Shown here: positions 1 to 64,000 of the stretch, in pieces | Layout: each line of letters starts with the position of its first letter | Numbering within the stretch: position 1 is the stretch's first letter | Assembly (NCBI RefSeq): GCF_000519325.1 | Contig: NZ_KI912613.1 | Span: 1,099,369-1,163,368, forward strand | Length of the DNA: 64,000 nucleotides | Source: Patulibacter minatonensis DSM 18081 | Lineage (GTDB): Bacteria; Actinomycetota; Thermoleophilia; Solirubrobacterales; Solirubrobacteraceae | Direction: 5' to 3' | The notes under the pieces: generated by a model | Told to the model about the DNA's origin: nothing | Seen by the model: the letters and a program-made list of their open reading frames with translations, nothing else | Databases searched by the model: none | Program-made: the position numbers and the translations under genes

Positions 1-3000
1 TCGAGCGAGCCGACGTCGGCGATGTCGGAGTCCTTCGGAGCGCCGTCCGGCCCGCGGCCGTCGGCGGCCGACGCCCGGGCGAGATCGCCGTCGGTCGCAT
101 GTCCGCCGCCGTCCGGACCGCCGCCGTTCGAGCCGTCGGCCCCGTCGGAACGCCCGCCTGCCCGTCCGTCGCGCCCCCCGTCCCGGTCCCACGCCGCCGA
201 CGACAGCGAGCCGATCGCCACGCGGTCGAGGATCTCCTCGTCGGTCAGGTCGCCGACGCGGCGGAGGACCTCGCCCAGCGCGTCGGCGTTGCGGGCGCGG
301 GTCTTCGGCGAGCGGTGCTGGAGGTCGGCCTCGAGCTGGGCCAGGGCGCCCTCGTCGAGCAGGTCGCGCAGCTCGTCCTGGCCGAGGAGCTCACGGAGCA
401 GGTCGCGGTCGAGCGAGAGGGCCGCCGCGCGCCGCTCGGCGTTCGGGGCGTCCCCCTCGTACATGTAGGTCGCGATGTAGTCGAACAGCAGCGAGCTGGC
501 CATCGGCGACGCGGTGCCGGTCTCGACCTCGACGATCGTGATCTCGCGGCTCTGGAGCTTGCTCAGCAGGTCGATCAGGCCCGGCACGTCGAGGACGTCC
601 CGCAGGCACTCGCGGTAGGTCTCGAGGATGATCGGGAAGTCCGGGAACGTCTGGGCGACCTCGAGCAGCGACTGCGCCTTCAGCCGCTGCTGCCAGAGCG
701 GCGTGCGCTTGCCGGGCCGGGCCTTCGGGATCAGGAGCGCGCGGCCGGCGTTCTCGCGGAAGCGCGCGCCGAACAGGGCGCTGGTGCCGAGCTCGGAGAC
801 GATCAGATCCTCGACCTCCTCGGGCTCCGGGACCAGCAGCTCGAGCACGCGGTCCCACCCCGCACCCATGCCGCGGCCGCCGTCGTCGGGGAGGCTGAGT
901 CCTGCGTCGACGCCGGACCCGCCCGCCGCCTTCGCGCCGGCGTCGTCCCCATCCCCGACCGGCGTCCCGAACCCGGCGTCCGCCACCGCGCTCGCCGCCT
1001 TGCCGGCGTCGAACCCGTCCTCGAACGGATCGTCCCCGAACGACACGCCCTGCCCACCGGTGTCGTCGATGTCGGGGAGGTGGATGATGATGCCGTCGTC
1101 GGACCAGATCGCGTCGGCCTCGAGGCCCATCTCGTCGCGGATCCGGCGCGACGCCGCGAGGCCCCAGGCGGCGTGGACGCGGCCGCCGTACGGGGAGAGC
1201 AGGCAGACGCGCCAGTCGCCGATCTCGTCCTTGAAGCGCTCGATGACGAGGGTCTGGTCCGACGGGATCACGCCCGTCGCGTCCTGCTGCTCGGTGAGGA
1301 AGTCCAGGAGGTTCCGCGCCGCGAGGGGGTCGAGGTCGTAGTCGCGGACGAGCGTGGCCTCGTCCTCGCCGACGGCCCAGCGCGAGAACGCGCCGATGGC
1401 CTCGCCCAGCGCCTTCGGCCGGCCGCGCTGGTCGCCGCGCCAGAACGGCACCGCGCCCGGGGCGCCCGGTGCGGGGGTGACGACGACCTTGTCGCGGCCG
1501 ATCTCCTCGATCCGCCAGGTCGACGCGCCGAGCAGGAACGTCTGGCCGGCGCGGGCCTCGTAGACCATCTCCTCGTCGAGCTCGCCGACGCGGCGGCCGT
1601 CGGGGAGGACCACGCGGTACATGCCGCGGTCGGGGATCGTTCCCGCGTTCGCGATCGCCAGCCGCCCGGCGCCCTTCCGCGGGCGGATCGTCTGGCCGAC
1701 GCGGTCCCAGACCACGCGCGGCCGCAGCTCGGCGAAGTCCTGCGACGGGTAGCGCCCGTCGAGCATGTCGAGCGTGCGCTCGAACAGCTCGCGCGGCAGG
1801 TCGGCGTACGGGTACGCGCGGGTGACCAGCGCGAAGACGTCGTCGACGGCGATCGCGGGCTCGGCGTCGTCGTCGGTCGTCTCGGTGTCGGAATCGACAG
1901 AGGCCGCGATGGCGACGATCTGCTGGGCGAGGACGTCGAGCGCGTTCTTCGGGACGACCGTCGGCTCGATCAGCCCCTCGCGCATCCGTCGCACGACGAC
2001 CGCGCACTCGAGGAGGTCGGCGCGGAACTTCGGGAAGATCCGGCCCTTCGCGGTCTCGCCGACGCCGTGGCCCGCGCGGCCGATGCGCTGCAGGCCCGCC
2101 GCGACGGACTTCGGCGACTCGATCTGCAGGACGAGGTCGACCGCGCCCATGTCGATGCCGAGCTCGAGCGAGCTGGTCGCCACGAGGCACGGCAGCTTGC
2201 CGGCCTTCAGGAGCTCCTCGACGACCTCGCGCTCCTCGCGGCTGAGCGACCCGTGGTGCGCGCGGGCGACCTCGACCGCCGACGGCCCGGTGGGTGCCGG
2301 ACGGTCGGGCTGCGTGTCGTCGCGCGGGCCGTAGTGGTCGGAGTGCGGCCGCCCGACGCCGGTGACGTGGTTCTGGCTGCCGGCGATCCCGCCGCCGGAG
2401 TCGGCGTCGCGGGGAGCGCCGTTCGGGGCGGTGGCGGGGTGCGAGCCGGCACCGCGGCGACCGTCAGGACCACCGCCGTCGCGCGTGGGCACGCCCTTCG
2501 GCCCGAGCCCCGCGGCGAGCCCGGCCGCGATCGCCTCGCTCCGCAGCAGCTCCTCCTCGCCGGGCGCCGACACCCGCCGTGCGCCCTCGGCAGCGACCGA
2601 CCCGGGCAGCGACGACCGGGCCTGCGACGGGACGACCGGCGGCGGCTTCCGCGGGAGCGGCGGCTGGATCCCCGCGTGGCGCTCCGGCCCGGGAAGGGTG
2701 ATCTCCTCGTCGGGGTCGTGGTGGCGCGAGGCCGCCCAGGTGCCGGCCTTCCCCGCGGCCTCGGCGCGGGCCTGCAGCTCGCGCTCGCGGGCGGCGCCCT
2801 CGGGATCGTCGTCGTCCTCGTCGGGGTCGTCCTCTCCACCGACCACACCGTCGCGCGTGGCGATCAGCCGCCGCAGGTCGCTGTCCTTGCGCTTGCGGGC
2901 CTCGTCCGGATCCTCGTCCCAGCGCGCGTCGGGGTTCGCGTTCGGATCGCCGAGCCCGGCCTCGAGCGCCGCCTGCGCGAGCCGCGACTCGGCGAGCTCG

Positions 3001-4415
3001 TTCAGCCGGAGCGCCAGGCGCTCGGCCGACCGCCGCGAGTTGACGAAGACGATCGTCGACCGGTGCTCCTGCACGAGGTCGAGGATCTCGGGGTACATCG
3101 CGGGCCAGATCGAGTTCCGGGTCGCCCCGTGGGTCGGGTCGCCGCCGGGCTCGAGCGGGTCGTCGGCGAGCTGGACGCCGCCGGCGGACGGGTCGAGGTC
3201 GTCGCCCAGGTCGTCGAGATCGTCGCCGTCGACGGTCGCGGCGGCCGGCTCGAGGGCGTCGCCGGCCGGGTCGAGATCGAGGTCGTCCGCCGCCCCTTTG
3301 GCTTCGAGGCCGCGCCGGGCGGCGTCGACGGCACCCGGGTCCAGGTCGAGGTCGTCCGCGCCAGCCGGATCGAGGTCCAGGTCGTCCGGATCGAGGCCCG
3401 CGGCGTCGCCCGTCGACGCACCCGCGCCCACTGCCGACCCGGCCCCGTCGCAGTCACCGTCCCCCGCATCGACCGACGCCGCCGTCCCCGCCCCCGGCGC
3501 GAAACCGCCCTCCGGCTCGAGCTGATCCCCCGACGCCGGGCCGGTCGTGTCGTCGATGCCGTCGGTCTCGGGCCGGCGGACGGTCCCCGCGGGCGCGAGG
3601 TCGAGCTCGGCCATCGACTCGACCGGGACCCGGATCTGCAGGTCCATCTTCTTCTTCTCGCCGGTCTCGACGATCCGGCACGAGCGCTTCGGGCCAACGA
3701 GGAACCGGCCGATCTCCTCGAGCGGGTTCTGCGTCGCGGACAGGCCGATCCGCTGCATCTCGTCACCCGACCACGCCCCCGGCTGACCCGGCTCGCGCAG
3801 CGCCGAGAGCCGCTCGAGCGTCAGCGCCATGTGGCTGCCGCGCTTCGTCCCGGCGACGGCGTGGATCTCGTCGATGATCAGCGACTCGACGCCGGTGAGC
3901 ATCTCCCGTGCGCCCGACGTGAGCATCAGGAACAGCGACTCGGGCGTCGTGATCAGGACGTCCGGCGGGCGGCGGCGCATGGCGGCACGTTCCCGCTGCG
4001 GGGTGTCGCCGGTGCGCAGGGCGACCTTGATCGCGTCGCGGTCGCGACCCTTCTCGGCGCGCAGCGACCCGTCCCGCGCGCGGTCGTCGGGCAGCAGCGA
4101 GCCCTGGCCGATCGCCGCGGTGATGCCGGCGAGCGGCGCGCGCAGGTTGCGGTCGACGTCGTGCGACAGCGCCTTCAGCGGCGAGACGTAGAGCAGCCGG
4201 ACGCGCCGCTGCTTGTCCGGCAGCGGGTTCGCCGCCAGGCGGTCGAGCCCGTAGAGGAACGCGGCGAGCGTCTTGCCCGACCCCGTCGGCGCGGAGATCA
4301 GCACGTGCTCGCCGGCCGCGATCAGCGGCCAGGCCTGGGTCTGGACCTGGGTCGGGCCGTCGAAGGCCCGGGTGAACCAGTCCGCGACCGCAGGGGTGAA
4401 CACGTCGAGCGCCAC
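1..4415 (-). CDS. lhr: Lhr-type ATP-dependent helicase, 3' end beyond window
   Basis: Superfamily 2 DNA helicase of the Lhr (large helicase-related) family, linked to DNA repair. From the GTG at 4415 (an in-frame TAG lies 12 bases upstream) the frame stays open to the window edge, at least 1471 codons. Visible motifs: Walker A APTGSGKT near residue 37, DEIH box with LIIDEIHAVAG, motif III SATQNPLEEIGRFL, and motifs V/VI in TSSLELGIDMG and LQRIGRAGHG. The conserved core is interrupted by three low-complexity inserts: an acidic DDLDLDPAG-repeat stretch (about 3150-3600), a roughly 220-residue charged and Pro/Gly-rich stretch inside RecA domain 2 (about 2270-2990), and a Gly/Ala/Asp stretch (about 880-1060). 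The tail (1-200) is also Gly/Asp-rich and runs past the edge. Family certain; role of the inserts unknown. Confidence 0.93.
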   Translation of the reverse strand, partial: MALDVFTPAVADWFTRAFDGPTQVQTQAWPLIAAGEHVLISAPTGSGKTLAAFLYGLDRLAANPLPDKQRRVRLLYVSPLKALSHDVDRNLRAPLAGITAAIGQGSLLPDDRARDGSLRAEKGRDRDAIKVALRTGDTPQRERAAMRRRPPDVLITTPESLFLMLTSGAREMLTGVESLIIDEIHAVAGTKRGSHMALTLERLSALREPGQPGAWSGDEMQRIGLSATQNPLEEIGRFLVGPKRSCRIVETGEKKKMDLQIRVPVESMAELDLAPAGTVRRPETDGIDDTTGPASGDQLEPEGGFAPGAGTAASVDAGDGDCDGAGSAVGAGASTGDAAGLDPDDLDLDPAGADDLDLDPGAVDAARRGLEAKGAADDLDLDPAGDALEPAAATVDGDDLDDLGDDLDPSAGGVQLADDPLEPGGDPTHGATRNSIWPAMYPEILDLVQEHRSTIVFVNSRRSAERLALRLNELAESRLAQAALEAGLGDPNANPDARWDEDPDEARKRKDSDLRRLIATRDGVVGGEDDPDEDDDDPEGAARERELQARAEAAGKAGTWAASRHHDPDEEITLPGPERHAGIQPPLPRKPPPVVPSQARSSLPGSVAAEGARRVSAPGEEELLRSEAIAAGLAAGLGPKGVPTRDGGGPDGRRGAGSHPATAPNGAPRDADSGGGIAGSQNHVTGVGRPHSDHYGPRDDTQPDRPAPTGPSAVEVARAHHGSLSREEREVVEELLKAGKLPCLVATSSLELGIDMGAVDLVLQIESPKSVAAGLQRIGRAGHGVGETAKGRIFPKFRADLLECAVVVRRMREGLIEPTVVPKNALDVLAQQIVAIAASVDSDTETTDDDAEPAIAVDDVFALVTRAYPYADLPRELFERTLDMLDGRYPSQDFAELRPRVVWDRVGQTIRPRKGAGRLAIANAGTIPDRGMYRVVLPDGRRVGELDEEMVYEARAGQTFLLGASTWRIEEIGRDKVVVTPAPGAPGAVPFWRGDQRGRPKALGEAIGAFSRWAVGEDEATLVRDYDLDPLAARNLLDFLTEQQDATGVIPSDQTLVIERFKDEIGDWRVCLLSPYGGRVHAAWGLAASRRIRDEMGLEADAIWSDDGIIIHLPDIDDTGGQGVSFGDDPFEDGFDAGKAASAVADAGFGTPVGDGDDAGAKAAGGSGVDAGLSLPDDGGRGMGAGWDRVLELLVPEPEEVEDLIVSELGTSALFGARFRENAGRALLIPKARPGKRTPLWQQRLKAQSLLEVAQTFPDFPIILETYRECLRDVLDVPGLIDLLSKLQSREITIVEVETGTASPMASSLLFDYIATYMYEGDAPNAERRAAALSLDRDLLRELLGQDELRDLLDEGALAQLEADLQHRSPKTRARNADALGEVLRRVGDLTDEEILDRVAIGSLSSAAWDRDGGRDGRAGGRSDGADGSNGGGPDGGGHATDGDLARASAADGRGPDGAPKDSDIADVGSL

Positions 4416-4524
4416 GAGGACCTGAGACTACGTGAGCGAACGGGTGTTCGGTTGCGCTGCGGTCCCGCTCCACCGCGCCGTCGCCTCGTCGTCGAGCCTC
4501 CACGTGCTTCGGTGTGGCCCCGGA

Positions 4525-5124
4525 TCAGTCCGGCGCCGCCCCCTCCTCGCGCCCCAGCGCGTCGCGCACCGTCATCCCCGCGTACCGCCCCTGGCCGTAG
4601 CGCGCGAGGCCCGCGTCGAGCCGGCCGGCCCAGTCGCCGCGGGAGGCGATCGGCATCCGGTGGGTCCACGGGGCGGGCTCGCCGGTCGTGCGGATGCGGC
4701 GGAGCGGCGGCCTGCCGGCGTCCGGGTCGTCCGAGCGGAACGCCATCAGGACCCGGATGACGCGCTCGCCGCCGGGCTCGTCCGTCGTCCGACCGCGGCG
4801 GCGGGAGCGCAGGACGACGAGCCCGACGTCCGACAGCTCCGACCACGTGGCGCGCCAGGTCGCGTCGCCCGCGTCCCACGTGATGCCCTCGCGGTCGACG
4901 ACGAGCCGCGAGTCCCGTGCCGCCCGCGCCGCGATCGACACGCCGAACGCGACGACCAGGAGGACGACGCCGACGACGAGCAGCGCGACGAGCGCCACCC
5001 CGCCGGCGACGGGTCCGGCGAGGATCGCGAGCACGCCCGCCGCGACGCACAGGTTCCGCGCGGTCCGCAGCCGCGGTCCGGTGTAGCTCCCGACCTCGAG
5101 GACGATCGGTTCGGCGGAGGGCAC
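4525..5124 (-). CDS. Two-TM membrane protein, PH-like, unknown function
   Basis: 199-residue protein I cannot assign to a named family. The first 35 residues are polar, followed by two closely spaced hydrophobic segments (about 25-65, rich in Val/Leu/Ala with a Gly-Pro turn). The remaining soluble part contains DSRLVVDREGITW and a 'WSELSDVGLVVLRS' strand pattern, which resembles the bacterial PH-like domains attached to two-helix membrane anchors. It ends 109 bases before the helicase start on the same strand and has its own start ATG, so it may be co-transcribed with lhr. Membrane location is seen directly; the PH-like label is inference from pattern only. Confidence 0.7.
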   Translation of the reverse strand: MPSAEPIVLEVGSYTGPRLRTARNLCVAAGVLAILAGPVAGGVALVALLVVGVVLLVVAFGVSIAARAARDSRLVVDREGITWDAGDATWRATWSELSDVGLVVLRSRRRGRTTDEPGGERVIRVLMAFRSDDPDAGRPPLRRIRTTGEPAPWTHRMPIASRGDWAGRLDAGLARYGQGRYAGMTVRDALGREEGAAPD

Positions 5125-5469
5125 GCCCGGAACCTACTGCGGGGGCGGTGGGACGATGACGCGGCGGCGCGAGGCGGGCGAGGAGGACCGACGCCGGGCC
5201 CGGCGCGGGCCGCCGGCGCACGGCGCGACCCGACCGGCGCGGCACCCGCGACCGCAGGAACGAGCGCCACCCGGAGCCGGAGGGTCAGCCGGCGCGCCTT
5301 CCTGCGCTCGGGCCGCAGGAATGGACGCCGGACGCCGGCCCCGCGCGAGCCGGCGCTCCTTCCTGCACCACTGGAACGGCGCCGGGCGCCCCGCACCCGC
5401 GGAACGCCCGGACCCCGCCCGGCCACCCGGGCCGGGCGACGACGGGACGGCCACGCCGCCCCGGACCGC
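5125..5469. other. 345-bp gene-free stretch with hairpin-forming repeats
   Basis: No credible coding sequence. The stretch lies between two minus-strand genes. Its central part carries four copies of a 15-bp repeat in alternating orientation (separate entry); the rest is GC-rich without recognised signals. Confidence 0.6.
5254..5366. repeat. Four alternating copies of a 15-bp inverted repeat
   Basis: Copies of GCAGGAANGAGCGCC occur at 5254-5268 (plus sense), 5291-5305 (reversed), 5315-5329 (plus sense) and 5352-5366 (reversed). Adjacent copies can pair as hairpins. The pattern resembles a REP/MITE-like element or a tandem terminator downstream of the FMN reductase gene. Sequence similarity and alternation are seen directly; function is unknown. 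Confidence 0.6.
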
Positions 5470-6036
5470 TCAGGCCGCGACGGGCTGCTTCGTCGCCTCG
5501 GCGACCTGCGCCACGACGGCGGCGATCTTCTCGGCGACCTCGGAGTCCTCGCGCGGGTGGGTCTCGGCGAAGCGGACGACCGACTCGGCGATCGAGAGGG
5601 AGACGTCGGAGAGGACGGTGGCGCCCGCGATGCCGGCGGACTTCTTCGCCTCGTCCTGCGCCCAGACGCCGCCGTACTGGCCGTAGGCGGTGCCGACGAC
5701 GGCGAGCGGCTTGCCGACGAAGACGCCGGAGCCCATCGGGCGCGACGCCCAGTCGATGGCGTTCTTCAGGACCGCCGGGATGGTGCCGTTGTACTCCGGC
5801 GAGAAGAGGATCACGCCGTCGGCCGCGGCGGCGGACTCGCGGAAGCGGACGGCGGCGGCGGGCACGTCGGCCTCGGTGTCGATGTCCTCGTTGTAGTACG
5901 GGATGTCGGCGAGGCCCTCGAAGAGCTCGACCTCGACGCCCTCCGGGGCGAGGGCGACGGCGGCCTCGGCGAGCTGGCGGTTGTGGGAGCCGGAGCGGAG
6001 GCTGCCGACGAGGGCGAGGATGCGGACGGTGGACAT
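5470..6036 (-). CDS. NADPH-dependent FMN reductase family protein
   Basis: 188-residue flavodoxin-fold reductase. The start is set at ATG 6036 because the family begins with a beta strand and the phosphate-binding loop, here MSTVRILALVGSLRSGSHNR; an upstream in-frame extension (to 6135) would run through the operator. Other family signatures are FSPEYNGTIPAVLKNAIDW and the 'KPLAVVGTAYGQYGG' strand. Such enzymes use NAD(P)H to reduce FMN, quinones or azo compounds. Divergently transcribed from a TetR-family gene, with two copies of a perfect palindrome between them, so repression by that TetR and induction by a small xenobiotic is the likely control. Confidence 0.9.
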   Translation of the reverse strand: MSTVRILALVGSLRSGSHNRQLAEAAVALAPEGVEVELFEGLADIPYYNEDIDTEADVPAAAVRFRESAAAADGVILFSPEYNGTIPAVLKNAIDWASRPMGSGVFVGKPLAVVGTAYGQYGGVWAQDEAKKSAGIAGATVLSDVSLSIAESVVRFAETHPREDSEVAEKIAAVVAQVAEATKQPVAA

Positions 6037-6080
6037 GGGAGGTCTTTCGTGTCGAGGTCGGGTGATCGGGCGACCGGCGG

Positions 6081-6137
6081 AAGTGGACCGCGGTCCGATA
6101 CGAGAGTTGTAGCACGAAATCGGACCGCGGTCCACTT
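6081..6137. promoter_or_regulatory. Double TetR-type operator between reductase and regulator
   Basis: Two copies of the 12-bp perfect palindrome GGACCGCGGTCC at 6085-6096 and 6122-6133. Flanks are mirror images: AAGT precedes the first copy and ACTT follows the second, and CGAT/ATCG face each other. Centres are 37 bp apart. The second copy lies just upstream of the TAGGAT -10 box (6151-6156) of the TetR gene, so binding would cover its -35 region. Confidence 0.85.
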
Positions 6138-6162
6138 TGGCGCGATCCGCTAGGATGTCCCT

Positions 6163-6795
6163 GTGGCTGCCTCACCGTCCACCCCGCTGACCGTCCTGCC
6201 GTCGGCATTGCTGCCGATGGTCTCGGTCGTGGAGACCGAGCGTGCCGACGCGGCGCGCAACCGCCGCCGGCTGCTCGAGGCCGCGCAGGAGCTCGTCGCC
6301 GAGGTCGGGGCGAACCAGGTCACCATGGAGGCCGTCGCCGCGGCCGCCCAGGTCGGCAAGGGCACCGTCTTCCGCCGCTTCGGCGACCGCGTGGGCCTGA
6401 TGGTCGCGCTGCTCGACCTCAACGAGCGCACGAACCAGGAGGCCTTCATGTTCGGGCCGCCGCCCCTCGGCCCGGGTGCTCCCCCTCGCGAGCGCCTCGT
6501 CGCGTTCGGCGAGCAGCGGATGGCGTTCGCCGCCGAGCACAAGGACGTCCTGCTCGCCGCCGAGGCCTGCGGGTCGCGGCGCTACGAGCACCCGGCCCGG
6601 GCGGTCCTCGTCCTGCACGTCTCGGCCCTGCTGCGCGAGGCCGGGGTCGAGGGCGACGTCGAGCTGCTGACCGAGACGCTGCTCGGCTACCTCGACGTCG
6701 CGCTGCTCGCGCACCTGCGCGAGACCCGGGACCTCCCGGCCGAGCGGCTCAGCGCGGGCTGGGCCGACCTCGTGCGCCGGGTGCTGCCGGCCTGA
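6163..6795 (+). CDS. TetR/AcrR family transcriptional regulator
   Basis: 210-residue regulator. N-terminal helix-turn-helix about residues 28-75 with the family pattern RRRLLEAAQELVAEVG then MEAVAAAAQVGKGTVFRRFG. The C-terminal part is a helical ligand-binding domain. The GTG at 6163 lies 6 nt after TAGGAT, consistent with a leaderless mRNA; an internal ATG at 6217, closer to the usual start of the domain, is the alternative. It presumably binds the paired palindromes upstream and represses itself and the divergent FMN reductase gene. Its stop is separated by one base from the convergent RING-like gene. Ligand unknown. Confidence 0.9.
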   Translation: MAASPSTPLTVLPSALLPMVSVVETERADAARNRRRLLEAAQELVAEVGANQVTMEAVAAAAQVGKGTVFRRFGDRVGLMVALLDLNERTNQEAFMFGPPPLGPGAPPRERLVAFGEQRMAFAAEHKDVLLAAEACGSRRYEHPARAVLVLHVSALLREAGVEGDVELLTETLLGYLDVALLAHLRETRDLPAERLSAGWADLVRRVLPA

Positions 6796-6796
6796 G

Positions 6797-7901
6797 CTAG
6801 ATCCCGTTCGGGTCGCAGCCCTGGCCGGTGCTCGCCGCCATGCCGGAGGACGACCACTTCTGGCAGTAGACGCCCTTGTGGTACGACGCGTCGCGGTCGT
6901 ACTGCGTCAGACCGATAGACGGGTTCGCGCTGTGCGCCCCGATCGCGGACTCCGAGGAGCGCATCGCGGCCTGGAACGAGGCGATCGCCGAGCGCTGCGC
7001 CCCGTCGGCGGGCTCGAGCGCCGCGAGCTTGCGGGCGACGGCGCGGCGGTTGGTGAGCGCCGACTGGTACTGCTGGCCGACGGTCATCTGTCGCCCGCGG
7101 GCCGACTGCTGCATGAGCGCCACGAGCTGCCGGGCGACCGCCTTCTTCCTCGCCGCCTTCTGCTGGGCGGCGGTCTGACCCGCAGGGGGCGCGCCGCCCG
7201 CCGCGCCGCCGCCGGCGGACCCGCCGCCGGTCGAGGGCGTCCCGCCGTTCGCGGTCGTCCCGCCGTTCGACGGCGGCGTCGGTGCCGTGCCGGTCCCGTC
7301 CTTCGTGCCGTCGCCCCGGCCGTCGGTCTTCGTGACCTGCGCGGCCCGGTCGCCCTTGTCGTCCTTCTTGTCGTCCCCCGGCGACGCGATCAGGTAGCCG
7401 ATCACGACGGCCAGGATCAGGACGAGCGGGATCACCGCACCGAGCGCGATCCACCGGCCGCGGCCGCCGTCGCCCGAGGAGCCACCGCCCGCCGGTGCCT
7501 GCGGCGGCGCGGAGCCCCAGCCCTGCGCCGGCCCCTGCTGCTGCGGCGGGTGCGGGGTGCGCGGCCCACCGGACGGGGGTGCCCAGGCCGGCGCGTTCGG
7601 CGTGCGCGGCCGCAGGGGCGCCTGGCCGCTCTGCGGGAGCGCCTGGGTCTCGGCGGTGTCGTCCGGCCCCTGCCGCGGGCACGGGTGCGGGCGGCGTCGG
7701 GGTGCGGGGCGTCGGGGTGGGCGCGGCGCCCGCCGGTCCCGCGTAGCTCGCGCAGCCGGTGACCGCGCAGCCCTCGTTCTCGGCCCAGCACTCCGCGTGG
7801 TGCGGGGAGCCGCACGCGTCGCAGAACGTCAGCTCGACGCCCGACTTGATGGTGAAGTGGCAGTAGGGGCAGGCGGCGCCGACCGCGGATCGCGAGCTCA
7901 T
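6797..7901 (-). CDS. RING-like zinc finger membrane protein (frameshifted)
   Basis: Last gene of the Ubl operon. The ATG at 7901 overlaps the JAB stop codon as ATGA. The N-terminus has eight possible zinc ligands in a cross-brace arrangement: C11, C14, C27, C30, H34 or H35, C38, C45, C50, with the core CPYC, FCDACGSPHHAECW and GCAVTGC, matching prokaryotic RING finger family 1. A Pro-rich linker, one TM helix (about residues 151-172, WIALGAVIPLVLILAVVIGY), a Gly/Thr linker and a helical C-terminus with Cys residues follow. The coding frame changes at the CCCC run 7667-7670: removing one base gives a continuous 367-residue protein, as the 1105-base length also shows. This is either a real frameshift or a sequence error. 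A role as E3 partner is inferred from family and context. Confidence 0.75.
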
Positions 7902-8746
7902 CGGGACGGCACTCCTGGAACGGGGCGGGACGGGGACGCGCCGGGATCGGCCTTGGCGGCAGCGACCCCGCCGAAGCCGACGACCAGTCCGGCGAGGACG
8001 GCGAGCCCGACCCGCAGGCGCAGCCCGGGATCGGGTGCGGGACCGCCGGCGACGGCCGGGGCCGCGACGGACGCAGATGGGGCCGGTGCGGCCGGTGTGC
8101 CGGGCCGGGCGTAGGCGCCCGACGCCGGCTCGACCGGCAGCGCGCTCACCGGGGGCCGCTCCGGAACATCGGCGACCGCGCGGGTCACGCCCGGACCGGC
8201 CCCGCCGCCGGGCGGCGTGGTCCCGGGGCCGGCGCCGGGCGGCGGCCCGGCGCGCCGCTCGCCCTCCGGCGGGGTCCGCGCCGGGCCGCCGAGACCCTCG
8301 CGCTTCGTGTCGCGCTCGGCGAGCAGCCGGACCTCGCCCTCGCGCCAGCCGAACAGGCCCTCGGTGCCGGCCTGCGGGTCGACGACGTGGGCGATCTGGC
8401 CCTCGTTCGAGAAGAAGTTCCTCTGGATGAACGTGTCGTGGTCGGACAGGAAGATCCCGAAGCCCGGGTGCGAGTGGTACCAGCCGACGATCGCCTGGCC
8501 GGGGAAGTCACGCTCGAGCGTGGCGTGGACGGTCGACCACGCGTCGTGGGTGAACGTGACGCTCGCGCGCTCCGACGTCGCCTCGAGCGCGGCGATCGCG
8601 CCGGACACGACGGTCTCGCGGTCCGCCGCGACGATGCGGCCGACGAGCACGCCGCCGACCTCGTGGTCGGGGGAGGAGAAGACGTGCTCGATCACCGCGT
8701 CGTGGGCGACCCTCGTGATGCGGGGCCGGAAGCCGGGGGTGCTCAC
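7898..8746 (-). CDS. JAB/JAMM metalloprotease with C-terminal membrane anchor
   Basis: 282-residue putative Ubl-deconjugating isopeptidase. The JAMM set is complete: E29 in EVGGVLVG, H91 and H93 in GWYHSHPGFG, S101 and D104 in LSDHD, which would bind catalytic zinc. After the catalytic domain (1-145) comes a long Pro/Gly/Ala linker and one TM helix (about 245-264) near the C-terminus, so the enzyme is probably membrane-tethered with the catalytic domain in the cytoplasm. The GTG start overlaps the E1 stop (GTGA, 8743-8746) and the stop overlaps the RING-like gene's ATG, so translation of the three genes is coupled. Removal of the Ubl from targets is inferred from the operon. Confidence 0.9.
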   Translation of the reverse strand: MSTPGFRPRITRVAHDAVIEHVFSSPDHEVGGVLVGRIVAADRETVVSGAIAALEATSERASVTFTHDAWSTVHATLERDFPGQAIVGWYHSHPGFGIFLSDHDTFIQRNFFSNEGQIAHVVDPQAGTEGLFGWREGEVRLLAERDTKREGLGGPARTPPEGERRAGPPPGAGPGTTPPGGGAGPGVTRAVADVPERPPVSALPVEPASGAYARPGTPAAPAPSASVAAPAVAGGPAPDPGLRLRVGLAVLAGLVVGFGGVAAAKADPGASPSRPVPGVPSR

Positions 8747-10065
8747 GAGACGTCCTCCGCCGGGTTCGCGGCTGCCTGCGGTCCGGGGGCGTCCGGAACG
8801 AGCGTCGCGCCGGTGGGGCCGGGATCCGCCCCGTCGGCCGCGCTCGCCGCCCCGCCGTCGGCCGTCGCCGCCGTCAGCCGCTCCGTCAGCGACAGCGCGC
8901 CGCCGAGCACCAGGTGCCGACGCTCCAGGCCGTGCCGGGCGGTGACGACGTCCGCCGGGGCGACGCCGATCTCCGCGGGTCGCAGGCCGAGGAACTCGTC
9001 GTGCTCCGGGCGGATCGTGTGGACGAGGCGCAGGCCGAGCTCCTCGCCGCAGACCGCGCAGACCGCGTCGGGGGCCTTCAGCTCGTGCAGCGGCCGGTTG
9101 ATCGGCCGGTCGGTCTCGCACGACTCGCAGCGGCCGGAGACCGCGAGCTCCGTCTCCGTCTGGAGGGTCACGTCGTCGGTCCCCAGCAGCTCGCGTCCGA
9201 GGGTCAGGAGCTGAAGGAACGTGGCGTCCAGCGGCACGTCGCGGCTGTGCTCCGCCTCGTAGTGGTCGTGCGCCATGCACTCCTCCTGCCGCGCGTAGGT
9301 CACCACGTAGGAGTCGTGCGTGACCCCGTTGTACGCGTACCCGCGCCCGATCAGGCCCATCGGCCCGCGCTCGTGCAACAGCTTGATCGCCTCCTGGACC
9401 TGGATGCCGGCGACGATCGCCGCCGTCGTCGCGGTGGTGGGGACCTTCCCGGCCTCCATCTCGTCGCGGGAGAGCAGCGAGCACGAGCGGCGCGCGGCCA
9501 CGATCTGGTGGTCGCGCTCGCCCATCGTGCACTCGTAGCAGGGGCCCTCGTCCGGGCCCTGGTTCGGGACGAACGCGCGGGCGACGCCCTGGAGCCCCTC
9601 GATCGCGCCGTCGACCCACGGCGTGCCGACCTTCCAGCACGCCTGGTTGACGAACAGCCGGGCCTCGCGGTTGTCGAGCCCGCCGAGGACGACGTCGACG
9701 TCGCGGAAGACGCTCAGCCCGATCGTCGAGCGCACGTCGCCGTGGAGCGCGAAGAGCTCGACCTCCTCGTTGAGGTCGCGGGCGGCCTCGACGACGACCT
9801 CGGCCTTCGAGCGGCCCTCGTCGCGCGGGCGGAACAGCACGCAGCGCGACAGGTTGGAGTCCTCGATCACGTCGAGGTCGGCGACGAGGACGGTCCCGAC
9901 GCCCATCAGCACGAGGTTCTTGACGAGCTCGTTGCCGAGCGCGCCGGCGCCCACGACGAGCACGCGTGCGTCGCGCAGCAGGGACTGGTCCCACCAGGTG
10001 ATGAGCGACTGGCGGTGGTACCGGCCGTCGGTCGCCGCGACGTCGAGCGTCAGCTTGTCGGACAT
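8743..10065 (-). CDS. E1-like Ubl-activating enzyme (ThiF/MoeB fold)
   Basis: 440-residue protein. Rossmann ATP-binding loop GAGALG (39-44), DLDVIEDSNLSR (63-74), and GGLDNREARLFVNQ (128-141) are the ThiF/E1 adenylation signatures. CYEC (176-179) matches the MoeB-type zinc pair. C195 in RRSCSLL precedes the crossover-loop motif KVPTTATTAAIVAG (207-220) and is a candidate for the thioester cysteine. A C-terminal extension carries two further CxxC pairs (313/316 and 336/339), probably zinc-binding, then a disordered tail. The reaction expected is ATP-dependent adenylation of the Ubl C-terminal glycine, followed by transfer to the E2. Starts 15 bases after the Ubl gene. Confidence 0.93.
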   Translation of the reverse strand: MSDKLTLDVAATDGRYHRQSLITWWDQSLLRDARVLVVGAGALGNELVKNLVLMGVGTVLVADLDVIEDSNLSRCVLFRPRDEGRSKAEVVVEAARDLNEEVELFALHGDVRSTIGLSVFRDVDVVLGGLDNREARLFVNQACWKVGTPWVDGAIEGLQGVARAFVPNQGPDEGPCYECTMGERDHQIVAARRSCSLLSRDEMEAGKVPTTATTAAIVAGIQVQEAIKLLHERGPMGLIGRGYAYNGVTHDSYVVTYARQEECMAHDHYEAEHSRDVPLDATFLQLLTLGRELLGTDDVTLQTETELAVSGRCESCETDRPINRPLHELKAPDAVCAVCGEELGLRLVHTIRPEHDEFLGLRPAEIGVAPADVVTARHGLERRHLVLGGALSLTERLTAATADGGAASAADGADPGPTGATLVPDAPGPQAAANPAEDVS

Positions 10066-10080
10066 CTCCGCACCCGCCGG

Positions 10081-10341
10081 TCAGCCCGCGGTGATCTCGG
10101 CGACGAGCCGGAGCACGTCCCCGTCGCGGACCCCGGCGTCGGAGAGCGTCTCCTGGTCCCCGATCTGCCGGCCCGTCCGCTTGTGGTGGAACTTGTAGGA
10201 GAGCGGGACCCCGTCGGGGCCGATCGCGGGCATCTCCATGAGCTCGACCAGGCGGGCGATGATCCGGCCGGCGGCGACGGAGTCCGGGACGGTCGCGTCC
10301 TCGCTCTTGTTGCCGGTCGCGTCGATCACGATGATGTCCAT
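10081..10341 (-). CDS. YukD-like ubiquitin-like protein
   Basis: 86-residue beta-grasp protein. Strand-turn pattern MDIIVIDATG, then a helix AAGRIIARLVELMEM, then SYKFHHKRTGRQIGDQETLSDAGVRDGDVLRLV. The phrase 'L.daGV.dGDvLrLv' is typical of YukD and ubiquitin-fold proteins. It ends in Ala-Gly directly at the stop codon, so the C-terminal glycine is exposed without processing, unlike ubiquitin precursors; it is not a double Gly. Set between the E2 and E1 genes, it is the likely modifier of the system. Which proteins it modifies cannot be read from the sequence. Confidence 0.88.
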   Translation of the reverse strand: MDIIVIDATGNKSEDATVPDSVAAGRIIARLVELMEMPAIGPDGVPLSYKFHHKRTGRQIGDQETLSDAGVRDGDVLRLVAEITAG

Positions 10342-10381
10342 CAGGTGCTCCGGGGGTGCGGGGGACGGGACGTCGGGGTGC

Positions 10382-10900
10382 TCACGTGAGGTGCCCCAGC
10401 TGGAGCGACGCCTCGCGGCGCGGCAGGGGGATCCCCAGGTCGACGAGCGTCTGCAGGTCGTCGCCGGGCCGCGCGCCGACCTGGCGGGCCCACACGGTCG
10501 CGTCGTGGTCGAGCGGGTCGTCCAGGTTGAACGACTGCCAGGTGGCCAGGCGCACGACGCGGCGGACGACGTCGGCGAGGCCCTCCCCGGCGCTCCACGC
10601 GCCCAGGCAGACCGCGCCGTGGCGGCGCGGCGGCAGGATGTTCGGGTGCAGGATCGGGGTCGTCCAGCGGACGACGGGCGGCAGCCGCGGGTAGTCGCGG
10701 TGCAGGTCGACGACGGCGCGGTGGCCGTGGCGCAGCTTCGGCAGGTCGTCGGCGCCTCGCGCCAGTCCGGGGACCATCAGCGTCAGCTCGTAGCCCTCGG
10801 CCGGGTGGCCCGTGGCCTCGAACGAGATCCGCGGGTCCTGCTCGACGAGCTCCTCGAGGTTCGCGCGGTCGGCGAGGAGGCGGCGGTCGCGGGGGTTCAT
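10382..10900 (-). CDS. E2-like ubiquitin-conjugating enzyme
   Basis: 172-residue UBC-fold protein. The E2 active site is plain: HPN at 85-87 within TPILHPNILP, followed by the likely catalytic cysteine C98 in HGAVCLGAW. The spacing from the Asn to the Cys is 11 residues, slightly longer than the 8 typical of eukaryotic E2s. Preceding strands (YELTLMVPGL, RAVVDLHRDYPRLPPVVRW) follow the usual UBC meander. It would accept the Ubl from the E1 as a thioester and hand it to targets, perhaps with the RING-like protein. ATG 10900 overlaps the stop of a small upstream ORF (ATGA), indicating translational coupling. Confidence 0.92.
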   Translation of the reverse strand: MNPRDRRLLADRANLEELVEQDPRISFEATGHPAEGYELTLMVPGLARGADDLPKLRHGHRAVVDLHRDYPRLPPVVRWTTPILHPNILPPRRHGAVCLGAWSAGEGLADVVRRVVRLATWQSFNLDDPLDHDATVWARQVGARPGDDLQTLVDLGIPLPRREASLQLGHLT

Positions 10901-11055
10901 CGGCCTGACCGGGCGGACGGGTCGGACGCGAGGGCTGCGACCGGCCGACCGGCACGTCGTGGCGCGCCGGTGGAGGCGGCCCGGCGGGCCCGGTACCTCG
11001 CGGCGGTGACGCGGCGCGGCGCGGCGGGGACTGGGCGGGACGACATGGAGGGCAT
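10897..11055 (-). CDS. Small Arg-rich ORF at head of Ubl operon
   Basis: 52 codons, MPSMSSRPVPAAPRRVTAAR onwards, with 13 Arg and no acidic run; no family recognised. Support for it being translated: the stop overlaps the E2 start (ATGA); the ATG is preceded by GGTGAG; and the distance from the ATG to the GGGGTG-N8-CACCCC operator (35 nt) is nearly identical to that of the LuxR gene (36 nt, ATG preceded by GATGAG). It could be a leader peptide, a small protein factor, or simply the 5' end of the transcript. Confidence 0.45.
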   Translation of the reverse strand: MPSMSSRPVPAAPRRVTAARYRARRAASTGAPRRAGRPVAALASDPSARSGR

Positions 11056-11090
11056 CTCACCAGATCCCCGGGCCCTTGGCGACCCCTTCA

Positions 11091-11110
11091 GGGGTGAGCC
11101 GGGCCACCCC
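11091..11110. promoter_or_regulatory. Operator GGGGTG-N8-CACCCC, Ubl operon / FHA-ABC
   Basis: Inverted repeat in the divergent region between the Ubl operon and the FHA-ABC gene. The same arms and the same 8-bp spacer occur at 16994-17013 upstream of the LuxR gene, 35 versus 36 nt from the minus-strand ATG and about 100 nt from the plus-strand start in both places. Probably a binding site for a shared regulator. The other bases of this divergent region (11056-11217) hold no further signal I can name. Confidence 0.65.
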
Positions 11111-11217
11111 TCCGGCGCCCGGTCGGGCTCCCGGGGTCTGCGGCGTCCACACCTCGCCGCCCCGACGACTCCGCCGATCGGACGAATCCGGTGACGGCCC
11201 GCCCCCGCGCTGCTTGA

Positions 11218-13563
11218 ATGCCGCTCATGCGTGGCGACGCCGGACCAGATGACGTCGACGTCGTGCTCCGCTCGCGGGGCTCGGGCGTCGACGTCGTCCT
11301 GCGCCAGCCGGCGCTCCTGATCGACGGCGACCGCGTCCCGATCGGCCGCGACCGGCTCGCGGTGGACGTCGACCCGCGGTCCGGGGTGCTGACCGCGTCC
11401 ACCGGGCCCGCCGGGCCGCAGACGGTCGCCACCGTCGTCCGCGGATCCGGGCGGGTCGAGATCGAGCCGGTCGCCGGGGCCGCCGTCCGCGTCGACGGCG
11501 CCGACGTCTCCCGCCGGACGCTGGTCGGCGGCGAGCGGATCGAGGTCGCCGGGCGGGTCGTGCGGTACGTGACCGACGCGGCCGAGGACACGATGGTCGT
11601 CCCCGGCAGCACCGCGACCCCGGTCGCGACCGGCAGCCTCCGCCTGGACCGCGAGGTGCTGCGGATCGGGCGGGACCCGTCGTGCGACGTGCTGCTGGAC
11701 CACCCCGCGGTCGCGCCCGTCCACGCCGAGATCACGGCCGGCTCCCACGGGCCGCTCCTGCGCGACCGCAGCGGCCCCGGCGCCGGCGTCGCGGTCAACG
11801 GCGGACGGGTCCGCCACGCGTACCTGAACGTCGGCGACGAGCTCGCCATCGGCCCGTACCGCCTGGTCTTCGACGGCGAGGTCCTGCACCAGCACGGCGA
11901 CGCGACGAGCCTGCGCCTCGACGCCGAGGGCGTCAGCGTCACGGTCGGCGAGCGCACGATCCTCCAGCCGGTCTGGCTGACGGTCCGGCCCGGCGAGGTC
12001 GTCGCGATCATCGGCGAGTCCGGCGCCGGCAAGAGCACGCTGATGACCGCGCTCTGCGGCGTGCGTCCGGCGAGCGGCGGGCGGATCACCGTCAACGGCG
12101 AGCCGCTCGCGCAGCGCACGAGCGACCTCGGCTTCGTGCCGCAGGACGACATCGTCCACCGCGACCTGACCGTCCGCGAGGCCCTGGGCTACGCCGCCGA
12201 GCTGCGCCTGCCGCAGAGCGCACCGAAGGCCCAGCGGCAGCAGGCCGTCGAGCAGGTGATCCAGGAGGTCGGGCTCGAGGAGCACGCCGAGACCCGGATC
12301 GGGTCCCTGTCGGGCGGCCAGCGCAAGCGCGTCTCGGTCGCGACCGAGCTCGTCAGCCGGCCGGGCCTGCTGTTCCTCGACGAGCCGACGACCGGCCTGG
12401 ACTCCGGCCTCGAGCGGCGCATGATGCTGCTCCTGCGCGAGCTCGCCGACGCCGGCCGCGGCGTGATGCTCGTGACGCACGCGACGCGGAGCCTCCACCT
12501 CTGCGACCGCATCGCCGTCATGGGCCGCGGCGGCCTGACGTGCTTCATCGGCCCGCCGGCCGACGCGCTGCGGTTCTTCGGGGTGCAGGACGCCGACGAG
12601 ATCTACGAGGCGCTCGACCGCACCCCCGCCGCCGAGTGGCACTCCGCGTTCGTCGCGTCCGAGCACGCGCAGAGCACCTGGGACGGCCCGAGCCAGCCCG
12701 GCGGCCTCGGCGCCCGGCGCCGGCCGGCCGCGCTGCCGCAGTTCTTCCTCTTCCTGCGCCGCTACGCGCTCCTGACCGTCCGCGACCGCCGCACCCTGAC
12801 GACGATCGCGCTGCAGGCGCCGCTCCTCGCGTTCCTGACGGCGCTGCTCTTCAAGACCGGCGTCTTCGTCCACGAGGGCTCGCCGAAGCTCATGCGCGCG
12901 GGGCAGAGCGCGCAGGTCCTCTTCCTCGCGGTGACCGTGGTCGCCTGGCTCGGGGCGATCGGGAGCTCGCGCGAGATCGTCAAGGAACGGGCGGTGCTCC
13001 GGCGGGAGCTCGCGGTCGGCGGGCGGGTCGGCGCGTACCTCGCGTCGAAGCTCGTCCTGCTCGGGGCGCTGATGGTCGCCCAGACCCTGGCCGTCGCGGC
13101 GATCCTCTTCGTCCTGCGGCCGATGCACGAGCCGATCGGCACCCAGGCCGTCGTGATCGGCGTGCTGATCCTCAACGGGTTCGCCGCGCTCGCGACCGGC
13201 CTGGTGGTCAGCGCGGCGTCGCGCAACGAGGACCAGGCGGGCAGCCTGATCCCGATCATCCTCGTGCCGCAGCTCCTGTTCGCCGGGGCGATCGTGTCGA
13301 TCGCGCAGCTCGCCGCGCCCCTGAAGGTGATCTCCGGCCTCGCGTTCGCCCGCTGGGCGTTCGCGGGCACGGGCTCCGGGGTCGACATGAACGAGCGCCT
13401 GGCGCGCGACCCGATCACGCGGACGACGAACACCTACGGCACGGACTTCTTCTCGATCAGCCCGGCGCTGTCGATGGCGATCCTGCTCGCCTTCGTCGCG
13501 GCGCTCGCGGGCGTCACCGCGTGGCTCGTGAACACGCGCGGGCGCAAGGACGACCGGGCCTGA
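11218..13563 (+). CDS. FHA domain-containing ABCG-type ABC transporter
   Basis: 781-residue half-transporter. An N-terminal degenerate FHA-like region (about 20-120) is followed by a clear FHA domain (about 140-220: LRIGRDPSCDVLLDHPAVAPVHAEI cut here into its GRD and H elements). The ABC ATPase has Walker A GESGAGKS (266-273), signature LSGGQRKRVS, and Walker B GLLFLDEPTTGLDS. The C-terminal part (about 510-775) holds six hydrophobic segments of ABC2 type, the ABCG/White arrangement. Phosphothreonine reading by the FHA domain suggests control by a Ser/Thr kinase such as the one encoded next. Divergent from the Ubl operon with a shared operator. ATG 11227 is an equally possible start. Substrate unknown. 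Confidence 0.92.
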   Translation: MPLMRGDAGPDDVDVVLRSRGSGVDVVLRQPALLIDGDRVPIGRDRLAVDVDPRSGVLTASTGPAGPQTVATVVRGSGRVEIEPVAGAAVRVDGADVSRRTLVGGERIEVAGRVVRYVTDAAEDTMVVPGSTATPVATGSLRLDREVLRIGRDPSCDVLLDHPAVAPVHAEITAGSHGPLLRDRSGPGAGVAVNGGRVRHAYLNVGDELAIGPYRLVFDGEVLHQHGDATSLRLDAEGVSVTVGERTILQPVWLTVRPGEVVAIIGESGAGKSTLMTALCGVRPASGGRITVNGEPLAQRTSDLGFVPQDDIVHRDLTVREALGYAAELRLPQSAPKAQRQQAVEQVIQEVGLEEHAETRIGSLSGGQRKRVSVATELVSRPGLLFLDEPTTGLDSGLERRMMLLLRELADAGRGVMLVTHATRSLHLCDRIAVMGRGGLTCFIGPPADALRFFGVQDADEIYEALDRTPAAEWHSAFVASEHAQSTWDGPSQPGGLGARRRPAALPQFFLFLRRYALLTVRDRRTLTTIALQAPLLAFLTALLFKTGVFVHEGSPKLMRAGQSAQVLFLAVTVVAWLGAIGSSREIVKERAVLRRELAVGGRVGAYLASKLVLLGALMVAQTLAVAAILFVLRPMHEPIGTQAVVIGVLILNGFAALATGLVVSAASRNEDQAGSLIPIILVPQLLFAGAIVSIAQLAAPLKVISGLAFARWAFAGTGSGVDMNERLARDPITRTTNTYGTDFFSISPALSMAILLAFVAALAGVTAWLVNTRGRKDDRA

Positions 13564-13659
13564 GGCCGGCACCCGGCCCTCCTGGCGGACCGCCGTGATC
13601 CGCCGGTCGGTCGTCCGACGGCCCGGCGCTCACCGTGGCCGGGTGGACGCGGGCGGCGG

Positions 13660-15717
13660 TCAGCCCCCGCGCTTCAGCGACCCGGCGACGCGCACCGCGG
13701 ACGCCTGGGCCTCGTCCGCCGTCGGGGCGACCGCGAAGACCGACCAGCCCGGGCCCTTCGCCCCCGCGTTCTGCCGGACGGTGACGCAGGTCCGGCCCTC
13801 GGTCGTGCACCCGAGCGCGGACGGCCCGCGGGACGCGTCGTAGCGCCAGCCGGTGTTGCCGTTGCCGAGCTCGATCTGGTTGCGGCCCGTCTTCGGGATC
13901 AGGACCTTCTCGCCGCTCGTGTAGTCGACGACGATCGCCCGGCCCCCGGGACCCTTCTGCAGCACCCGGTGGAGCGTCGGATCGTCGACCTTCGACGTCC
14001 GGGGCGTCCCCCAGCCGGCCTCTGCCGCCGGGAGCGTGCCCGTCCAGCGGTTCTTCGGCGCGGTGAACGTCCGGGCGGTCGCGCCGGGCGGGAAGCTCCC
14101 GTCGGCCTCGTCCTTCGTCCCGTCGACCACGAGGTAGGCGACGGCCCCGGCGACCAGGAGGACGACGAGCACGCCGAGCAGCAGCCGGCGCCGGACGCGG
14201 CGCTCCGCGGCCCGGATCTCGTCGCGGCGCCGGGCGAGGATCGCCTCCGACGGCCCGCGGCGCTCGCCGGCCTTCGGACGGACGACCGGTGGCGGGACCA
14301 CCTGCGCCGGACGCAACGGCTCCCGGGGCGCGGGGACGGGGGCGCGGGCGCGCTCGGCGAGCGGCTGGTCCTCCGCACCGTCCTCGTCGCGTCCCGCGGC
14401 GGCCGCTGCGGCACGGCGCAGCGCCGCCGGCGAGCCGGGCTTCGCGGGGACCGGCTTCCGCGGCCGGTCGTCGGGGCCCGACCCGGGCGGACCGTCGTCG
14501 TCCGCGGACGCGCCCGTGCCGGGGCCGTCCACCGCGTCGGCGGCCGCACCGCCCACGGCGGCCGCCCCACCGGCGGCGGTCGTGCGGTCCGCCGGCCGCA
14601 ACGCTCCCCCGACCGGGGGCGGACCATGGTCGGGCGCGCCGTCCGCGCCTCCGACGGGCGAGGGGTCGTCCCCGTCCGGCCGGTCCGTGCCGGCGTCGAC
14701 GTGCCCGTCCGCAGCGTCGGCCGGCGGCGCCGAGGCGGGACCGGCCCCGGGTGCCGCACGCGACCGCAGGACGACCTCGACGAGCGACTCCTCGGCGGGC
14801 CCGTCGGCGATCGTCGCGTCGTCGTCGCCGCCGAGCTGGGTCCCGAGCGAGACGCCCGCCACCGGGCGGGTCGACTCCACCCGCCGGAGCGCCGCGGCGG
14901 CCGCGCTCGCGAAGTCCCCCGCCGTCGGGTACCGGTCCTTCGGGTCGACCGCGAGCCCGCGGGCGATCACCGGGTCGAACGGCGAGAGGCCCTCGACCCG
15001 CAGGCTGGGGCGCGGGCGCGGGGCCCGGACGTGCGCGGCCAGGCGGGTCGCGGTCGTGCCCGTGAACGGCGGCGCGCCCGTCAGCGCGGTGAGCAGCGTC
15101 GCGGCCAGGGCGTAGACGTCCGCGCGCGCATCGGTGTCCTGCTGCTCGATCGACTCGGGCGCCAGGTAGTCGATGCTGCCGACGACCATCCCGGAGACCG
15201 TGAGGTCGTTCGAGGCGTCGATCTCCTTCGTCAGGCCGAAGTCGCCGAGCAGCGCGACGGTCCGGCCCCCGCGCTGCGCCAGCAGCACGTTGGCGGGCTT
15301 CACGTCGCGGTGCAGCACCCCGAGCTCGTGCGCGTGGTCCAGGCCGGCGGCGACCTGCTCGATCACGGCGACCGCCTCGGCGGGCGGGAGCGGGCCGCCG
15401 TGGTCGCCGATCCGCGTGCGGAGGTCGGCGCCGTCGACGTACTCCATGGCGATCCACGGGCGGTCGTCGGACTCCCCCGCGTCGTAGACCGTGACGACGT
15501 TCGGGTGGTCCAGCCGGGCGGCGAGCCGGGCCTCGCGCGCGAAGCGCCTGCGGAACGACTCCTCCTGCGCGCGCTCGACGGAGAGGACCTTGAAGGCGAC
15601 CTTCCGGCCGAGCTCGACGTGCTCGGCCCGGAAGACGACGCCCATGCCGCCGCGACCGATCGGTGCGTCGATCCGGTAGCCGTCGATGAGCTCGCCAGGG
15701 CGGGGTTCGTGCGTCAC
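13660..15717 (-). CDS. Transmembrane Ser/Thr protein kinase
   Basis: 685-residue Hanks-type kinase from GTG 15717; a GTG at 15759 gives 14 more residues. Kinase domain about 10-275: glycine loop IGRGGMGVVF, AFKV lysine, catalytic loop HRDVKPAN, GDFGLTKE, and GSIDYLAPE. A long Pro/Ala/Asp-rich linker (about 290-480) is followed by a basic segment, a TM helix (LLLGVLVVLLVAGAVAYLVV) and an extracytoplasmic domain of about 140 residues containing two Cys (GCTTEGRTC), with no PASTA repeats. It probably senses something outside the membrane and phosphorylates FHA partners; FHA proteins flank it on both sides. Convergent with the FHA-ABC gene and divergent from the FHA-HTH gene. Confidence 0.93.
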   Translation of the reverse strand: MTHEPRPGELIDGYRIDAPIGRGGMGVVFRAEHVELGRKVAFKVLSVERAQEESFRRRFAREARLAARLDHPNVVTVYDAGESDDRPWIAMEYVDGADLRTRIGDHGGPLPPAEAVAVIEQVAAGLDHAHELGVLHRDVKPANVLLAQRGGRTVALLGDFGLTKEIDASNDLTVSGMVVGSIDYLAPESIEQQDTDARADVYALAATLLTALTGAPPFTGTTATRLAAHVRAPRPRPSLRVEGLSPFDPVIARGLAVDPKDRYPTAGDFASAAAAALRRVESTRPVAGVSLGTQLGGDDDATIADGPAEESLVEVVLRSRAAPGAGPASAPPADAADGHVDAGTDRPDGDDPSPVGGADGAPDHGPPPVGGALRPADRTTAAGGAAAVGGAAADAVDGPGTGASADDDGPPGSGPDDRPRKPVPAKPGSPAALRRAAAAAAGRDEDGAEDQPLAERARAPVPAPREPLRPAQVVPPPVVRPKAGERRGPSEAILARRRDEIRAAERRVRRRLLLGVLVVLLVAGAVAYLVVDGTKDEADGSFPPGATARTFTAPKNRWTGTLPAAEAGWGTPRTSKVDDPTLHRVLQKGPGGRAIVVDYTSGEKVLIPKTGRNQIELGNGNTGWRYDASRGPSALGCTTEGRTCVTVRQNAGAKGPGWSVFAVAPTADEAQASAVRVAGSLKRGG

Positions 15718-15830
15718 GGAGAAGGCGCTCGCGGTGGGATCGCCCGCGATCGTGCGCACAGTCTGCCGCAGACGGGCGATCCGGGGTGATCGTGAACGGC
15801 GTCGCCCGGCGACTATCCTCGGCCCCGGTC

Positions 15831-16523
15831 GTGTCCGACTCCTCCCCGCATCCCCAGCGCGGCCTCGAGCTCGAGGCCGTCCAGCGCCACGAGCGGCTCG
15901 GCCGGCCGTTCCTCACCTTCCGCCCACCCGGCGGCGACCTGCAGATCGCGCTGCTGCCGGAGGACGCCGCGGCGCAGACGATCGGCCGCCGTGCCGGGCA
16001 GCTCGTCGCGCTGGAGTGGGACGCCCGCGTGTCCCGCGTCCACGCGCGGCTCGAGGCCCTCGCGGACTCGTGGTGGGTCGTCGACGACGGCGTCTCCACC
16101 AACGGCACGTTCGTCGGCGCGGAGCGCGTCGCGGGCCGGCGGCGCCTGGAGCACGGGGACGTCCTGGTGCTCGGCGGGTCGAGCGTGGCGTTCCACGACC
16201 CGACGCCGGCGGGCCTGTCGATGACGATCGAGGCGAGCGGGCTCCTCGCGCCGCCGACCCTGACCCCGGCCCAGCGGCGGGTGCTCGACGCGCTCTGCCG
16301 CCCGTGCCGGCCGGGCGTCGTCGCGGCGCCGGCGACGAACCAGCAGATCGCCGCGGAGCTCGTGGTCGGCGTCGACGCGGTGAAGACCCAGATGCGGAGC
16401 CTGTTCACCGCGCTGGGCGTCGGGGACCTGCCGCAGAACCAGAAGCGCGCCCGGGTGGTCGAGCGCGCGTTCGAGCTGGGCATGGTGCGGCCGGACGGCA
16501 CGCCGGAGCGGGACGGGGCCTGA
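15831..16523 (+). CDS. FHA domain protein with LuxR-like C-terminal helix pair
   Basis: About 230 residues from GTG 15831, which lies 11 nt after a TATCCT box at 15814-15819; a GTG at 15786 gives an extra 15 residues. FHA domain about 35-125: TIGRRAGQLVALEW, RVSRVHARLE, and VDDGVSTNGTFVG are the phosphothreonine-binding loops. The C-terminal part 'LTPAQRRVLDALCRP' and 'TNQQIAAELVVGVDAVKTQM' looks like a LuxR/response-regulator helix-turn-helix. It would link kinase output to transcription, either by binding DNA or by binding phosphorylated partners. Start uncertain, family call firm. Confidence 0.85.
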   Translation: MSDSSPHPQRGLELEAVQRHERLGRPFLTFRPPGGDLQIALLPEDAAAQTIGRRAGQLVALEWDARVSRVHARLEALADSWWVVDDGVSTNGTFVGAERVAGRRRLEHGDVLVLGGSSVAFHDPTPAGLSMTIEASGLLAPPTLTPAQRRVLDALCRPCRPGVVAAPATNQQIAAELVVGVDAVKTQMRSLFTALGVGDLPQNQKRARVVERAFELGMVRPDGTPERDGA

Positions 16524-16539
16524 CGGGACGGTGTGCCCG

Positions 16540-16612
16540 GGGCGGGACCCCCGGACGGCGGGACGGGACGGGACGGCGGGACGGCGGGACGGGACGGCGG
16601 GACGCGTGGGCG
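16540..16612. repeat. Short tandem repeats of GGGAC/GGGACGGC
   Basis: Between the FHA-HTH stop and the LuxR stop the plus strand is an irregular tandem array of GGGACGGC and GGGAC units (clearest at 16559-16612). It is a convergent intergenic space with no coding potential. Slippage-prone simple sequence; may also act as transcription terminator. Confidence 0.6.
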
Positions 16613-16627
16613 GGACACCGCCGGTGG

Positions 16628-16957
16628 TCAGGCGACGCGGCGCAGTCCGCCGCGGGCCTCGGGGGCGGCGCGCCGGGCCGGCGGGAACAGCGGCACGATG
16701 CCGGCGCGGAGGGCGCCGACCGCGAGGCCGGTGCGGGTGCGGACGCCGAGCGCGTCCATCGCCGTGGCGAGGTGCGACTGCACGGTGCGCGGCGAGAGGT
16801 AGAGCCGGCCGCCGATCTCGGCGTTCGTGAGGCCCTCGACGAGGAGGGTCACGACCTGGAGCTCGCGGACGGTGAGCTCCGGGACGTCCTTGAACGACGG
16901 GACGGCGGTCAGGGTGGCGGGGGCGGTGGGGGATTCGAGCGTCTGCATGGGATGCAT
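16628..16957 (-). CDS. Single-domain LuxR family regulator
   Basis: 109 residues, essentially one LuxR/NarL helix-turn-helix: ELTVRELQVVTLLVEGLTNA, EIGGRLYLSPRTVQSHLA, then MDALGVRTRTGLAVGAL. There is no receiver, sensor or ATPase domain, so activity must depend on its level or on a partner. ATG 16957 is chosen because it follows GATGAG and is spaced from the upstream operator as in the Ubl operon; a second ATG is at 16948. It is a candidate for the protein that binds GGGGTG-N8-CACCCC, both at its own promoter and at 11091. Confidence 0.85.
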   Translation of the reverse strand: MHPMQTLESPTAPATLTAVPSFKDVPELTVRELQVVTLLVEGLTNAEIGGRLYLSPRTVQSHLATAMDALGVRTRTGLAVGALRAGIVPLFPPARRAAPEARGGLRRVA

Positions 16958-16993
16958 CTCATCGCCGGGACGCCCCCGCGGACAGGCCCCAGA

Positions 16994-17013
16994 GGGGTGG
17001 AGCGGACCACCCC
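16994..17013. promoter_or_regulatory. Operator GGGGTG-N8-CACCCC, LuxR / DUF2510
   Basis: Second copy of the operator seen at 11091-11110, in the divergent region between the LuxR gene and the DUF2510 membrane protein at 17112. Arms are 7 bp here (GGGGTGG / CCACCCC). Location 36 nt upstream of ATG 16957. Confidence 0.65.
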
Positions 17014-17111
17014 CCGGATCGCTTGAAGGCCCCGGGGGCGAGCGCCATGATGCGTCTCGTGTCCGTCCCCACCAGCCCCCGCCCAGCTCCGAGCACCGAC
17101 GGGGTGCGGGC

Positions 17112-17678
17112 ATGAGCGCCGCGTACCGGACCGGTCCGGGGGCTTCGGCGGTCCGCGCCACCATCGCCACCGTCGCCGCGCTGATGTTCGTCGTCCAGGT
17201 GGTCGCCATCGTGTCGAACGGCGACTACTGGCGGTACGCGGGCACCGGCGGCGACGTCAGCCTCGTCCTCACCGCCGTGTCGTTCCTGGTGCTCGCCGGG
17301 ATCGCGGTGGCGAGCCTCGCACTGCACCGCATCACGTCGGACCTGGTCCTGCTCGCCGCGGGGGGCTGGTCGCTCGCGTGGGCCTACTCGACCGGCCCGT
17401 CGGTCCTCCCCCTCGCGCTCGACGCGGACTCCGTCGAGTGGTACGTCTGGGTCCTGGCCGGGTTCGGGCTCCTGCTCGCCATCGTCTCCGCCGCGCTCCT
17501 CCTGGTCATCATCAGCGGGCTGTCGGCCCCCCGCGAGGTCCAGGCGAGCTCCGCCGCATCCAGCGTCGGGAGCCCGACCGTCCCCCCCGGCTGGCACACC
17601 GACCCCGGCGGCGCTCCCGGCAAGGAGCGCTGGTGGGACGGCTCGACCTGGACCGACCACCTCCGCGACGCGCGATGA
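17112..17678 (+). CDS. Four-TM membrane protein with C-terminal DUF2510
   Basis: 188 residues. Four hydrophobic segments between about residues 18 and 140, then a short linker and a C-terminal DUF2510 module, PPGWHTDPGGAPGKERWWDG followed by STWTDHLR, a WW-like Trp-rich motif common in actinobacterial membrane proteins. Function of the module is not established. The ATG follows a GC-rich stretch without a strong ribosome binding site. It precedes a second DUF2510 protein by 43 bases on the same strand, so the two probably form one operation unit with the genes up to 19318. Confidence 0.8.
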   Translation: MSAAYRTGPGASAVRATIATVAALMFVVQVVAIVSNGDYWRYAGTGGDVSLVLTAVSFLVLAGIAVASLALHRITSDLVLLAAGGWSLAWAYSTGPSVLPLALDADSVEWYVWVLAGFGLLLAIVSAALLLVIISGLSAPREVQASSAASSVGSPTVPPGWHTDPGGAPGKERWWDGSTWTDHLRDAR

Positions 17679-17721
17679 TCCCGCCCGTCCCCCACCTCGC
17701 ACCGACCAGGACCGCTCCCCG

Positions 17722-19035
17722 ATGACCACACCGCCCGTCTCCCCCGCCGCGCCCGACGACCTTGCGCTGTCGCCGTCGGCCTGGAACGCCGTCCGCACCG
17801 CGGCCTTCGCGGGACGCCTGACGCTGCTCGTCGGAGCGTTCGTCACGCTCCTGGCCGCGTGGATCAACCGCCCGCTCGAAGGTGCGCTGGTCGGCGTCTT
17901 CATCACCCTGATGGCGCTCGGGCTCGGCGCTCTCGCCGGGCTCTCGGCCTTCACCGGTGCGCGGCGGCAGCTCGACGCCGGCGCGGCGCTGCTCGCGCTC
18001 CTGCTCGCGGGGGGCGAGGCCGTGCAGGCGTTCGGTCTCCTCGGAGAGTCCGTGGGCTTCGGCGTCAAGGAGTTCTACGTCCTGCCGTTCTTCGCCTGGA
18101 TCCTGCTCCTGGCGGGCGGTCTCGCGCTCTTCGCGACCCTGATCCCGGGGCCGGTCGCGACGGCGACGCACACGATCCCCAACCCGTTCGCCCAGACCAC
18201 CGGCGGCTCCTCGCCGGGCGGCCCGGCGCCCGGCGGCTACGCCCCGCCGCAGCCGCAGGGCCCGCCGCCCACGGGTGCCGGCCGGACCGGTGGCTTCGCG
18301 CCCCCGCAGACCACCGCCCCCGAGCCGACCTACGCCCCGCCGACGGACCGTCCTGCCCCGGACGACCGCCCGCCGTCGCTGTTCGAGGAGCCGGAGGGGC
18401 GTCCGGCGCCGGCGTCCGAGCCCCGCGAGGAGCCGACACCCCCGCAGTCCTCGTCGTTCGCGCGACCCGTCGCACCGGACGCGCCGCAGGAGGCACCGGA
18501 CGCCCCGGCGGACGAGCCGGACGCTCCCGTCGCCGGCTCGTCCGAGCCGTCGGGGGCAGGCGAGCAGCCGACCGCCGCGGCGCCCCCCGTCGCGGAACCG
18601 TCCGCGCCCGCGCAGGACGAGCCGTCGACCGCACCGTCCGACGACCCGACGCCCGCGCCCGCCGGACCGCCCGTCGAGGAGCAGGCGCCCGCGTCCGCCC
18701 CGGCCCCGCCGTCGAAGCGCCGCGACGAGCCGGCCACGGCCCCGCACGACGAGCCCACCGCGGTCTCGCCGGCAGCGCCGGAGGACCGGCCGACCGAGAC
18801 GTTCACGCCCCCGTCGAGCCGCGAGACGGCGTCGTTCGCGCCGCCCGTGCCGCGCGAGGAGCGCCGCCCGACCCCGCCGGAGCCCGAGCCCGTCCGGTCC
18901 GCGGCCGATCCCGAGCCGGGCTGGTACCCGTCGCCCGACGGCCGCACGGCCCAGTGGTGGGACGGCGGCCGCTGGTCCGGCGAGCGTCGCCCGCTGAGCG
19001 ACTTCGAGGACGACGGGGGCCGTCGCGATGGCTGA
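17722..19035 (+). CDS. Membrane protein with Pro-rich region and DUF2510
   Basis: 437 residues. Four TM segments in the first 145 residues, then about 240 residues of Pro/Ala/Glu-rich low-complexity sequence that must be disordered, and a C-terminal DUF2510 module (PGWYPSPDGRTAQWWDGGRW). The architecture resembles the preceding protein with a long linker inserted. The last 8 bases overlap the next gene. A scaffold or envelope-tethering role is possible but not shown; the region composition is compatible with phosphorylation by the nearby kinase only in the sense that it holds many Thr and Ser residues. Confidence 0.8.
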   Translation: MTTPPVSPAAPDDLALSPSAWNAVRTAAFAGRLTLLVGAFVTLLAAWINRPLEGALVGVFITLMALGLGALAGLSAFTGARRQLDAGAALLALLLAGGEAVQAFGLLGESVGFGVKEFYVLPFFAWILLLAGGLALFATLIPGPVATATHTIPNPFAQTTGGSSPGGPAPGGYAPPQPQGPPPTGAGRTGGFAPPQTTAPEPTYAPPTDRPAPDDRPPSLFEEPEGRPAPASEPREEPTPPQSSSFARPVAPDAPQEAPDAPADEPDAPVAGSSEPSGAGEQPTAAAPPVAEPSAPAQDEPSTAPSDDPTPAPAGPPVEEQAPASAPAPPSKRRDEPATAPHDEPTAVSPAAPEDRPTETFTPPSSRETASFAPPVPREERRPTPPEPEPVRSAADPEPGWYPSPDGRTAQWWDGGRWSGERRPLSDFEDDGGRRDG

Positions 19036-19318
19036 CCGGCGGATCGTCCTCGCGCTCGAGGAGTTCGAGGACGCCGCCGACCCGCTCGACGCCCCGACGC
19101 AGCCGCACCCGGGGCCGGACCCGCTGGACACCCCGACGCAGCCGCACCCCGGGCCGGACGCCCTCGACGACCCGGACGGATCGCCCCCGCCGGACGGCCC
19201 GGCCCTCCCGGAGGCCGCGGACGACCCTCCGCCGCCGGACCCCGCCGCGCGCCTGACCGCCGCCCCGCCCGCGAGTGCCCGTGCGCTCAGGCTCCGCCGG
19301 CCGGACGGCACCTCGTGA
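19028..19318 (+). CDS. Small acidic Pro-rich protein with tandem repeat
   Basis: 96 residues starting MADRRIVLALEEFEDAADPL. ATG 19028 overlaps the upstream gene by 8 bases, which argues for a real, coupled gene. The centre is a two-and-a-half-fold repeat of a 13-residue unit (DPLDTPTQPHPGP) encoded by 39-bp DNA repeats. The rest is Pro/Asp-rich and probably disordered. No family recognised. It could be an adaptor peptide for the preceding membrane proteins; that is only a guess from position. Confidence 0.55.
   Translation: MADRRIVLALEEFEDAADPLDAPTQPHPGPDPLDTPTQPHPGPDALDDPDGSPPPDGPALPEAADDPPPPDPAARLTAAPPASARALRLRRPDGTS
19079..19156. repeat. Two 39-bp in-frame tandem repeats
   Basis: Units at 19079-19117 and 19118-19156 differ at a few positions, with a partial third unit from 19157. 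The length is a multiple of three, so copy-number change would keep the reading frame. Confidence 0.75.
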
Positions 19319-19334
19319 CCGGGCGGCGGACCCG

Positions 19335-20291
19335 ATGACGTCCCGGACCCGCTCGCCCGTCGCGGTCGGGCTGCTGGCCGGACTCGTGGTCGGCGGCGGC
19401 GCGGCCGCGGTCCTCGTCGACGGTGGCGGGGACGATGGGCCCCGCACGACCCCGACCGCCGCGCGGACGACGGAGACGACCACGGACGTCGTCCCGGCGC
19501 GGGCCACCACCCGCGCCCCCGGGACGCCCGCACGGACGACGACGGGCGACGCCCCGCCCACCACCTCGACCGCGACGACGCCCGGCACCACCACGGCCGC
19601 CGGGACGTCCTCCTCGGGCGCCCTGCGCGGCCTGACCGTCGTCGTCGACCCCGGCCACAACGGGCAGAACGCGTCGCACCCGGCGCAGATCGACCGCCAG
19701 GTCGACGTCGGCAACGGCCGCAAGGCGTGCAACACCACCGGCACCGAGAGCGTCCGCGGGCTGGCCGAGTCCCGGCTGAACCTGCTGCTCGCGAAGCACG
19801 TGCAGCGCGCGCTCGAGGCCGAGGGCGCGACCGTCCGCATGACGCGCTCGAACGACGACGGCGTCGGTCCGTGCGTCGACCGCCGCGCCCGGATCGCGAA
19901 CGCCGCGAAGGCCGATGCCTCGATCTCGATCCACGGCGACGGCGGCCCGGCGTCCGGCCGCGGCTTCCACGTGATCCTCCCCGGCCGGGTCCCGCAGGTC
20001 GCCGGCCACGACCGGATCGTCGCGACGTCCGCGCAGCTGGGCCGCCAGGTCCGCCGCGCCTACCGGGAGGGCTCCGGCCTGCCGTACTCGACGTACCTCG
20101 GCAGGGCCGGCCTCGACGTCCGCACCGACCTCGGCGGGCTCAACCTCCTGAAGGTGCCGGGCGTGATGATCGAGACCGGCAACATGCGCAACGCGACCGA
20201 CGCCTCCCGGATGAGCGACCCGGTGTGGCGCCGCGAGGCCGGACGCTCGATCGCGGCGGGCGTCCGAGCGTTCCTGCTGGCGCGCCGATGA
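19335..20291 (+). CDS. N-acetylmuramoyl-L-alanine amidase (Amidase_3)
   Basis: 318 residues from ATG 19335; upstream in-frame codons would overlap the preceding gene. An N-terminal signal-anchor (VAVGLLAGLVVGGGAAAVLV) and a Thr-rich linker (about 45-100) lead to an Amidase_3 zinc domain: VVVDPGHNG gives the first His ligand, the Glu in LAESRLNLLLA the second, SIHGDGG the third, and VMIETGNMRN carries the catalytic Glu. It cleaves the amide between muramic acid and the stem peptide of peptidoglycan, outside the membrane. No SPOR or other wall-binding domain is attached. It begins 16 bases after the small acidic ORF. Confidence 0.92.
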   Translation: MTSRTRSPVAVGLLAGLVVGGGAAAVLVDGGGDDGPRTTPTAARTTETTTDVVPARATTRAPGTPARTTTGDAPPTTSTATTPGTTTAAGTSSSGALRGLTVVVDPGHNGQNASHPAQIDRQVDVGNGRKACNTTGTESVRGLAESRLNLLLAKHVQRALEAEGATVRMTRSNDDGVGPCVDRRARIANAAKADASISIHGDGGPASGRGFHVILPGRVPQVAGHDRIVATSAQLGRQVRRAYREGSGLPYSTYLGRAGLDVRTDLGGLNLLKVPGVMIETGNMRNATDASRMSDPVWRREAGRSIAAGVRAFLLARR

Positions 20292-20419
20292 CCGCCGACG
20301 CCGACCGCCACGCGACCGCGGCCACGGGCACGACCCACCGGTCCGGGACGGCCCGGAGCGGCGCGGACGCCGTCGACCGCCCGCCGCGCCGCCCGGCGCC
20401 GGGGAGATAGGGTCGCCCG

Positions 20420-21505
20420 ATGCCAGGGGACTCCGGCCGGCCGCGCCGTTTCTGGGTGCTGATCGGGATGACCGTCGCGACGGTGCTCCTCGCGGCGGTC
20501 CTCGCCGGCGTGCTGCTGCGCGGCGCGACCGACGACGGGGACGGCGACACGCGGGGCGCGGCGACCACGACGACGGCCGACGACGTGATCACGTCGGCCG
20601 ACGACCCCCGCCTGCCTGCCGAGAAGCGCCGCGAGGCGTCCGCGTCGACCGGCCGGGCGACGACCCGGGAGTCCTCGACGGCACCCGCGACGTCGAGCGC
20701 CGCCGCCACGCGGACCATCCTGCGCCGCGCGGCCGCGAAGGCCGCCGCGGCCGGCGGCTCCGGCTCCGGCGCCGCGGTCGGCGTGATCGGGCCGGGCAGC
20801 GTCGCCCGCGCCGGCGACCTGCCGACCACGCACGCGTGGAGCAGCTCGAAGGTCGCGGTCCTCTCCGGCGTCCTGCGCGCCCGGCGCAAGGGCGAGCTCG
20901 GCGGCGGCACGTCGCCGACGGCCGAGGAGCGGCGCCTCGCGACCTCCGCCCTGACGGCGTCGGACAACGCCGCGGCCGAGTCGCTCTTCGGCGAGCTGAC
21001 GGCGAAGTACGGCGGCGTCGACGGGGCCTCCGACGTCGTCGAGACCGCCCTGCAGGCGGGCAGCGGCAAGGCCATCCCGGTCAACCGGCGGAAGCGCGGG
21101 TCGTTCACCACGTTCGGGCAGACGGAGCTCCCGCTCGCCGACGGCGTCCGGTTCTTCGGCGGGCTCTCCGCCGGCTGCGTCCTGGACGCGGCGGACACGA
21201 CGTTCGTCACCGGGCTGATGCAGCAGGTGGTGTCCGGCCAGCGCTGGGGGCTCGGCACCCCGTCGTGGGGCGCGCGCGTGGCGTTCAAGGGCGGCTGGGG
21301 TCCCGAGGACGGCGGCAGCTACGTCGCGGTGCAGTACGGGATCCTGCGGAAGGGCTCGCGCGGGGTCGCCGTCGCCGTCGCGGCGCAGCGTCCCGGGGGC
21401 CTCGAGGCGGTCACCCCGGTCCTGACGAAGATGGCGCAGGCGCTGCGCTCCGCGCTGCCGCCGTCGAAGTGGCCGAAGGTCGCCGCCGGCTGCCCCGGCG
21501 GCTGA
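20420..21505 (+). CDS. Secreted beta-lactamase-fold serine hydrolase
   Basis: 361 residues. One N-terminal TM or uncleaved signal (FWVLIGMTVATVLLAAVLAG), a Thr/Ser-rich linker to about residue 100, then a class A beta-lactamase/D-Ala-D-Ala peptidase-like domain: SxxK at S141-K144 (SSSK), SDN at 181-183, and KGGWGPEDGG taking the place of the KTG triad. The second Lys-containing loop and Glu166-like position are not obvious, so it may be a peptidase-like or regulatory member instead of an active lactamase. ATG 20420 follows TAGGGT (20408-20413) by 6 nt, indicating leaderless transcription. Confidence 0.82.
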   Translation: MPGDSGRPRRFWVLIGMTVATVLLAAVLAGVLLRGATDDGDGDTRGAATTTTADDVITSADDPRLPAEKRREASASTGRATTRESSTAPATSSAAATRTILRRAAAKAAAAGGSGSGAAVGVIGPGSVARAGDLPTTHAWSSSKVAVLSGVLRARRKGELGGGTSPTAEERRLATSALTASDNAAAESLFGELTAKYGGVDGASDVVETALQAGSGKAIPVNRRKRGSFTTFGQTELPLADGVRFFGGLSAGCVLDAADTTFVTGLMQQVVSGQRWGLGTPSWGARVAFKGGWGPEDGGSYVAVQYGILRKGSRGVAVAVAAQRPGGLEAVTPVLTKMAQALRSALPPSKWPKVAAGCPGG

Positions 21506-22189
21506 TCAGCGCGCGGCGAGCTCCGCCGCCCGGGCGAGGACCGCGTCGAGCATCGGCGGGGTCAGGCGCCCGGTGAACGTGTTCTGCTGGCTGGGATGGA
21601 ACGTCCCGAGCAGGTGGACGTCGCCCAGATCGACCTCGGCACCGTGCCCGAACCGCGGCTTCGGCCGCGGGATCGGGACGCCCCGCGCGGCGAGCAGGCG
21701 CAGCGCACCGTCCCACCCGAACTGGCCGAGGCAGACGACGACCCGGACGTTCGGGAGCAGCTCGAGCTCGCGGGCCGTCCACGGCAGGCAGGCGTCGCGC
21801 TCCTGCGTCGTCGGCTTGTTCTGCGGCGGGGCGCACCGCACGACGGCGGTGATCCAGCAGTCGGTGAGCTCCAGCCCGTCGCCCGGCCGGTCCGCGTGCG
21901 CCTGGTTGGCAAAGCCGGTGCGGTGCAGCGCGGCGTAGAGGAAGTCCCCCGAGCGGTCGCCGGTGAACATCCGGCCCGTGCGGTTGGCGCCGTGCGCGGC
22001 GGGCGCGAGACCCACGAGCAGCACCCGCGCATCCGGGTCGCCGAAGGCCGGGACGGGCCGCCCCCAGTACTCCTCGTCGCGGTACGCGGCGCGCTTGACG
22101 GCCGCGACCTCCTCCCGCCAGGCGACGAGGCGGGGGCACGCGCGGCACTCCGAGACCTGCTGCTGATGGTCGGCCAGGGCCGTGTGCAC
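21506..22189 (-). CDS. Uracil-DNA glycosylase, family 5 (UDGb)
   Basis: 227 residues from GTG 22189. The family 4/5 iron-sulfur type signature is present: [15 protein letters not shown] near the N-terminus, then [20 protein letters not shown], which is characteristic of UDGb, [15 protein letters not shown], and the C-terminal active site [13 protein letters not shown] (written here with its His-Pro-Ser core seen as FHPSQQNTF). Four cysteines for the 4Fe-4S cluster are C20-, C23-, and the later pair near CAPP and ACLP. It removes uracil and deaminated purines from DNA. Convergent with the hydrolase gene, with stop codons adjacent. Its -10 box is shared with the divergent lipoprotein gene. Confidence 0.9.
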
Positions 22190-22196
22190 CGGCCCT

Positions 22197-22206
22197 ACGG
22201 TACCGT
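22197..22206. promoter_or_regulatory. Palindromic back-to-back -10 box ACGGTACCGT
   Basis: The 10-bp palindrome gives TACCGT on both strands. Plus-strand TACCGT (22201-22206) lies 8 nt before GTG 22215; minus-strand TACCGT (22202-22197) lies 7 nt before GTG 22189. One short element therefore appears to serve two divergent leaderless genes, whose promoters cannot be occupied together. Confidence 0.6.
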
Positions 22207-22214
22207 TCGCTCCC

Positions 22215-22781
22215 GTGATCGCCCCCCGTCTGGCCCTGCTCACCGTCACCGGTGCCCTCGCCGCCGCCGGGGTGACCGGCTGCGCCCAGCAGGGCGGCAC
22301 GAAGGACAAGGCGTTCGACGGCGAGGCCGCGCGCGTCGCGAACACGATCCGCGCGCTCGACGACGCCTACGACGACGAGAAGCAGGACGACCCCGGCGCC
22401 GAGAAGGTCTGCCGCTCGCTGCTGTCCGCCCGCCTCGTCGCGGCCTTCGGCGGCGCGAAGGAGTGCACAAAGACGGCGAAGGCCGCGCTCGACAACGCCG
22501 ACTCCACGAAGATGGACGTCCGCGACGTGAAGATCGAGGGCAACGTCGCCACCGCCCAGGTCCGCCTGAAGATCAACGACGACGAGCAGCGCGTCGACAC
22601 CCTGCGGCTCGTCCAGGAGGGTCCGAACGGCGGCAAGGGCGGATCCTGGAAGTTCGACGGCAACGCCGTCGGCAAGAAGGGCTCGAAGGCCGGCCCGGCG
22701 ATCGGGACGCCGGCCGTGACGACGAGCTCCGCGGCGCCGACGCCCCCGGGCGGCACGAGCACCGCGCCCGCCGCGAAGTAG
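22215..22781 (+). CDS. Putative lipoprotein, NTF2-like
   Basis: 188 residues. Signal peptide [19 protein letters not shown] followed by a lipobox-like VTGC, so the mature protein probably begins at that Cys and is attached to the membrane. The domain (about 40-160) starts with a helix containing [14 protein letters not shown] and ends with strands [19 protein letters not shown] and GSWKFDG, the pattern of small NTF2/SnoaL-like lipoproteins of actinobacteria. Two Cys (VCRSLL and KECTK) could form a disulfide. The tail is Thr/Pro-rich. Function unknown. Start GTG 22215 follows the palindromic -10. Confidence 0.75.
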
Positions 22782-22847
22782 GGCCGACCCCCCGCAGCGG
22801 AGCGCCGACGCCCGGCCGCCGACGAGCGTCCGCTCCCGGCGCCGGTC

Positions 22848-23852
22848 TCAGTCGTCGAGGAAGGTGTGGTCCTGGCCGTAGACGCGGCGGTAGTAGGCCT
22901 TGTAGTCGTCGGTGGCGACGAGCGGCTTCCACCAGTGCGGGTGGTCGCGGTACCAGTGCACCGTGGACTCCAGGCCGCCCTGATCGAAGTCCATCTTCGG
23001 CGACCAACCCGCGAGCGCCTCGAGCTTGCTGCTGTCCAGGGCGTAGCGGAAGTCGTGGCCGAGGCGGTCCTCGACGTGCCGGATCTGGTCGGTCGACGCG
23101 CCGGTCAGGCCGATGATCCAGGTGACGACGTCGAGGTTGATCTTCTCCTTCGCGCCACCGACGTTGTACGCCTGCCCGGAGACGCCGTGGGTGAGGGCGG
23201 CGTGGATGCCGGAGGCGAAGTCGTCGACGTGCAGCCACGTGCGGACCTGGTCGCCCTTGCCGTAGACCGGCAGCGGCCCGCCGTGCAAGGCGTTCAGCGT
23301 CATGACGGGGATCAGCTTCTCGGGGAACTGGCGGGGCCCGTAGCAGTTGGATCCCCGCGCGATGACGACGTCCTGCCCGTAGGTGTGGTGCGCGGCCAGG
23401 ACGGTGAGGTCCGCGCCGGCCTTCGACGCGGAGTACGGCGAGGAGGGCTCGAGGGGGTGCTGTTCGGTGAAGGCGCCTTCGGTGATCGAGCCGTAGACCT
23501 CGTCGGTGGAGACCTGCAGGTAGCGGACCTCTCGGCGGCGGGCTTCCTCGACGAGGGTGTGGGTGCCCAGGGCGTTGGTGAGGACGAATGCCTGGGCGTC
23601 GAGGATCGAGCGGTCCACGTGGGTCTCGGCGGCGAAGTTGACGATCGCGTCGACGCCGGCGGTGGCCTGCTGGACGGCGTGGGGGTCCTCGATCCGGCCG
23701 ACCATGAGCTCGACGTCGAGGCCTTCGACGTTCTCGCGACGGCCGGCGTAGGTCAGCGCGTCCAGCACGCGGACCTCGTCGCCCGCGGCGACCCTTTGGT
23801 GCACGAACGCCGAGCCGATGAACCCGGCACCACCACAGACGAGAAGCTTCAT
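22848..23852 (-). CDS. rmlB: dTDP-glucose 4,6-dehydratase
   Basis: 334 residues, full length for the family. NAD-binding GGAGFIGS (7-14), catalytic STDEVYG with the Thr-Asp-Glu set, and YSASK with the Tyr/Lys pair. FAAETHVDRSI and NCYGPRQFPEKLIP are further signatures. It converts dTDP-glucose to dTDP-4-keto-6-deoxyglucose, the second step of dTDP-L-rhamnose synthesis. TAGGGT (minus strand, 23868-23863) lies 10 nt before the ATG. It is separated from rmlD and rmlA by an opposite-strand gene, so it has its own promoter. Confidence 0.96.
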   Translation of the reverse strand: MKLLVCGGAGFIGSAFVHQRVAAGDEVRVLDALTYAGRRENVEGLDVELMVGRIEDPHAVQQATAGVDAIVNFAAETHVDRSILDAQAFVLTNALGTHTLVEEARRREVRYLQVSTDEVYGSITEGAFTEQHPLEPSSPYSASKAGADLTVLAAHHTYGQDVVIARGSNCYGPRQFPEKLIPVMTLNALHGGPLPVYGKGDQVRTWLHVDDFASGIHAALTHGVSGQAYNVGGAKEKINLDVVTWIIGLTGASTDQIRHVEDRLGHDFRYALDSSKLEALAGWSPKMDFDQGGLESTVHWYRDHPHWWKPLVATDDYKAYYRRVYGQDHTFLDD

Positions 23853-23946
23853 ACGCCCGCGAACCCTACGCGAGCCACCTGTGACCGGTGGGCCGAACGG
23901 CCCGAGCGTCGGGTCCGGGGCGCGTGGCGCGCCTAGACTGCCGCGC

Positions 23947-24600
23947 ATGCCGTGTGCACGCGGACTGCGGGTCATCGATCGCCAACGTCCGCGCCGCAGG
24001 TGGAGGGTCCGCCGGCGCTGGCTCCCGTGGCGCCGACGGGTCCGCGACATCCCCGACGTCCCGATCGACGGCGGGGACCTGGGCGACGACCCGATCAGCG
24101 CCATCATCGGCATCTTCCTGCTGATCCTCGCGATCCCCGCGATCGTGGTCACGCTGTTCCTGCTCGCCGAGCTCCTGCTGCTGCTCGTCCTGCTGCCGAT
24201 CTTCGTGGTGGTCCGGCTGCTCCTCCCCGTCCCGTGGGCGATCGAGCTCTGGTCGCGCCCGGTGGAGCAGCGCTTCCTCGGCTGGCACCTCGAGCACGAG
24301 GTCCCCGTCCGCGGCTGGGCCGCCTCGCAGGCGCGCATCCGCGAGATGGCGCAGGAGATCCAGTCCGGCGAGGGACGCTACGTCCCCGTCGACGCGACGA
24401 ACTCGTCGCTCCCGGCGGAGGGCGCAGGGTGGGTGCCGGGCGGTGGAGCGGGACGCCCGGCCGAGGCGTTCGGCGACGCGAACGCCGACCGCTCCGCGGA
24501 CACGGCGACCGCGGCGCCGCCCGCGCCCGGCCGGGTCGACCGCACGGCATCGGACGCCGACGCGACGCCGAACCCGTTCGCCCAGCGCGACGAGCGCTGA
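23947..24600 (+). CDS. Membrane protein of unknown function inside rml cluster
   Basis: 217 residues. The N-terminus is strongly basic (RRRWRVRRRW, WRRRVRD), followed by a conserved-looking polar segment and a long hydrophobic stretch (about 55-105, two TM helices with a short turn). The soluble C-terminus has 'WSRPVEQRFLGWHLEHEVPV' and a disordered end. ATG 23947 is 7 nt after TAGACT (23934-23939), so probably leaderless. It is transcribed against the flanking rhamnose genes and is convergent with rmlD, 15 bases apart. I recognise no family. Confidence 0.7.
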   Translation: MPCARGLRVIDRQRPRRRWRVRRRWLPWRRRVRDIPDVPIDGGDLGDDPISAIIGIFLLILAIPAIVVTLFLLAELLLLLVLLPIFVVVRLLLPVPWAIELWSRPVEQRFLGWHLEHEVPVRGWAASQARIREMAQEIQSGEGRYVPVDATNSSLPAEGAGWVPGGGAGRPAEAFGDANADRSADTATAAPPAPGRVDRTASDADATPNPFAQRDER

Positions 24601-24615
24601 GCGACGGGCGACCGG

Positions 24616-25578
24616 TCAGCCCTTCAGGCGGTTGACCTCGCCCAGGTGCCCCCGGAGCCCGTCCTGCCACGCCGGCAGGCGGGGGACGTCCCCGCGGGTG
24701 GAGACCATCACGCTCCACGGCGGACGGGGCGCGGGGCGCGGGAACGCGTCGGTGCCCACCGGAGTCGCGATGGTGCCGGTCTCCGCCAGCGCGAAGGTCT
24801 CGGACGCCAGCCCGTGCCAGGTCGTCTGCCCGGACCCGCAGAGGTGCGCGATCCCGCGGGCGTCCGACCCCGCGACCGTCACGAGCGCCGGCGCGAGGTG
24901 CCCGGTCCACGTCGGGCAGCCCTCCTGGTCGGCGACCACGGAGACCTCGTCGCGGTCGGCCGACAGCTTCAGCATCGTGTCGACGAAGTTGCCACCGCCC
25001 TGCCCGAACAGCCAGCTCGTGCGGCAGATCAGGTGGTCCGGGTTGTGCTCCGCGATCTGCCGCTCGCCCTCGAGCTTCGTCCGTCCGTAGGCGCCCTGCG
25101 GGTCGACGGGTGCGTCCTCGCGGTACGGCTCGGTCGCGTCGCCGCGGAAGACGTAGTCGGTCGACACGTGGACCAGCCGCACGCCGAGCGCGGCGGTGGC
25201 CTTCGCGAGGTTGCCGGCACCGTCGCCGTTGACCTTCAGCGCGGTCGCTTCGTGCTCCTCCGCGCCGTCGACGTCCGTGTACGCGGCGCAGTTGACGACG
25301 ACGGTCGGGGATGCCTTCTCGAGCCACACCGTGGTGCTGCCCAGGTCGGTCAGGTCGAACGCGCGGCGCGGGGCCTCGACGACCTCCCAGCCGTGCACGC
25401 GCGCGACGTCGGCGACACGGTGGCCGAGCATGCCGGTCGCCCCGATCACGATCAGCCGCTTGCGGTGCGCCGCGGCGTCGGGGCCGTCGTCGTCGCTGCG
25501 GTCCAGGGCCCCCTTGTTGGGCCGGAGCACCATGTTCGGCCCGAGCCGCTGGACCCCGCGCTGCTGGGAGAAGCCCAT
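24616..25578 (-). CDS. rmlD: dTDP-4-dehydrorhamnose reductase
   Basis: 320 residues. Short-chain dehydrogenase fold with NADPH loop GATGMLGH, then VNCAAYTDVDGAEE, STDYVFRGD, and YGRTKLEGE, whose Tyr and Lys are catalytic, and CRTSWLFG. It makes dTDP-L-rhamnose, the last step of the pathway. Relative to typical members there is an N-terminal extension of about 40 polar residues before KRLIVIGATG; an internal ATG at residue 16 would shorten it. Five bases after rmlA on the same strand, so one operon. The epimerase gene rmlC is not in this window. Confidence 0.95.
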   Translation of the reverse strand: MGFSQQRGVQRLGPNMVLRPNKGALDRSDDDGPDAAAHRKRLIVIGATGMLGHRVADVARVHGWEVVEAPRRAFDLTDLGSTTVWLEKASPTVVVNCAAYTDVDGAEEHEATALKVNGDGAGNLAKATAALGVRLVHVSTDYVFRGDATEPYREDAPVDPQGAYGRTKLEGERQIAEHNPDHLICRTSWLFGQGGGNFVDTMLKLSADRDEVSVVADQEGCPTWTGHLAPALVTVAGSDARGIAHLCGSGQTTWHGLASETFALAETGTIATPVGTDAFPRPAPRPPWSVMVSTRGDVPRLPAWQDGLRGHLGEVNRLKG

Positions 25579-25583
25579 GGCGG

Positions 25584-26660
25584 CTAGAGGATCTCGATCT
25601 CGGAGTTGTCGCCGACCATGAAGCGGTACGCCCGCGGGGTCCGCTCACCACGCCGCACGATCACATCACGCCCCAGCAGCGACGACTCGATCCGGCCCTC
25701 CAGCCCGATCAGCTTCGCCCGCTCCAACAAGATCGAGTGCTCCACCTCCGACCGCTCCACCACCGCATCCCTGGCGATCGCGGAATACGGGCCGACGTAC
25801 GAATCCTCGATCACCGCGTCATGACCGATCACGACCGGACCACGCACCACCGACCGCACGATCCTCGCACCGGGCTCGATGATCACCCTGCCCTCGACCT
25901 GGGAGTGCTCATCGATCTCCCCGTCCACGCGGCGTTCGATCGTCTCGAGGATCAGCCGGTTGGCCTCCAGCATGTCCGCGAGCTTGCCGGTGTCCTTCCA
26001 CCACCCGTGCACCACGTGCGGCTCGACCCGATCACCCTGATCGACCTGCCACTGGATCGCATCCGTGATCTCGAGCTCCCCACGCGGCGACGGCTCGATC
26101 GCCTTCGCCGCCTCCAGGATCCGCTTCGTGAACAGGTACACCCCGACGAGCGCCAGATCGCTCTTGGGCTCCTTCGGCTTCTCCACCAACCGCGCGACGC
26201 GACCGTCCTGCAGTTCCGCGACACCGTAGGACGTCGGGTCGTCGACGGGCTGCAACAGGATCATCGCGTCCGGCGCATTCTGCTCGAACTGCTGCACCAG
26301 CTCCGAGATGCCGCCCTGCAACAGGTTGTCCCCGAGATACATCACGAACGACGACTCGCCCAGGAACGGCTCGGCCGTCAGCACCGCATGTGCGAGGCCG
26401 TCGGGGGAGGTCTGGTCGATGTAGGTGATCTGCGCCCCGAACTGCGACCCGTCGCCGGCGACCTCACGGATCTCGCCCCCGGTCTCGGGGTTGAGGATGA
26501 TCCCGATCTCCGTGATCCCGGCCTGCACCATCGACCGGATCCCGTAGAACAGCACCGGCTGGTTGGCCACCGGCACCAGCTGCTTCGCCGACGTGTGCGT
26601 GATCGGCCGCAACCGCGTCCCACGACCGCCCGACAGGATCAGACCCTTCAGATGCGCCAT
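25584..26660 (-). CDS. rmlA: Glucose-1-phosphate thymidylyltransferase (long form)
   Basis: 358 residues. N-terminal nucleotidyltransferase signature LILSGGRGTRLRP with PITHTSAKQLVPVANQPV, then MYLGDNLLQGG and WKDTGKLADMLEAN. A C-terminal hexapeptide-repeat domain (about 250-340: GRVIIEPGARIV, GPVVIGHDAVIEDS) makes it the long form seen in actinobacterial antibiotic and rhamnose clusters (StrD-like). It forms dTDP-glucose from dTTP and glucose-1-phosphate. A TATAGC -10 box lies 11 nt upstream of the ATG. First gene of the rmlA-rmlD unit. Codon third positions and A/T content are slightly more relaxed than in neighbours. Confidence 0.95.
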   Translation of the reverse strand: MAHLKGLILSGGRGTRLRPITHTSAKQLVPVANQPVLFYGIRSMVQAGITEIGIILNPETGGEIREVAGDGSQFGAQITYIDQTSPDGLAHAVLTAEPFLGESSFVMYLGDNLLQGGISELVQQFEQNAPDAMILLQPVDDPTSYGVAELQDGRVARLVEKPKEPKSDLALVGVYLFTKRILEAAKAIEPSPRGELEITDAIQWQVDQGDRVEPHVVHGWWKDTGKLADMLEANRLILETIERRVDGEIDEHSQVEGRVIIEPGARIVRSVVRGPVVIGHDAVIEDSYVGPYSAIARDAVVERSEVEHSILLERAKLIGLEGRIESSLLGRDVIVRRGERTPRAYRFMVGDNSEIEIL

Positions 26661-26754
26661 TGCGGCCGGAGGCTATAGGGCGTGCGCCCCGCGCCCCGGC
26701 GGTGGTGCGCACACAGGGGCCGATCGGACGGGGGGGCAGGGTGACGGTGTGCGC

Positions 26755-26822
26755 CCGGCCGGGGGCCACCCCGGCCGGAGGCGCCGGACCGTCGGCGCGC
26801 GGCCGGACGGTCCGCCGGCGCC
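26755..26822 (-). terminator. Two GC-rich hairpins after PPC-like gene
   Basis: A perfect 10-bp stem at 26755-26778 (CCGGCCGGGG, loop GCCA) follows a larger imperfect stem at about 26781-26822 with GGACCGTC / GACGGTCC arms. They lie directly downstream of the minus-strand gene ending at 26823 and upstream of the rmlA promoter. No T-tract. Confidence 0.6.
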
Positions 26823-28262
26823 TCAGCGCTGGCGCAGCGGACCCTCGACCGTCACGGTCGCCAGGCCGCTGGTGCTCGGCGCGGCCGACCGCGTCCCCTT
26901 GAACGCGGCGCGTGCGCGCCACTTGCCGGTGCTCGGCGGCGTGAAGCCGAAGCCGCCGCGCCCGTTCGAGACGCGGGTCCGGACGGTCCGGTCGAACTGC
27001 CAGCCCTCGAGCGGGTCGAAGCGCTCGATCGTGACGGCCACCGGTCCGGAGACGCGCGGGCTCGTGCGCAGGCCGACGCGGGTGGTGGAGCCGGGACTGA
27101 TGCTCGCCCGCTTCCTGCCGCCGAACGCGATCGAGGTGCGGGTGATCGTCCGCGTGGCGCGGGTCAGCCGGTAGCGGCCGCGAGCACCAGCGGGGGCGGA
27201 GACCGCGAGGAAGTACCGGCCGCGCTTGATGTCGCGCTCGATCGTGCCGTCGTCCTGGCTCGTGTCGAGCGTCCCGCCGTTCGCCGTCAGGAGCCGGAGC
27301 TGGAAGCCGCGGCCGCCCGCGAGGGTGAGGTTCAGCGCGCTGCGGCGCGTCACGTCGAAGCGGAAGAGGTCGACCACGTCGACGCCCGTGGCGTCGAGCG
27401 AGCCGCGGACGGTCTCGAAGTTCGAGAGCCGGATGCCCGGCGACGCGTCGTCGGGTCCGGAGGCGGCGAGCTGGAGGTGGTAGCGCTGCGGTCCGATCGT
27501 CTTCGGCCGCGCGGTGACGAGGAAGCTGTACCGACCGCCCTCACCCGCTCCCGGGGCGATGACGGCGTAGCCGCCGCAGCGCAGGGTGCGGACCGGGCGC
27601 GCCTCGTCGAAGTCCTTCGTCCCGGGGCCGAAGACCTGGAGCTCGACGCAGCCGTCGTCGCCGGCCGCGGTGTCCGAGGGCGAGAGGTTGATGCGGTACC
27701 GGCCGCCCTGGCGGAGGCTCGCGGACCAGGCGTCGCTCTGGTCCTGGACCTGGTCCAGCGTGCGCGACACGCCGGCCTTCGGGAGCTGCGGACCGGGCGC
27801 CGTCGGGGGCGGGGTCGGCACGAAGACGTCGAGCGAGAACGTGCCGGCGACGGAGTTCAGGCGCTGGCCGACGCGGATCAGGTAGCGGCCGTCCTTCGCG
27901 GCCTTGAACGAGAGCTCGGCGCGGCCCTTGTCGTCGGAGCTCTCGCAGTCGACCGCGGCGAGCTGTGAGCGGGTGCGACGGAAGACCTCGACGGTGGCGT
28001 CGAGGTCGCCTTGGGCGGCGAGGCGGACGGTGATCGTCTTCGCCTCCGCGGCCGTCAGCTCGTAGTAGACGGACCCCTTGAGCGGCTGACAGCCGCCGAG
28101 CTCGTCGGTCTCGAGCGTGGAGTCGACCGTCGTGCCGGTGACGCTCGCCGGCGTCGAGAGCTCGCGCGGGGCGGTGCGCGCGTCGTTGGACGGTGGCGCG
28201 GCGGAGGCGGTGGCCGGGAGCGCGAGCACTCCCAGGAGCAGCAGGGGCAGGGTTCGACGCAC
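26823..28262 (-). CDS. Secreted protein with PPC-like domains
   Basis: 479 residues from GTG 28262. Signal peptide VRRTLPLLLLGVLALPATAS with an AxA cleavage region (ASAA). The mature protein contains three beta-rich units with the motif 'GRYLIRVGQ', 'GGRYSFLVTA', and 'RGRYFLAVSAPAGARGRYRL', typical of bacterial pre-peptidase C-terminal (PPC) domains, ending with a domain of about 100 residues (SPGSTTRVGLRT). Two Cys pairs may be disulfides. No catalytic domain is attached, so it is more likely an adhesive or structural exoprotein. Ends in a tandem hairpin. Confidence 0.78.
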   Translation of the reverse strand: MRRTLPLLLLGVLALPATASAAPPSNDARTAPRELSTPASVTGTTVDSTLETDELGGCQPLKGSVYYELTAAEAKTITVRLAAQGDLDATVEVFRRTRSQLAAVDCESSDDKGRAELSFKAAKDGRYLIRVGQRLNSVAGTFSLDVFVPTPPPTAPGPQLPKAGVSRTLDQVQDQSDAWSASLRQGGRYRINLSPSDTAAGDDGCVELQVFGPGTKDFDEARPVRTLRCGGYAVIAPGAGEGGRYSFLVTARPKTIGPQRYHLQLAASGPDDASPGIRLSNFETVRGSLDATGVDVVDLFRFDVTRRSALNLTLAGGRGFQLRLLTANGGTLDTSQDDGTIERDIKRGRYFLAVSAPAGARGRYRLTRATRTITRTSIAFGGRKRASISPGSTTRVGLRTSPRVSGPVAVTIERFDPLEGWQFDRTVRTRVSNGRGGFGFTPPSTGKWRARAAFKGTRSAAPSTSGLATVTVEGPLRQR

Positions 28263-28444
28263 GGGGGCCTCTCGGTCGGGACGGGCCGGTCGCCGGGGCG
28301 ACCGACGTCCCGAACCTACACCCGGGGTCGAGGGTCGTCGCCCGATTGGCGCGTCGGCGCTTTCCGGCCTCCGCACGGGTGCCCCGGTCCTCGCCGAACC
28401 CCGGACACGACCCCGACCCGGGACGCCCGGGGCGGGGCCCGGTC

Positions 28445-28924
28445 CTAGTACACCCCGGCGGCGAGCTTGCGGTGGTCCCAGGTGGAGCGGCGCTGCTCGA
28501 CGAACTCGAAGCCGACCCGTTTGCTCGCCTGGGCCTCGACCATCGCGGCCGCGCCGTCGGGGAGCGGGGTGTCGCCGTCCATGCCCGGCGTGTAGCGCCG
28601 CAGGATCTCGGTGCCGAGCGGCTTGAGGACCTCGAGGTCGTGGTGCAGGACGACCTCGCACTCGAACATCACGCCGCGCAGCTGGTCGTACGTCTGCCCG
28701 GCCTCGACCTGCAGCGTCGCCCGCGGGTCGCGCTCCAGGTTCACGGCCTTCTGCGACTTGGCGAACGTCCAGGCCCACAGGCGGCCGTCGCGGACGACGT
28801 ACCAGAGCGGCATCAGGTGCGGCCAGCCCCGCGGGCCCTGGGTCGCGCACACGACGGTGCGCTCCTCCTCGAGGAAGGCGAGGGCCTCCTCGTCGGTCAT
28901 CGTGATCGCGTCGCGGCGGCTCAT
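28445..28924 (-). CDS. PPOX-class (split-barrel) flavin/F420 family protein
   Basis: 159 residues. Pyridoxamine-phosphate-oxidase-like split barrel: 'LEEERTVVCATQGPRGWPHL' followed by MPLWYVVRDGRLWAWTFAKSQK and LERDPRATLQVEAG are the usual strand order. In actinobacteria this family binds F420 or FMN and reduces or oxidises small molecules. Substrate cannot be read. The gene stands alone, on the same strand as the TetR gene upstream, 72 bases away, so they may be co-transcribed. Confidence 0.85.
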   Translation of the reverse strand: MSRRDAITMTDEEALAFLEEERTVVCATQGPRGWPHLMPLWYVVRDGRLWAWTFAKSQKAVNLERDPRATLQVEAGQTYDQLRGVMFECEVVLHHDLEVLKPLGTEILRRYTPGMDGDTPLPDGAAAMVEAQASKRVGFEFVEQRRSTWDHRKLAAGVY

Positions 28925-28996
28925 GGGGGCGACGCTAGTCGATCCGCGTCGTCGTCCCGGGGCCTCGGGGGTGCGCGTTTCGTAGATCGGGACGGA

Positions 28997-29569
28997 TCAG
29001 CAGGGCGCCGGCGGACGGAGCCCGTCGAGGAACGCCTCGAGGATCGGCTCGACGTGCCCGGGGTCGCCGTCGATCCGCGCGATCGCGACGACGGCCTCGA
29101 GGAGCTGCTCGAGGCTCAGGTCGTCGCGGACGTCTCCCGCGCTCCGCGCCGCGTCGAGGAGCGGCCCGCCGGCGGCCATGACCCGCGGCCGGCCGCTGTG
29201 GACCACCGGGTTGTGCTCGTCCGTGCGGGCCAGGAGCTCGTTGCCGACGTGGCGCTTGCTCCGGTAGAAGGCGAAGAAGCGCCGCAGCCATGCGGTGAGG
29301 GCCTCGCCGGGCGTGGCCGCACCCCCCGCCTCCGCGGCCGCGCAGACCGCGTCGACGTCGTCCGTGTAGACGGCCTCGAGGAGCTCCCGGCGCCCCGGGA
29401 AGTTGCGGTAGAGCGTCGCCATCCCGACGCCCGCTCGGCGCGCGATCTCGGCCATCGAGACCTCGGCCCCGGGGTCGGCGAACGCCTCGCGGGCGGTGAC
29501 GAGCAGCTTCTCGCGGTTGCGCTCGGCGTCGGCCCGGCGGGCAGGGGTCTTCGGGGTCGGGGCGGCCAT
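28997..29569 (-). CDS. TetR family transcriptional regulator
   Basis: 190 residues. N-terminal helix-turn-helix: RNREKLLVTAREAFAD then MAEIARRAGVGMATLYRNFP, and RRELLEAVY. ATG 29569 was chosen because the preceding in-frame codons enter the operator. The C-terminal domain resembles the SbtR/TetR_C_33 type ('AWLRRFFAFYRSKRHVGNEL'). It is divergent from an alpha/beta hydrolase gene, with an inverted repeat CGGAT-AACCA-ATCCG just outside its start, its likely target. Ligand unknown. Confidence 0.9.
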   Translation of the reverse strand: MAAPTPKTPARRADAERNREKLLVTAREAFADPGAEVSMAEIARRAGVGMATLYRNFPGRRELLEAVYTDDVDAVCAAAEAGGAATPGEALTAWLRRFFAFYRSKRHVGNELLARTDEHNPVVHSGRPRVMAAGGPLLDAARSAGDVRDDLSLEQLLEAVVAIARIDGDPGHVEPILEAFLDGLRPPAPC

Positions 29570-29580
29570 GATCGTCAAAA

Positions 29581-29595
29581 CGGATAACCAATCCG
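29581..29595. promoter_or_regulatory. Inverted repeat CGGAT-N5-ATCCG, TetR operator
   Basis: Lies 11 bases upstream of the TetR start and about 85 bases before the hydrolase ATG; an overlapping TACGCT (29596-29601) could be a -10 box for the hydrolase. A second CCGG half-site follows at about 29604. Confidence 0.55.
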
Positions 29596-29677
29596 GTACG
29601 CTTTCCGGACTGCCTCTCCGCTTCACCGCGGATCGTACCCGACCAGCCGGCCTCCCCGGCGATCCGAAGGACCACCC

Positions 29678-30667
29678 ATGACCACGCAGGACCCCACGAC
29701 GACCACCGCCGACACCCACGCGGGCCCCGTGGCCCCCGGCCCCGACACCGTCGCCGACCTGATCACCGCCCCGGTGGTCTCCGTCGCGCCGGTCGTCCTG
29801 CCCGCCCCCGACCGCGGCGAGGACCTGGCCGTGCGGATCACGGCCCCCGTGGCCGGCGACGCCCTCCCCGTGCTCCTGTTCTCCCACGGCTTCGGGCTCT
29901 CGCTCGACGGCTACGCCCCGCTCGTGAACGCCTGGGCGGCGGCCGGGTTCGTCGTCCTGCAGACCACGCACCTCGACTCCCGCCGGCTCGGCATCACGCC
30001 CGACGATCCGCGGTACGGCGACATCTGGCGCTTCCGCATCGCCGACCTGCGACGGATGCTCGACGAGCTCGGCGTCCTGGTCGCCGCCGTTCCCGGGCTG
30101 GCCGGCCGGGTCGACGGCGACCGCGTCGCCGTGGCCGGCCACTCGTTCGGCGGGCAGACCGCGGGCGCCCTGCTCGGCGCGCGCGTCCTCGACGCCGACG
30201 GCCGCCCGGGCGAGGACCTCTCGGACCCGCGGATCAGCGCGGGCGTGCTGCTCGCGACGGCGGGGACCGGCGACGACCTCGCGCCGTTCGCACGGGAGCA
30301 CTTCCCGTTCATGAACCCGGGTTTCGACACCCTGACGCCGCGGACCCTCGTCGTCACGGGCGACCGCGACGACTCCCCGCTGTCCGCCCGCGGCCCGGAG
30401 TGGATGACCGACGCCTACACCCGCAGCCCGGGTGCCGAGCACCTCCTGACCATCGCCGGCGGCGAGCACCTGCTCGGCGGCATCTCGGGCTACGAGGCCG
30501 CGGAGACCACCGACGAGCATCCCGGCCGCGTGGCCGTGATCCGGCGGGCGACGGCGGCCTGGCTCCGCGCGGCGCTGAAGGTCGACGACGCCGACTGGCG
30601 GGCGGTGCGCACAGACCTCGAGGGTGGGACGGAGCCGCTCGGGCGCCTGGAGTCGAAGGCGGGCTGA
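29678..30667 (+). CDS. Alpha/beta hydrolase, chlorophyllase/PETase-like
   Basis: 329 residues. Oxyanion region LLFSHGFGLSL, nucleophile elbow AGHSFGGQT (Ser), acid VVTGDRDDS, and the His in GGEHLLGG form a complete catalytic triad. Family resembles the dienelactone-hydrolase/chlorophyllase group that acts on esters. N-terminus (about 1-35) is Thr/Pro-rich without a clear signal. Divergent from the TetR gene and probably under its control. A second ester-degrading enzyme is not adjacent, so substrate is open. Confidence 0.85.
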   Translation: MTTQDPTTTTADTHAGPVAPGPDTVADLITAPVVSVAPVVLPAPDRGEDLAVRITAPVAGDALPVLLFSHGFGLSLDGYAPLVNAWAAAGFVVLQTTHLDSRRLGITPDDPRYGDIWRFRIADLRRMLDELGVLVAAVPGLAGRVDGDRVAVAGHSFGGQTAGALLGARVLDADGRPGEDLSDPRISAGVLLATAGTGDDLAPFAREHFPFMNPGFDTLTPRTLVVTGDRDDSPLSARGPEWMTDAYTRSPGAEHLLTIAGGEHLLGGISGYEAAETTDEHPGRVAVIRRATAAWLRAALKVDDADWRAVRTDLEGGTEPLGRLESKAG

Positions 30668-30765
30668 CCCCCTCACGAGGGCGACCGGCGAGGACGCGGA
30701 TACCGACCACGGGCATCCGTCCGCGCGTGTGCCCGCACGCCCGCGGGGTAGCGACCGGGTCCTGT

Positions 30766-30782
30766 CCGCCGGAGCCCGGCGG
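30766..30782 (+). terminator. Hairpin CCGCCGG-N3-CCGGCGG
   Basis: Seven-base perfect stem, extended by GTCC/GGAC flanks, about 100 bases after the hydrolase stop and 100 bases before catalase. No T-tract; a weak terminator or a regulatory hairpin. The remainder of the 219-bp gap shows GGAGG before the catalase ATG and nothing else. Confidence 0.4.
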
Positions 30783-30886
30783 GCCGGACGACGCCGCACG
30801 GCCGTGGAGGACGACTCCGGGTCGTGGACGACGACCGGCCCCACGCCGCGCTCTGGCGCCCTCACCCCGAACACCGGAGGACCCTC

Positions 30887-32572
30887 ATGTCCGACGCCCC
30901 GAACCCGCCGAACGACGGCACCCCCGACGACCGCGACGTCCTGACCACGCGCCAGGGTCACCCGGTCTCCGACAACCAGAACTCGCGCACCGTCGGCGAC
31001 CGCGGCCCGGCGACGCTCGAGAACTACCAGCTGCTCGAGAAGCTGGCCCACTTCGACCGCGAGCGGATCCCCGAGCGCGTCGTGCACGCGCGCGGCGCGA
31101 CGGCCTTCGGACGCTTCGAGTCCTACGGGAAGGTCGGCGACGAGCCGACCCAGCAGTACACCCGGGCGAAGGTCCTGCAGGAGGGCGGCTCCTGCGAGGT
31201 CGCCGTCCGCTTCTCGACCGTCGCCGGCGGCCGGGACTCGTCCGAGGCCGTCCGCGATCCGCGCGGCTTCGCGGTGAAGTTCTACACCGAGGACGGCAAC
31301 TGGGACCTCGTCGGCAACAACCTCGGCGTCTTCTTCATCCGGGACTCGATCAAGTTCCCCGACTTCATCCACTCGCAGAAGCCCGACCCGGTGACGTTCG
31401 AGCGCCAGGTCGCCAACCGGGTCTTCGACTTCGCGTCCCAGACGCCGGAGTCGCTGCACATGTTCTCGCTCGTCTTCAGCCCGCGCGGGATCCCGTCGAG
31501 CTACCGCCACCAGCAGGGCTTCGGCGTCAACACGTACCGCTGGGTCAACGCCGCGGGCGAGACGAAGCTCGTGAAGTACCACTGGATCCCCGAGCAGACC
31601 GTCGAGAGCTGGACCGAGGACGACGCCGCCGTCGCCCAGGGCGAGGAGCTCGGCGTCCACACGAAGGACCTCTACGCCGCGATCGACGCCGGCGACTTCC
31701 CGGCCTGGGAGCTCCGCGTCCAGCTGATGGACGACCACGACCACCCCGAGCTCGACTGGGACCCGCTCGACGACACGAAGACGTGGCCCGAGAACGAGTT
31801 CCCGGTGCTGCCCGTCGGCCGGATGGTGCTGGACCGCCGGCCCGACAATTTCTTCGCGGAGAGCGAGCAGATCTCGTTCGGGACCGGCGTCCTCGTCGAC
31901 GGCCTCGACTTCTCCGAGGACAAGATGCTCGTCGGCCGGACGTTCTCCTACTCCGACACGCAGCGACACCGCGTCGGCCCGAACTACCTCCAGCTCCCGG
32001 TCAACGCGCCGAAGGGCGTCACCGGCGGGGTGCGCACGAACCAGCGCGACGGGCCGATGGCCTACGACCAGGGCGACGGTGGCGGCAAGCAGACGGTGAA
32101 CTACGAGCCGTCGATCCTCGGCGGCCCGCAGGAGGCGCCGAAGCCTCCGGTGGAGCAGCAGGGCGCCGTGCACGAAGGGACGATCGTCCGGCGGCAGCTC
32201 CCGCGGACCGACGACTACACGCAGCCCGGGCAGCGGTACCAGCTCTCGGAGCAGTGGGAGAAGGACGACCTCGTCGAGAACCTCACGAGCAAGCTGTCGG
32301 AGTGCGACCGCCCGATCCAGGAGCGCATGGTCTGGCACCTCCTGCTCGCCGACGACGAGCTCGGCTCCCGCGTCGGCGACGGCATCGGGATCGGCGTGGG
32401 CGACGTCGAGCACCTGCAGCCGCTGCCCTCGCAGGGCTGGGGCGAGAAGGAGCAGGCCCGCCTCGACAACCTGGGGAACAACGGCCCGCGCGACGTCTCG
32501 GGCCTGACGATGACCCACTGCGTCCCGAACCACCGGAAGAACCTGGTGGACGAGGGCGTGGCGGCGGACTGA
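30887..32572 (+). CDS. katA: Monofunctional heme catalase
   Basis: 561 residues. Clear catalase: [20 protein letters not shown] contains the active-site His; [12 protein letters not shown] and [11 protein letters not shown] contain the distal Asn; [19 protein letters not shown] includes the proximal Tyr and heme-propionate Arg. The length is near that of small-subunit (clade 3) catalases with an extended C-terminus, without the flavodoxin-like extension of large-subunit forms. It dismutates hydrogen peroxide in the cytoplasm. ATG 30887 is preceded by GGAGG at a good distance. It faces a convergent hydrolase gene. The symbol katA is by similarity. Confidence 0.95.
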
Positions 32573-32690
32573 GCGCTCGACCGTCGGCGACGCGAGTCGA
32601 CGGTGCGGTGGCCCGCGCCAGATCGGCGCCGCGAGGCCGGACCGGCGAACCGGGCGGGCCGCCGACCACCGGCCGCGCCCCGTCGCCCCC

Positions 32691-33794
32691 TCAGCCGACC
32701 GCGAACCCCGCGACCAGGTCCGCCGTCGCCCGCGGCTGCTCCAGGCCGACGAAGGCCCCGGCGTCCCGGATCACCGCGGTCCGGGCGTCGGGGAGGATCT
32801 CCTGCAGACGGCGGGCGTGGCGGAGCGGGAACCACGCCTGCTCCGGCGCCCAGGCGAGCAGCACCGGGCGGTCGAACGCCGTCAGGCGCTCCTCCGCGGC
32901 GGTCAGCCGGCGCGACGAGATGCCGCGCAGGAAGCCGACGACGTCGCGCTGGACGCCCCGGTCCGCGGCCGCCGGGGCGAGCCACGCGTCCAGCAGCGCG
33001 GCGTCGATCCGCCGATGGGTCAGTCCGCCGTAGACCATCGGCAGCTGCCGGACGACGTCCAGCCTCGTGGCGGCGAGCACCGGGCCGATGACGCCCGGGA
33101 TCCGCGCGAGCACCTGATAGGCGCGGAACGCCGGCGGCAGGAAGTGGTCGAAGCAGTCGCACGGGGTGAGCACGACGCGCGAGGCCCGCGCCATCCCCCG
33201 GTCCATCCAGAGCTGCGTGATCGCCCCGCCGGAGTCGTTGGCGACGACCGTCACGTCGGCGAGGTCGAGTGCGACCGTCAGATCCTCGAGGAGGTCCGCG
33301 ATCCCCTCCGGCGCACGGTCGGCGCCCTCGGCCAACGCGTGCCGGTGCGACCCGAGCGGCAGGTCCGGCAGGACGCAGCGGAAGCGGTCGGCCAGCGCCG
33401 CCGCGACGCCGTCCCAGACGCGCCCGTCGACGAGCAGCCCGTGGACGAAGAGCAGCGTCGGGCCGGTGCCGACCTCGCGGACGCGGACGGTGCCCTGCCG
33501 GAGAGCGACCTCCCGGACCGTCACGCCGGTGAGCTCCGGGACGGTGAGCGGCGCGTCGTGGCGGGCGCGCCGGCGGGCGGTGCGCCGGGCCCGATACCGC
33601 GGGTCGGTTGCCGGGACCGCCGGGAGGTCCGCGGGCGCGGCGGCGCGGCGCGCCCGGACGACGGACGGGGCCGCCGTGCCGACGGAGGACCGCTCCGCCG
33701 ACGAGGAGGTCGCGGGCCTGGCGTCGCCGCCGGTGGGACGGGCACCCCCGCCGACGGACCGGGGATCGTGGGTGGCGGGCGCGGGATCGAGCAT
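32691..33794 (-). CDS. Alpha/beta hydrolase with Asp nucleophile
   Basis: 367 residues. An N-terminal Ala/Arg/Ser-rich extension of about 85 residues precedes the fold. HGLLVDGRVWDG is the oxyanion loop. The nucleophile elbow reads VVANDSGGAI, with Asp in the nucleophile position as in haloalkane dehalogenase and epoxide hydrolase relatives. A Cys-rich lid CDCFDHFLPP follows. The C-terminal acid/His region (LLAWAPEQAW, and a His late in the chain) is less canonical: LRHARRLQEIL may hold it. Divergent from a TetR gene with two operator copies between them, so probably inducible. Confidence 0.8.
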   Translation of the reverse strand: MLDPAPATHDPRSVGGGARPTGGDARPATSSSAERSSVGTAAPSVVRARRAAAPADLPAVPATDPRYRARRTARRRARHDAPLTVPELTGVTVREVALRQGTVRVREVGTGPTLLFVHGLLVDGRVWDGVAAALADRFRCVLPDLPLGSHRHALAEGADRAPEGIADLLEDLTVALDLADVTVVANDSGGAITQLWMDRGMARASRVVLTPCDCFDHFLPPAFRAYQVLARIPGVIGPVLAATRLDVVRQLPMVYGGLTHRRIDAALLDAWLAPAAADRGVQRDVVGFLRGISSRRLTAAEERLTAFDRPVLLAWAPEQAWFPLRHARRLQEILPDARTAVIRDAGAFVGLEQPRATADLVAGFAVG

Positions 33795-33818
33795 GATGGT
33801 GGTCCTCGTCGATGTTCC

Positions 33819-33856
33819 GTACAGGCAGTACGCAACTTACGTACAGGCAGTATGTA
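33819..33856. promoter_or_regulatory. Two direct copies of a TetR operator
   Basis: GTACAGGCAGTA occurs at 33819-33830 and 33841-33852, 22 bp apart (two helix turns). The second copy extends to the 19-bp near-palindrome TACGTACAGGCAGTATGTA at 33838-33856 and touches the TetR start codon; the first copy is GTACAGGCAGTAC, also palindromic. A repressor dimer could bind both on the same DNA face. Confidence 0.75.
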
Positions 33857-34452
33857 TGTCAAATGGATCCCGTCAGGCCCAGCGCTCCGAGGCCACCCGC
33901 CGCAAGCTCGTCGACGCCGGACGACGGCTGTTCGCGGACCGCGGGTTCGCTGCCGTCGGCACGGAGGAGCTCGTCCGCGAGGCCGGGGTCACGCGCGGCG
34001 CGCTCTACCACCAGTTCGCCGACAAGGCCGACCTGCTGGAGGCGATCGTCGACGAGATCGACGGCGAGCTCACGCAGGCGATCGCCGCCGGCGCGATGAC
34101 CGACGCCACCGGCCCGGTCGAGGCCCTGCGGGCCGGCGCGGTCGCGTTCCTGGAGGCCGTCACGGCCCCCGACGTCCACCGGATCGTCCTCGTCGACGCG
34201 CTCCCGGTCCTCGGCTGGGAGCGCTGGCGGGCGATCGGCCTGCGCCACGGGCTCGGCCTGATCGAGGCCGCGCTGGCCGGCGGTATGGAGGCCGGCGCGA
34301 TCCGCCGCGCCCCGACCCGCCCGCTCGCCCACGTCCTGCTGGGCGCGCTGGACGAGGCGGCCCTCTACGTCGTCGCGGCGGAGGACCAGCAGACCGCCCG
34401 GGCCGAGATGCTCGAGGTCCTGGACGGCCTGCTCGAGGGCCTCCGGGCCTGA
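33856..34452 (+). CDS. TetR family transcriptional regulator
   Basis: 198 residues. Helix-turn-helix: EATRRKLVDAGRRLFADRGF, EELVREAGVTRGALYHQFADK, close to the consensus. C-terminal domain of the TetR_C type found with FadR/AcrR-like repressors. The ATG at 33856 overlaps the operator, so the message is leaderless or nearly so, and self-repression is direct. Divergent from the alpha/beta hydrolase gene. Ligand unknown. Confidence 0.92.
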   Translation: MSNGSRQAQRSEATRRKLVDAGRRLFADRGFAAVGTEELVREAGVTRGALYHQFADKADLLEAIVDEIDGELTQAIAAGAMTDATGPVEALRAGAVAFLEAVTAPDVHRIVLVDALPVLGWERWRAIGLRHGLGLIEAALAGGMEAGAIRRAPTRPLAHVLLGALDEAALYVVAAEDQQTARAEMLEVLDGLLEGLRA

Positions 34453-34468
34453 GCGCCCGGCGCCGCGT

Positions 34469-34852
34469 TCACGCACCGGAGCGGGTGTCACCGTCCCGGG
34501 TGCCATGGATCGCCTCGGAGATCCGGCGCTGCACGGCCCGGAGGAGCACGACGCTCTGCTCGTCGGTGAACGGCGTCACGATCGACCACTCGATCCCGGC
34601 CCCGAGACGGTCGCTCGCGAAGCCGAGCTCCGTGGCGACGAGCGCCCGGCGCCAGTCCTCGGCGGTGAGTGCATCGCCCCGGCCGAGCCCGTCGCGGAGC
34701 CGGTCGTTCCCGGTGTCCATCTCCGCGACGTCCGCGTACCCCACGACACGGGCCACCGCGTCGGTCGGGGCGGTCGGTCCACCCCAGACCGCGAGCCCTT
34801 GCAGGAGGAACGCGCGCTCGTCTGCGGTCAGGCGGACGACGATCAGGACCAT
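34469..34852 (-). CDS. Hypothetical protein
   Basis: 127 residues, soluble, acidic-neutral, with no signal or TM. It begins MVLIVVRLTADERAFLLQGL and has a central helical stretch and 'FTDEQSVVLLRAVQRRISEA'. I recognise no family. It lies on the same strand as the PafBC gene upstream, 37 bases from it, and could be co-transcribed; it is convergent with the TetR gene. Translation is supported by length and codon bias. Confidence 0.6.
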   Translation of the reverse strand: MVLIVVRLTADERAFLLQGLAVWGGPTAPTDAVARVVGYADVAEMDTGNDRLRDGLGRGDALTAEDWRRALVATELGFASDRLGAGIEWSIVTPFTDEQSVVLLRAVQRRISEAIHGTRDGDTRSGA

Positions 34853-34889
34853 CGGGCGAACGTACCGCGACCCACGGGCACGGACCTGA

Positions 34890-37064
34890 TCAGCGCGCGA
34901 ACAGGTCCTCGGCCACGCGCCGGACGGCGTCCCGCGCGTCGCCCGGCTCGAGCACCACGAGGTCGCCGATCTCGGTCAGGACCTCGCGGACGAGCCAGTC
35001 GGCGCCGGCGAACGCGATCTCGGTGACGAGCGCCCCGTCCCCGAGCTCCTCGGCGATCGTGCGGCGCTCGCGCTCCCAGCGGGCGCGGTCCGGGCTGACC
35101 CAGACGCGGGCGCTGCGGGAGGCCGGGAGCTCGCCGGTGCGCGGCCAGCCCGCGACCTCGGCGGCCGGATCGACCTCGGGGCGGCGCTCGAACGTCTGCT
35201 CCAGCACGTGCGCGTGGCGGATGCGGTCCAGGCGGAAGTGGCGGACGTCGTCGCGCGCCGGGTCGAAGGCGGCGACGTACCAGCCCTCGCGCCCGTTGAT
35301 GAGCGCGTACGGCTCGACGGTGCGGTGCGAGAACTCGTCCTCGTTGGGCTTGTAGTAGTCCAGCTCGACCAGGCGGCGGTCGTGCGCGGCGCGGGAGATC
35401 AGGCGCGAGAGGTCGCGGTCGTCGCCGCCGCCGTGGGCGACCTGCAGCCCGTGCTCGAGCGGGTCCTCGCCCAGCGCGTCGACGACCTTGCGGCGGACGT
35501 CGCCGAGCGTGCCGTCCGGGAAGTGGTCGCCGATCAGGTCGATCGCGGCGACGAGCGCCTTGGCCTCGACCGGCAACAGCCGGGCGGGGCGGGCGAAGTG
35601 GTCCGAGTACGGCTCGGGGTCGACGTCGAGCCAGCCGTCCGCCGCGATCTCGGCGTAGAGCACGTACGAGCCGCCGCCGAAGTTCACGACGTTGAGGACG
35701 TTGATGTCGTCGCGGAGCTCGGCCTCCGACACGTTCAGGCGCGCCAGGAGCTCCTTGACCTCGAGCCGCTCCGTCGCGCGACCGGCGTGGATGAGGATCG
35801 ATGCGAGCGTGACGAGGCGGGCGAACCGCTCCGGGCGGATGACGCCGTCGCGGGTCGGCGGGGCGTCGGCACCCGGGTCCTCGACGGGCTCGACCAGCCG
35901 GCCCTCGGCGGGTGTGAAGGGTCCGGTGTGGCGGTCGCGGACGAGCGCGACCCGCGCCCGGTACTCGTCCCGCAGGGCGGCGGGCTCGAGGATCTCGGCA
36001 TGCTCGCCGATCCGCATGACCCAGCCCAGCAGCGCGCGCTCGACCCCGTAGTCGGTGACGAAGACGACGTCGGCCGGCGGACCGGACGCGGCCTGCGCCG
36101 TGGCCGCAGCCGCCGCGGGGGACGCACCGGCGCCCGTGGCGGACACGGCCCCGCCGCCCGGCGTCTCCGACGACCCGTGCGTCGGCGACCCGAGGTCGAT
36201 CGCGGCGCCGTCGAGCGTCTCGAACCGGCCCTGGCGGCCGTGCGCGCGCTGGACCTGCCACGCGATGCGCCCCGCGATCCGGATGCGGGCGGTGCCGACG
36301 GCCTCGGACATCTGCCAGTCGGCGCGGTCGCCGTACGGGCGCGGATCGAAGTCGTCCGGGCGCCGGAAGTCGTGCTCCGCCTTCGTCGCGTAGGCGACCT
36401 TGTCGCGGATGCGCGAGAGCCGGAAGACGCGCAGGCCGCCCTTCTCGTGGTCGCGGCCCAGCAGGTAGAACTGGCCGCCGCGGAAGAGCAGGTGGTACGG
36501 GTCGACCTTGCGGGACTCCGTCACGTCGCGGTGCAGCGAGTGGTACTCGAAGACGATCGTCTTGTTCCGGAAGATCGCGGACTCGACCTTCGCCAGGCGC
36601 TGCGACGGGTCGCGCCCCGCGACCCCGGCGGTGACGCCGAGGCCGACCAGGCGGGCGGCGGGCTCCGTCAGCGGTGACGGGCGGCCCCAGGAGAGCTGCT
36701 GGAGCGCCAGGCGCAGCGGCTCGGCGTAGGCGAACTCGCCGTCGAGCAGGCTGAGCGCGAGCTGCAACGACGCGAGCTCCTCGTCGGAGAACGCGATCGG
36801 CGGCAGGTGGAAGTTCTCCGAGCGCAGCGAGTAGTGCTCCTGCTCGGCGCCGCCGTCGCCCGGACGCTCGATCGTCAGCTGGATGCCGAGGGACTCGAGC
36901 TCGGCCCGGTCCGCGTAGAAGCGCCGCGCGAACGCGTCCTCGTTCATCCCGCTGTAGCCCTCGACGTCACGACGGATCTCCGGCGCCGTGACCGGGCGGC
37001 GCTCCGCCATGAGGTACGAGATCAGCGAGAGCTGCCTGATCAGCTTCTCGGTGTCCTTCGCCAT
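34890..37064 (-). CDS. pafBC: Fused PafB-PafC type WYL-domain regulator
   Basis: 724 residues, two homologous halves in one chain. Each half has an N-terminal winged helix-turn-helix (residues about 1-70: KLIRQLSLISYLMAERRPVT; and about 400-465: RLVTLASILIHAGRA) and a WYL domain (about 180-250: FEYHSLHRDVTESRKVDPYHL; about 555-620: VELDYYKPNEDEFSHRTVEPYAL). PafB and PafC of Mycobacterium activate many DNA-damage genes independently of LexA; fused forms occur in other actinobacteria. No Pup-proteasome gene adjoins here. A Pro/Ala-rich linker (about 300-340) joins the halves. The DNA-damage role is from the family. Confidence 0.9.
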   Translation of the reverse strand: MAKDTEKLIRQLSLISYLMAERRPVTAPEIRRDVEGYSGMNEDAFARRFYADRAELESLGIQLTIERPGDGGAEQEHYSLRSENFHLPPIAFSDEELASLQLALSLLDGEFAYAEPLRLALQQLSWGRPSPLTEPAARLVGLGVTAGVAGRDPSQRLAKVESAIFRNKTIVFEYHSLHRDVTESRKVDPYHLLFRGGQFYLLGRDHEKGGLRVFRLSRIRDKVAYATKAEHDFRRPDDFDPRPYGDRADWQMSEAVGTARIRIAGRIAWQVQRAHGRQGRFETLDGAAIDLGSPTHGSSETPGGGAVSATGAGASPAAAAATAQAASGPPADVVFVTDYGVERALLGWVMRIGEHAEILEPAALRDEYRARVALVRDRHTGPFTPAEGRLVEPVEDPGADAPPTRDGVIRPERFARLVTLASILIHAGRATERLEVKELLARLNVSEAELRDDINVLNVVNFGGGSYVLYAEIAADGWLDVDPEPYSDHFARPARLLPVEAKALVAAIDLIGDHFPDGTLGDVRRKVVDALGEDPLEHGLQVAHGGGDDRDLSRLISRAAHDRRLVELDYYKPNEDEFSHRTVEPYALINGREGWYVAAFDPARDDVRHFRLDRIRHAHVLEQTFERRPEVDPAAEVAGWPRTGELPASRSARVWVSPDRARWERERRTIAEELGDGALVTEIAFAGADWLVREVLTEIGDLVVLEPGDARDAVRRVAEDLFAR

Positions 37065-37193
37065 CGTCCGGGCACTGTACGGCGCGGAGGGCCCCGGCGC
37101 AGGGCGGATGGTGTCCCGGTCCCCCTGTGCGGGAGGTTCGTGACAGGGCGACGCACGCCCGACGGTGTCAGCCCCCGGATCGGGGCGACGGGC

Positions 37194-38297
37194 TCAGGCC
37201 GCGTGGAGGTCCATGCCGGACGGGATCGAGGACCCCGGGCCCATGATCGACGTCTGGTCGCCGCCGATCCGGGGCGGCGCAGCGGCGTCGGTCCCGGCCT
37301 CCGCCGCGGCGGGCGGCGGGTCGGGCGCGGCCTCGTGGTCGCCCCCGCGCGCCGGCCCGAAGAACGCCGCGCCGCTCAGCGCGCGGTCGAACGCGGACCA
37401 CGACTCGCCCGGTCCCATGCCGCGCTCGAGGCGGTCCAGGCTGCCCATCCGCGCGGCCAGGTCGTCGGCCTGGTGCACGAGGATCGCCTCGCGGGTCGCC
37501 GGCACGACGGGGCTGCCGTACTCGAGCTTGCCGTGGTGGCTGAGCACGATGTGCCGGATCGAGCGCGCGGTCTCCGGCGGGAAGCCCTCGATCGCGCCGA
37601 CGACCCGGCGGACGATCTCGTAGCCGATGATGATGTGCCCCTCGAGCCGCCCGACGTCCGTGAGGTCCGGGGACACCGGATCCGCCGTGTACGTGTGGGC
37701 CTTGCCGATGTCGTGCAGGATCGCGCCGGCCACCGCGACGTCGCGGTCGACCGGGGCGAAGGTCGGGGCCAGGGCCTCGACGGACTCCGCGACCCGCAGC
37801 GTGTGGTCCAGCAGGCCGTGCGGGTACGCCTCGTGGAAGTGCTTGGCCGCCGGCGCGGCGCGGAACCGCGGCCAGAACGCGCCCATCGGGTCGAAGACGC
37901 GGTCCAGCAGGCGCCGGAGCCATGGATCGGTGGTGCGCTCGATCAGGGCGAAGAACCGGCGCTCCAGCTCGGCGACGGGCTGCGACGGGCCCTCCACCAG
38001 GGTCGAGAGGTCGACGGCCTCCTGCGCGATGGCCTCGACGCGGTCGATCGCGATCTGCCGACCGAACCGCTCGTGGACCTCGAAGCGCCCGACCACCCGG
38101 ACCGCGCTGCCGCGGACCGCGACCTCGGCGACCGCCGCGGCGTCCTCCCAGATCATCGCGGTCACGCTGCCCGAGCGGTCCGCGAGCTCCAGGCGGAGGA
38201 ACTGGTCGTCGCCGCCGCGCTTCGTGCGCAGGTCGGCACCACGGACGAGGAGCACCTGGTCCACGGACGATCCGTGGTCGAGCTCACGCAGTTCCAT
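37194..38297 (-). CDS. OB-fold plus HD domain nuclease, YhaM-like
   Basis: 367 residues from ATG 38297. The N-terminal part (about 1-100) has the OB-fold pattern 'QVLLVRGADLRTKRGGDDQF' and SGSVTAMIWED seen in YhaM/CBF1-type 3'-5' exoribonucleases. The HD domain (about 140-300) has GLLDHTLRVAESV and ILHDIGKAH for metal binding, then GHIIIGYEIV and VLSHHGKLEYG. It would degrade RNA or single-stranded DNA 3' to 5'. Disordered Ala/Pro tail. Divergent from a hydrolase gene with two inverted repeats between. Confidence 0.88.
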   Translation of the reverse strand: MELRELDHGSSVDQVLLVRGADLRTKRGGDDQFLRLELADRSGSVTAMIWEDAAAVAEVAVRGSAVRVVGRFEVHERFGRQIAIDRVEAIAQEAVDLSTLVEGPSQPVAELERRFFALIERTTDPWLRRLLDRVFDPMGAFWPRFRAAPAAKHFHEAYPHGLLDHTLRVAESVEALAPTFAPVDRDVAVAGAILHDIGKAHTYTADPVSPDLTDVGRLEGHIIIGYEIVRRVVGAIEGFPPETARSIRHIVLSHHGKLEYGSPVVPATREAILVHQADDLAARMGSLDRLERGMGPGESWSAFDRALSGAAFFGPARGGDHEAAPDPPPAAAEAGTDAAAPPRIGGDQTSIMGPGSSIPSGMDLHAA

Positions 38298-38357
38298 GGC
38301 TGCAACGCTACGACCGCGCCCGGATGACAACGCCAACGAACGTCCACGTACCGATGT

Positions 38358-38417
38358 ACACACGCGATCGTGTGTGCGAACGCTCCGATCCGGGAACACA
38401 TGAGCTCCATGTGTCCC
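38358..38417. promoter_or_regulatory. Two inverted repeats with ACACA half-sites
   Basis: ACACACG-CGAT-CGTGTGT at 38358-38375 and ACACATG-AGCTC-CATGTGT at 38396-38414, the latter flanked by GGG/CCC. Both have arms of 7 bp and related half-sites, centres 38 bp apart, in the 143-bp divergent region. The second ends 14 bases before a TAGCGT -10 box (38429-38434), so it covers the -35 region of the hydrolase gene. Confidence 0.65.
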
Positions 38418-38440
38418 GCCGCAGCAGGTAGCGTCACACG

Positions 38441-39370
38441 ATGAATCCGCGTCCAGCGATCTCGGAGCGCTCCACCGTCGTGGCGGGCTTCCGCACGCGC
38501 GTCCTGGAGGTCGGGACCGGCCTCCCGGCGGGCAGCGGCGGCGCCCCGATCCTCCTGCTGCACGGGTACTCCGACTCGGCCGACACCTGGCGCCGGGTCC
38601 TGCGCCTGCTCGCCGACCGCGGGCAGCGGGCCGCCGCGGTCGACCTGCCGGGCTTCGGCCACGCCGACCGCCTGCTCCCGGACGAGCCCATGCTCGAGCA
38701 GTACGTCCGCGTCGTGCACGCGGCGTCACGGATGCTGTGGGGCGACGAGGCCCCGATCCTCGCGGGCAACTCCATGGGCGGCGCCGTCGCGCTGCGGTGC
38801 GCCGAGGAGCTGCCGTCGCCCGCCGGCGTCGTGCCGATCGGCCCCGCCGGCTTCGACCATCCGGGCTGGTTCCGGGTGATCGAGCAGCAGCCGCTCCTGC
38901 GCTGGGCGCTGAACGACGCGATGCCCGTCCCGGGCCCGGTCCTGCGCACGATCACGGCACGCGTCTTCAAGCAGCTCGCCTACGGCGACCCGTCGCTCGC
39001 GCGGCGCGAGGACCTGGAGGCGTTCGCGAGCCACTTCAAGAGCGCACGGGACATCCGCCGCCTGCTGGCCACCGGGCGGCGCCTGAAGGGCGAGCTCGTC
39101 GCCCCGTTCCACCTGGACCGCGTCACCTGCCCGGTGCTCCTCGTCTGGGGCGAGCGCGACCGCATGGTCACCTGCCGCGGGTCCCGCCACCTGCTCGCCG
39201 CGCTGCCGGACGCCAGGTACGAGCGCCTCGCCCGCGTCGGGCACTGCCCGCAGCTCGAGGTCCCCGAGCTCGTCTGCGACCTGCTGACCGGATTCCGGTG
39301 CGCCCTGCGGGCCGAGGACTGGGACGCCGCGCCGGTCGGGCACGAGGTCCAGGAGCTCGTCGCGGCCTGA
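38441..39370 (+). CDS. Alpha/beta hydrolase
   Basis: 309 residues. LLLHGYSDSADTWRRV is the oxyanion region, AGNSMGGAVAL the nucleophile elbow (Ser), LLVWGERDRMV the acid, and VGHCPQLEVPE the His. Complete triad; a typical cytoplasmic esterase, lipase or dehydrogenase-type hydrolase whose substrate cannot be told. ATG 38441 lies 6 nt after TAGCGT. Followed by a strong hairpin. The operator-rich upstream region suggests regulation by a factor outside this window. Confidence 0.85.
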   Translation: MNPRPAISERSTVVAGFRTRVLEVGTGLPAGSGGAPILLLHGYSDSADTWRRVLRLLADRGQRAAAVDLPGFGHADRLLPDEPMLEQYVRVVHAASRMLWGDEAPILAGNSMGGAVALRCAEELPSPAGVVPIGPAGFDHPGWFRVIEQQPLLRWALNDAMPVPGPVLRTITARVFKQLAYGDPSLARREDLEAFASHFKSARDIRRLLATGRRLKGELVAPFHLDRVTCPVLLVWGERDRMVTCRGSRHLLAALPDARYERLARVGHCPQLEVPELVCDLLTGFRCALRAEDWDAAPVGHEVQELVAA

Positions 39371-39378
39371 GGCCCGCC

Positions 39379-39405
39379 GGTCCCGTGGCCCACGGGCACG
39401 GGACC
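39379..39405 (+). terminator. Hairpin GGTCCCGTG / CACGGGACC after hydrolase
   Basis: Perfect 9-bp stem with a 9-base loop, 8 bases after the hydrolase stop. No T-tract follows, as usual in this genome. Confidence 0.65.
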
Positions 39406-39493
39406 GGGCCCCGCCTTCCGGCGGACGCCGTCCGCCGGCGCACGGCGTCTTGCACCCGGCTCGGCGTCCGGAGGGCCGACCTACGATGCAGTG

Positions 39494-40573
39494 ATGCCGT
39501 CGTACTCCCTCCGCGTGGCCCCCGCCGCGCGCACCGTCCTGCTGGGCGCGCTGGTCGCGTCCGCCGTCGTCCCCGCTTCAGCGTCCGCCGCGAAGGCCCA
39601 GGCGACCACGGCCGTCCCGGCGACCACGACCACCGCCCCCGCCACGCCGACGACGCCCGCCGACCCGGCGCGCCCCGTCGTCGCCGCCGGCGTGAAGTTC
39701 GGCGACGTCGACCTGTCGGGCCTCACGCAGACGAAGGCCAAGGCGCGGCTCCGCAGCACGCTGGAGGCGAAGGCCCCGTCCAACGCGTCCGTCGCGCTCA
39801 CCGTCGCGGGCCGCCCGCACACGCTCAAGATGAGCACCATCACGTACCGCTTCGACCTCGAGGCGATCTCGCAGGCCGCCGCGAAGGCCGCCCCGAACAC
39901 GTCGCTCCCGGTCGTCGCGACCTGGAGCAAGGGCAAGCTCGCCCGCTGGTACCGCTCGATCTCTTCGATGCAGAAGTCCTCGCGCAACGCGACGATCAAG
40001 ATCGGCATCACGAAGCAGCGCGTCACCGGCTCCCGCAACGGCTGGAAGCTCGACCGCGGCAAGCTCGAGTCCCTCGTCGACGGCGTCCTGAAGGACCCGA
40101 CGAAGCCGCGCGCGCTGAAGCTCTCCGTGGTCCGCACGACCGCGTCGGTCACCGTCGCGGGCCTGAAGCGCCAGTACGCGACGCTGATCACGGTCGACCG
40201 CCCGACCTTCCGCCTGCGGGTCTTCAAGCGCCTGAAGCTGTCGAAGACCTACAAGATCGCCGTCGGCTCCGAGGGCCACACGACCCCGGCCGGCATGTAC
40301 TCGATCACCTCGAAGCAGGTGAATCCCGCCTGGCACGTGCCGAACTCCGCCTGGGCCGGCTCGCTCGCCGGTCAGGTGATCCCGGGCGGCGCGCCGAACA
40401 ACCCGCTGAAGGCCCGCTGGCTCGGCCTCCGCGACGGCATCGGCATCCACGGAACGTCGGAGGCCTGGTCGATCGGCACCCGCGCGTCGCACGGCTGCCT
40501 GCGGATGCACCCGTCCGACGTCATCGACCTCTACGGGCGCATCCCGATGGGGACCCCGGTCAAGATCCGCTGA
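39494..40573 (+). CDS. L,D-transpeptidase (YkuD) with PG-binding domain
   Basis: About 359 residues. Signal peptide SLRVAPAARTVLLGALVASA ending near ASA, a Thr/Pro-rich linker to about residue 60, one or two VanW-type PG-binding domains (about 65-225: VKFGDVDLSGLTQTKAKARL and a second copy with 'RTTASVTVAGLKRQYATL'), and the YkuD catalytic domain (about 235-358): LGLRDGIGIHGTSE and SHGCLRMHPSDVIDLY with catalytic Cys. It forms 3-3 cross-links in peptidoglycan outside the membrane. ATG 39494 is 6 nt after TACGAT; the GTG three bases earlier is the alternative. Confidence 0.93.
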   Translation: MPSYSLRVAPAARTVLLGALVASAVVPASASAAKAQATTAVPATTTTAPATPTTPADPARPVVAAGVKFGDVDLSGLTQTKAKARLRSTLEAKAPSNASVALTVAGRPHTLKMSTITYRFDLEAISQAAAKAAPNTSLPVVATWSKGKLARWYRSISSMQKSSRNATIKIGITKQRVTGSRNGWKLDRGKLESLVDGVLKDPTKPRALKLSVVRTTASVTVAGLKRQYATLITVDRPTFRLRVFKRLKLSKTYKIAVGSEGHTTPAGMYSITSKQVNPAWHVPNSAWAGSLAGQVIPGGAPNNPLKARWLGLRDGIGIHGTSEAWSIGTRASHGCLRMHPSDVIDLYGRIPMGTPVKIR

Positions 40574-40596
40574 GGGGACGCGGGGCGCGCCGAGCG

Positions 40597-40622
40597 CCGG
40601 TCCGGCGGCACGCCGGGACCGG
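40597..40622. terminator. Convergent hairpin CCGGTCC / GGACCGG
   Basis: Arms of 7 bp enclose an inner GCGGCACGCCG stem; lies between the L,D-transpeptidase stop (plus) and the small membrane protein stop (minus), so it could serve both directions. Confidence 0.5.
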
Positions 40623-40690
40623 GGTGGGCCCCGACCCGCCGGGCCGACCCCGTCGGTCCGGGCCTCGCGGGGCCGGTGCTCGTCCTCGAG

Positions 40691-40891
40691 CTACTTGCCG
40701 AGCGTGTTCTTGAGCATGAAGCCCGAGATCGCCGCCAGCACGAGCAGCACGACGCCGATGCCCGGCGACACGAACAGCAGCACGATGCCGCCGACGCCGA
40801 GCCCGCCGGTCGCGACGGTGAGCTTGAACGCGCGGTCGACCTTCTGACTGCGGCTGAGGTTGCGGCCCGAACGGCGCTGGAGATCGCTCAT
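40691..40891 (-). CDS. Small two-TM membrane protein
   Basis: 66 residues. Basic soluble N-terminus (MSDLQRRSGRNLSRSQKVDR), then a hydrophobic stretch from about 24 to 60 that could form two TM helices, and a short basic end. ATG 40891 is preceded by GGAGGG at the right distance, the best evidence that it is translated. No family recognised. Convergent with the L,D-transpeptidase gene; divergent from the ArfB-like gene, 140 bases away. Confidence 0.65.
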   Translation of the reverse strand: MSDLQRRSGRNLSRSQKVDRAFKLTVATGGLGVGGIVLLFVSPGIGVVLLVLAAISGFMLKNTLGK

Positions 40892-41031
40892 CCCTCCATG
40901 GTAGATCGGACGGGCGCCCACCGGGACCGTTCGTGGCGCGTGGACGCTCGCCCGGGCGACGGGATCGGGCGTCGACCCCGTCCGGCGGGCCACCACGCCG
41001 ACGGCGGGGCGCCTACGCTGGAGGGCGACCC

Positions 41032-41442
41032 ATGGAGTCGCTGCGCATCAACGGCGGCACGCGGATCCCGCTGAGCGACCTCGTGATCCGCGCGAGCCGC
41101 TCGTCGGGACCCGGCGGCCAGCACGCGAACATGACCTCGTCGCGGATCGAGGTCTCGTTCGACGTGCGCGCGAGCAGCGCCCTGTCGCCCGGGCAGCGGG
41201 CGCTGGTGCTGGAGCGCGTCGGCCCGGTCGTCCGGGCGGTCTCGCAGGACGCCCGCAGCCAGAGCCGCAACCGCGACCTCGCCCTCGAGCGCCTGGCCGA
41301 CCGGATTCGCGAGGCGATCCACGTCGACCCGACCCGGCGCGCCACCAAGCCGTCGCGCAGCGCCAAGCGCAAGCGCGTCGAGTCGAAGGTCAAGCGCGGG
41401 CAGGTCAAGAAGGAGCGGCGCCGGCCCAAGGGCGACTGGTAG
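41032..41442 (+). CDS. arfB: ArfB-like peptidyl-tRNA hydrolase (RF1-type GGQ domain)
   Basis: 136 residues. It has the release-factor GGQ motif in SRSSGPGGQHANMTSSR, after a short strand-rich start, then a basic helical tail (KRKRVESKVKRGQVKKERR) that in ArfB enters the empty mRNA channel. It rescues stalled ribosomes by hydrolysing peptidyl-tRNA without a stop codon. ATG 41032 follows GGAGGG by about 7 nt, with TACGCT as -10 at 41014-41019. Divergent from the small membrane gene; convergent with the CrcB pair. Confidence 0.9.
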   Translation: MESLRINGGTRIPLSDLVIRASRSSGPGGQHANMTSSRIEVSFDVRASSALSPGQRALVLERVGPVVRAVSQDARSQSRNRDLALERLADRIREAIHVDPTRRATKPSRSAKRKRVESKVKRGQVKKERRRPKGDW

Positions 41443-41470
41443 CCCGGGCAGTCGCCGCCGCGCGCGGCGC

Positions 41471-41842
41471 CTACGCCCAGCCGGCGCCCAGCGCCCGACC
41501 GAGCGCCGCGGCCGCGAGGCCCAGGGCGAGGCTGACCAGGACGTTGGCGACCGCGACGCCGGCCAGGCGGGCCGAGGCCGCGTTCACCGTGTCGAGCATC
41601 CAGGTCGAGAACGTGGTGTAGGCGCCGATCAGCGCGGTGCCGACGATCAGCGACGCGTCGTGCGGGAGGGCCAGGCCGGAGACGAGGCCGAGCAGCAGCG
41701 CGCCGGAGACGTTGACCACGAGGATGCCGCGCGGGAACGACGCTCCCGGCACGCGGGCCCGGACCGCCTCGTCGACCAGGAAGCGCAGGACGGACCCGAC
41801 GCCACCGGCGAGCGCCACGCCGAGCCAGGTCAGGAGCGTCAC
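41471..41842 (-). CDS. crcB: CrcB fluoride channel subunit
   Basis: 123 residues, four TM helices. 'GGVGSVLRFLVDEAV' at the N-terminus, the channel motif NVSGALLLG, and TALIGAYTTFSTWMLDT are typical of CrcB/Fluc. It lowers cytoplasmic fluoride. Starts with GTG overlapping the stop of the second CrcB gene, so the two subunits are translationally coupled. Such paired genes give heterodimeric channels with antiparallel subunits. Confidence 0.92.
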   Translation of the reverse strand: MTLLTWLGVALAGGVGSVLRFLVDEAVRARVPGASFPRGILVVNVSGALLLGLVSGLALPHDASLIVGTALIGAYTTFSTWMLDTVNAASARLAGVAVANVLVSLALGLAAAALGRALGAGWA

Positions 41843-42273
41843 GGTCGCCCCGCCAGGGCCCGACCCGCCAGGACCGCGGAGACGCCGAGCGCCACCGACG
41901 CGACCACGTAGAGCGCCGCGACGCCCCACGCGTCGGCGCGCACCAGGTCGACGAGCTCGAGCTGCAACGTCGAGAACGTCGTCAGGCCGCCGCAGATCCC
42001 CGTCGTCAGGAACGGGCGGACGCGCGGGTCGACGTCGGGGGCGCGCAGGAGCCGCGTGGCCCACCAGCCCAGGAGGAACGCGCCGACGAGGTTGACGGCG
42101 AACGTCGCCCACGGCCACGAGGCCGGATCGTCGCGCGAGGCGAGCTCCGCCAGGCCCACGCGCGCGAGGGTGCCGAGCATGCCGCCGAGGAAGACGGCGG
42201 CCAGGAGGTGCGCCCGGGCCGCGGGGCGGACGGCGGCGCTCGGACCGGGAGCGGATGACGGGTCGGCGGGCAC
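41839..42273 (-). CDS. crcB: CrcB fluoride channel subunit, partner
   Basis: 144 residues from GTG 42273. TM-rich, with GGMLGTLARVGLAE, FAVNLVGAFLLG, and TGICGGLTTFSTLQLEL, the Fluc signatures; N-terminal extension of about 25 residues. TACCCT (minus strand, 42291-42286) is 12 nt before the start, so the message has almost no leader and no fluoride riboswitch precedes the operon. Overlaps the second crcB gene by four bases. Confidence 0.9.
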   Translation of the reverse strand: MPADPSSAPGPSAAVRPAARAHLLAAVFLGGMLGTLARVGLAELASRDDPASWPWATFAVNLVGAFLLGWWATRLLRAPDVDPRVRPFLTTGICGGLTTFSTLQLELVDLVRADAWGVAALYVVASVALGVSAVLAGRALAGRP

Positions 42274-42414
42274 GGGGCCCGACCGAGGGTACGCCGCCGG
42301 GCCGCGCGAGCGGCGGGGCGCCACGCCCCGTGGCCACGTCCGGTCGCCCCGTGACCGCGGCCACGCCCGCGGTGAACGGGCGGTGAATCGCACGGCGCCC
42401 GGTACCGTCCCGGG

Positions 42415-43326
42415 GTGATGGTGCTCGCCACGTTCCCAGCGGACCAGTGGCGGGAGTACGTCCAGGAGCCCGGCCGCGAAGGCATCTTCCTGGTGCTGGC
42501 GGCCTTCCTCGGCTCGTTCCTCTTCATCCGCACCAGCGCGCGGATGTCCCGCAGCGAGCGGTTCCCGTGGTGGCCCGGCAGCGTCGTCACCGGCGGCGTC
42601 CACCTGCACCACCTCGTGTGGGGCATCTGCCTGATGATGGCCGGGGGCACCCTCGGGTTCGCGTTCGGCGGGCAGGCACCGTGGTTCCAGGTCTCCGCCA
42701 TCGTCTTCGGGATCGGCGTCGGGCTGACGTTCGACGAGTTCGCGCTGTGGGTCTACCTGCGGGACGTCTACTGGGCGCGGGAGGGACGACAGTCGATCGA
42801 TGCCGTCGCGATCACCGCCGCGTTCATGGGGCTGATCTTCCTCGGCATCAACCCGCTGAAGATCGCGACCGGCGACGACGTCCTGGCCACCCTCGTCTCG
42901 GCCGGGTACACCCTGGGCGCGCTGCTGATCACCGGGGTCTGCTTCGTCAAGGGGCGGTTCTTCCACGGCTTCGGCGCCCTCGTGTTCCCGCCCGTCGGGT
43001 TGTGGGGACTCGTCCGGCTGGGCAAGCCCGGGTCGCCGTGGGCGCGCTGGCGGTACGGCGACCGCGACCCCGAGCGGCAGCGGCGGGCGGCCGAGCGGTT
43101 CGCGCAGCACCGCCGGTCGGCCGTGCTCGTCGAGCGGCTCCGGGCGGCGATCGGCGGCTTCCCGGTCGAGCTGCCCGCGCCCCCCGCCACGCGCGAGGAG
43201 GACGCCGCGGCGGCGGAGCGCCGCGCCCACGCAGCGTCGGTCGAGGCCGCGCTCGAGGTCCAGGCGCGCGCGATGGCGGAGGCGCAGGCGGAGGCCCGGG
43301 GCGAGCACCGCACCGGGCAGCGTTGA
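42415..43326 (+). CDS. Polytopic membrane protein with His/Asp motifs
   Basis: 303 residues; GTG 42415, or ATG 42418 one codon on, 6-9 nt after TACCGT. About six hydrophobic segments in the first 205 residues, then a soluble coiled-coil-like tail rich in Glu/Arg/Ala. Conserved-looking polar residues lie in membrane-facing segments: GGVHLHHLVWG and FDEFALWVY, with a WREYVQEPGREG start. The His-His and Asp-Glu pairs could bind a metal, as in ceramidase-like or other intramembrane hydrolases, but I cannot name the family. Confidence 0.7.
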   Translation: MMVLATFPADQWREYVQEPGREGIFLVLAAFLGSFLFIRTSARMSRSERFPWWPGSVVTGGVHLHHLVWGICLMMAGGTLGFAFGGQAPWFQVSAIVFGIGVGLTFDEFALWVYLRDVYWAREGRQSIDAVAITAAFMGLIFLGINPLKIATGDDVLATLVSAGYTLGALLITGVCFVKGRFFHGFGALVFPPVGLWGLVRLGKPGSPWARWRYGDRDPERQRRAAERFAQHRRSAVLVERLRAAIGGFPVELPAPPATREEDAAAAERRAHAASVEAALEVQARAMAEAQAEARGEHRTGQR

Positions 43327-43349
43327 GGCCGCCCGGCGGGGCTCTCCGC

Positions 43350-44969
43350 CTACGGCCGGACCGTCACCGTCCGGCGCCAGATCGTCTCGCCACCGGCGGC
43401 GTCGTCGACCGCGATCGCGATCCTCGAGCGCTTCGTGACGCGGAGGGGCTTCGACGCCTCGTGGCCGGAGCTCTCGCCCTGGTACGGGACCCGGACGGTG
43501 TGCGTGCCCCGGGACGCGGTGCGGGCGACGTCGAACCGGCCGCCGGTGCCGACGCGGACCGTGCCGAGCACGCGGTAGGCGCACGCGGAGCGGCAGGTGA
43601 GCCGCAGTCGCAGGGTCTGCTTCCCGCGACCGATCCGCTGGCTGCTCGCCATGCTGAAGCTCGCTCGTGCCCGCTTCGGCGTTCCCGCGGCGACGCGGAG
43701 GGTCTCGGTGCGGACACCGGTCTGGCGCACGCCGCCGTCGCGGTCCTCGATCTCCCGGCGGGCCCGTGCGAACGCGAGCGGCCTGCCGCCCGGGGCGGCG
43801 ACGCGGAGCGACAGCTGGGAGATCGACGCGGTCGGCAGGCCGAGGACCGGGCTCGGCACCCCTCCGGCGTCGCCGGTCAGGAGCGAGCTCGGGTGCAGGT
43901 CGCGGCCCAGCGGGTCGGTCGCGAACGCCGCGACCCAGCGTCCGCGGGCCAGGGCCACGCCGACGACCCCGCCGCGCACCCCCCGCTTCGTGCGGACGGC
44001 CGAGAACGACTTCCCAGCCGCGCGTCCGGCGACCCGCGCGGTCACCGTGCCCTTCGAGCGCTTCGCCGACACCACGACGGCGGCACCGTCGGGCTGGAGC
44101 GCGGTGGCGCCGACCATCGGCACCGACGCGGCGCCGGAGACGTCGACGCCGGCGGTCGTCGAGACGGGTGCGACGCGCGTCCGGCCGTCGGAGCGCCAGG
44201 CGACCGCGCCGGTGCCGTCGGGAGCGACGCGGACGAGCACCGCCGATGGCTGGTCGGCGTAGGGTCCCGCCGGCGCGACGCCGGGCAGGGCGACCGGGGT
44301 CCCGAGCGTCCCGTCCGCGGCGATCGTGGCGACCTGGACGCGGCGCGCGGCCTTGGCGCCCGTCGTCCACGCGACGACCCCGCGGCCCGCGTCGTCGACG
44401 CCGACCTGCACGTCGAACGCGTCGATGCCCTGCCCGGGAGGCCCGGGGAGGACGACCGGCGCCGGCGCCGTGCCGTCGGCCAGGCGCCGCAGGACGACGG
44501 GCTCCTGGGTGGTCGACCCGCTCCGCGACGCGGTGCCCCCGGCCAGGACGACGCCACCGGCGACCGCGACGCTCGAGGCGGTGTTCGACGCGGCCGTCGT
44601 CGCGAGGTCGGCAAACGGCGCGAACGGGGATCCGGGGGCGCGGAGGCCCACGACGAGGTGGTCGTTCCCGTCGGACGGCGCGGCGACCGCGGCCGCACCG
44701 GCCGGCGACGACGCCGCCACCGCGGACGAGCCACCCCACCCCCCGAGGGCCGTCGTCACCGAGGGACGTCCGGACCCGTCGACCACGGCGCCCTTCAGGC
44801 CGCCCTTCCGTCCCGCGTCGAGCGCGAGGACCGTGCCGTCGGGCGAGACGGCCTCGACCTCTCCGGCCACGCCACCGCTGACGGGGACGGGCTTCGCCGC
44901 GTGCGCGGCGGATGGGACGAGGACGAGGACGGAGGCGACCGCGAGGACGCGCCGGATCGAGGAACGCAT
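43350..44969 (-). CDS. Secreted beta-propeller-like protein (paralogue 1)
   Basis: 539 residues from ATG 44969, preceded by GGAG. Signal peptide SIRRVLAVASVLVLVPSAAHA (cleavage near AHA). The mature protein is built of repeating strand motifs such as 'SPDGTVLALD', 'GRGVVAWTTG', 'APDGTGAVAW', 'GGRW/RGRWVAAFA', which suggests a beta-propeller. The C-terminal unit contains a Cys pair (CRSACAYRV) and ends GGETIWRRTVTVRP. The same order and phrases occur in the protein at 62073-63686. No catalytic motif. Function unknown, extracellular. Confidence 0.78.
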   Translation of the reverse strand: MRSSIRRVLAVASVLVLVPSAAHAAKPVPVSGGVAGEVEAVSPDGTVLALDAGRKGGLKGAVVDGSGRPSVTTALGGWGGSSAVAASSPAGAAAVAAPSDGNDHLVVGLRAPGSPFAPFADLATTAASNTASSVAVAGGVVLAGGTASRSGSTTQEPVVLRRLADGTAPAPVVLPGPPGQGIDAFDVQVGVDDAGRGVVAWTTGAKAARRVQVATIAADGTLGTPVALPGVAPAGPYADQPSAVLVRVAPDGTGAVAWRSDGRTRVAPVSTTAGVDVSGAASVPMVGATALQPDGAAVVVSAKRSKGTVTARVAGRAAGKSFSAVRTKRGVRGGVVGVALARGRWVAAFATDPLGRDLHPSSLLTGDAGGVPSPVLGLPTASISQLSLRVAAPGGRPLAFARARREIEDRDGGVRQTGVRTETLRVAAGTPKRARASFSMASSQRIGRGKQTLRLRLTCRSACAYRVLGTVRVGTGGRFDVARTASRGTHTVRVPYQGESSGHEASKPLRVTKRSRIAIAVDDAAGGETIWRRTVTVRP

Positions 44970-45176
44970 GGGAACTCCTGGTGTGGGGGATTCGACGGAC
45001 GGCGACGCGCTGCGCACCGTCGTCCATCTCAGGAAACCCGGTCCGTCGCGGGTGGTTGCGGGGGCTCGCGCGGCTTCCGCCGTCTGGCGGAAGCGCGTTC
45101 CGCGACCGCGGCCCGGCCAGGTGCCGGTCGCCCGGAGGTACGGCCTGCCGCCCGGGACCCTGGTCTGAGCGCACGT

Positions 45177-45201
45177 ACCGGCGCGCGGACCGCGCGCCGG
45201 T
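45177..45201. promoter_or_regulatory. 25-bp perfect palindrome upstream of lipoprotein
   Basis: ACCGGCGCGCGG-A-CCGCGCGCCGGT: 12-bp arms with a single central base. It ends 8 bases before the TACCGT -10 box (45210-45215) of the gene at 45222, covering its -35 region. Also in this divergent space: a 9-bp hairpin GCTTCCGCC / GGCGGAAGC at 45073-45094. Probably an operator; regulator unknown. Confidence 0.55.
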
Positions 45202-45221
45202 GCCGCGAGTACCGTGTCCGC

Positions 45222-46100
45222 ATGCTCGGGTCCCCACGCTCATCCCGCCTCCTCCCGCTGCTCGCGGTCCCGTTCGTCCTCGCCGCCTGTGGCTCGGACG
45301 ACGACCCGGCCACCACGGCCCGCACGTCCGCGTCGACACCGACCACGACCGCCGTCGCACCGCCGACCACGACCACGACGGTCGGGCCCGCGACCACGGG
45401 GACGGCCCCCCGCGACCCGAAGGCCCGGATCGCCGCGATCTCCGCCGCGATGTCGAAGGTCCGCACCTTCCACTTCGAGGGCGAGAGCACGGACGAGGAC
45501 GGCGACCAGACGCTGTCGGGCGACATCACCGACGACGGCAGGGCGAACATCACGATCCGGCTGAAGTCCGCCGGCCGGGCCGACATGCGGGTCATCGGCG
45601 ACGACGCGTTCATCCGCGCCGACGACGCGTTCTGGCGCCGCGAGTCCGCCCGGACGGCCAAGCTCTTCGCCGACAGGTGGGTCAGCGTCCCCGTCGCCGC
45701 CTCGGGGCTCGACAAGGAGCTCAAGCGCCTCAGCCCGAAGATCATCGGTCAGTGCGTCGCGCACGACACCGGCGACCTGCAGGACGGTGGGACGGACACC
45801 GTCGACGGGAAGAAGGCGGACGTGCTGGTCGGCAAGGGCGGGAAGCCCGGGACCGCTCCAGGCCGCGCCTACTCCGCCGCGGAGGGCGCGCCGCTGCTGC
45901 TGCGCGTCGTGCAGACCGGGAAGACGCGACCCGGCGGCAAGAAGGATCCCGTCTGCGACGACGAGGACGAGGACACCACGACGAAGTCCGACGTCCGTCT
46001 GAGCCGTTTCGACGAGCCGGTGACGGTCACGAAGCCCGACGACGCGATCGAGATCCCGGACGGCCCCGGCGGGCCGGGTGGTGGCGCCGCCACCTCGTAG
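45222..46100 (+). CDS. Putative lipoprotein, LppX/LolA-like
   Basis: 292 residues. Signal peptide with lipobox (VLAACGSDDD), so membrane-attached through the Cys. Thr-rich linker to about residue 65. The body has the pattern 'FHFEGESTDEDGDQTLSGDI', 'GRADMRVIGDDAFIRADDAFW', and 'DGGTDTVDGKKADVLVGKGG', like the LppX/LprG group of mycobacterial-type lipid-binding lipoproteins. Two Cys (GQCVAHD and PVCDDED) may pair. ATG 45222 lies 6 nt after TACCGT. Lipid carrying is inferred from family. Confidence 0.78.
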   Translation: MLGSPRSSRLLPLLAVPFVLAACGSDDDPATTARTSASTPTTTAVAPPTTTTTVGPATTGTAPRDPKARIAAISAAMSKVRTFHFEGESTDEDGDQTLSGDITDDGRANITIRLKSAGRADMRVIGDDAFIRADDAFWRRESARTAKLFADRWVSVPVAASGLDKELKRLSPKIIGQCVAHDTGDLQDGGTDTVDGKKADVLVGKGGKPGTAPGRAYSAAEGAPLLLRVVQTGKTRPGGKKDPVCDDEDEDTTTKSDVRLSRFDEPVTVTKPDDAIEIPDGPGGPGGGAATS

Positions 46101-46112
46101 GCGCTCGGCGCG

Positions 46113-48911
46113 TCAGGCCCCGCGGGCGTCCCCGCCCTGGTCGTCCAGGGCATTCCGCAGGGCGTCCCGGGTCGCGATGCCGAGCTTGCGGTAGACGCGC
46201 CCGAGGTGGGTCTCGACCGTCTTCCGGCTGACGTGGCGGCGCGCGGCGATCTCCGGGTTCCCGAGGCCCAGGGCGGCCAGGCGGGCGACGTCGAGCTCCG
46301 CCGCGGTGAGGGCCTCGGGCCCGCGCCGTGCCGCTCGGCGCGGCCGGGCGCCCACGGTGCGGAGCGCCGACCGGACCTCGTCGGCGCGGGCGGCCAGGCC
46401 GAGGCGCTCCGCGAGCTCGAGGGCCTCCAGCAGGGCCTCGCGCGCGCCCGCGGCGTCGCCGGCCTCGCGGCGCGCGAGGCCCAGGGTCGTGATCGCGCGC
46501 AGCAGGACGAGCCGCGCCGGGGAGGTGCGCAGCAGCCGCGCGGCCTCCTCGAGCGGCGCGACGCCGTCGGCGCCCCGGACGGCACCCTGCAGGATCAGCG
46601 CGTCGGCGCGGTGCCGGGCGACGGGGGCGTCCGCCGTCCGCGCGACCTCGGCGTCGGCGATGCGGGCGGCCTCCTCGTGACGGCCGACGGCGGCGAGGGC
46701 CCGGGCCATCGTCCACCGGCCGTCCCGGGTGCCGAGGTCCAGCCGGACGCCCCCGAACCGGCCGCGCTGTTCCTCGCCCTCCCCGGCGATCCGCAGCGCG
46801 CGCTCGGGATCCCCGGCGTCGAGGGCGACGGCGGCCTCCGCCTCGCGCACCCGGAGCGCGGCGTAGGCGGGGATCGTCACCGCGTCCGCGTCCCGCAGCG
46901 CCGCCCCGGCCTCGTCGACCGCGCCGGCGTCGAGGTGGCACTCGACGACGACGAGCAGCCACCACGCGGAGTACGGGGTGTCGGTGACGCGGGAGATCGC
47001 GAACGCCCGGGATGCGTCGGCGAGCGCCGCGCCGACGTCCCCTCGCAGGTGACGCCCGAACGCCCGGCCGCCGATCGCGGTCATCTCCGCCAGGACGTTC
47101 GACCGCCGGCGGGCGACGTCGACCGCGGCCCCGAGGATCGTGACCTCCTCGTCGAGGAGGTCCGCGTGGACGAGCCCGGTGGCGACGTGCGTGATCGGGA
47201 ACCCGTGCGCGGACGCGTCGACCAGCGGGTCGCGGGACGTGGCGCGGCGGGCGAGGTCGTGGACCACCGCGCCGCGCGCCCCGTCGAGCGCGGCCATGTT
47301 GACGGCGTGGGAGACCAGGGGCCCGGCTGCGACCGCGCCGGCCCGGATGCCGGCCGTCACCGCCTGCGCCCGCGGGTCGCTCGTGGGCCGCAGGTGGGGC
47401 ACGAACATCGCGTCGGTCATCCACCCCGCGAGCACCCGGTCGTACAGCGGGTCCTCGGGGTCGAGACCGTCGAGCGCCGCCCGGGACGCGTCCGCCGCGT
47501 CGTCGAACCGCTGGGCGAGGTGGAACGCGCGGCTGAGCGCATAGCGGAGCTCGGCACGGCGCCGCGGGTCGTCGATGACCTCGAGCGCCTGGCGCAGGCG
47601 GTCGGGGGCCTCGGGCCGCCCGGCGAGGGCGTCGACCTCCGCCAGCGCACCGGCGACGTCGCCACGCAGCGCGGCGGGCGGCGGCTCCCGCACCGCGCGC
47701 TCCAGCAGCCGGCCCGCGGCCCCCGGGTCGCCCGCGGCGTTCGTCGCGCGCGCGGCCCGCAGGAGGGTCGTCGCCACCCACGCGTCGCCCTCGGCACGGG
47801 TCTCCAGCAGGTGCGCCGCGACGACGTCGTCCGGCGCACCGTGCTCGTGCAGGAGCGTCGCGGCCCGCCGGTGCATCCGGGCACGGGCGAAGGACTCGAG
47901 CTCGCCGCGGACCGCGTCGGCGATCAGCGCGTGCTCGAACGCGAGCGGGTCGCCCGGGCGGAGGATCCCGACGCGCGCGAGATCGTCCGCTGCGCGCTCC
48001 GCGGGCTCGCCGTCGAGGTCCGCGAGCGCCGCGGCGGTCCGCAGCGGCGTCCCGGCGCCGAGGACCGCGACCGCGCGGGCGAGCGCCGTCGCCGCCGGCC
48101 CGAGCCGGTGCAGATCGGCCCGCACCGAGCGCCGCACCGCGTCGGGGACGTCCCCGTCGTCGTCGGCACCGCTGCGGAGCAGCTCGCGCACGTGGAACGG
48201 GTTGCCGCCGCTGCGCCGGACGAGCCGACGGACGTCCTCGGTGCTCCGTCCCCCGTCGAGCTCGCCGGCCAGCCGGGCGACGGCGGCGGCGCCCAGCGGC
48301 CCCGGTCGGACGACCGCGGCGCCGGTGCGCCCGCGGAGCCGGTCGAGCAGCGCCGCGTGCGCCCCGGGCTCGGCGGGGCGCGTCGCGACGACGATCGCCA
48401 GGGGCAGCCGGTCGAGGTCGGCGGCCAGCTCGTCGACGACGCGCAGCGACCCGGCGTCGGCCCAGTGGACGTCGTCGAGGACGAGGAGCGTCGCCCCCGC
48501 GGCCGAGACCGCCGCCCGCAGGTCGCCGAGCACCGCCTGCACCGCGGCCGCCCCGCCGTCCGGGACGTCGGTGGCGTCCCCGGAGGCGATCGCCACCCGG
48601 ACCGGGGCGCCGGCCCCGTCGCGCAGGCCGCGGACCGTCCCGAGCGCCCGGCTGCGGTACAGCTCGTCCCCGGCGCCCCGGAGCACGCGGACGCTCGTGG
48701 TGCCGGCGTGCTCCAGGAGCAGCCGCTCGGCCTCGCGCAGCAGCCGGGACTTGCCGATGCCCGCGGGGCCCTCGACGACCACCAGCGAGCCGCGGCCCGC
48801 GATCGCCCCGAGGACGGCCCGGCGCAGGACCGCGGTCTCGCCCTCGCGGTCGAGCAGCGGTGGGTCCTCGCCCGCGGTCTGGTCCCGCTGAGGCTCCCGG
48901 TCGTCGCGCAC
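46113..48911 (-). CDS. LAL-type LuxR regulator with AAA ATPase
   Basis: 932 residues from GTG 48911 (TACGTT 8 nt upstream); GTG 48941 would add 10. N-terminal STAND/AAA ATPase with Walker A VVEGPAGIGKSRLL and Walker B LLVLDDVHWADAGSL, then a long helical TPR-like region (about 350-850), and a C-terminal LuxR helix-turn-helix: LTAAELDVARLAALGLGNPE, IAARRHVSRKTVETHLGRVY, RKLGIATRDAL. LAL proteins are large ATP-dependent transcription activators, often of catabolic or secondary metabolism genes. Divergent from a decayed MalT-type gene. Inducer unknown. Confidence 0.9.
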   Translation of the reverse strand: MRDDREPQRDQTAGEDPPLLDREGETAVLRRAVLGAIAGRGSLVVVEGPAGIGKSRLLREAERLLLEHAGTTSVRVLRGAGDELYRSRALGTVRGLRDGAGAPVRVAIASGDATDVPDGGAAAVQAVLGDLRAAVSAAGATLLVLDDVHWADAGSLRVVDELAADLDRLPLAIVVATRPAEPGAHAALLDRLRGRTGAAVVRPGPLGAAAVARLAGELDGGRSTEDVRRLVRRSGGNPFHVRELLRSGADDDGDVPDAVRRSVRADLHRLGPAATALARAVAVLGAGTPLRTAAALADLDGEPAERAADDLARVGILRPGDPLAFEHALIADAVRGELESFARARMHRRAATLLHEHGAPDDVVAAHLLETRAEGDAWVATTLLRAARATNAAGDPGAAGRLLERAVREPPPAALRGDVAGALAEVDALAGRPEAPDRLRQALEVIDDPRRRAELRYALSRAFHLAQRFDDAADASRAALDGLDPEDPLYDRVLAGWMTDAMFVPHLRPTSDPRAQAVTAGIRAGAVAAGPLVSHAVNMAALDGARGAVVHDLARRATSRDPLVDASAHGFPITHVATGLVHADLLDEEVTILGAAVDVARRRSNVLAEMTAIGGRAFGRHLRGDVGAALADASRAFAISRVTDTPYSAWWLLVVVECHLDAGAVDEAGAALRDADAVTIPAYAALRVREAEAAVALDAGDPERALRIAGEGEEQRGRFGGVRLDLGTRDGRWTMARALAAVGRHEEAARIADAEVARTADAPVARHRADALILQGAVRGADGVAPLEEAARLLRTSPARLVLLRAITTLGLARREAGDAAGAREALLEALELAERLGLAARADEVRSALRTVGARPRRAARRGPEALTAAELDVARLAALGLGNPEIAARRHVSRKTVETHLGRVYRKLGIATRDALRNALDDQGGDARGA

Positions 48912-49043
48912 GTGGAACAAACGTACCGGGGCCGTGGTCACCCGTACCGTCGGGGTGGGCCGCACCCGACGTCGGGGTGGACCCCGAAAAGATCGAGGAG
49001 CCGTGCGCCCCGGGGACGGGGAGGGCTGGGGCATCCTGGTCCG

Positions 49044-50823
49044 GTGCCCCGTCGCCCGCCGACGAGCACCGGCCGCACCCCGGGCCGGCAGACCCTCGAC
49101 CCGTCGGTCGAGTGCGTCCCGGCGCGCCGGTCGGGCCGCCTCGCCCTCGCCCTGCCGCCATCCCCGGCGACCGACCAGTCGAAGCTCGCCGTCCCACCGC
49201 CCCCCGAGGGCGTGCTGCGCCGGCCGCGGATCGACGCCCTGCTGGACGCCGCGCCGGGACCGCTCCGCGTCGTGTCCGCCCCGGCCGGCTACGGGCGGAC
49301 CACCGCCCTCGCCGCCTGGGCCCGGGCCGCGGACCGCCGCTGCGCGTGGCTGTCCCTCGACGAGCGGGACGACGACCCCGGAGCACCTCCGCGCCCACCT
49401 CCGCGCGGCGCTGGACGGCCTGCCGCCCGCCGCACCGGGCACCCTCGTCGTGGACGACGCCCACCGCGTCACGGCGCCGGAGTCGACGGAGCTCCTCCGC
49501 GCGATCGCCACCGCACCGCCGCACGGCGTGCGGGTCGTCGTCGCGGCCCGGATCACGGCGGACGGGTGGCCGGACCGCCTCGGCGCGCCGACGGTCGACG
49601 CCGACGCCCTGGCCTTCACCGCGGAGGAGTCCACCGCGGTGCTCGAGAGCGCGTGGGGCCCCGGGACCGACCACCGGCGCCTCGCCCAGGCGCACCGGAC
49701 CACGGGCGGCTGGCCCGCCGCCGTGGGCCTCGTGACCGACGCGGTCGCCGGCGCCCCCGGCTGGCGGACGTTCTCCGAGTCGCTGGACGCGGCCGCCGTC
49801 GCGATCGCCCGCCGGGTCGCGTCCGACGTGCTCGCGGGCACCGACGAGGACCTGCGCCGGTTCCTGCTGCGGACCGCGACCCTCCGTCGCCCCGACGAGG
49901 ACGCCTGCGCGGCGGTGACGGCCGAGCCCGGAGCGGGCGAGCTGCTCCGTCGGGCGCGGCGGTCGGGCGTGCTGACCACCGGCGCCGGCGGCGCGCCCGT
50001 CCACCGCGGGCCGTTCCGGGTCGCGCTCCGGCGCCTGCTGGAGGAGCTCGAGCCGGCCCTCGTGCCGACCCTGCACCGCCGGGCCTCGGCGTGGTCCGCC
50101 GCGTGCGGGGACCTCGGGACGGCGGCCGAGCACGCGACGGCCGCGGGCGACGTCCTCCGGGCGGTCGCGATCGCCGACGCGCACGTCGCGCACCGCGGGG
50201 CGCTGCCCGGTCCGGGCGCGGCGGACGCGCCCCGGGGAGTCGCTCCGCCGGCGTCGGCCTCCGCGTGGCCCGCCGACGTCGCGGCCGCCCGCCGGCAGCT
50301 CGACGACCACCCCGAGGCGGACGCGACCGTCCGTGGCGCCGCGTCGGCCGCGCTGGCGCTGGCGCTCTGGCGCACGGGGGACGACGAGGCCGTCCGGGCG
50401 CACCTCGAGCCCCGCATCGGCGCGACCGTCGATCCGGCGACACGCTGCTGGTCGCTGGCGCTGCTGGCCCTCGCCGTCGCACCGCGGGATCCGCAGCGCG
50501 CCGAGGCGCTGGCGCGGCACGCCCGGCGGATCTCGCGGCGGCCGGGCGCGACGTGGCTGGAGCCGGTCCTCGCGCACCAGGCGCTCGCGGACGCCCTGCG
50601 CGCGCGGGGCGACCTCGGAGCCGCGCACGTCGCGCTCGGCGAGGCCGCCGTCCGGACCGGTGCCGTCCCGGGCTCCGGGCACCACGGCCTGACGCTGCTC
50701 CTGCGGGCGGAGCTCGCGATCGCGGCGGGCGACCCCGCCGCGGCACGGCGGGTGCTCCGGGACGGCGACCCGGTGGGCGTGCCGGCGGGGCGGGTCGCGG
50801 CGACGCGCGCCGCGGCCGCCTGA
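49044..50823 (+). pseudogene. Decayed MalT-type ATPase regulator
   Basis: Remnant of a MalT/LAL protein. Frame 1 (from GTG 49044) encodes KLAVPPPPEGVLRRPRIDAL, then SAPAGYGRTTALAAWARAA and WLSLDERDDD; at the CCCC run near 49376-49380 the homology continues in the next frame (PEHLRAHLRAALDGLPP, TLVVDDAHRV, FTAEEST). Removing one C joins them. Three signs of decay coincide: the frameshift, an Arg in place of the Walker A Lys (GYGRTT instead of GYGKTT), and the absence of a C-terminal LuxR helix-turn-helix, the frame ending at 50823 in an Ala-rich tail. The frameshift alone could be an error; the others could not. Confidence 0.7.
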
Positions 50824-50890
50824 CCAGACCGGGATCAGGCACCGCCGCCCGTCCGCGCCCCGACACCGCCCGGCCACGTGGCCCGAACGA

Positions 50891-50918
50891 CGGAACGCCC
50901 GAGGGATCGGGCGTTCCG
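50891..50918 (-). terminator. 12-bp perfect stem with GGGA loop, after tRNA-Phe
   Basis: CGGAACGCCCGA / TCGGGCGTTCCG with a 4-base loop, 5 bases beyond the 3' end of the tRNA gene. Strong transcription terminator without T-tract. Confidence 0.8.
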
Positions 50919-50923
50919 GAGGA

Positions 50924-50996
50924 TGGCGAGACCCGGACTCGAACCGGGGACACCACGATTTTCAGTCGTGTGCTCTACCAACTGAGCTATCCCGCC
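50924..50996 (-). tRNA. tRNA-Phe (GAA)
   Basis: 73-nt cloverleaf. Acceptor GGCGGGA pairs with TCTCGCC (one G-U), D-arm TAGCTCAGTTGGTAGAGC, anticodon loop CTGAAAA with anticodon GAA, and T-arm CCCCGGTTCGAGTCCGGG. Discriminator A; CCA is not encoded and must be added. Confidence 0.97.
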
Positions 50997-51095
50997 AGGA
51001 CAGACCGATCAGGGTACCGGAGGGGGCCGTGAGGCGTCCGCCGCCCCTCCCGGACGGCGGACGCCTCACGGTCCGCCCAGGAGGCGGGCCGGCGG

Positions 51096-52154
51096 TCAGC
51101 CGTCGCAGGGGTTCGACAGCTTCACGAGGTACGGCATCGGGTCGACGGCGTCGGCGCGGTGCGCGCTCCACGGGATCGGGCGCATCTCGAAGTGGAGGTG
51201 GGGGTCGTAGTCGCCGCCGGTGTTGCCCGCGTTGGCGACGCGCTGCCCCGCCGTCACCCGGTCGCCGGGCGCCACGACGATCGAGCCGGCCTTCAGGTGC
51301 AGGTAGCCGTAGGCGATGCCGTCGTCGCCGTTGAAGATGATCGTCCAGCCGCCGCCCGCGGTGTCGTAGAAGACCTGGTCGACGGTCGCGGCGGTGTACG
51401 CCACGACGGGCGGGAAGCCGCTGTAGGTGCCGATGTCCTGCCCGTTGTGGGCGCGGCCGGCCTCGCGGGCGGAGTGGAACCGCTGGGCCGGGAGGCTGCG
51501 GAAGTTGCAGGGGCCCTGGACGGGGAAGACGTAGGCGGCCCCGCCGGCGGGGACCGTCGTCGTGGCGGCGGCGACCGGGGACTTGACGCGCAGGGAGTGC
51601 GCCTTGACCGTGCGGCGGCCGGTCTGGTCCCGGACGATCAGGCTGAGGCGGTAGCGGCCCGGGAGCTTCGCCAGGCGCGGCGTGAGCGCGGTGGAGACGT
51701 CGACGCCGGAGCGGACGACCCCGAAGGTCTGCCGGAGGACGAGCTTGCCGGACGCGTAGTCCTGCACGCGCATCTGGACCCGGGCGGAGGTGACGCGGCG
51801 CGCGTCGAGGCGGATCGCGACCGTGGGGGCGGCGGCGCCGGCGTCCCAGGACGGCGTGCTGATCGCGAAGCGGGTGACGACCGCGCGGACCCGTGCCGGC
51901 GCGTCGGGGATGCGCTTCGGCACCGTGGGCGTGCCGGAGCCGTCGGTGACGGTCGATGCGGGGACGGACGTCCCGCCGCCGGTGGCGGTGCTCGTCGCAT
52001 CGGGCGTCGTCGGCGTCGGTGCCCCCGCCGACGAGGCTGAGGAGGCACCGACGCCGGCGGCGCACGACAGGGTCACGGCGGCAAGAAGGACCGCTGTCGT
52101 CTTCACCGACCGCGTGCGGAGCACGTGGTCGTGTGGTGGTGTGGCCCGCGACAT
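51096..52154 (-). CDS. M23 family metallopeptidase, secreted
   Basis: 352 residues from ATG 52154. A signal sequence (KTTAVLLAAVTLSCAAGVGA) and a Thr/Ala-rich linker lead to a domain of unknown type (about 95-200, beta-rich) and a C-terminal LytM/M23 domain: the first ligands in AHNGQDIGTYSGFPPVVAYT and the last in DPHLHFEMRP (HxH). The central GYLHLKAGSIVVAPGDRV is the conserved M23 turn. Cleaves peptide cross-bridges or acts as adaptor in cell separation. The Zn site looks complete. Divergent-side 5' region is short. Confidence 0.9.
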   Translation of the reverse strand: MSRATPPHDHVLRTRSVKTTAVLLAAVTLSCAAGVGASSASSAGAPTPTTPDATSTATGGGTSVPASTVTDGSGTPTVPKRIPDAPARVRAVVTRFAISTPSWDAGAAAPTVAIRLDARRVTSARVQMRVQDYASGKLVLRQTFGVVRSGVDVSTALTPRLAKLPGRYRLSLIVRDQTGRRTVKAHSLRVKSPVAAATTTVPAGGAAYVFPVQGPCNFRSLPAQRFHSAREAGRAHNGQDIGTYSGFPPVVAYTAATVDQVFYDTAGGGWTIIFNGDDGIAYGYLHLKAGSIVVAPGDRVTAGQRVANAGNTGGDYDPHLHFEMRPIPWSAHRADAVDPMPYLVKLSNPCDG

Positions 52155-52305
52155 GGCTCGACGAATGTGACGGCTCGGGCCGGCCGCACCCCGGAGCTGG
52201 AGGTTCGGTGCAGCTTTCGGGCCCCGTCGCGCCCGGACCGCACAGGTTCGGTGCAGGTTCCGGGAATCCTGCACGCGACCGCCCGCACGACCGCGGGCTG
52301 CGAGG

Positions 52306-55293
52306 TCACCCCGACCGCCGCAGCTCCCCGGCGGCGCGGGCCACCGCGTCGATCCGCTCCGCCCACTCCGTCAGCCCGTCGAGGACCGCCGCCTCGACCG
52401 ACTCGGCCGCCACCGCGACCGCCGTCGCGCCGACCATGCGCGCGGCGCTGCCCATCCGGTGGGCGACCGTCCGCGCAGCCTCCTCGTCGGCCGCGGTGCG
52501 CGCGGCGACCAGCGCGTCCAGGTCGTCGGGGAGCGACCCGCGGTACGTCGCGAGGATGTCGGCGCCCAGCTCGGGATCCCCGCCGGTGAGCTCGTCGAGC
52601 GCGGACCGGTCGATCGCGGGGAGGCCCTGGGGCCGGTCGCCGGCCCCGGTGGGCGCTCCCGCGCCGTCCCTGTCCGCCGTCGCCGCCCCGACGGTGCCCG
52701 GCCCGACCGCACCGGCCTCCCAGTCGACGTGCGGCAGCCGGAGGCGCAGCGTCGTCGCGAGGACCGCGATCGTCGTCGGCTTCGTGACCAGGCCGTCCAT
52801 GCCGGCCTCGCGGCAGCGGGACTCCTCGCCGCGGACGGCGCTGGCGGTCAGCGCCAGGATCGGCGTGCGGGGGAGGTCGTGCGCGGCCTCGTACGCGCGC
52901 AGGCGCGTCGCCAGGGCGTAGCCGTCGGTGCCGGGCAGCTGGATGTCCGTGAAGACGAGCCCGTAGCGCTCCTCCGCGAACCGCGCCTGCGCCTCGTCGG
53001 CGTCGGCGGCCACGTCGACCACCGCGCCCGCGGCCTCCACCTGCGCCGCGAGCACCGCGCGGTTGACGGGGTGGTCCTCGACGAGCAGCACGAGGCTCCC
53101 CTCCGCGATCGCGGCCTCCCGCGTCGGGCGCGGGCGGAGCACGAGGTCCTGCGCGTCGGCCGGGCCCACGACGAGGAGCGCGGACTCCTCCGCGGTCGGC
53201 AGCCCGAGCGCGACGCGCATCGTCGTGCCCTCCCCGAGCGTGCTCTCCATGGTCAGCGTGCCGCCCATCGCGTCGACGAGCTGCAGCGAGATCACGAGCC
53301 CGAGGCCGGTGCCGTCGCTGCGCCGCGCGGTGTCGGTGCTCGCCTGCGTGAACGGGGAGAACAGGCGCTCCTGGTCCTCCGGCGCGATCCCGATGCCGGT
53401 GTCCCGCACGCGCAGCTCGACGGCCTGCGTGCCGTCGGCCGCGACCGTTCCGCCCCGCAGCGCGACGCGGACCCCGCCGTCGGTCGTGAACTTCAGGGCG
53501 TTGCCGACGAGGTTGCCGAGCACCTGGCGCAGCCGGACGGCGTCGACCACGTGCGCGGGGGCGACGTCGTCGTCGATCTGCGCCCGGAGCTCCAGGCCCT
53601 TGCGGCGGGCGGTGTGCTCGTGCTGGGCGACGAGCTCGCGGACGAGCCGCGGCAGCGACGTGGGGGCGGGGTCGAGCTCCAGGTGGCCGGACTCGATCTT
53701 CGAGAAGTCCAGCACGTCGCCGATCACCGCCAGCAGCGCGTGCGCGGAGCGGGAGGCGACCTCCACGCGCTCCCGCTGGCGGGTCTCGAGCTCGCCGAGC
53801 GCCAGGACCTCCAGCGTGCCGGTGACCGCCACCAGGGGCGTGCGCAGCTCGTGGCTCATCATCGCCAGGAACGCCGACTTCGCCCGGTCGGCGCCCTCCG
53901 CGGCCTCGCGCGCCCGGAGGAGGTCGGCCTCGAGCGCCTTCTGCTCGGAGATGTCCGCGACGTACCCGTAGAGGTCCGCCGACCCGTCGCCCGAGGTGCG
54001 GACGAGGGCGTGGCCGTGCATCCAGGCGGTCCGCCCGTCGGGGGCGCGGATCCGGTACTCGTGCTCCCACGTCCCGTCGCGGGTGCGGGCCCGCAGCAGC
54101 GAGTCGAGCCACGCACCCCGGTCCTCGGCGAGCACGGCGCGCGAGACCGCGGGGAAGTCGACGCCGTCGTCGCCGGCGATGCCGTGGACGCTGGCGTCGC
54201 GGCTGGCGAAGCGGACGGAGAGCGCGGCGTCGCGGTCGACGTGGAAGTGGAAGACGGACCCGGGGACGCGGTCCGCGATCGTCTGCAGCCGGCGGCGCGC
54301 CTCGATCGCCTCCCGCTCCACCCGCTGGCGGCCGTGGAGCTCGCGCTGCACCGCCGCGGTCATCTCGTCGAAGTCGCCGGCGAGCTGCCGGAGCTCCCGC
54401 ACGCCGCCCTCGGGGGCCCGCGCGCTCCAGTCGCCGCCGCGGATCCGGCGCGTCACCGCCGCGAGGCGCTCCAGCGGCCGCACGACCGACCGGGTCGCGA
54501 CCGTCAGGAGCAGGGCGAGCACCAGGCCGAGCGCCCCGAGGAACACCGACTGCGCGACGAGCAGCCGGTCCGTCCGCCGCTGAAGCACGTCGACCCGTCG
54601 GGACGTCCGCCGGTCGACGAGGGCGGAGAAGCGCTCGATCGCGGCCATGATCCGGCGCTTCTCGGCGTGGTACGCCCCGTCGACGAGGCGTCGGTACTCC
54701 GGGCCGACGCGCCGCAGGTAGCCGTCGCCGGTGCCGTCCGCGGCGAGGCGCTCCGCGGCGTCCATGCTGCGGACCTCGACGACCGCGAGCCGGTCGGAGA
54801 CCCGCAGCGCCTCGTCGAGCGCCTCGAAGTCGGTGGGCGAGAACCGCGCCCGGCGCATCAGCTCCGGCAGCGACACCGCCGGGCCCGTGCGGACGCCGCC
54901 GTAGCCGTCGGCGAGGACGCGGTCCCAGAACGAGCTGTCGTAGTCGACCGGCCGCGGCGCGGTGCCGCGACGGATCTGCAGGATGCGGTCGTAGTACGTG
55001 CGGTAGACGGGGTCGCCCGTGGTGACGGCCAGCCGGACCATGCGCGTGAGGTCGTTGCTGCTCTGGCGCACCTGGTCGGCGAGCCGGAACGACGTCACGC
55101 GGCCACGCTCCGCGTCGCTGCGGTCCGTGGCGGTCGACAGCTGCACGACGGTGACCCCGAACAGGAGGACCGCCAGCACGAGGACGACCGCCAGGAGCGC
55201 GCCGAGGGCCTGCCGCAGCGACGGCGAGCGTCGCGGGGGCTCGGGCGCAGGGGACGACCCGCCGCGGTGGGGGGTCGCGGCGCCGCCCCCCAT
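52306..55293 (-). CDS. Hybrid sensor histidine kinase with REC and HPt
   Basis: 995 residues. TM helix 29-50, an extracytoplasmic sensor (about 55-240, helical, with many Arg/Asp), a second TM (245-268), HAMP (about 270-322), PAS/PAC (about 335-455), HisKA with phospho-His H481 in MSHELRTPL, HATPase with GNLVGNALKF, DTGIGIAPEDQ and GTGLGL, REC with phospho-Asp D783 (FTDIQLPG) and K838, and an HPt domain with H945 in AHRMGSAARM. This is a four-step phosphorelay in one chain, like BvgS/EvgS. Third gene of the unit MalT-type regulator, response regulator, kinase. Confidence 0.94.
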   Translation of the reverse strand: MGGGAATPHRGGSSPAPEPPRRSPSLRQALGALLAVVLVLAVLLFGVTVVQLSTATDRSDAERGRVTSFRLADQVRQSSNDLTRMVRLAVTTGDPVYRTYYDRILQIRRGTAPRPVDYDSSFWDRVLADGYGGVRTGPAVSLPELMRRARFSPTDFEALDEALRVSDRLAVVEVRSMDAAERLAADGTGDGYLRRVGPEYRRLVDGAYHAEKRRIMAAIERFSALVDRRTSRRVDVLQRRTDRLLVAQSVFLGALGLVLALLLTVATRSVVRPLERLAAVTRRIRGGDWSARAPEGGVRELRQLAGDFDEMTAAVQRELHGRQRVEREAIEARRRLQTIADRVPGSVFHFHVDRDAALSVRFASRDASVHGIAGDDGVDFPAVSRAVLAEDRGAWLDSLLRARTRDGTWEHEYRIRAPDGRTAWMHGHALVRTSGDGSADLYGYVADISEQKALEADLLRAREAAEGADRAKSAFLAMMSHELRTPLVAVTGTLEVLALGELETRQRERVEVASRSAHALLAVIGDVLDFSKIESGHLELDPAPTSLPRLVRELVAQHEHTARRKGLELRAQIDDDVAPAHVVDAVRLRQVLGNLVGNALKFTTDGGVRVALRGGTVAADGTQAVELRVRDTGIGIAPEDQERLFSPFTQASTDTARRSDGTGLGLVISLQLVDAMGGTLTMESTLGEGTTMRVALGLPTAEESALLVVGPADAQDLVLRPRPTREAAIAEGSLVLLVEDHPVNRAVLAAQVEAAGAVVDVAADADEAQARFAEERYGLVFTDIQLPGTDGYALATRLRAYEAAHDLPRTPILALTASAVRGEESRCREAGMDGLVTKPTTIAVLATTLRLRLPHVDWEAGAVGPGTVGAATADRDGAGAPTGAGDRPQGLPAIDRSALDELTGGDPELGADILATYRGSLPDDLDALVAARTAADEEAARTVAHRMGSAARMVGATAVAVAAESVEAAVLDGLTEWAERIDAVARAAGELRRSG

Positions 55294-55294
55294 C

Positions 55295-55678
55295 TCAGGT
55301 CGGCTGCAGGACGCCCAGCAGGCGGCGCGCCGTCAGCGGCTTGCGCACCGCCCCGAGCACGGTCAGCCCGTCCGCGCGCGCCCGGTCCTCGGCCTGCGAC
55401 AGCACCTCGGCGGACAGGCCGCTGGCGATCACGATCGACGGGCCGTCGGCGCGCAGCGCGACGAGCCGCAGCAGCTCGACGCCGTCCATCCCGGGCATGT
55501 CGAGGTCGCAGACGAGGACGTCGCCGACGTGGAGCTCGTCGAGCCGCTGCAGCGCGGCCTCGCCGTCCTCGGCCTCCAGCACGGAGCCGACGCCGAGGTT
55601 CGACAGGATCTGCCGGATCGTCCTGCGCTGGAACTCGTGGTCCTCGACGACGAGCACGGTGCGTTCCGCGAGTCTCAT
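55295..55678 (-). CDS. Stand-alone response regulator receiver
   Basis: 127 residues, one CheY-like domain: VLVVEDHEFQRRTI (acidic pocket), D58 in CDLDMPGMDG as phospho-acceptor, and the conserved Lys in AVRKPLTARR. No output domain. The ATG overlaps the stop of the MalT-type gene (ATGA), and the stop is two bases from the kinase start, so all three are translated together. It probably shuttles phosphate between the hybrid kinase and another regulator. Confidence 0.92.
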   Translation of the reverse strand: MRLAERTVLVVEDHEFQRRTIRQILSNLGVGSVLEAEDGEAALQRLDELHVGDVLVCDLDMPGMDGVELLRLVALRADGPSIVIASGLSAEVLSQAEDRARADGLTVLGAVRKPLTARRLLGVLQPT

Positions 55679-58053
55679 GGGCGGTCCCTCCCGGGATCCT
55701 GCTGGTGGTCGCGACCGTTCCCGGAGGACCCACCGAGGAGTCCGAGGGCCCGGCCGCGCTGCACGGCCTCCTCCCGCGACGCGACGCCGAGCTTGGCGTA
55801 CAGCGACCGGGTGTGGGTCTTGATCGTGTTGCGACTGATGTAGAGGCTGTCGGCGAGCTCGCGGAGGCTGCCGGACCCGGCGAGCGCGCGGAGCACCCCG
55901 ACCTCGCGGGCGCTGAGCTCCTCGACCCCCGGGACGCCCGCCAGCCCTTGGCCGGGCGTGCCGCCGACCTGGGCCAGCACGCGTTCGAGCTCGCGCGGCA
56001 GGGCGCCGGCGTCGCGGGCGTCCGCGATGCGGCGGAGCCCGCGCTCGGCGGCGCTCCGGGCGGAGTCGGGATCGCCGTCCGCCGCGTGGGCGCGGGCGAG
56101 CTCCAGGAGCACGGCGGGGACCATCAGCGAGGAGTCGCGCCACCCGCGCACGAGCTCGAGCGCCGCGGTGCAGACGGCGACGGCGTCCGCAGGCCGGCCG
56201 GCGAGCGTCGCCGCACGGGCCTGGGCGCAGGCGACCGGCAGTGCGTGGGGCGCGCGGCGCAGCGGCCCGTCGTCGCGACCGAGCACCGCCGACGCCGCCT
56301 GGGCCTCGGCCTCGCCGAGGTCGCCGCGCCCCGCGGCCTCCAGGGCGAGCACGGCCTGCGGCAGGTAGTCGACGAGCGGCAGGCCTGCCGCGGGGAGCTG
56401 GACGTGCGCCCGGCGCGCGCGCTCCGCGAGGGCGACGGCCTCGGCGCCGCGGCCGGCCACGTGGGCGTGCCAGGCGGCGAGGGCCTCGACCGCCGAGCGC
56501 ACCGGCGCACCGGGGGGAAGGGCCTCGAGCGCCCGCTCCGCGGCGGCCGACGCGGCGCCCAGGTCGTCGAAGCAGACGAGGGCGGCGGCCCATTCCGCGG
56601 CGAGGTCGAAGGACGCCGTGCCGTCGGGCATCGGGCCGACCCAGCCGCCGCGGCCGCCGTCGTCGAGCCACGCGTCGCGGCCGTCGCGGTCGCCGTCCAG
56701 CGCGGCCAGGAGCGCCGCCACGAAGCAGAGCCGCGGATCGGTGCGCACGACGTCCGGCGGGAACTTCACCATCCAGTCGCGTGCGCGGCCCCCGAGGGCG
56801 CCGGACTGCACGAAGCGGATCGAGTGGCAGGTCAGGAGCTCGGCGGCGAGGTCCCACTCGCGGGCCTCGAGGTAGTGGTGCATCGCCTCGTAGAGCTCGC
56901 TCTCGCCGCCCTCCGTCTCGAACCACTCGCCGGCCCGCACGTGGAGCTCGCGCGCCCGGGCCGGGTCCTCGGTGAGCAGGCGGCTGCGCAGCACGTCGCG
57001 CATCAGGTGGTGGCTGCGGAACCACGTCCGGGTGCCGTCGAGCGGGGTCAGGAGCAGCGAGGTCCGGGTCAGCGTCCGGAAGGCGCCCCGGGTCTCCTCG
57101 TCGTCGCCGAGCAGGCGCACGCAGAGGTCGACCGTGAAGCGGTTCAGGACCGCGGTCTCGCGGACGAACCGGCGCTCCGCCGGCGGCCAGGCGCGCAGGA
57201 CCTCGTCGGCCAGGTCGCCGAAGAGCTCCTCGTCGCGCTCGTGCAGGCGCTCCATCACGTTCGCGACCGAGTCGCCCATCCGGAGCCGGAGCGCCGCGAG
57301 GTAGAGCGCGGCGGGCCAGCCCTCGATGCGGCCGTCGAGGATCGCGACGTCGTCCGGGCCGAGCTCGAGCCCGAGCCCGTCGCGGAGGAACCGGCCGGCC
57401 TCGTCGGTGCCGAAGCGGAGGTCCTCGGTGCGGACGTCGAGGAGCTCGCCGTGGATCCGCATCCGCCGCAGCGACTCGAGCGCCGGGTCGCGGCGGGTGG
57501 CGATCAGGACGGCGTGCGTGCTCGGCAGCCGACCGAGCACCCAGTCGAGGCTGTCGCGGGCGCGCCGGTCGTCGAGGACGAGGTGGAGGTCGTCGAGGAT
57601 CAGCGCGAGCGGTCCGGCGGACTCCAGGACGTCGAGGACGGGCACGAGGACGTCGTCGCGGAGGTCGGCGTCCGGGGACTCCGCGGCCTCCATCGCCTGG
57701 TCCAGCGCGTCGCCCACGAGCGGCCGGAGCGCGGCGAGGATCGCCGACCAGAGCCGCACGCCGGCGTCGTCGGGGTCGAGCGACACCCACGCGACGCGGT
57801 GCGGGCCGGGGTCGGACGGGTCGCCCTCGACCGCGCGGTCGGCCCACTGGGACAGCAGCGTGCTCTTGCCGAACCCCGCGGGCGCGTCGACGACGACGAC
57901 GCGTGCGCCGCTGCGGTCGATGGCGTCGAGCAGCGCGCCGCGCTCGACGTGCTCCGAGCGGACCTCGGGACGGTGGAACTTGGTCTGGGGGAAGACCGCA
58001 CCGCGCAGGACCGGCGGGGGCGGGCCGCTCCCGGTCTGGGAGGCCGTGGACAC
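55675..58053 (-). CDS. MalT-type LuxR transcriptional activator
   Basis: 792 residues from GTG 58053. N-terminal TKFHRPEVRSEHVERGALLD, Walker A VDAPAGFGKSTLLSQW, Walker B PLALILDDLHLV, sensor strand VLIATRRDPAL, and long TPR-like helices (about 400-690). C-terminal LuxR helix-turn-helix: LSAREVGVLRALAGSGSLRE, LADSLYISRNTIKTHTRSLY, AKLGVASREEA. An ATP-dependent activator that would bind an inducer. Divergent from the NCS1 permease, whose promoter is the obvious target; followed by a response regulator and a hybrid kinase. Confidence 0.93.
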   Translation of the reverse strand: MSTASQTGSGPPPPVLRGAVFPQTKFHRPEVRSEHVERGALLDAIDRSGARVVVVDAPAGFGKSTLLSQWADRAVEGDPSDPGPHRVAWVSLDPDDAGVRLWSAILAALRPLVGDALDQAMEAAESPDADLRDDVLVPVLDVLESAGPLALILDDLHLVLDDRRARDSLDWVLGRLPSTHAVLIATRRDPALESLRRMRIHGELLDVRTEDLRFGTDEAGRFLRDGLGLELGPDDVAILDGRIEGWPAALYLAALRLRMGDSVANVMERLHERDEELFGDLADEVLRAWPPAERRFVRETAVLNRFTVDLCVRLLGDDEETRGAFRTLTRTSLLLTPLDGTRTWFRSHHLMRDVLRSRLLTEDPARARELHVRAGEWFETEGGESELYEAMHHYLEAREWDLAAELLTCHSIRFVQSGALGGRARDWMVKFPPDVVRTDPRLCFVAALLAALDGDRDGRDAWLDDGGRGGWVGPMPDGTASFDLAAEWAAALVCFDDLGAASAAAERALEALPPGAPVRSAVEALAAWHAHVAGRGAEAVALAERARRAHVQLPAAGLPLVDYLPQAVLALEAAGRGDLGEAEAQAASAVLGRDDGPLRRAPHALPVACAQARAATLAGRPADAVAVCTAALELVRGWRDSSLMVPAVLLELARAHAADGDPDSARSAAERGLRRIADARDAGALPRELERVLAQVGGTPGQGLAGVPGVEELSAREVGVLRALAGSGSLRELADSLYISRNTIKTHTRSLYAKLGVASREEAVQRGRALGLLGGSSGNGRDHQQDPGRDRP

Positions 58054-58308
58054 CGCGGCCCATGGTCCCTGAGCCGGAGGGTCACCACAAGGTCGGTGTC
58101 CCGAACCACCCGGGGTGATCCCGGTGCGGGGCGATGCGGGCTCACCCCTCCCGCCCGCACCGTCCTCCTCGTTCCCCGGAACGCCCGGCCCGTCGCTCCG
58201 GCGCGCCGGACCATCCCTCCGCCGGCCCCGGCCGGCACGCGTCGCCACGGCCCCGCCCGTCGGCGGGCGGGGCCCGCGACGACCCCACCCCGAACCCCGA
58301 GGATCCTC
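58054..58308. promoter_or_regulatory. Divergent region with CACCC-N-GGGTG palindrome
   Basis: Between the MalT-type gene and the permease gene. CACCCGGGGTG (58107-58117) is a perfect 11-bp palindrome about 54 bases before the minus-strand start. A GGGGTGAGCC half-site (minus strand, 58148-58139) resembles one arm of the GGGGTG-N8-CACCCC operator at 11091. No other signal recognised. Confidence 0.5.
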
Positions 58309-60033
58309 ATGAACCCCCGCACCGTGCCCCTGCAGGCCGACCCGCCAGACCTCGAGACCCCGCCCACCGACCCCGGTCGCGACGCGAAGGCCGCGAAGGC
58401 CACGAGCGAGATGCTCGAGGACTACTCGCTGCGCTACGCCCCGACGACCTACCGGAAGTGGACCGAGTTCCAGGTCGCGAACACCTCGCTCGGCGGCATC
58501 GCCTACCTGGCCGACTTCGCGATCGGCGCGTCGCTCGCCATCACCTTCGGCTTCAACAACGCCCTCGTCGCGATCCTCCTGGCCGCGACGGTCATCTTCC
58601 TCACGTCGTTCCCGATCGCCTACTACTCGGCGAAGTACTCGATCGACATGGACCTCATCACCCGCGGCGCCGGCTTCGGCTACTACGGGGCGACGATCAC
58701 GTCGCTGATCTACGCGAGCTTCACCTTCATCTTCTTCGCGCTCGAGGGGTCGATCATGGCCCAGGGCCTGCAGGCCGGGCTCGGGATCCCCCTCTGGCTC
58801 GGCTACGGGGTCTCGGCGCTGATGATCCCGCCGCTCGTCGTCTTCGGGATGACGCTCCTGTCGAAGCTGCAGATGTGGACGCAGCCGCTCTGGCTCATCG
58901 GCATGTTCCTGCCGTTCATCGTCATCGCGATCCAGGACCCGGGCGCGTACAACGCGTGGACGTCCTTCGCGGGCGACGGCGGCACCTCGACCGCCCTGAA
59001 CTTCGTCTCCGTCGGCGCCGGCGCCGGCATCGCACTGTCCCTGATCGCCCAGATCGGCGAGCAGGTCGACTACCTCCGCTTCATGCCGGAGAAGACCGAG
59101 AAGAACACCGTCAAGTGGTGGGCCGCGGTCGTCGCCGCCGGCCCGGGCTGGGTGATCCTCGGCGCGATCAAGCAGCTCGGCGGCGCGTTCCTCGCCTTCT
59201 TCATCATCAGCAACCTCGACAAGGGCGTCGACCTCGCCGGCCAGCCCGTCGAGCAGTTCCTCGCCGGCTTCGACCAGTTCATGCCCTACGGCCTGGCGCT
59301 CGGCATCGCCGTCTTCTTCGTCGTGCTGTCGCAGGTGAAGATCAACGTCACGAACGCCTACTCCGGCTCGCTGCGGTGGACGAACTTCTTCTCCTCCGCG
59401 TTCAAGTGGTACCCGGGCCGCATCTGGTTCGTCTTCTTCAACGTCGGCATCGCGCTGGTCCTGATGGAGGCGAACATGTTCAGCTTCCTGAACGACCTGC
59501 TCGCCTTCTACTCGAACATCGCGATCGCCTGGATCGGCGCCGTCGTGGCCGATCTCGTGATCAACAAGCCGCTCCTGAAGACGAGCCCGTCGTTCGTCGA
59601 GTTCAAGCGGGCCCACCTCTACAAGTTCAACCCGGTCGGCTTCGGCGCGATGACCGTGGCGTCCGTGATCTCGATCGTCGCCTACTTCGGGGCCTTCGGC
59701 GAGACCCTCGACGCCTGGTCGCCGTTCCTGGCGATCGTCATCGCCATGATCCTGTCGCCGGTCCTCTCGGTCCTCACGAAGGGCAAGTGGTACATCGCCC
59801 GCACGCCCGAGATCGACCCCGCCGAGCGCTCCACCGACACCGCCGTGTGCTCGGTCTGCGACCAGGCCTACGAGCTGCCCGACACCGCGAGCTGCCCGTT
59901 CCACGCCGGCACGATCTGCAGCCTCTGCTGCACCCTCGAGAAGTCCTGCGCCGACATGTGCAAGGTCGGGGTCCCCGGCATCGTCGGCAACGAGGAGCCG
60001 ATGACGGGGCTCGCGCTGCCGATGGCGAAGTAG
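58309..60033 (+). CDS. NCS1-type permease with C-terminal Cys-rich tail
   Basis: 574 residues. About 12 TM segments; 'YRKWTEFQVANTSLGGIAYLAD' cut at FQVANTS is the NCS1 start, and GAGFGYYGATI, PGWVILGAIKQLGG, LSQVKINVTNAYSGSL match cytosine/purine/hydantoin permeases. The C-terminal 65 residues are soluble and Cys-rich: CSVCDQAYELPD, CPFHAG, CSLCCTLEKSCADMC, about nine Cys plus one His, probably a metal-binding module. Related Cys-rich modules occur between transporter and kinase parts of sensor proteins. Here the permease is divergent from a MalT-type regulator, response regulator and hybrid kinase. Substrate unknown. Confidence 0.88.
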   Translation: MNPRTVPLQADPPDLETPPTDPGRDAKAAKATSEMLEDYSLRYAPTTYRKWTEFQVANTSLGGIAYLADFAIGASLAITFGFNNALVAILLAATVIFLTSFPIAYYSAKYSIDMDLITRGAGFGYYGATITSLIYASFTFIFFALEGSIMAQGLQAGLGIPLWLGYGVSALMIPPLVVFGMTLLSKLQMWTQPLWLIGMFLPFIVIAIQDPGAYNAWTSFAGDGGTSTALNFVSVGAGAGIALSLIAQIGEQVDYLRFMPEKTEKNTVKWWAAVVAAGPGWVILGAIKQLGGAFLAFFIISNLDKGVDLAGQPVEQFLAGFDQFMPYGLALGIAVFFVVLSQVKINVTNAYSGSLRWTNFFSSAFKWYPGRIWFVFFNVGIALVLMEANMFSFLNDLLAFYSNIAIAWIGAVVADLVINKPLLKTSPSFVEFKRAHLYKFNPVGFGAMTVASVISIVAYFGAFGETLDAWSPFLAIVIAMILSPVLSVLTKGKWYIARTPEIDPAERSTDTAVCSVCDQAYELPDTASCPFHAGTICSLCCTLEKSCADMCKVGVPGIVGNEEPMTGLALPMAK

Positions 60034-60042
60034 GAGCGCACC

Positions 60043-60072
60043 GGCCGCCACCGCCCCTCCTCGGTGGCGGCC
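60043..60072 (+). terminator. 11-bp stem after NCS1 permease
   Basis: GGCCGCCACCG / CGGTGGCGGCC with an 8-base loop, starting 9 bases after the stop, with outer GAGCGC/GCGCTC pairing. Confidence 0.8.
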
Positions 60073-60232
60073 GCAGCGCTCGGCACGACTCGCCGGCACT
60101 GGATCGTCCGTCCGTCCGCGTCCCGGACCGCTGACCGCTCCGGCGAACCATCGCTCGGGTAGTCTGCGGCCGCGTTCTTCCCCGGGACGATCAGCCCACC
60201 GGCCGACCACGGCCCGCCCTGAGGACGAACCC

Positions 60233-62026
60233 ATGCAGCACCCACGCTTCGGCACCCGCGGTCGCCTCGCGCTCGCGACCACCGCGACCGCCCTCGTCCT
60301 CGCCGGCTGCGGCGGCGGCTCGGACGGGCTACCGAAGCCCGTCGCCGGCGGCAAGGGCAAGCCGCAGATCGGTGCCACCGACGGCTTCACCGCGAAGAAG
60401 AGCCTGGTGAAGTCCGGGACCAGCGCGGCCGACGGTGGCGACGAGGGTGCGTACGAGCCGACCGGCGAGATCGTCGCCGACAGCGGCTTCCGCCCCGAGA
60501 CGGACGGCTTCTCGTTCGAGAACTACGGCAACGACGTCCAGCCCGACAACCTCGAGCCCGCGAACGTCCAGACGCTGTTCGGCGACATCGTCTGCCTCCC
60601 GGGGTCGGAGGACGACTGCCAGCTCACGCCGGCCGCGAAGACCTGGATGGAGAACCAGAACGAGGCGATGGCGGGCGGACACTGCGAGGGCTTCTCCGTC
60701 CTGGCCCTGCGGATGTTCGGCAAGAAAATCGACCCGGAGGAGTTCGGCGACAAGACCCCGGTGAACCTCGACGTCGTCGGCAACAACGCGCTGCAGTCGT
60801 CGATCGCCGAGCACTTCACCTACCAGTCGCTGCCGCCGATCCTCGACGCCCGCGTCAAGGGCACGCCCACCCAGGTCCTGCAGCGGCTCGAGAAGGCGTT
60901 GAACAGCGGCGACGAGCTCTACACGCTCGGCATCTACAAGAGCGACTTCACCGGCGGGCACGCGATCACGCCGTTCGCGATCGAGGACAAGGGCGACGGG
61001 CAGTACGCGATCCTCGTCTACGACAACAACTTCCCGGGGGTCACGCGCGCGGTCGAGGTGGACGCGAACGAGGACAGCTGGAGCTACGTCGGCGGCACGA
61101 ACCCGGACAACCTCGGCGAGGTCTACGAGGGCGACGCGAAGACCGGAACGCTCGAGCTCGACCCGACGCTGCCGGGCGAGGACCAGTCCCCGTGCCCGTT
61201 CTGCTCCGCGTCGGGCGAGAGCGAGGAGGCCTCGGGCGACAAGGGCTCCGTCCTGCCGAAGGACGAGCGCTTCACGGAGCTGACGCTGCGCGGTGACGCG
61301 GGCAACCACCCGCACCTCGTGTTCACCGACGACGACGGGCGGCGCACCGGCATCGTGAACGGGAAGTTCCTCCAGGAGATCCCCGACGTCACGGTCGTGA
61401 AGTCCTACGCCGTCAAGAACTGGGACACCGCGCCGGAGCCGAAGTTCCGGCTGCCGCAGGGCAAGAACTACTCGATCACGGTCGACGGCTCGTCGCTGAA
61501 GAAGCCGACGAAGGCGAACATCAACCTCGTCGGCTCGGGCCTCGTGATCGACATCGACGCGGTCGAGATCGCGCCGGGCCAGCAGGACGAGATGGCGCTG
61601 CCGGGCGGCTACGGCATCACCTACCAGACGAACTCGAAGTCGGAGATCCCCCAGAGCCCCGAGTTCTACGCCGGGCTCGTCGAGGACGACGCGTCCCTGA
61701 ACTTCGCGGCGGCCGCTGTCGGGGTGAAGAGCGGCTCGACCGTCTCGTTCCTCATCGACCGCGAGAACCAGGCCGTGATCCTCGACAGCACCGGCAGCAC
61801 CGGCCTCCAGGGCCTGAAGCCGGAGTTCATCCTCCAGCTCGTCAAGGCCGACGCGAAGGGCCGGACGTCCTCCTGGCAGAAGCAGCTGAGCCTCGACGGC
61901 AAGAAGGAGGAGAAAGCCGGCTTCGAGTACGGGACCTCCCCGCGTGCCGGCAGGCCGCTGCCGATCGTGCTGCTCGACAAGGACGCGGAGGTGACGAGGA
62001 CGGTGACGGCGAAGCCGCAGGACTAG
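60233..62026 (+). CDS. Lipoprotein with possible papain-like domain
   Basis: 597 residues. Signal peptide LALATTATALVLAGCGGG with lipobox, then a Gly/Lys-rich linker. Between about 140 and 290 there is a Cys in GGHCEGFSVLALRMFG, a His in TGGHAITPFAIED and an Asp/Asn in LVYDNNFPG, in the order of a papain/transglutaminase-fold Cys-His-Asp triad. A CPFC pair follows (SPCPFCSAS), then a beta-rich C-terminal region (about 350-590) of Ig-like appearance. Not assigned to any named family. A TAGTCT box about 70 nt upstream leaves room for a leader. Probably surface-anchored. Confidence 0.75.
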   Translation: MQHPRFGTRGRLALATTATALVLAGCGGGSDGLPKPVAGGKGKPQIGATDGFTAKKSLVKSGTSAADGGDEGAYEPTGEIVADSGFRPETDGFSFENYGNDVQPDNLEPANVQTLFGDIVCLPGSEDDCQLTPAAKTWMENQNEAMAGGHCEGFSVLALRMFGKKIDPEEFGDKTPVNLDVVGNNALQSSIAEHFTYQSLPPILDARVKGTPTQVLQRLEKALNSGDELYTLGIYKSDFTGGHAITPFAIEDKGDGQYAILVYDNNFPGVTRAVEVDANEDSWSYVGGTNPDNLGEVYEGDAKTGTLELDPTLPGEDQSPCPFCSASGESEEASGDKGSVLPKDERFTELTLRGDAGNHPHLVFTDDDGRRTGIVNGKFLQEIPDVTVVKSYAVKNWDTAPEPKFRLPQGKNYSITVDGSSLKKPTKANINLVGSGLVIDIDAVEIAPGQQDEMALPGGYGITYQTNSKSEIPQSPEFYAGLVEDDASLNFAAAAVGVKSGSTVSFLIDRENQAVILDSTGSTGLQGLKPEFILQLVKADAKGRTSSWQKQLSLDGKKEEKAGFEYGTSPRAGRPLPIVLLDKDAEVTRTVTAKPQD

Positions 62027-62040
62027 CGCGGCCCGCAGCG

Positions 62041-62065
62041 GGGCGGGCCGGCGCCCGGCCCGCCC
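62041..62065. terminator. 11-bp bidirectional hairpin between convergent genes
   Basis: GGGCGGGCCGG-CGC-CCGGCCCGCCC, in the 46-bp space between the lipoprotein stop and the secreted protein stop; serves both strands. Confidence 0.7.
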
Positions 62066-62072
62066 AGCGGCC

Positions 62073-63686
62073 TCAGGGCCGGAGCGTCACCCGCCGACGG
62101 ACGATCGTCTGCCCGCCCCGGGCGTCGACGATCGCGACGGTCAGGCGGGTGCGCTTCGCCGACCGCAGCCGCTGCGGGGGCGCGTCCGAGTCCCGGGACC
62201 CCCCGACGTAGGGCACGACGATCCGGTGGGTCACGCGGGTCGCGGTCCGGGCGGCGTCGATCAGCCCGTCGCTGAGGCCCTTCAGCGCGATCGGGTCGGC
62301 CACGACGCGGTAGGAGCACGCGTCGGCGCACCGGAGCCTCAGCCGGATCCGTCCCCGGTGGTCGAGCCGCAGCGTCCGGGGGACGCGGACCGACGCCCGT
62401 GCGCTCCGCGGTGCGCCGCCCGCGACGCGGTACGCGAGGGTGGTGCCGGCGTCCGCGCCGTCCGACCGCGCCGTCAGCACGTTCTGCTTCCGGGTCACGA
62501 GCGCGAGCGGGGTCTCTCCGGGAGTCGCCGCGGCGAGCTCGACGTCCGATGCCGACGCGACGGGGAGCGCCACGGGACGCGAGGGGGCTCCGCCGACGAC
62601 GCCGTGCACCACGGTCGCGGTCTGCAGCTGCGGCATCCGCGGGTTGTCGGCCTGCGTCGCGACCCACCGACCACCGGTGAGCGCCGTGGAGATCGCGCGG
62701 CCGTCGGTCCCGGAGACGCGAGCGACGGCAGTGAACGGCTTGCCGGGCGCACGGGACGCGACGTTCAGGAGGCTGTGCCCGCGACCGTCACCGTGCACCG
62801 TCGCCACGAGGGCGGAGCCGTCGGGCTGCACGATGGTGTCGCCGCGCAGCGGGGCCGACGTCGCGGCGGAGAGGTCGACCCCGGCGGTGGTCGTGACCGG
62901 CGCGACAGCCGTGCTCGAGCCGTTGCGCCACGCGACCACGCCGTTCCCGTCGGGGGCGACCGCGACGCGCACGCCGTCGTCGGCGTTGGCCATGCCCGCG
63001 CGTCCGGGGAGGACCTGGACGGGTCCGAGCGTGCCGTCCGCCGCGATCGTCGTCAGCGACGTGCGACGGGCCGCACCGCTCCCGGTCGACCAGGCGACGA
63101 CGCCGCGACCGGCGGCGTCGGCCCCGACCCGCACCGGGCTGGACTCGTCCGACGGGACCGGACCGCCGGGCAGGGCCGTCCGGGAGACGGTCGTGCCGTC
63201 GGCGCGCAGGCGCACCACCTCGGCCGGCTTCGACGCGACGACGCCGAAGGTCGACGCGCTGCCGCCCAGGTAGTCGGCACCGGCCGGGGCGACGCTGCCC
63301 AGGTCGGGGGCCGCGACGGGCGCGCCGAACGCGCCCCCGGGCGGACGGACCGCCAGCGAAGGCTGATCGCCGATGCCGGTGACGATCGCCTGCGCGCCGT
63401 CCGCTCCGGACGCGAGGACGGGATCGACGCCGTCCCCGCTGCCGAGTCGCCGGAGCGGTCCGACGGTCCCGGTGGGGCCGAGCGTCGCGGTGGAGAGCGT
63501 CTCGCGGGTGCGGCCGTCGCCGAAGAGGACGGCGGTGCCGTCGGGCGAGACCCCGGCGGGCTGCGCGCGAACGGCGCCGCCCGCGGGGACGGCCCGCTCG
63601 GCGTGCGCGGCGGGAGCGCCCGCCAACGGCGCGAGGGCGGAGGCGAGGACGACGATGCCGGCGTGGCGGCGAGCTGGGGGACGCAA
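62073..63686 (-). CDS. Secreted beta-propeller-like protein (paralogue 2)
   Basis: 537 residues from TTG 63686, preceded by CAGGAA. Signal peptide AGIVVLASALAPLAGAPAAHA. Body with the same phrases as the 43350-44969 protein: 'GRGVVAWSTG', 'IAADGTLG', 'VTTTAGVDLS', 'GGRWVATQ', and the same C-terminal unit with a Cys pair (CADACSYRV) and the end GGQTIVRRRVTLRP. Clear paralogues about 18 kb apart. Extracellular, function unknown. TTG is a rarer start; no closer ATG or GTG fits the signal peptide. Confidence 0.76.
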   Translation of the reverse strand: MRPPARRHAGIVVLASALAPLAGAPAAHAERAVPAGGAVRAQPAGVSPDGTAVLFGDGRTRETLSTATLGPTGTVGPLRRLGSGDGVDPVLASGADGAQAIVTGIGDQPSLAVRPPGGAFGAPVAAPDLGSVAPAGADYLGGSASTFGVVASKPAEVVRLRADGTTVSRTALPGGPVPSDESSPVRVGADAAGRGVVAWSTGSGAARRTSLTTIAADGTLGPVQVLPGRAGMANADDGVRVAVAPDGNGVVAWRNGSSTAVAPVTTTAGVDLSAATSAPLRGDTIVQPDGSALVATVHGDGRGHSLLNVASRAPGKPFTAVARVSGTDGRAISTALTGGRWVATQADNPRMPQLQTATVVHGVVGGAPSRPVALPVASASDVELAAATPGETPLALVTRKQNVLTARSDGADAGTTLAYRVAGGAPRSARASVRVPRTLRLDHRGRIRLRLRCADACSYRVVADPIALKGLSDGLIDAARTATRVTHRIVVPYVGGSRDSDAPPQRLRSAKRTRLTVAIVDARGGQTIVRRRVTLRP

Positions 63687-63798
63687 GGGGTTCCTGGAGG
63701 TCGGGGACGCGCGACGGGACGGCGTGTCCGTACCCCTGCAGACACGCGGCTCACCACGGGGTTGCGGTCGAACCGGAACCCCGCGGGTTCTCGCGACG

Positions 63799-64000
63799 CT
63801 ACGCCGAGGCGCCGGGCGGCGTCGCGCCCGGGCGGGCCCAGATGTTGTTGCAGGCCTCGCACGTCTCGGGCGGGATGACGCCCAGGCGCATGAGGATCGC
63901 GAACATCTTGCAGCCGACGCACAGGCCGAGGAGCGACTCGAGCCCGGCGAAGACGACCATCAGGCCGAGGCAGACGTTCGCGAACGCCGTCCAGCCCAGG
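63799..64000 (-). CDS. DUF4395-like membrane protein, 5' end beyond window
   Basis: Last 66 residues of a protein whose start lies past the right edge. One TM segment (ANVCLGLMVVFAGLESLLGL), then CVGCKMF and, after GVIPPETCEACNN, a CxxC pair. The CVGC and CEAC pairs and the position after a TM match the C-terminus of DUF4395 proteins, which often accompany thioredoxin-like proteins. Stop TAG at 63799-63801. Family call is by pattern. Confidence 0.72.
   Translation of the reverse strand, partial: LGWTAFANVCLGLMVVFAGLESLLGLCVGCKMFAILMRLGVIPPETCEACNNIWARPGATPPGASA

Follow-up and report, generated by a model that had tools for sequence, protein, structure and literature searches.

The window, that is, the whole stretch of 64,000 nucleotides from Patulibacter minatonensis DSM 18081 that was analysed, was found to carry an operon whose identity as an E1-E2-RING-JAB-YukD-like Ubl gene set was supported. 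The five adjacent genes are located on the minus strand in the order E2, Ubl, E1, JAB and RING, from position 10900 down to approximately 6797 (Table 1). The operon probably encodes a pathway for reversible, non-proteasomal Ubl conjugation at the cytoplasmic membrane that is coupled to phospho-signals.

An earlier note on this DNA had described five adjoining ubiquitin-pathway genes, and this description was borne out by Pfam, where all five products scored above the curated cut-off of their family, and by homologous operons in other phyla. The note had also placed the operon in a type that Burroughs, Iyer and Aravind had predicted, and this assignment was likewise supported by the families, folds, active sites and homologous operons. 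The proposed span of 6797-11055 enclosed all five genes, but it was too long at the E2 end, as 10901-11055 is upstream intergenic DNA. Of the three 4-bp overlaps that had been claimed, only two were found, at E1/JAB (GTGA) and JAB/RING (ATGA); the E2-Ubl and Ubl-E1 junctions are gaps of 40 bp and 15 bp, respectively.

Table 1. Features of the Ubl operon and its divergent neighbours, with positions in the window.
Feature	Position	Strand	Support
E2 (UBC fold), 172 aa, HPN 85-87, C98	10382..10900	-	UQ_con 5.7e-8
YukD-like Ubl, 86 aa, end ...EITAG	10081..10341	-	YukD 1.5e-12
E1, single ThiF adenylation domain, crossover-loop C195, C-terminal CxxC domain	8743..10065	-	ThiF 5.1e-52
JAMM/JAB isopeptidase (predicted), hydrophobic residues 246-264	7898..8746	-	JAB 2.5e-9
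Prok-RING_1 domain (C4HC3), putative E3, ATG 7901 frame	7661..7901	-	PF14446 2e-10
Pro-rich linker, TM segment and tail of the RING gene, other frame	6797..7675	-	codon log-likelihood, GC3
Divergent intergenic region	10901..11217	.	alignment with congener G005
FHA-ABC-2 transporter fusion, divergent, candidate partner	11218..13563	+	FHA 3.4e-11, ABC_tran 2.8e-31, ABC2_membrane 7.9e-20 (Pfam)
Ser/Thr protein kinase	13660..15759	-	Pkinase 3.1e-47

The residues on which the first description was based were all identified. In particular, HPN85-87 and C98 of the E2 and E29, H91, H93, S101 and D104 of the JAB were present and conserved; the E1 contained C195 and the CxxC pairs 176/179, 313/316 and 336/339; and the RING domain contained its eight ligands (C11, C14, C27, C30, H34 or H35, C38, C45 and C50). 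Because the active and ligand residues are kept in relatives from several phyla, the observation is not a matter of chance. The PDB matches of the E2 (phmmer) were eukaryotic E2s throughout. The AF2 model of the E2 (pLDDT 92.7) confirmed the expected UBC fold, and Foldseek gave UBE2N/UBE2D as the best match with a probability of 1.00. Among 11 E2 relatives, HPN was invariant and C98 was found in at least 90%.

The E1 is 440 aa long, with one ThiF domain according to Pfam and a short crossover loop in the model. The residues R74, K87, D131, C195, the CYEC pair, C263, H266, C313, C336 and C339 were invariant in its relatives, and the first three correspond to Arg73, Lys86 and Asp130 of the MoeB ATP site (PMC12355090). 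In the AF2 model (pLDDT 81.8), the crossover loop that surrounds C195 is mobile, whereas the C-terminal domain (approximately residues 272-403) is ordered. UBA3 was the top Foldseek match of this model, aligning over approximately 440-466 columns with an rmsd of 11-13 Å; because this rmsd is high, the C-terminal domain is only tentatively described as UFD-like. The ThiF fold, which is common to the E1, would also fit a ThiS/MoaD-like sulfur carrier for which the E1 makes a thiocarboxylate. Several results argued against this reading, which we consider very improbable: a profile search placed UBA7, UBA1, UBA3 and UBA2 as the solved sequences nearest to the E1, with ThiF/MoeB ranking lower; the E1s of all the Ubl operons in the tree were separated from ThiF/MoeB with a support of 1.000; no rhodanese domain was found in the E1 by Pfam; and sulfur transfer has no role for an E2 and a RING. 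Within the tree, the window E1 and those of three same-class genomes formed one clade (0.997).

The end of the Ubl was strongly conserved. A85 and G86 were invariant among relatives, and the core ended in EITAG in all 21 sequences compared (20 close homologues and the window). Nine of the 21 stopped exactly at the Gly, and the other 12 extended beyond it by 2-51 residues that were not conserved, which would fit trimming of a precursor by the JAB. From sequence, this pattern looks like a precursor-processing signature, which suggests a Ubl built for conjugation; it matches the processing by Rpn11 that has been shown for an archaeal ubiquitin precursor (PMC5654768). Additionally, the Ubl family profile matched ubiquitin chains in the PDB. 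Two points count against the conjugation reading: the Ubl is closed by a single Gly and not by GG, and classical YukD was reported as not conjugated (PMC1779556). We also considered whether the Ubl is a YukD/EccD accessory of type VII secretion and not a modifier, since YukD is its best Pfam family. This link was rejected as extremely improbable: WXG100 (PF06013) had no match in the strain's own genome, where the positive control was present, and the single PF08817 match of the genome left no second YukD/EccD. The invariant Gly end, the tails that are predicted to be processed and the E1, E2 and JAB partners likewise speak against a secretion accessory and for a modifier.

The best PDB match of the JAB was the archaeal Rpn11-like deubiquitinase 6fjv (4.7e-10), followed by RPN11 and CSN5. 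The hydrophobic segment near the C-terminus, which had been read as a membrane anchor, is present in the window JAB but missing in two others, from the congener G005 and from G376; such an anchor is therefore not universal among these JABs. In locus L032 (11233-15270), one operon contained three JAB genes, one of which encodes a JAB-TM-LysM fusion (LysM 5.6e-8).

The RING protein had also been described as membrane-anchored; however, its RING domain and its TM segment and tail were found in different frames. GC3 phase and codon likelihood switched near 7670-7740, with the signal favouring the RING frame between 7901 and roughly 7740-7670 and a different frame from there to 6797, and the two-frame path was better than the RING frame alone by 276 log units. 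The TM segment showed a hydropathy of 2.83. The first start codon of the second frame, GTG 7435, is located within the TM segment and the coding signal starts approximately 240 bases earlier, which makes a separate gene unlikely. A frameshift scan of the whole window was noisy. The congener G005 cannot settle the frame because the RING gene is cut off by the end of its contig, and a search of the rest of the G005 genome did not recover the tail. The frame change may reflect a sequencing indel, a real frameshift that breaks the RING gene, or programmed frameshifting; the product of the gene would be membrane-anchored only if the shift is bridged or is an error. The frame change in the assembly makes the E3 function in this strain uncertain. 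One explanation is that the locus is decaying in the strain, with a real frameshift in the RING gene and a pathway that lacks its E3, as the strong codon-phase switch occurs within a single gene whose two parts are separated by neither a start codon nor a stop. We regard decay as unlikely, as a strong coding signal persists in the E2, Ubl, E1 and JAB genes and in the reading frame further downstream, and the breakpoint falls in a Pro-rich, homopolymer-containing region with several G4/C4 runs, a common site of sequencing indels. Moreover, complete relatives have the RING and TM segment in one frame. In the draft assembly of a proteobacterial relative, the E1 was split between frames (L041, 10004-11167).

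Comparison with relatives revealed a longer form of the operon. The commonest long form starts with Ubl, E1, JAB(TM) and a polytopic membrane protein with a C-terminal FHA domain, and continues with a zinc-ribbon 2TM protein, a RING+TM protein, a RING-TM-trypsin protein and the E2. The polytopic FHA membrane protein was found in 17 loci, including that of the same-class genome G381 (FHA by Pfam), and RING-TM-Trypsin_2 proteins were found in at least nine. Judging from topology and from the sites at which LysM acts, the trypsin and LysM domains are probably located on the outside of the membrane. The membrane theme of the earlier note, qualified by the two anchors in the window, was strengthened by these TM-RING, RING-TM-trypsin, JAB-TM-LysM and FHA-membrane proteins. 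Downstream of a Riflebacteria operon, a third Prok-RING_1 membrane protein was observed (L040, 9107-10021), and the G376 operon adjoins genes for three small membrane proteins that contain collagen-like G-x-y repeats (L054, 8468-9734).

In the window and in G005, a divergent FHA-ABC-2 transporter takes the place of the operonic polytopic FHA protein. The G005 counterpart is syntenic and shares 62% identity with it, no other of the seven congeners has the operon, and the other genomes of the genus contained only paralogues of 39-42% identity that matched the ABC part. However, FHA-ABC relatives (45-46%) were present in G010 and G041, both of which lack the operon E1, and the link is therefore not obligatory; in this sample of eight genomes, it is suggestive. 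The neighbouring Ser/Thr kinase could provide the upstream signal for the FHA partner, and we infer its connection to the operon. Another FHA-domain protein (15786-16523) adjoins the kinase. A 14-bp sequence, CATC(T/A)CACCAGATC, lies at 11053-11066 in the divergent intergenic region of the window and recurs in that of G005 (L053); it may be an operator or promoter element, and a sigma-70 promoter scan found no promoter.

The operon was sparsely distributed. Two of the eight genomes of the genus contained it: G005 had an E1 homologue (62%), and the six others that were examined had no E1 homologue, only MoeB/ThiF-like matches. Within the class, convincing E2 matches were limited to G000, G005, G376 and G381, and within the phylum sample the Ubl was found at 1e-6 in one of 396 genomes, that of the window itself. 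Screening the GTDB species genomes extended the set of relatives to Planctomycetota-type bacteria, Candidatus Zipacnadia, Candidatus Riflebacteria, a proteobacterium and a cyanobacterium. In the phylum of G770, 27 of 294 genomes had a match at 1e-6, and nine had one stronger than 1e-30. A second, more distant Ubl/E1/E2 operon lineage was observed in L119-L125; its Ubls terminate in sequences such as ...EVVAG and ...TFVAG, and it has no FHA membrane protein. G770 carries both lineages.

Such patchy spread, from two of eight in the genus and a few per class to one in the phylum sample, would suit anti-phage defence by Bil- or CBASS-like tagging of phage or immune proteins, and the known bacterial Ubl conjugation systems are antiviral (PMC10097602, PMC11354881). 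The E1-E2 and JAB models of PADLOC also matched, with low scores. On the other hand, BilA/BilB-type proteins had no match, PADLOC returned only generic kinase and ABC matches in the approximately 6 kb that precede the operon and the 11 kb that follow it, and the partner proteins are of FHA, HtrA-like and LysM envelope types. A defence role is accordingly judged quite improbable, and a defence island is unsupported, as no specific defence gene was identified among the neighbours by PADLOC.

Operons of the present kind are not new as a prediction. Burroughs, Iyer and Aravind reportedly predicted Prok-RING_1/YukD-like Ubl operons in bacteria in 2011. Their prediction is cited in a later report (PMC11354881). 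The window is a further member with a compact layout. It shares with the predicted operons the five components, PF14446, a YukD-like Ubl, TM segments (that of the RING gene in a different frame from the RING domain) and a sporadic spread over several phyla; it differs in its compact E2-Ubl-E1-JAB-RING order, its one RING, the frame change in the RING gene and the FHA-ABC transporter that adjoins it instead of an operonic polytopic FHA protein. Literature searches, which mainly covered papers available without subscription, found no experiment on the YukD/Prok-RING branch.

We compared the operon with three other systems. The Caldiarchaeum subterraneum operon similarly encodes Ub-like, E1-like, E2-like and RING proteins with an Rpn11-type JAMM, the full cascade was demonstrated biochemically, and the JAMM trims the precursor (PMC5654768, PMC6043591). 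Its Rpn11 was the best match of the window JAB. In contrast, the archaeal Ub ends in GG, the RING is a small protein and not a TM-RING, and the accessible parts of the two reports mention no FHA, trypsin or LysM partners. BilABCD is likewise a bacterial operon that combines a Ubl with an E1, an E2 and a JAB, but its modifier consists of tandem Ubls, its E1 has a CYS domain and both an inactive and an active adenylation domain, and it lacks a RING (PMC11354881), whereas the window encodes a single 86-aa Ubl, a single ThiF domain and a RING. Membership in BilABCD was rejected on the E1 architecture and the two-Ubl BilA. YukD/EccD of type VII secretion belongs to the same beta-grasp family (PF08817); the window Ubl differs in being Gly-terminated and linked to E1, E2 and JAB in a genome without WXG100.

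In the pathway that we infer from the observed domains, residues, folds and conserved operons, the C-terminal Gly of the Ubl would be adenylated by the E1 and form a thioester at C195, from which the Ubl would be handed to C98 of the E2. The charged E2 would then be recruited by the transmembrane RING protein for transfer of the Ubl to membrane or membrane-proximal proteins, and the JAB would both mature tailed Ubl precursors and strip the tag. Phospho-coupling would operate through the FHA membrane partner, which would be the FHA-ABC transporter here and the polytopic FHA protein elsewhere. The tag would serve as a regulatory or quality-control signal and not as a proteasomal one. Proteasome delivery of conjugates was rejected for this genome, in which PF00227 had no match, with 10 of 14 controls positive. 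A more specific scheme is possible but doubtful: single-pass transmembrane RINGs may act as receptors that sense the state of the envelope through an extracytoplasmic domain and bring about FHA/kinase-gated Ubl tagging of membrane proteins in the cytoplasm, joined in other phyla by an HtrA-like protease (RING-TM-trypsin) and a peptidoglycan-binding deconjugase (JAB-TM-LysM), as a proteasome-free form of envelope quality control.

Bacterial Ubl conjugation by an E1, an E2 and a deconjugase has been shown for antiviral systems. The parts of the YukD/Prok-RING branch are closer to the eukaryotic and archaeal ubiquitin cascade than sulfur-carrier proteins are, and the comparative data offer this branch a testable cellular role at the envelope, in connection with phospho-signalling and with no proteasome.

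Follow-up and report, generated by a model that had tools for sequence, protein, structure and literature searches.

A GGGGTG-N8-CACCCC dyad with fixed promoter geometry as a predicted activator operator of a ubiquitin-like conjugation operon and a single-domain LuxR gene

Introduction

Sites of the LuxR/TraR type are boxes of about 20 bp that are centred at about -42, and the proteins that recognise them carry a signal-binding domain. The inverted repeat described here resembles these boxes in being a dyad of about 20 bp near the -35 region that would suit a dimer of GerE domains, but it is centred at about -54.5 and its first candidate binder is a bare helix-turn-helix (HTH).

The available portion of a study of Corynebacterium glutamicum describes RamA, a LuxR-type regulator whose binding sites are GGGG/CCCC motifs, including at a promoter that is leaderless (PMC4847777). 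RamA thus shares with our locus a GerE-type HTH, a G-run motif, an actinobacterial host and a leaderless promoter; in the same portion, however, its motifs are single runs rather than a 20-bp dyad, and at bca it acts as a repressor (PMC4847777). RamA is also longer, at about 280 aa (the NCBIfam model length), and contains more than the HTH, whereas the protein encoded here is a bare HTH that matches the RamA model only through the general HTH (24 bits against a cut-off of 500). A second comparison is offered by CsoR, whose operators, in the extracts available to us, are G/C-rich dyads of CCACCCC and GGGGTGG (PMC10318464). Their arms follow the opposite order (CCCACCCC...GGGGTGG), and the operator of Mycobacterium tuberculosis overlaps the -35 and -10 elements (PMC10318464); since a CsoR operator needs the CCACCCC arm first and the GGGGTGG arm second, which is reversed here, we rejected this assignment.

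One of the genes downstream of the dyad belongs to a ubiquitin-like (Ubl) conjugation operon. Iyer et al. (2006; PMC1779556) described prokaryotic operons that unite genes for Ubl, E1-like, E2-like and JAB proteins, and the same gene set lies in one operon here. In the part of that survey available to us, the YukD proteins of actinobacteria are membrane fusions that belong to ESAT-6 loci, and a free YukD-type Ubl with its own E1, E2 and JAB genes, as found here, is not among the cases (PMC1779556). No paper on the operator itself was found among open-licence papers, which does not prove that there is none. The dyad promoters form a small and sharply defined set on which control of a bacterial ubiquitin-like conjugation operon could be tested, and they would show cleanly how an activator-type site is positioned with respect to leaderless start codons.

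Results

The window, a 64,000-nt stretch of the Patulibacter minatonensis DSM 18081 genome, contains the inverted repeat GGGGTG-N8-CACCCC at 11091-11110 (operator 1, GGGGTGAGCCGGGCCACCCC) and at 16994-17013 (operator 2, GGGGTGGAGCGGACCACCCC), exact at both of the places named in a preliminary description of this DNA; neither is assigned to a strand, and both belong to a genome-wide family. The arms do not extend past 20-22 bp, both sites lie between divergent genes and upstream of both, and no Rfam match was found in 10300-17400. Over the home genome (5.52 Mb, one contig) there are 10 exact copies and one match to the reversed pattern, a frequency above expectation that bears out the earlier suggestion that the agreement is unlikely to be due to chance. 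With at most one mismatch, GGGGTGGWCCGNNCCACCCC occurs four times in forward and four times in reverse orientation, against control counts of 0 and 0, and the tight form GGGGTGG-N6-CCACCCC has five copies against no control match. Each of the 145 other genomes of the family has 0-1 copies of the tight form (six genomes have one), while its reversed control has a single match in each of eight of them. Hence, the enrichment is a feature of this one species. Allowing two mismatches within the window gave no enrichment (8 matches against a shuffle mean of 9.46); the signal resides in the exact and tight forms, not in the two-mismatch form.

Three of the 10 exact copies were left out of the geometry tests: L004 and L010, which are intragenic, and L007, which lies 56 nt before a gene and differs in its inner letters. 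The seven dyads that were kept (the two window sites, L003, L005, L006, L008 and L009) are all upstream of genes. It appears very improbable that, instead of being bound by a protein, the dyad is an RNA hairpin, such as a terminator, or an interspersed repeat. Some copies do suit this reading: one (L027:9160) lies about 100 bp past a stop codon, where a terminator role is possible, single copies in four other genomes (G015, G136, G137 and G065) are intergenic with no start nearby, and several of the records retrieved from a genome collection are longer hairpins or repeat arrays. Sites 1 and 2, however, have non-extending arms, keep a fixed distance to the -10 element and the ATG, and adjoin divergent gene starts instead of the gene 3' end expected of an intrinsic terminator; for these two sites we rejected it. 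For most copies in other genomes, a terminator or repeat is likely. The collection scan with GGGGTGGTSCGSWCCACCCC returned nine records (the home genome was possibly omitted), of which three, from one Frankiales assembly, are repeat-like longer dyads and others are longer hairpins or intragenic. Outside the home genome, therefore, the string is mostly something else. The repeats of the Frankiales assembly (L241, L243, L244) centre on GGGGTGGTGCGCACCACCCC and have additional inverted arms at several positions.

The seven dyads, each with two sides, share a promoter geometry. An element of the form NANNNT, taken as the -10, begins at +33 from the dyad edge in six of the 14 flanks; no other offset exceeds two of 14, and a best-offset count of six was reached in none of 20,000 shuffles, a test that corrects for the offset, the NANNNT form being our choice. 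Seven of the 14 flanks carry TG at +10/+11, and an ATG starts 44 nt from the edge in four and 45 nt from it in one more. Such an ATG would be the first codon of the transcript, with TACGGT, CAGGAT or GAGGCT at -12. Of 137 predicted genes of the home genome that have 60 nt or more of free DNA upstream, 24 carry TANNNT at -12 or -13 relative to the start codon, and few carry it elsewhere; hence, leaderless transcripts are common in this genome, and many transcripts of the dyad promoters would be leaderless. At L005 and L006 the -10 is still at +33 and the start codons come later (64 and 74 nt), a layout that would fit short-leader transcripts.

The composite dyad-N44-ATG has three exact matches at three further loci. 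Site 1 matches it with one mismatch, and allowing two mismatches adds five places, of which one (L044) was left out, having none of the other promoter features. The composite of dyad, TG and NANNNT has five exact matches, and both sides of site 2 match at one mismatch. With up to three mismatches the counts exceed the controls modestly (36 against 19 and 38 against 14, respectively), and true and chance matches become inseparable, so the regulon is probably small.

The dyad is over-represented in the genome and keeps the same distance to promoter elements from one independent locus to the next, as expected of an activator operator. We predict that a dimeric transcription activator uses it (consensus GGGGTGGNCCGNNCCACCCC) as an operator with fixed promoter geometry, a reading to which we assign a probability of about 0.68. 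The dimer would bind from -64 to -45, just upstream of the -35, and would recruit RNA polymerase where the -35 is poor (CTGKYC) and the -10 has the form NANNNT. Activator sites usually stand at one fixed spacing upstream of a poor -35, and it is because the dyad lies wholly upstream of such an element at a single spacing that we read it in this way. The same placement makes a repressor operator improbable, even though dyads can be repressor sites and luxR could be autorepressed.

At site 1, this layout is present on the minus side only. The possible -35, TCGCCA (minus strand, 11077-11082, +9 to +14 from operator 1), is weak, and the possible -10, TGAGAT (minus strand, 11054-11059; TGTGAT in the congener G002), is one base off the shared position. 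Downstream lies an ORF of 49 aa (minus strand, 10897-11046), whose start is 44 nt from the operator and whose stop overlaps the start of the E2 gene (ATGA). Domain matches identify the genes that follow on this strand as an E2-like ubiquitin-conjugating protein (UQ_con, 10382-10900), a YukD-family Ubl of 86 aa (10081-10341), an E1-like ThiF protein (8743-10065) and a JAB protease (7898-8746). Operator 1 would thus serve the Ubl operon through a leaderless leader ORF from ATG 11046, which would be coupled to the E2 gene by the 4-nt overlap. Leader ORFs of 49 codons (window 10897-11046) and 20 codons (L246, 1442-1504) both overlap an E2 start by 4 nt, a possible case of translational coupling. 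Beyond the JAB gene, a gene at 6797-7901 (minus strand) encodes a RING-like Cys/His region at its start, and after about 150 nt the codon statistics favour a different frame, indicating a frameshift that is either real or due to sequencing.

On the plus side of site 1, the FHA-ABC transporter gene (11218-13563) begins 107-116 nt from the dyad. The gene has a -10 of its own, TTGAAT at 11214-11219, and a probable leaderless start at 11227, which places the dyad about 126 bp upstream, out of the shared geometry; operator 1 is misplaced for this gene. TTGAAT is conserved in G002, where 12 of the 14 bases before the start agree. The proposal that one operator is shared by the two loci thus holds in part: enrichment and geometry join the Ubl-operon promoter to the LuxR and DUF2510 promoters, but the link to FHA-ABC is not borne out.

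Site 2 shows the promoter layout on both sides. On the minus strand, comparison of the flanks points to a -35-like CTGTCC (16980-16985) and a -10-like TGAGAT (16956-16961) before the gene of a single-domain LuxR (GerE) protein at 16628-16948, which has 106 aa from ATG 16948 and 109 aa from ATG 16957. On the plus strand, the same comparison points to a -35-like TTGAAG (17023-17028), followed after 17 bp by a -10-like CATGAT (17046-17051, +33 from operator 2), a start near 17058 and then a DUF2510 gene (17112-17678, domain match). Operator 2 therefore probably serves both directions, and it would switch on luxR and the DUF2510 gene together. Beyond luxR lie genes for a protein with an FHA domain and a LuxR-like HTH (FHA-HTH; plus strand, 15786-16523, start perhaps 15831), a candidate regulator, and for a Ser/Thr protein kinase (minus strand, 13660-15759, domain match).

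From the dyad edge, the minus-strand ATGs lie at 35 and 44 nt at site 1 (44 being ATG 11046) and at 31, 36 and 45 nt at site 2 (45 being ATG 16948). The agreement of 35 and 36 nt that was first pointed out is real, but the spacing common to the other loci is 44 nt, or 45 nt at site 2. On the plus strand, the supposed distance of about 100 nt to both starts corresponds to 107 or 116 nt at site 1 and 98 nt at site 2. We propose 11046, 16948 and 11227 as corrected gene starts.

The dyad would define a regulon of about ten promoters. Built from nine hand-chosen promoters, a profile run against the home genome recovered those nine; beyond them it matched position 2363201 at E 0.010 and, at E 0.043, the plus side of site 2, neither of which had been used to build it. 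Downstream of the dyad promoters lie the Ubl operon, luxR and the DUF2510 gene, as well as genes for a 136-aa protein that precedes two kinases, a DUF4232 protein, one small protein, several probably exported proteins (judged by eye) and a GST_N-like protein. A half-site that had been noted upstream of the MalT-type gene (58139-58148) is present but does not rise above chance: by our estimate, chance alone would place a 10-base string of such composition about once in 64 kb, two strands counted, and the nearest partner arm, 22 nt away, is not at the correct spacing. Upstream of the same gene, GGGGTGA and TCACCCC stand 22 nt apart (58113-58148), a spacing unlike that of the operator.

Discussion

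Which protein would bind the dyad is a separate question, and a GerE-type regulator (LuxR/NarL superfamily) appears most likely. The 106-aa LuxR protein, which would control its own gene, ranks first at slightly below even odds. It contains a GerE HTH (PF00196, 50.5 bits against a cut-off of 23.5) and nothing more, and its gene carries operator 2 at its own promoter. A relative in G002 (58% over 69 aa) has a neighbour on each side, and these are 67% and 84% identical to the genes that bracket the two-dyad locus here; the dyad is absent from that G002 locus.

It is possible, if less likely, that an FHA-HTH protein under the neighbouring Ser/Thr kinases binds the dyad and that luxR is merely one target. 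Such a protein combines an FHA domain with a GerE-like HTH. The window FHA-HTH has no Pfam GerE match at 0.01 and its paralogue matches at E 0.0013, below the curated cut-off; a profile comparison with the LuxR set supports the HTH at 96% probability. The home genome has two FHA-HTH genes at E<=1e-15 and a third, weak match at 8.8e-4; each of the first two adjoins kinase genes and has a dyad no more than about 0.5 kb away. Several genomes of genus g23 also have a dyad resembling GGGTGG-N6-CCACCC in the gap between FHA-HTH and the gene that diverges from it, and such dyads occur near FHA-HTH in L142 and L149. Against this, neither home-genome FHA-HTH gene has a dyad in its own promoter; FHA-HTH is found in 55 of the 146 family genomes whereas enrichment of the dyad is confined to one; the g23 loci, being orthologues, are not independent; and 40 loci from other genomes (34 with a recognised FHA-HTH gene) gave 12 dyads at up to two mismatches against 5 in the control. 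Dyads near FHA-HTH in G015, G136 and G141 were discounted as support, two of the three being intergenic without a nearby start. In genus g23 the GGGTGG-N6-CCACCC-like dyad is conserved at L118, L080, L082, L083, L086 and L088; at L118 its distances to the FHA-HTH gene and to the divergent neighbour are each about 65-70 nt.

It is unlikely that the dyad is bound by an unlinked regulator whose sites have GTG-N8-CAC geometry, such as one of the Crp/Fnr type. GTG-N8-CAC is the arm spacing of Crp-type sites, and the linked candidates, LuxR and FHA-HTH, are both only putative binders; however, a centre at -54.5 is unusual for Crp, whose sites lie at -41.5 or -61.5, and an unlinked protein would leave the linkage of the dyad to luxR and the FHA-HTH genes unexplained. 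We suggest that FHA-HTH proteins or the bare LuxR HTH may read Ser/Thr-kinase signals. A fuller circuit is improbable, in which Thr kinases encoded next to two FHA-LuxR-HTH proteins would set the dyad binding of these proteins, alone or paired with the small LuxR, and thereby switch on a few envelope proteins as well as the Ubl operon, the latter through its leaderless, translationally coupled leader ORF.

The E2 gene occurs in four of the 146 family genomes, and G002 is the only congener with it among eight genomes of the genus (75% identical). Conservation upstream of orthologous genes in relatives, which would support an operator without defining it, was found neither at the G002 E2 promoter, where the dyad is absent, nor in a profile search of 15 other genomes, which stayed near background except for G015 (E 6.5e-4), where the match lies between convergent gene ends. 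The dyad wiring is thus unconserved in the closest relative with the Ubl operon. The counterpart of the leader ORF in G002 has 20 codons and likewise runs into the E2 start (GTGA); upstream of its own start, 16 of 22 bases agree with the window in an ungapped comparison made by hand from the start codon; automatic alignment did not align these blocks. Near the same place, the G002 E2 promoter has another dyad, TCCCTC-N4-GAGGGA, and a second dyad with 6-base arms falls within the same 197 bp; since 6-base arms are common, we gave TCCCTC-N4-GAGGGA no weight. E2-like genes near YukD-type Ubl genes were also seen in two further genera (L247 and L249 in G136, L248 in G058), with extra E2-like and other proteins encoded between the E2-like and Ubl genes.
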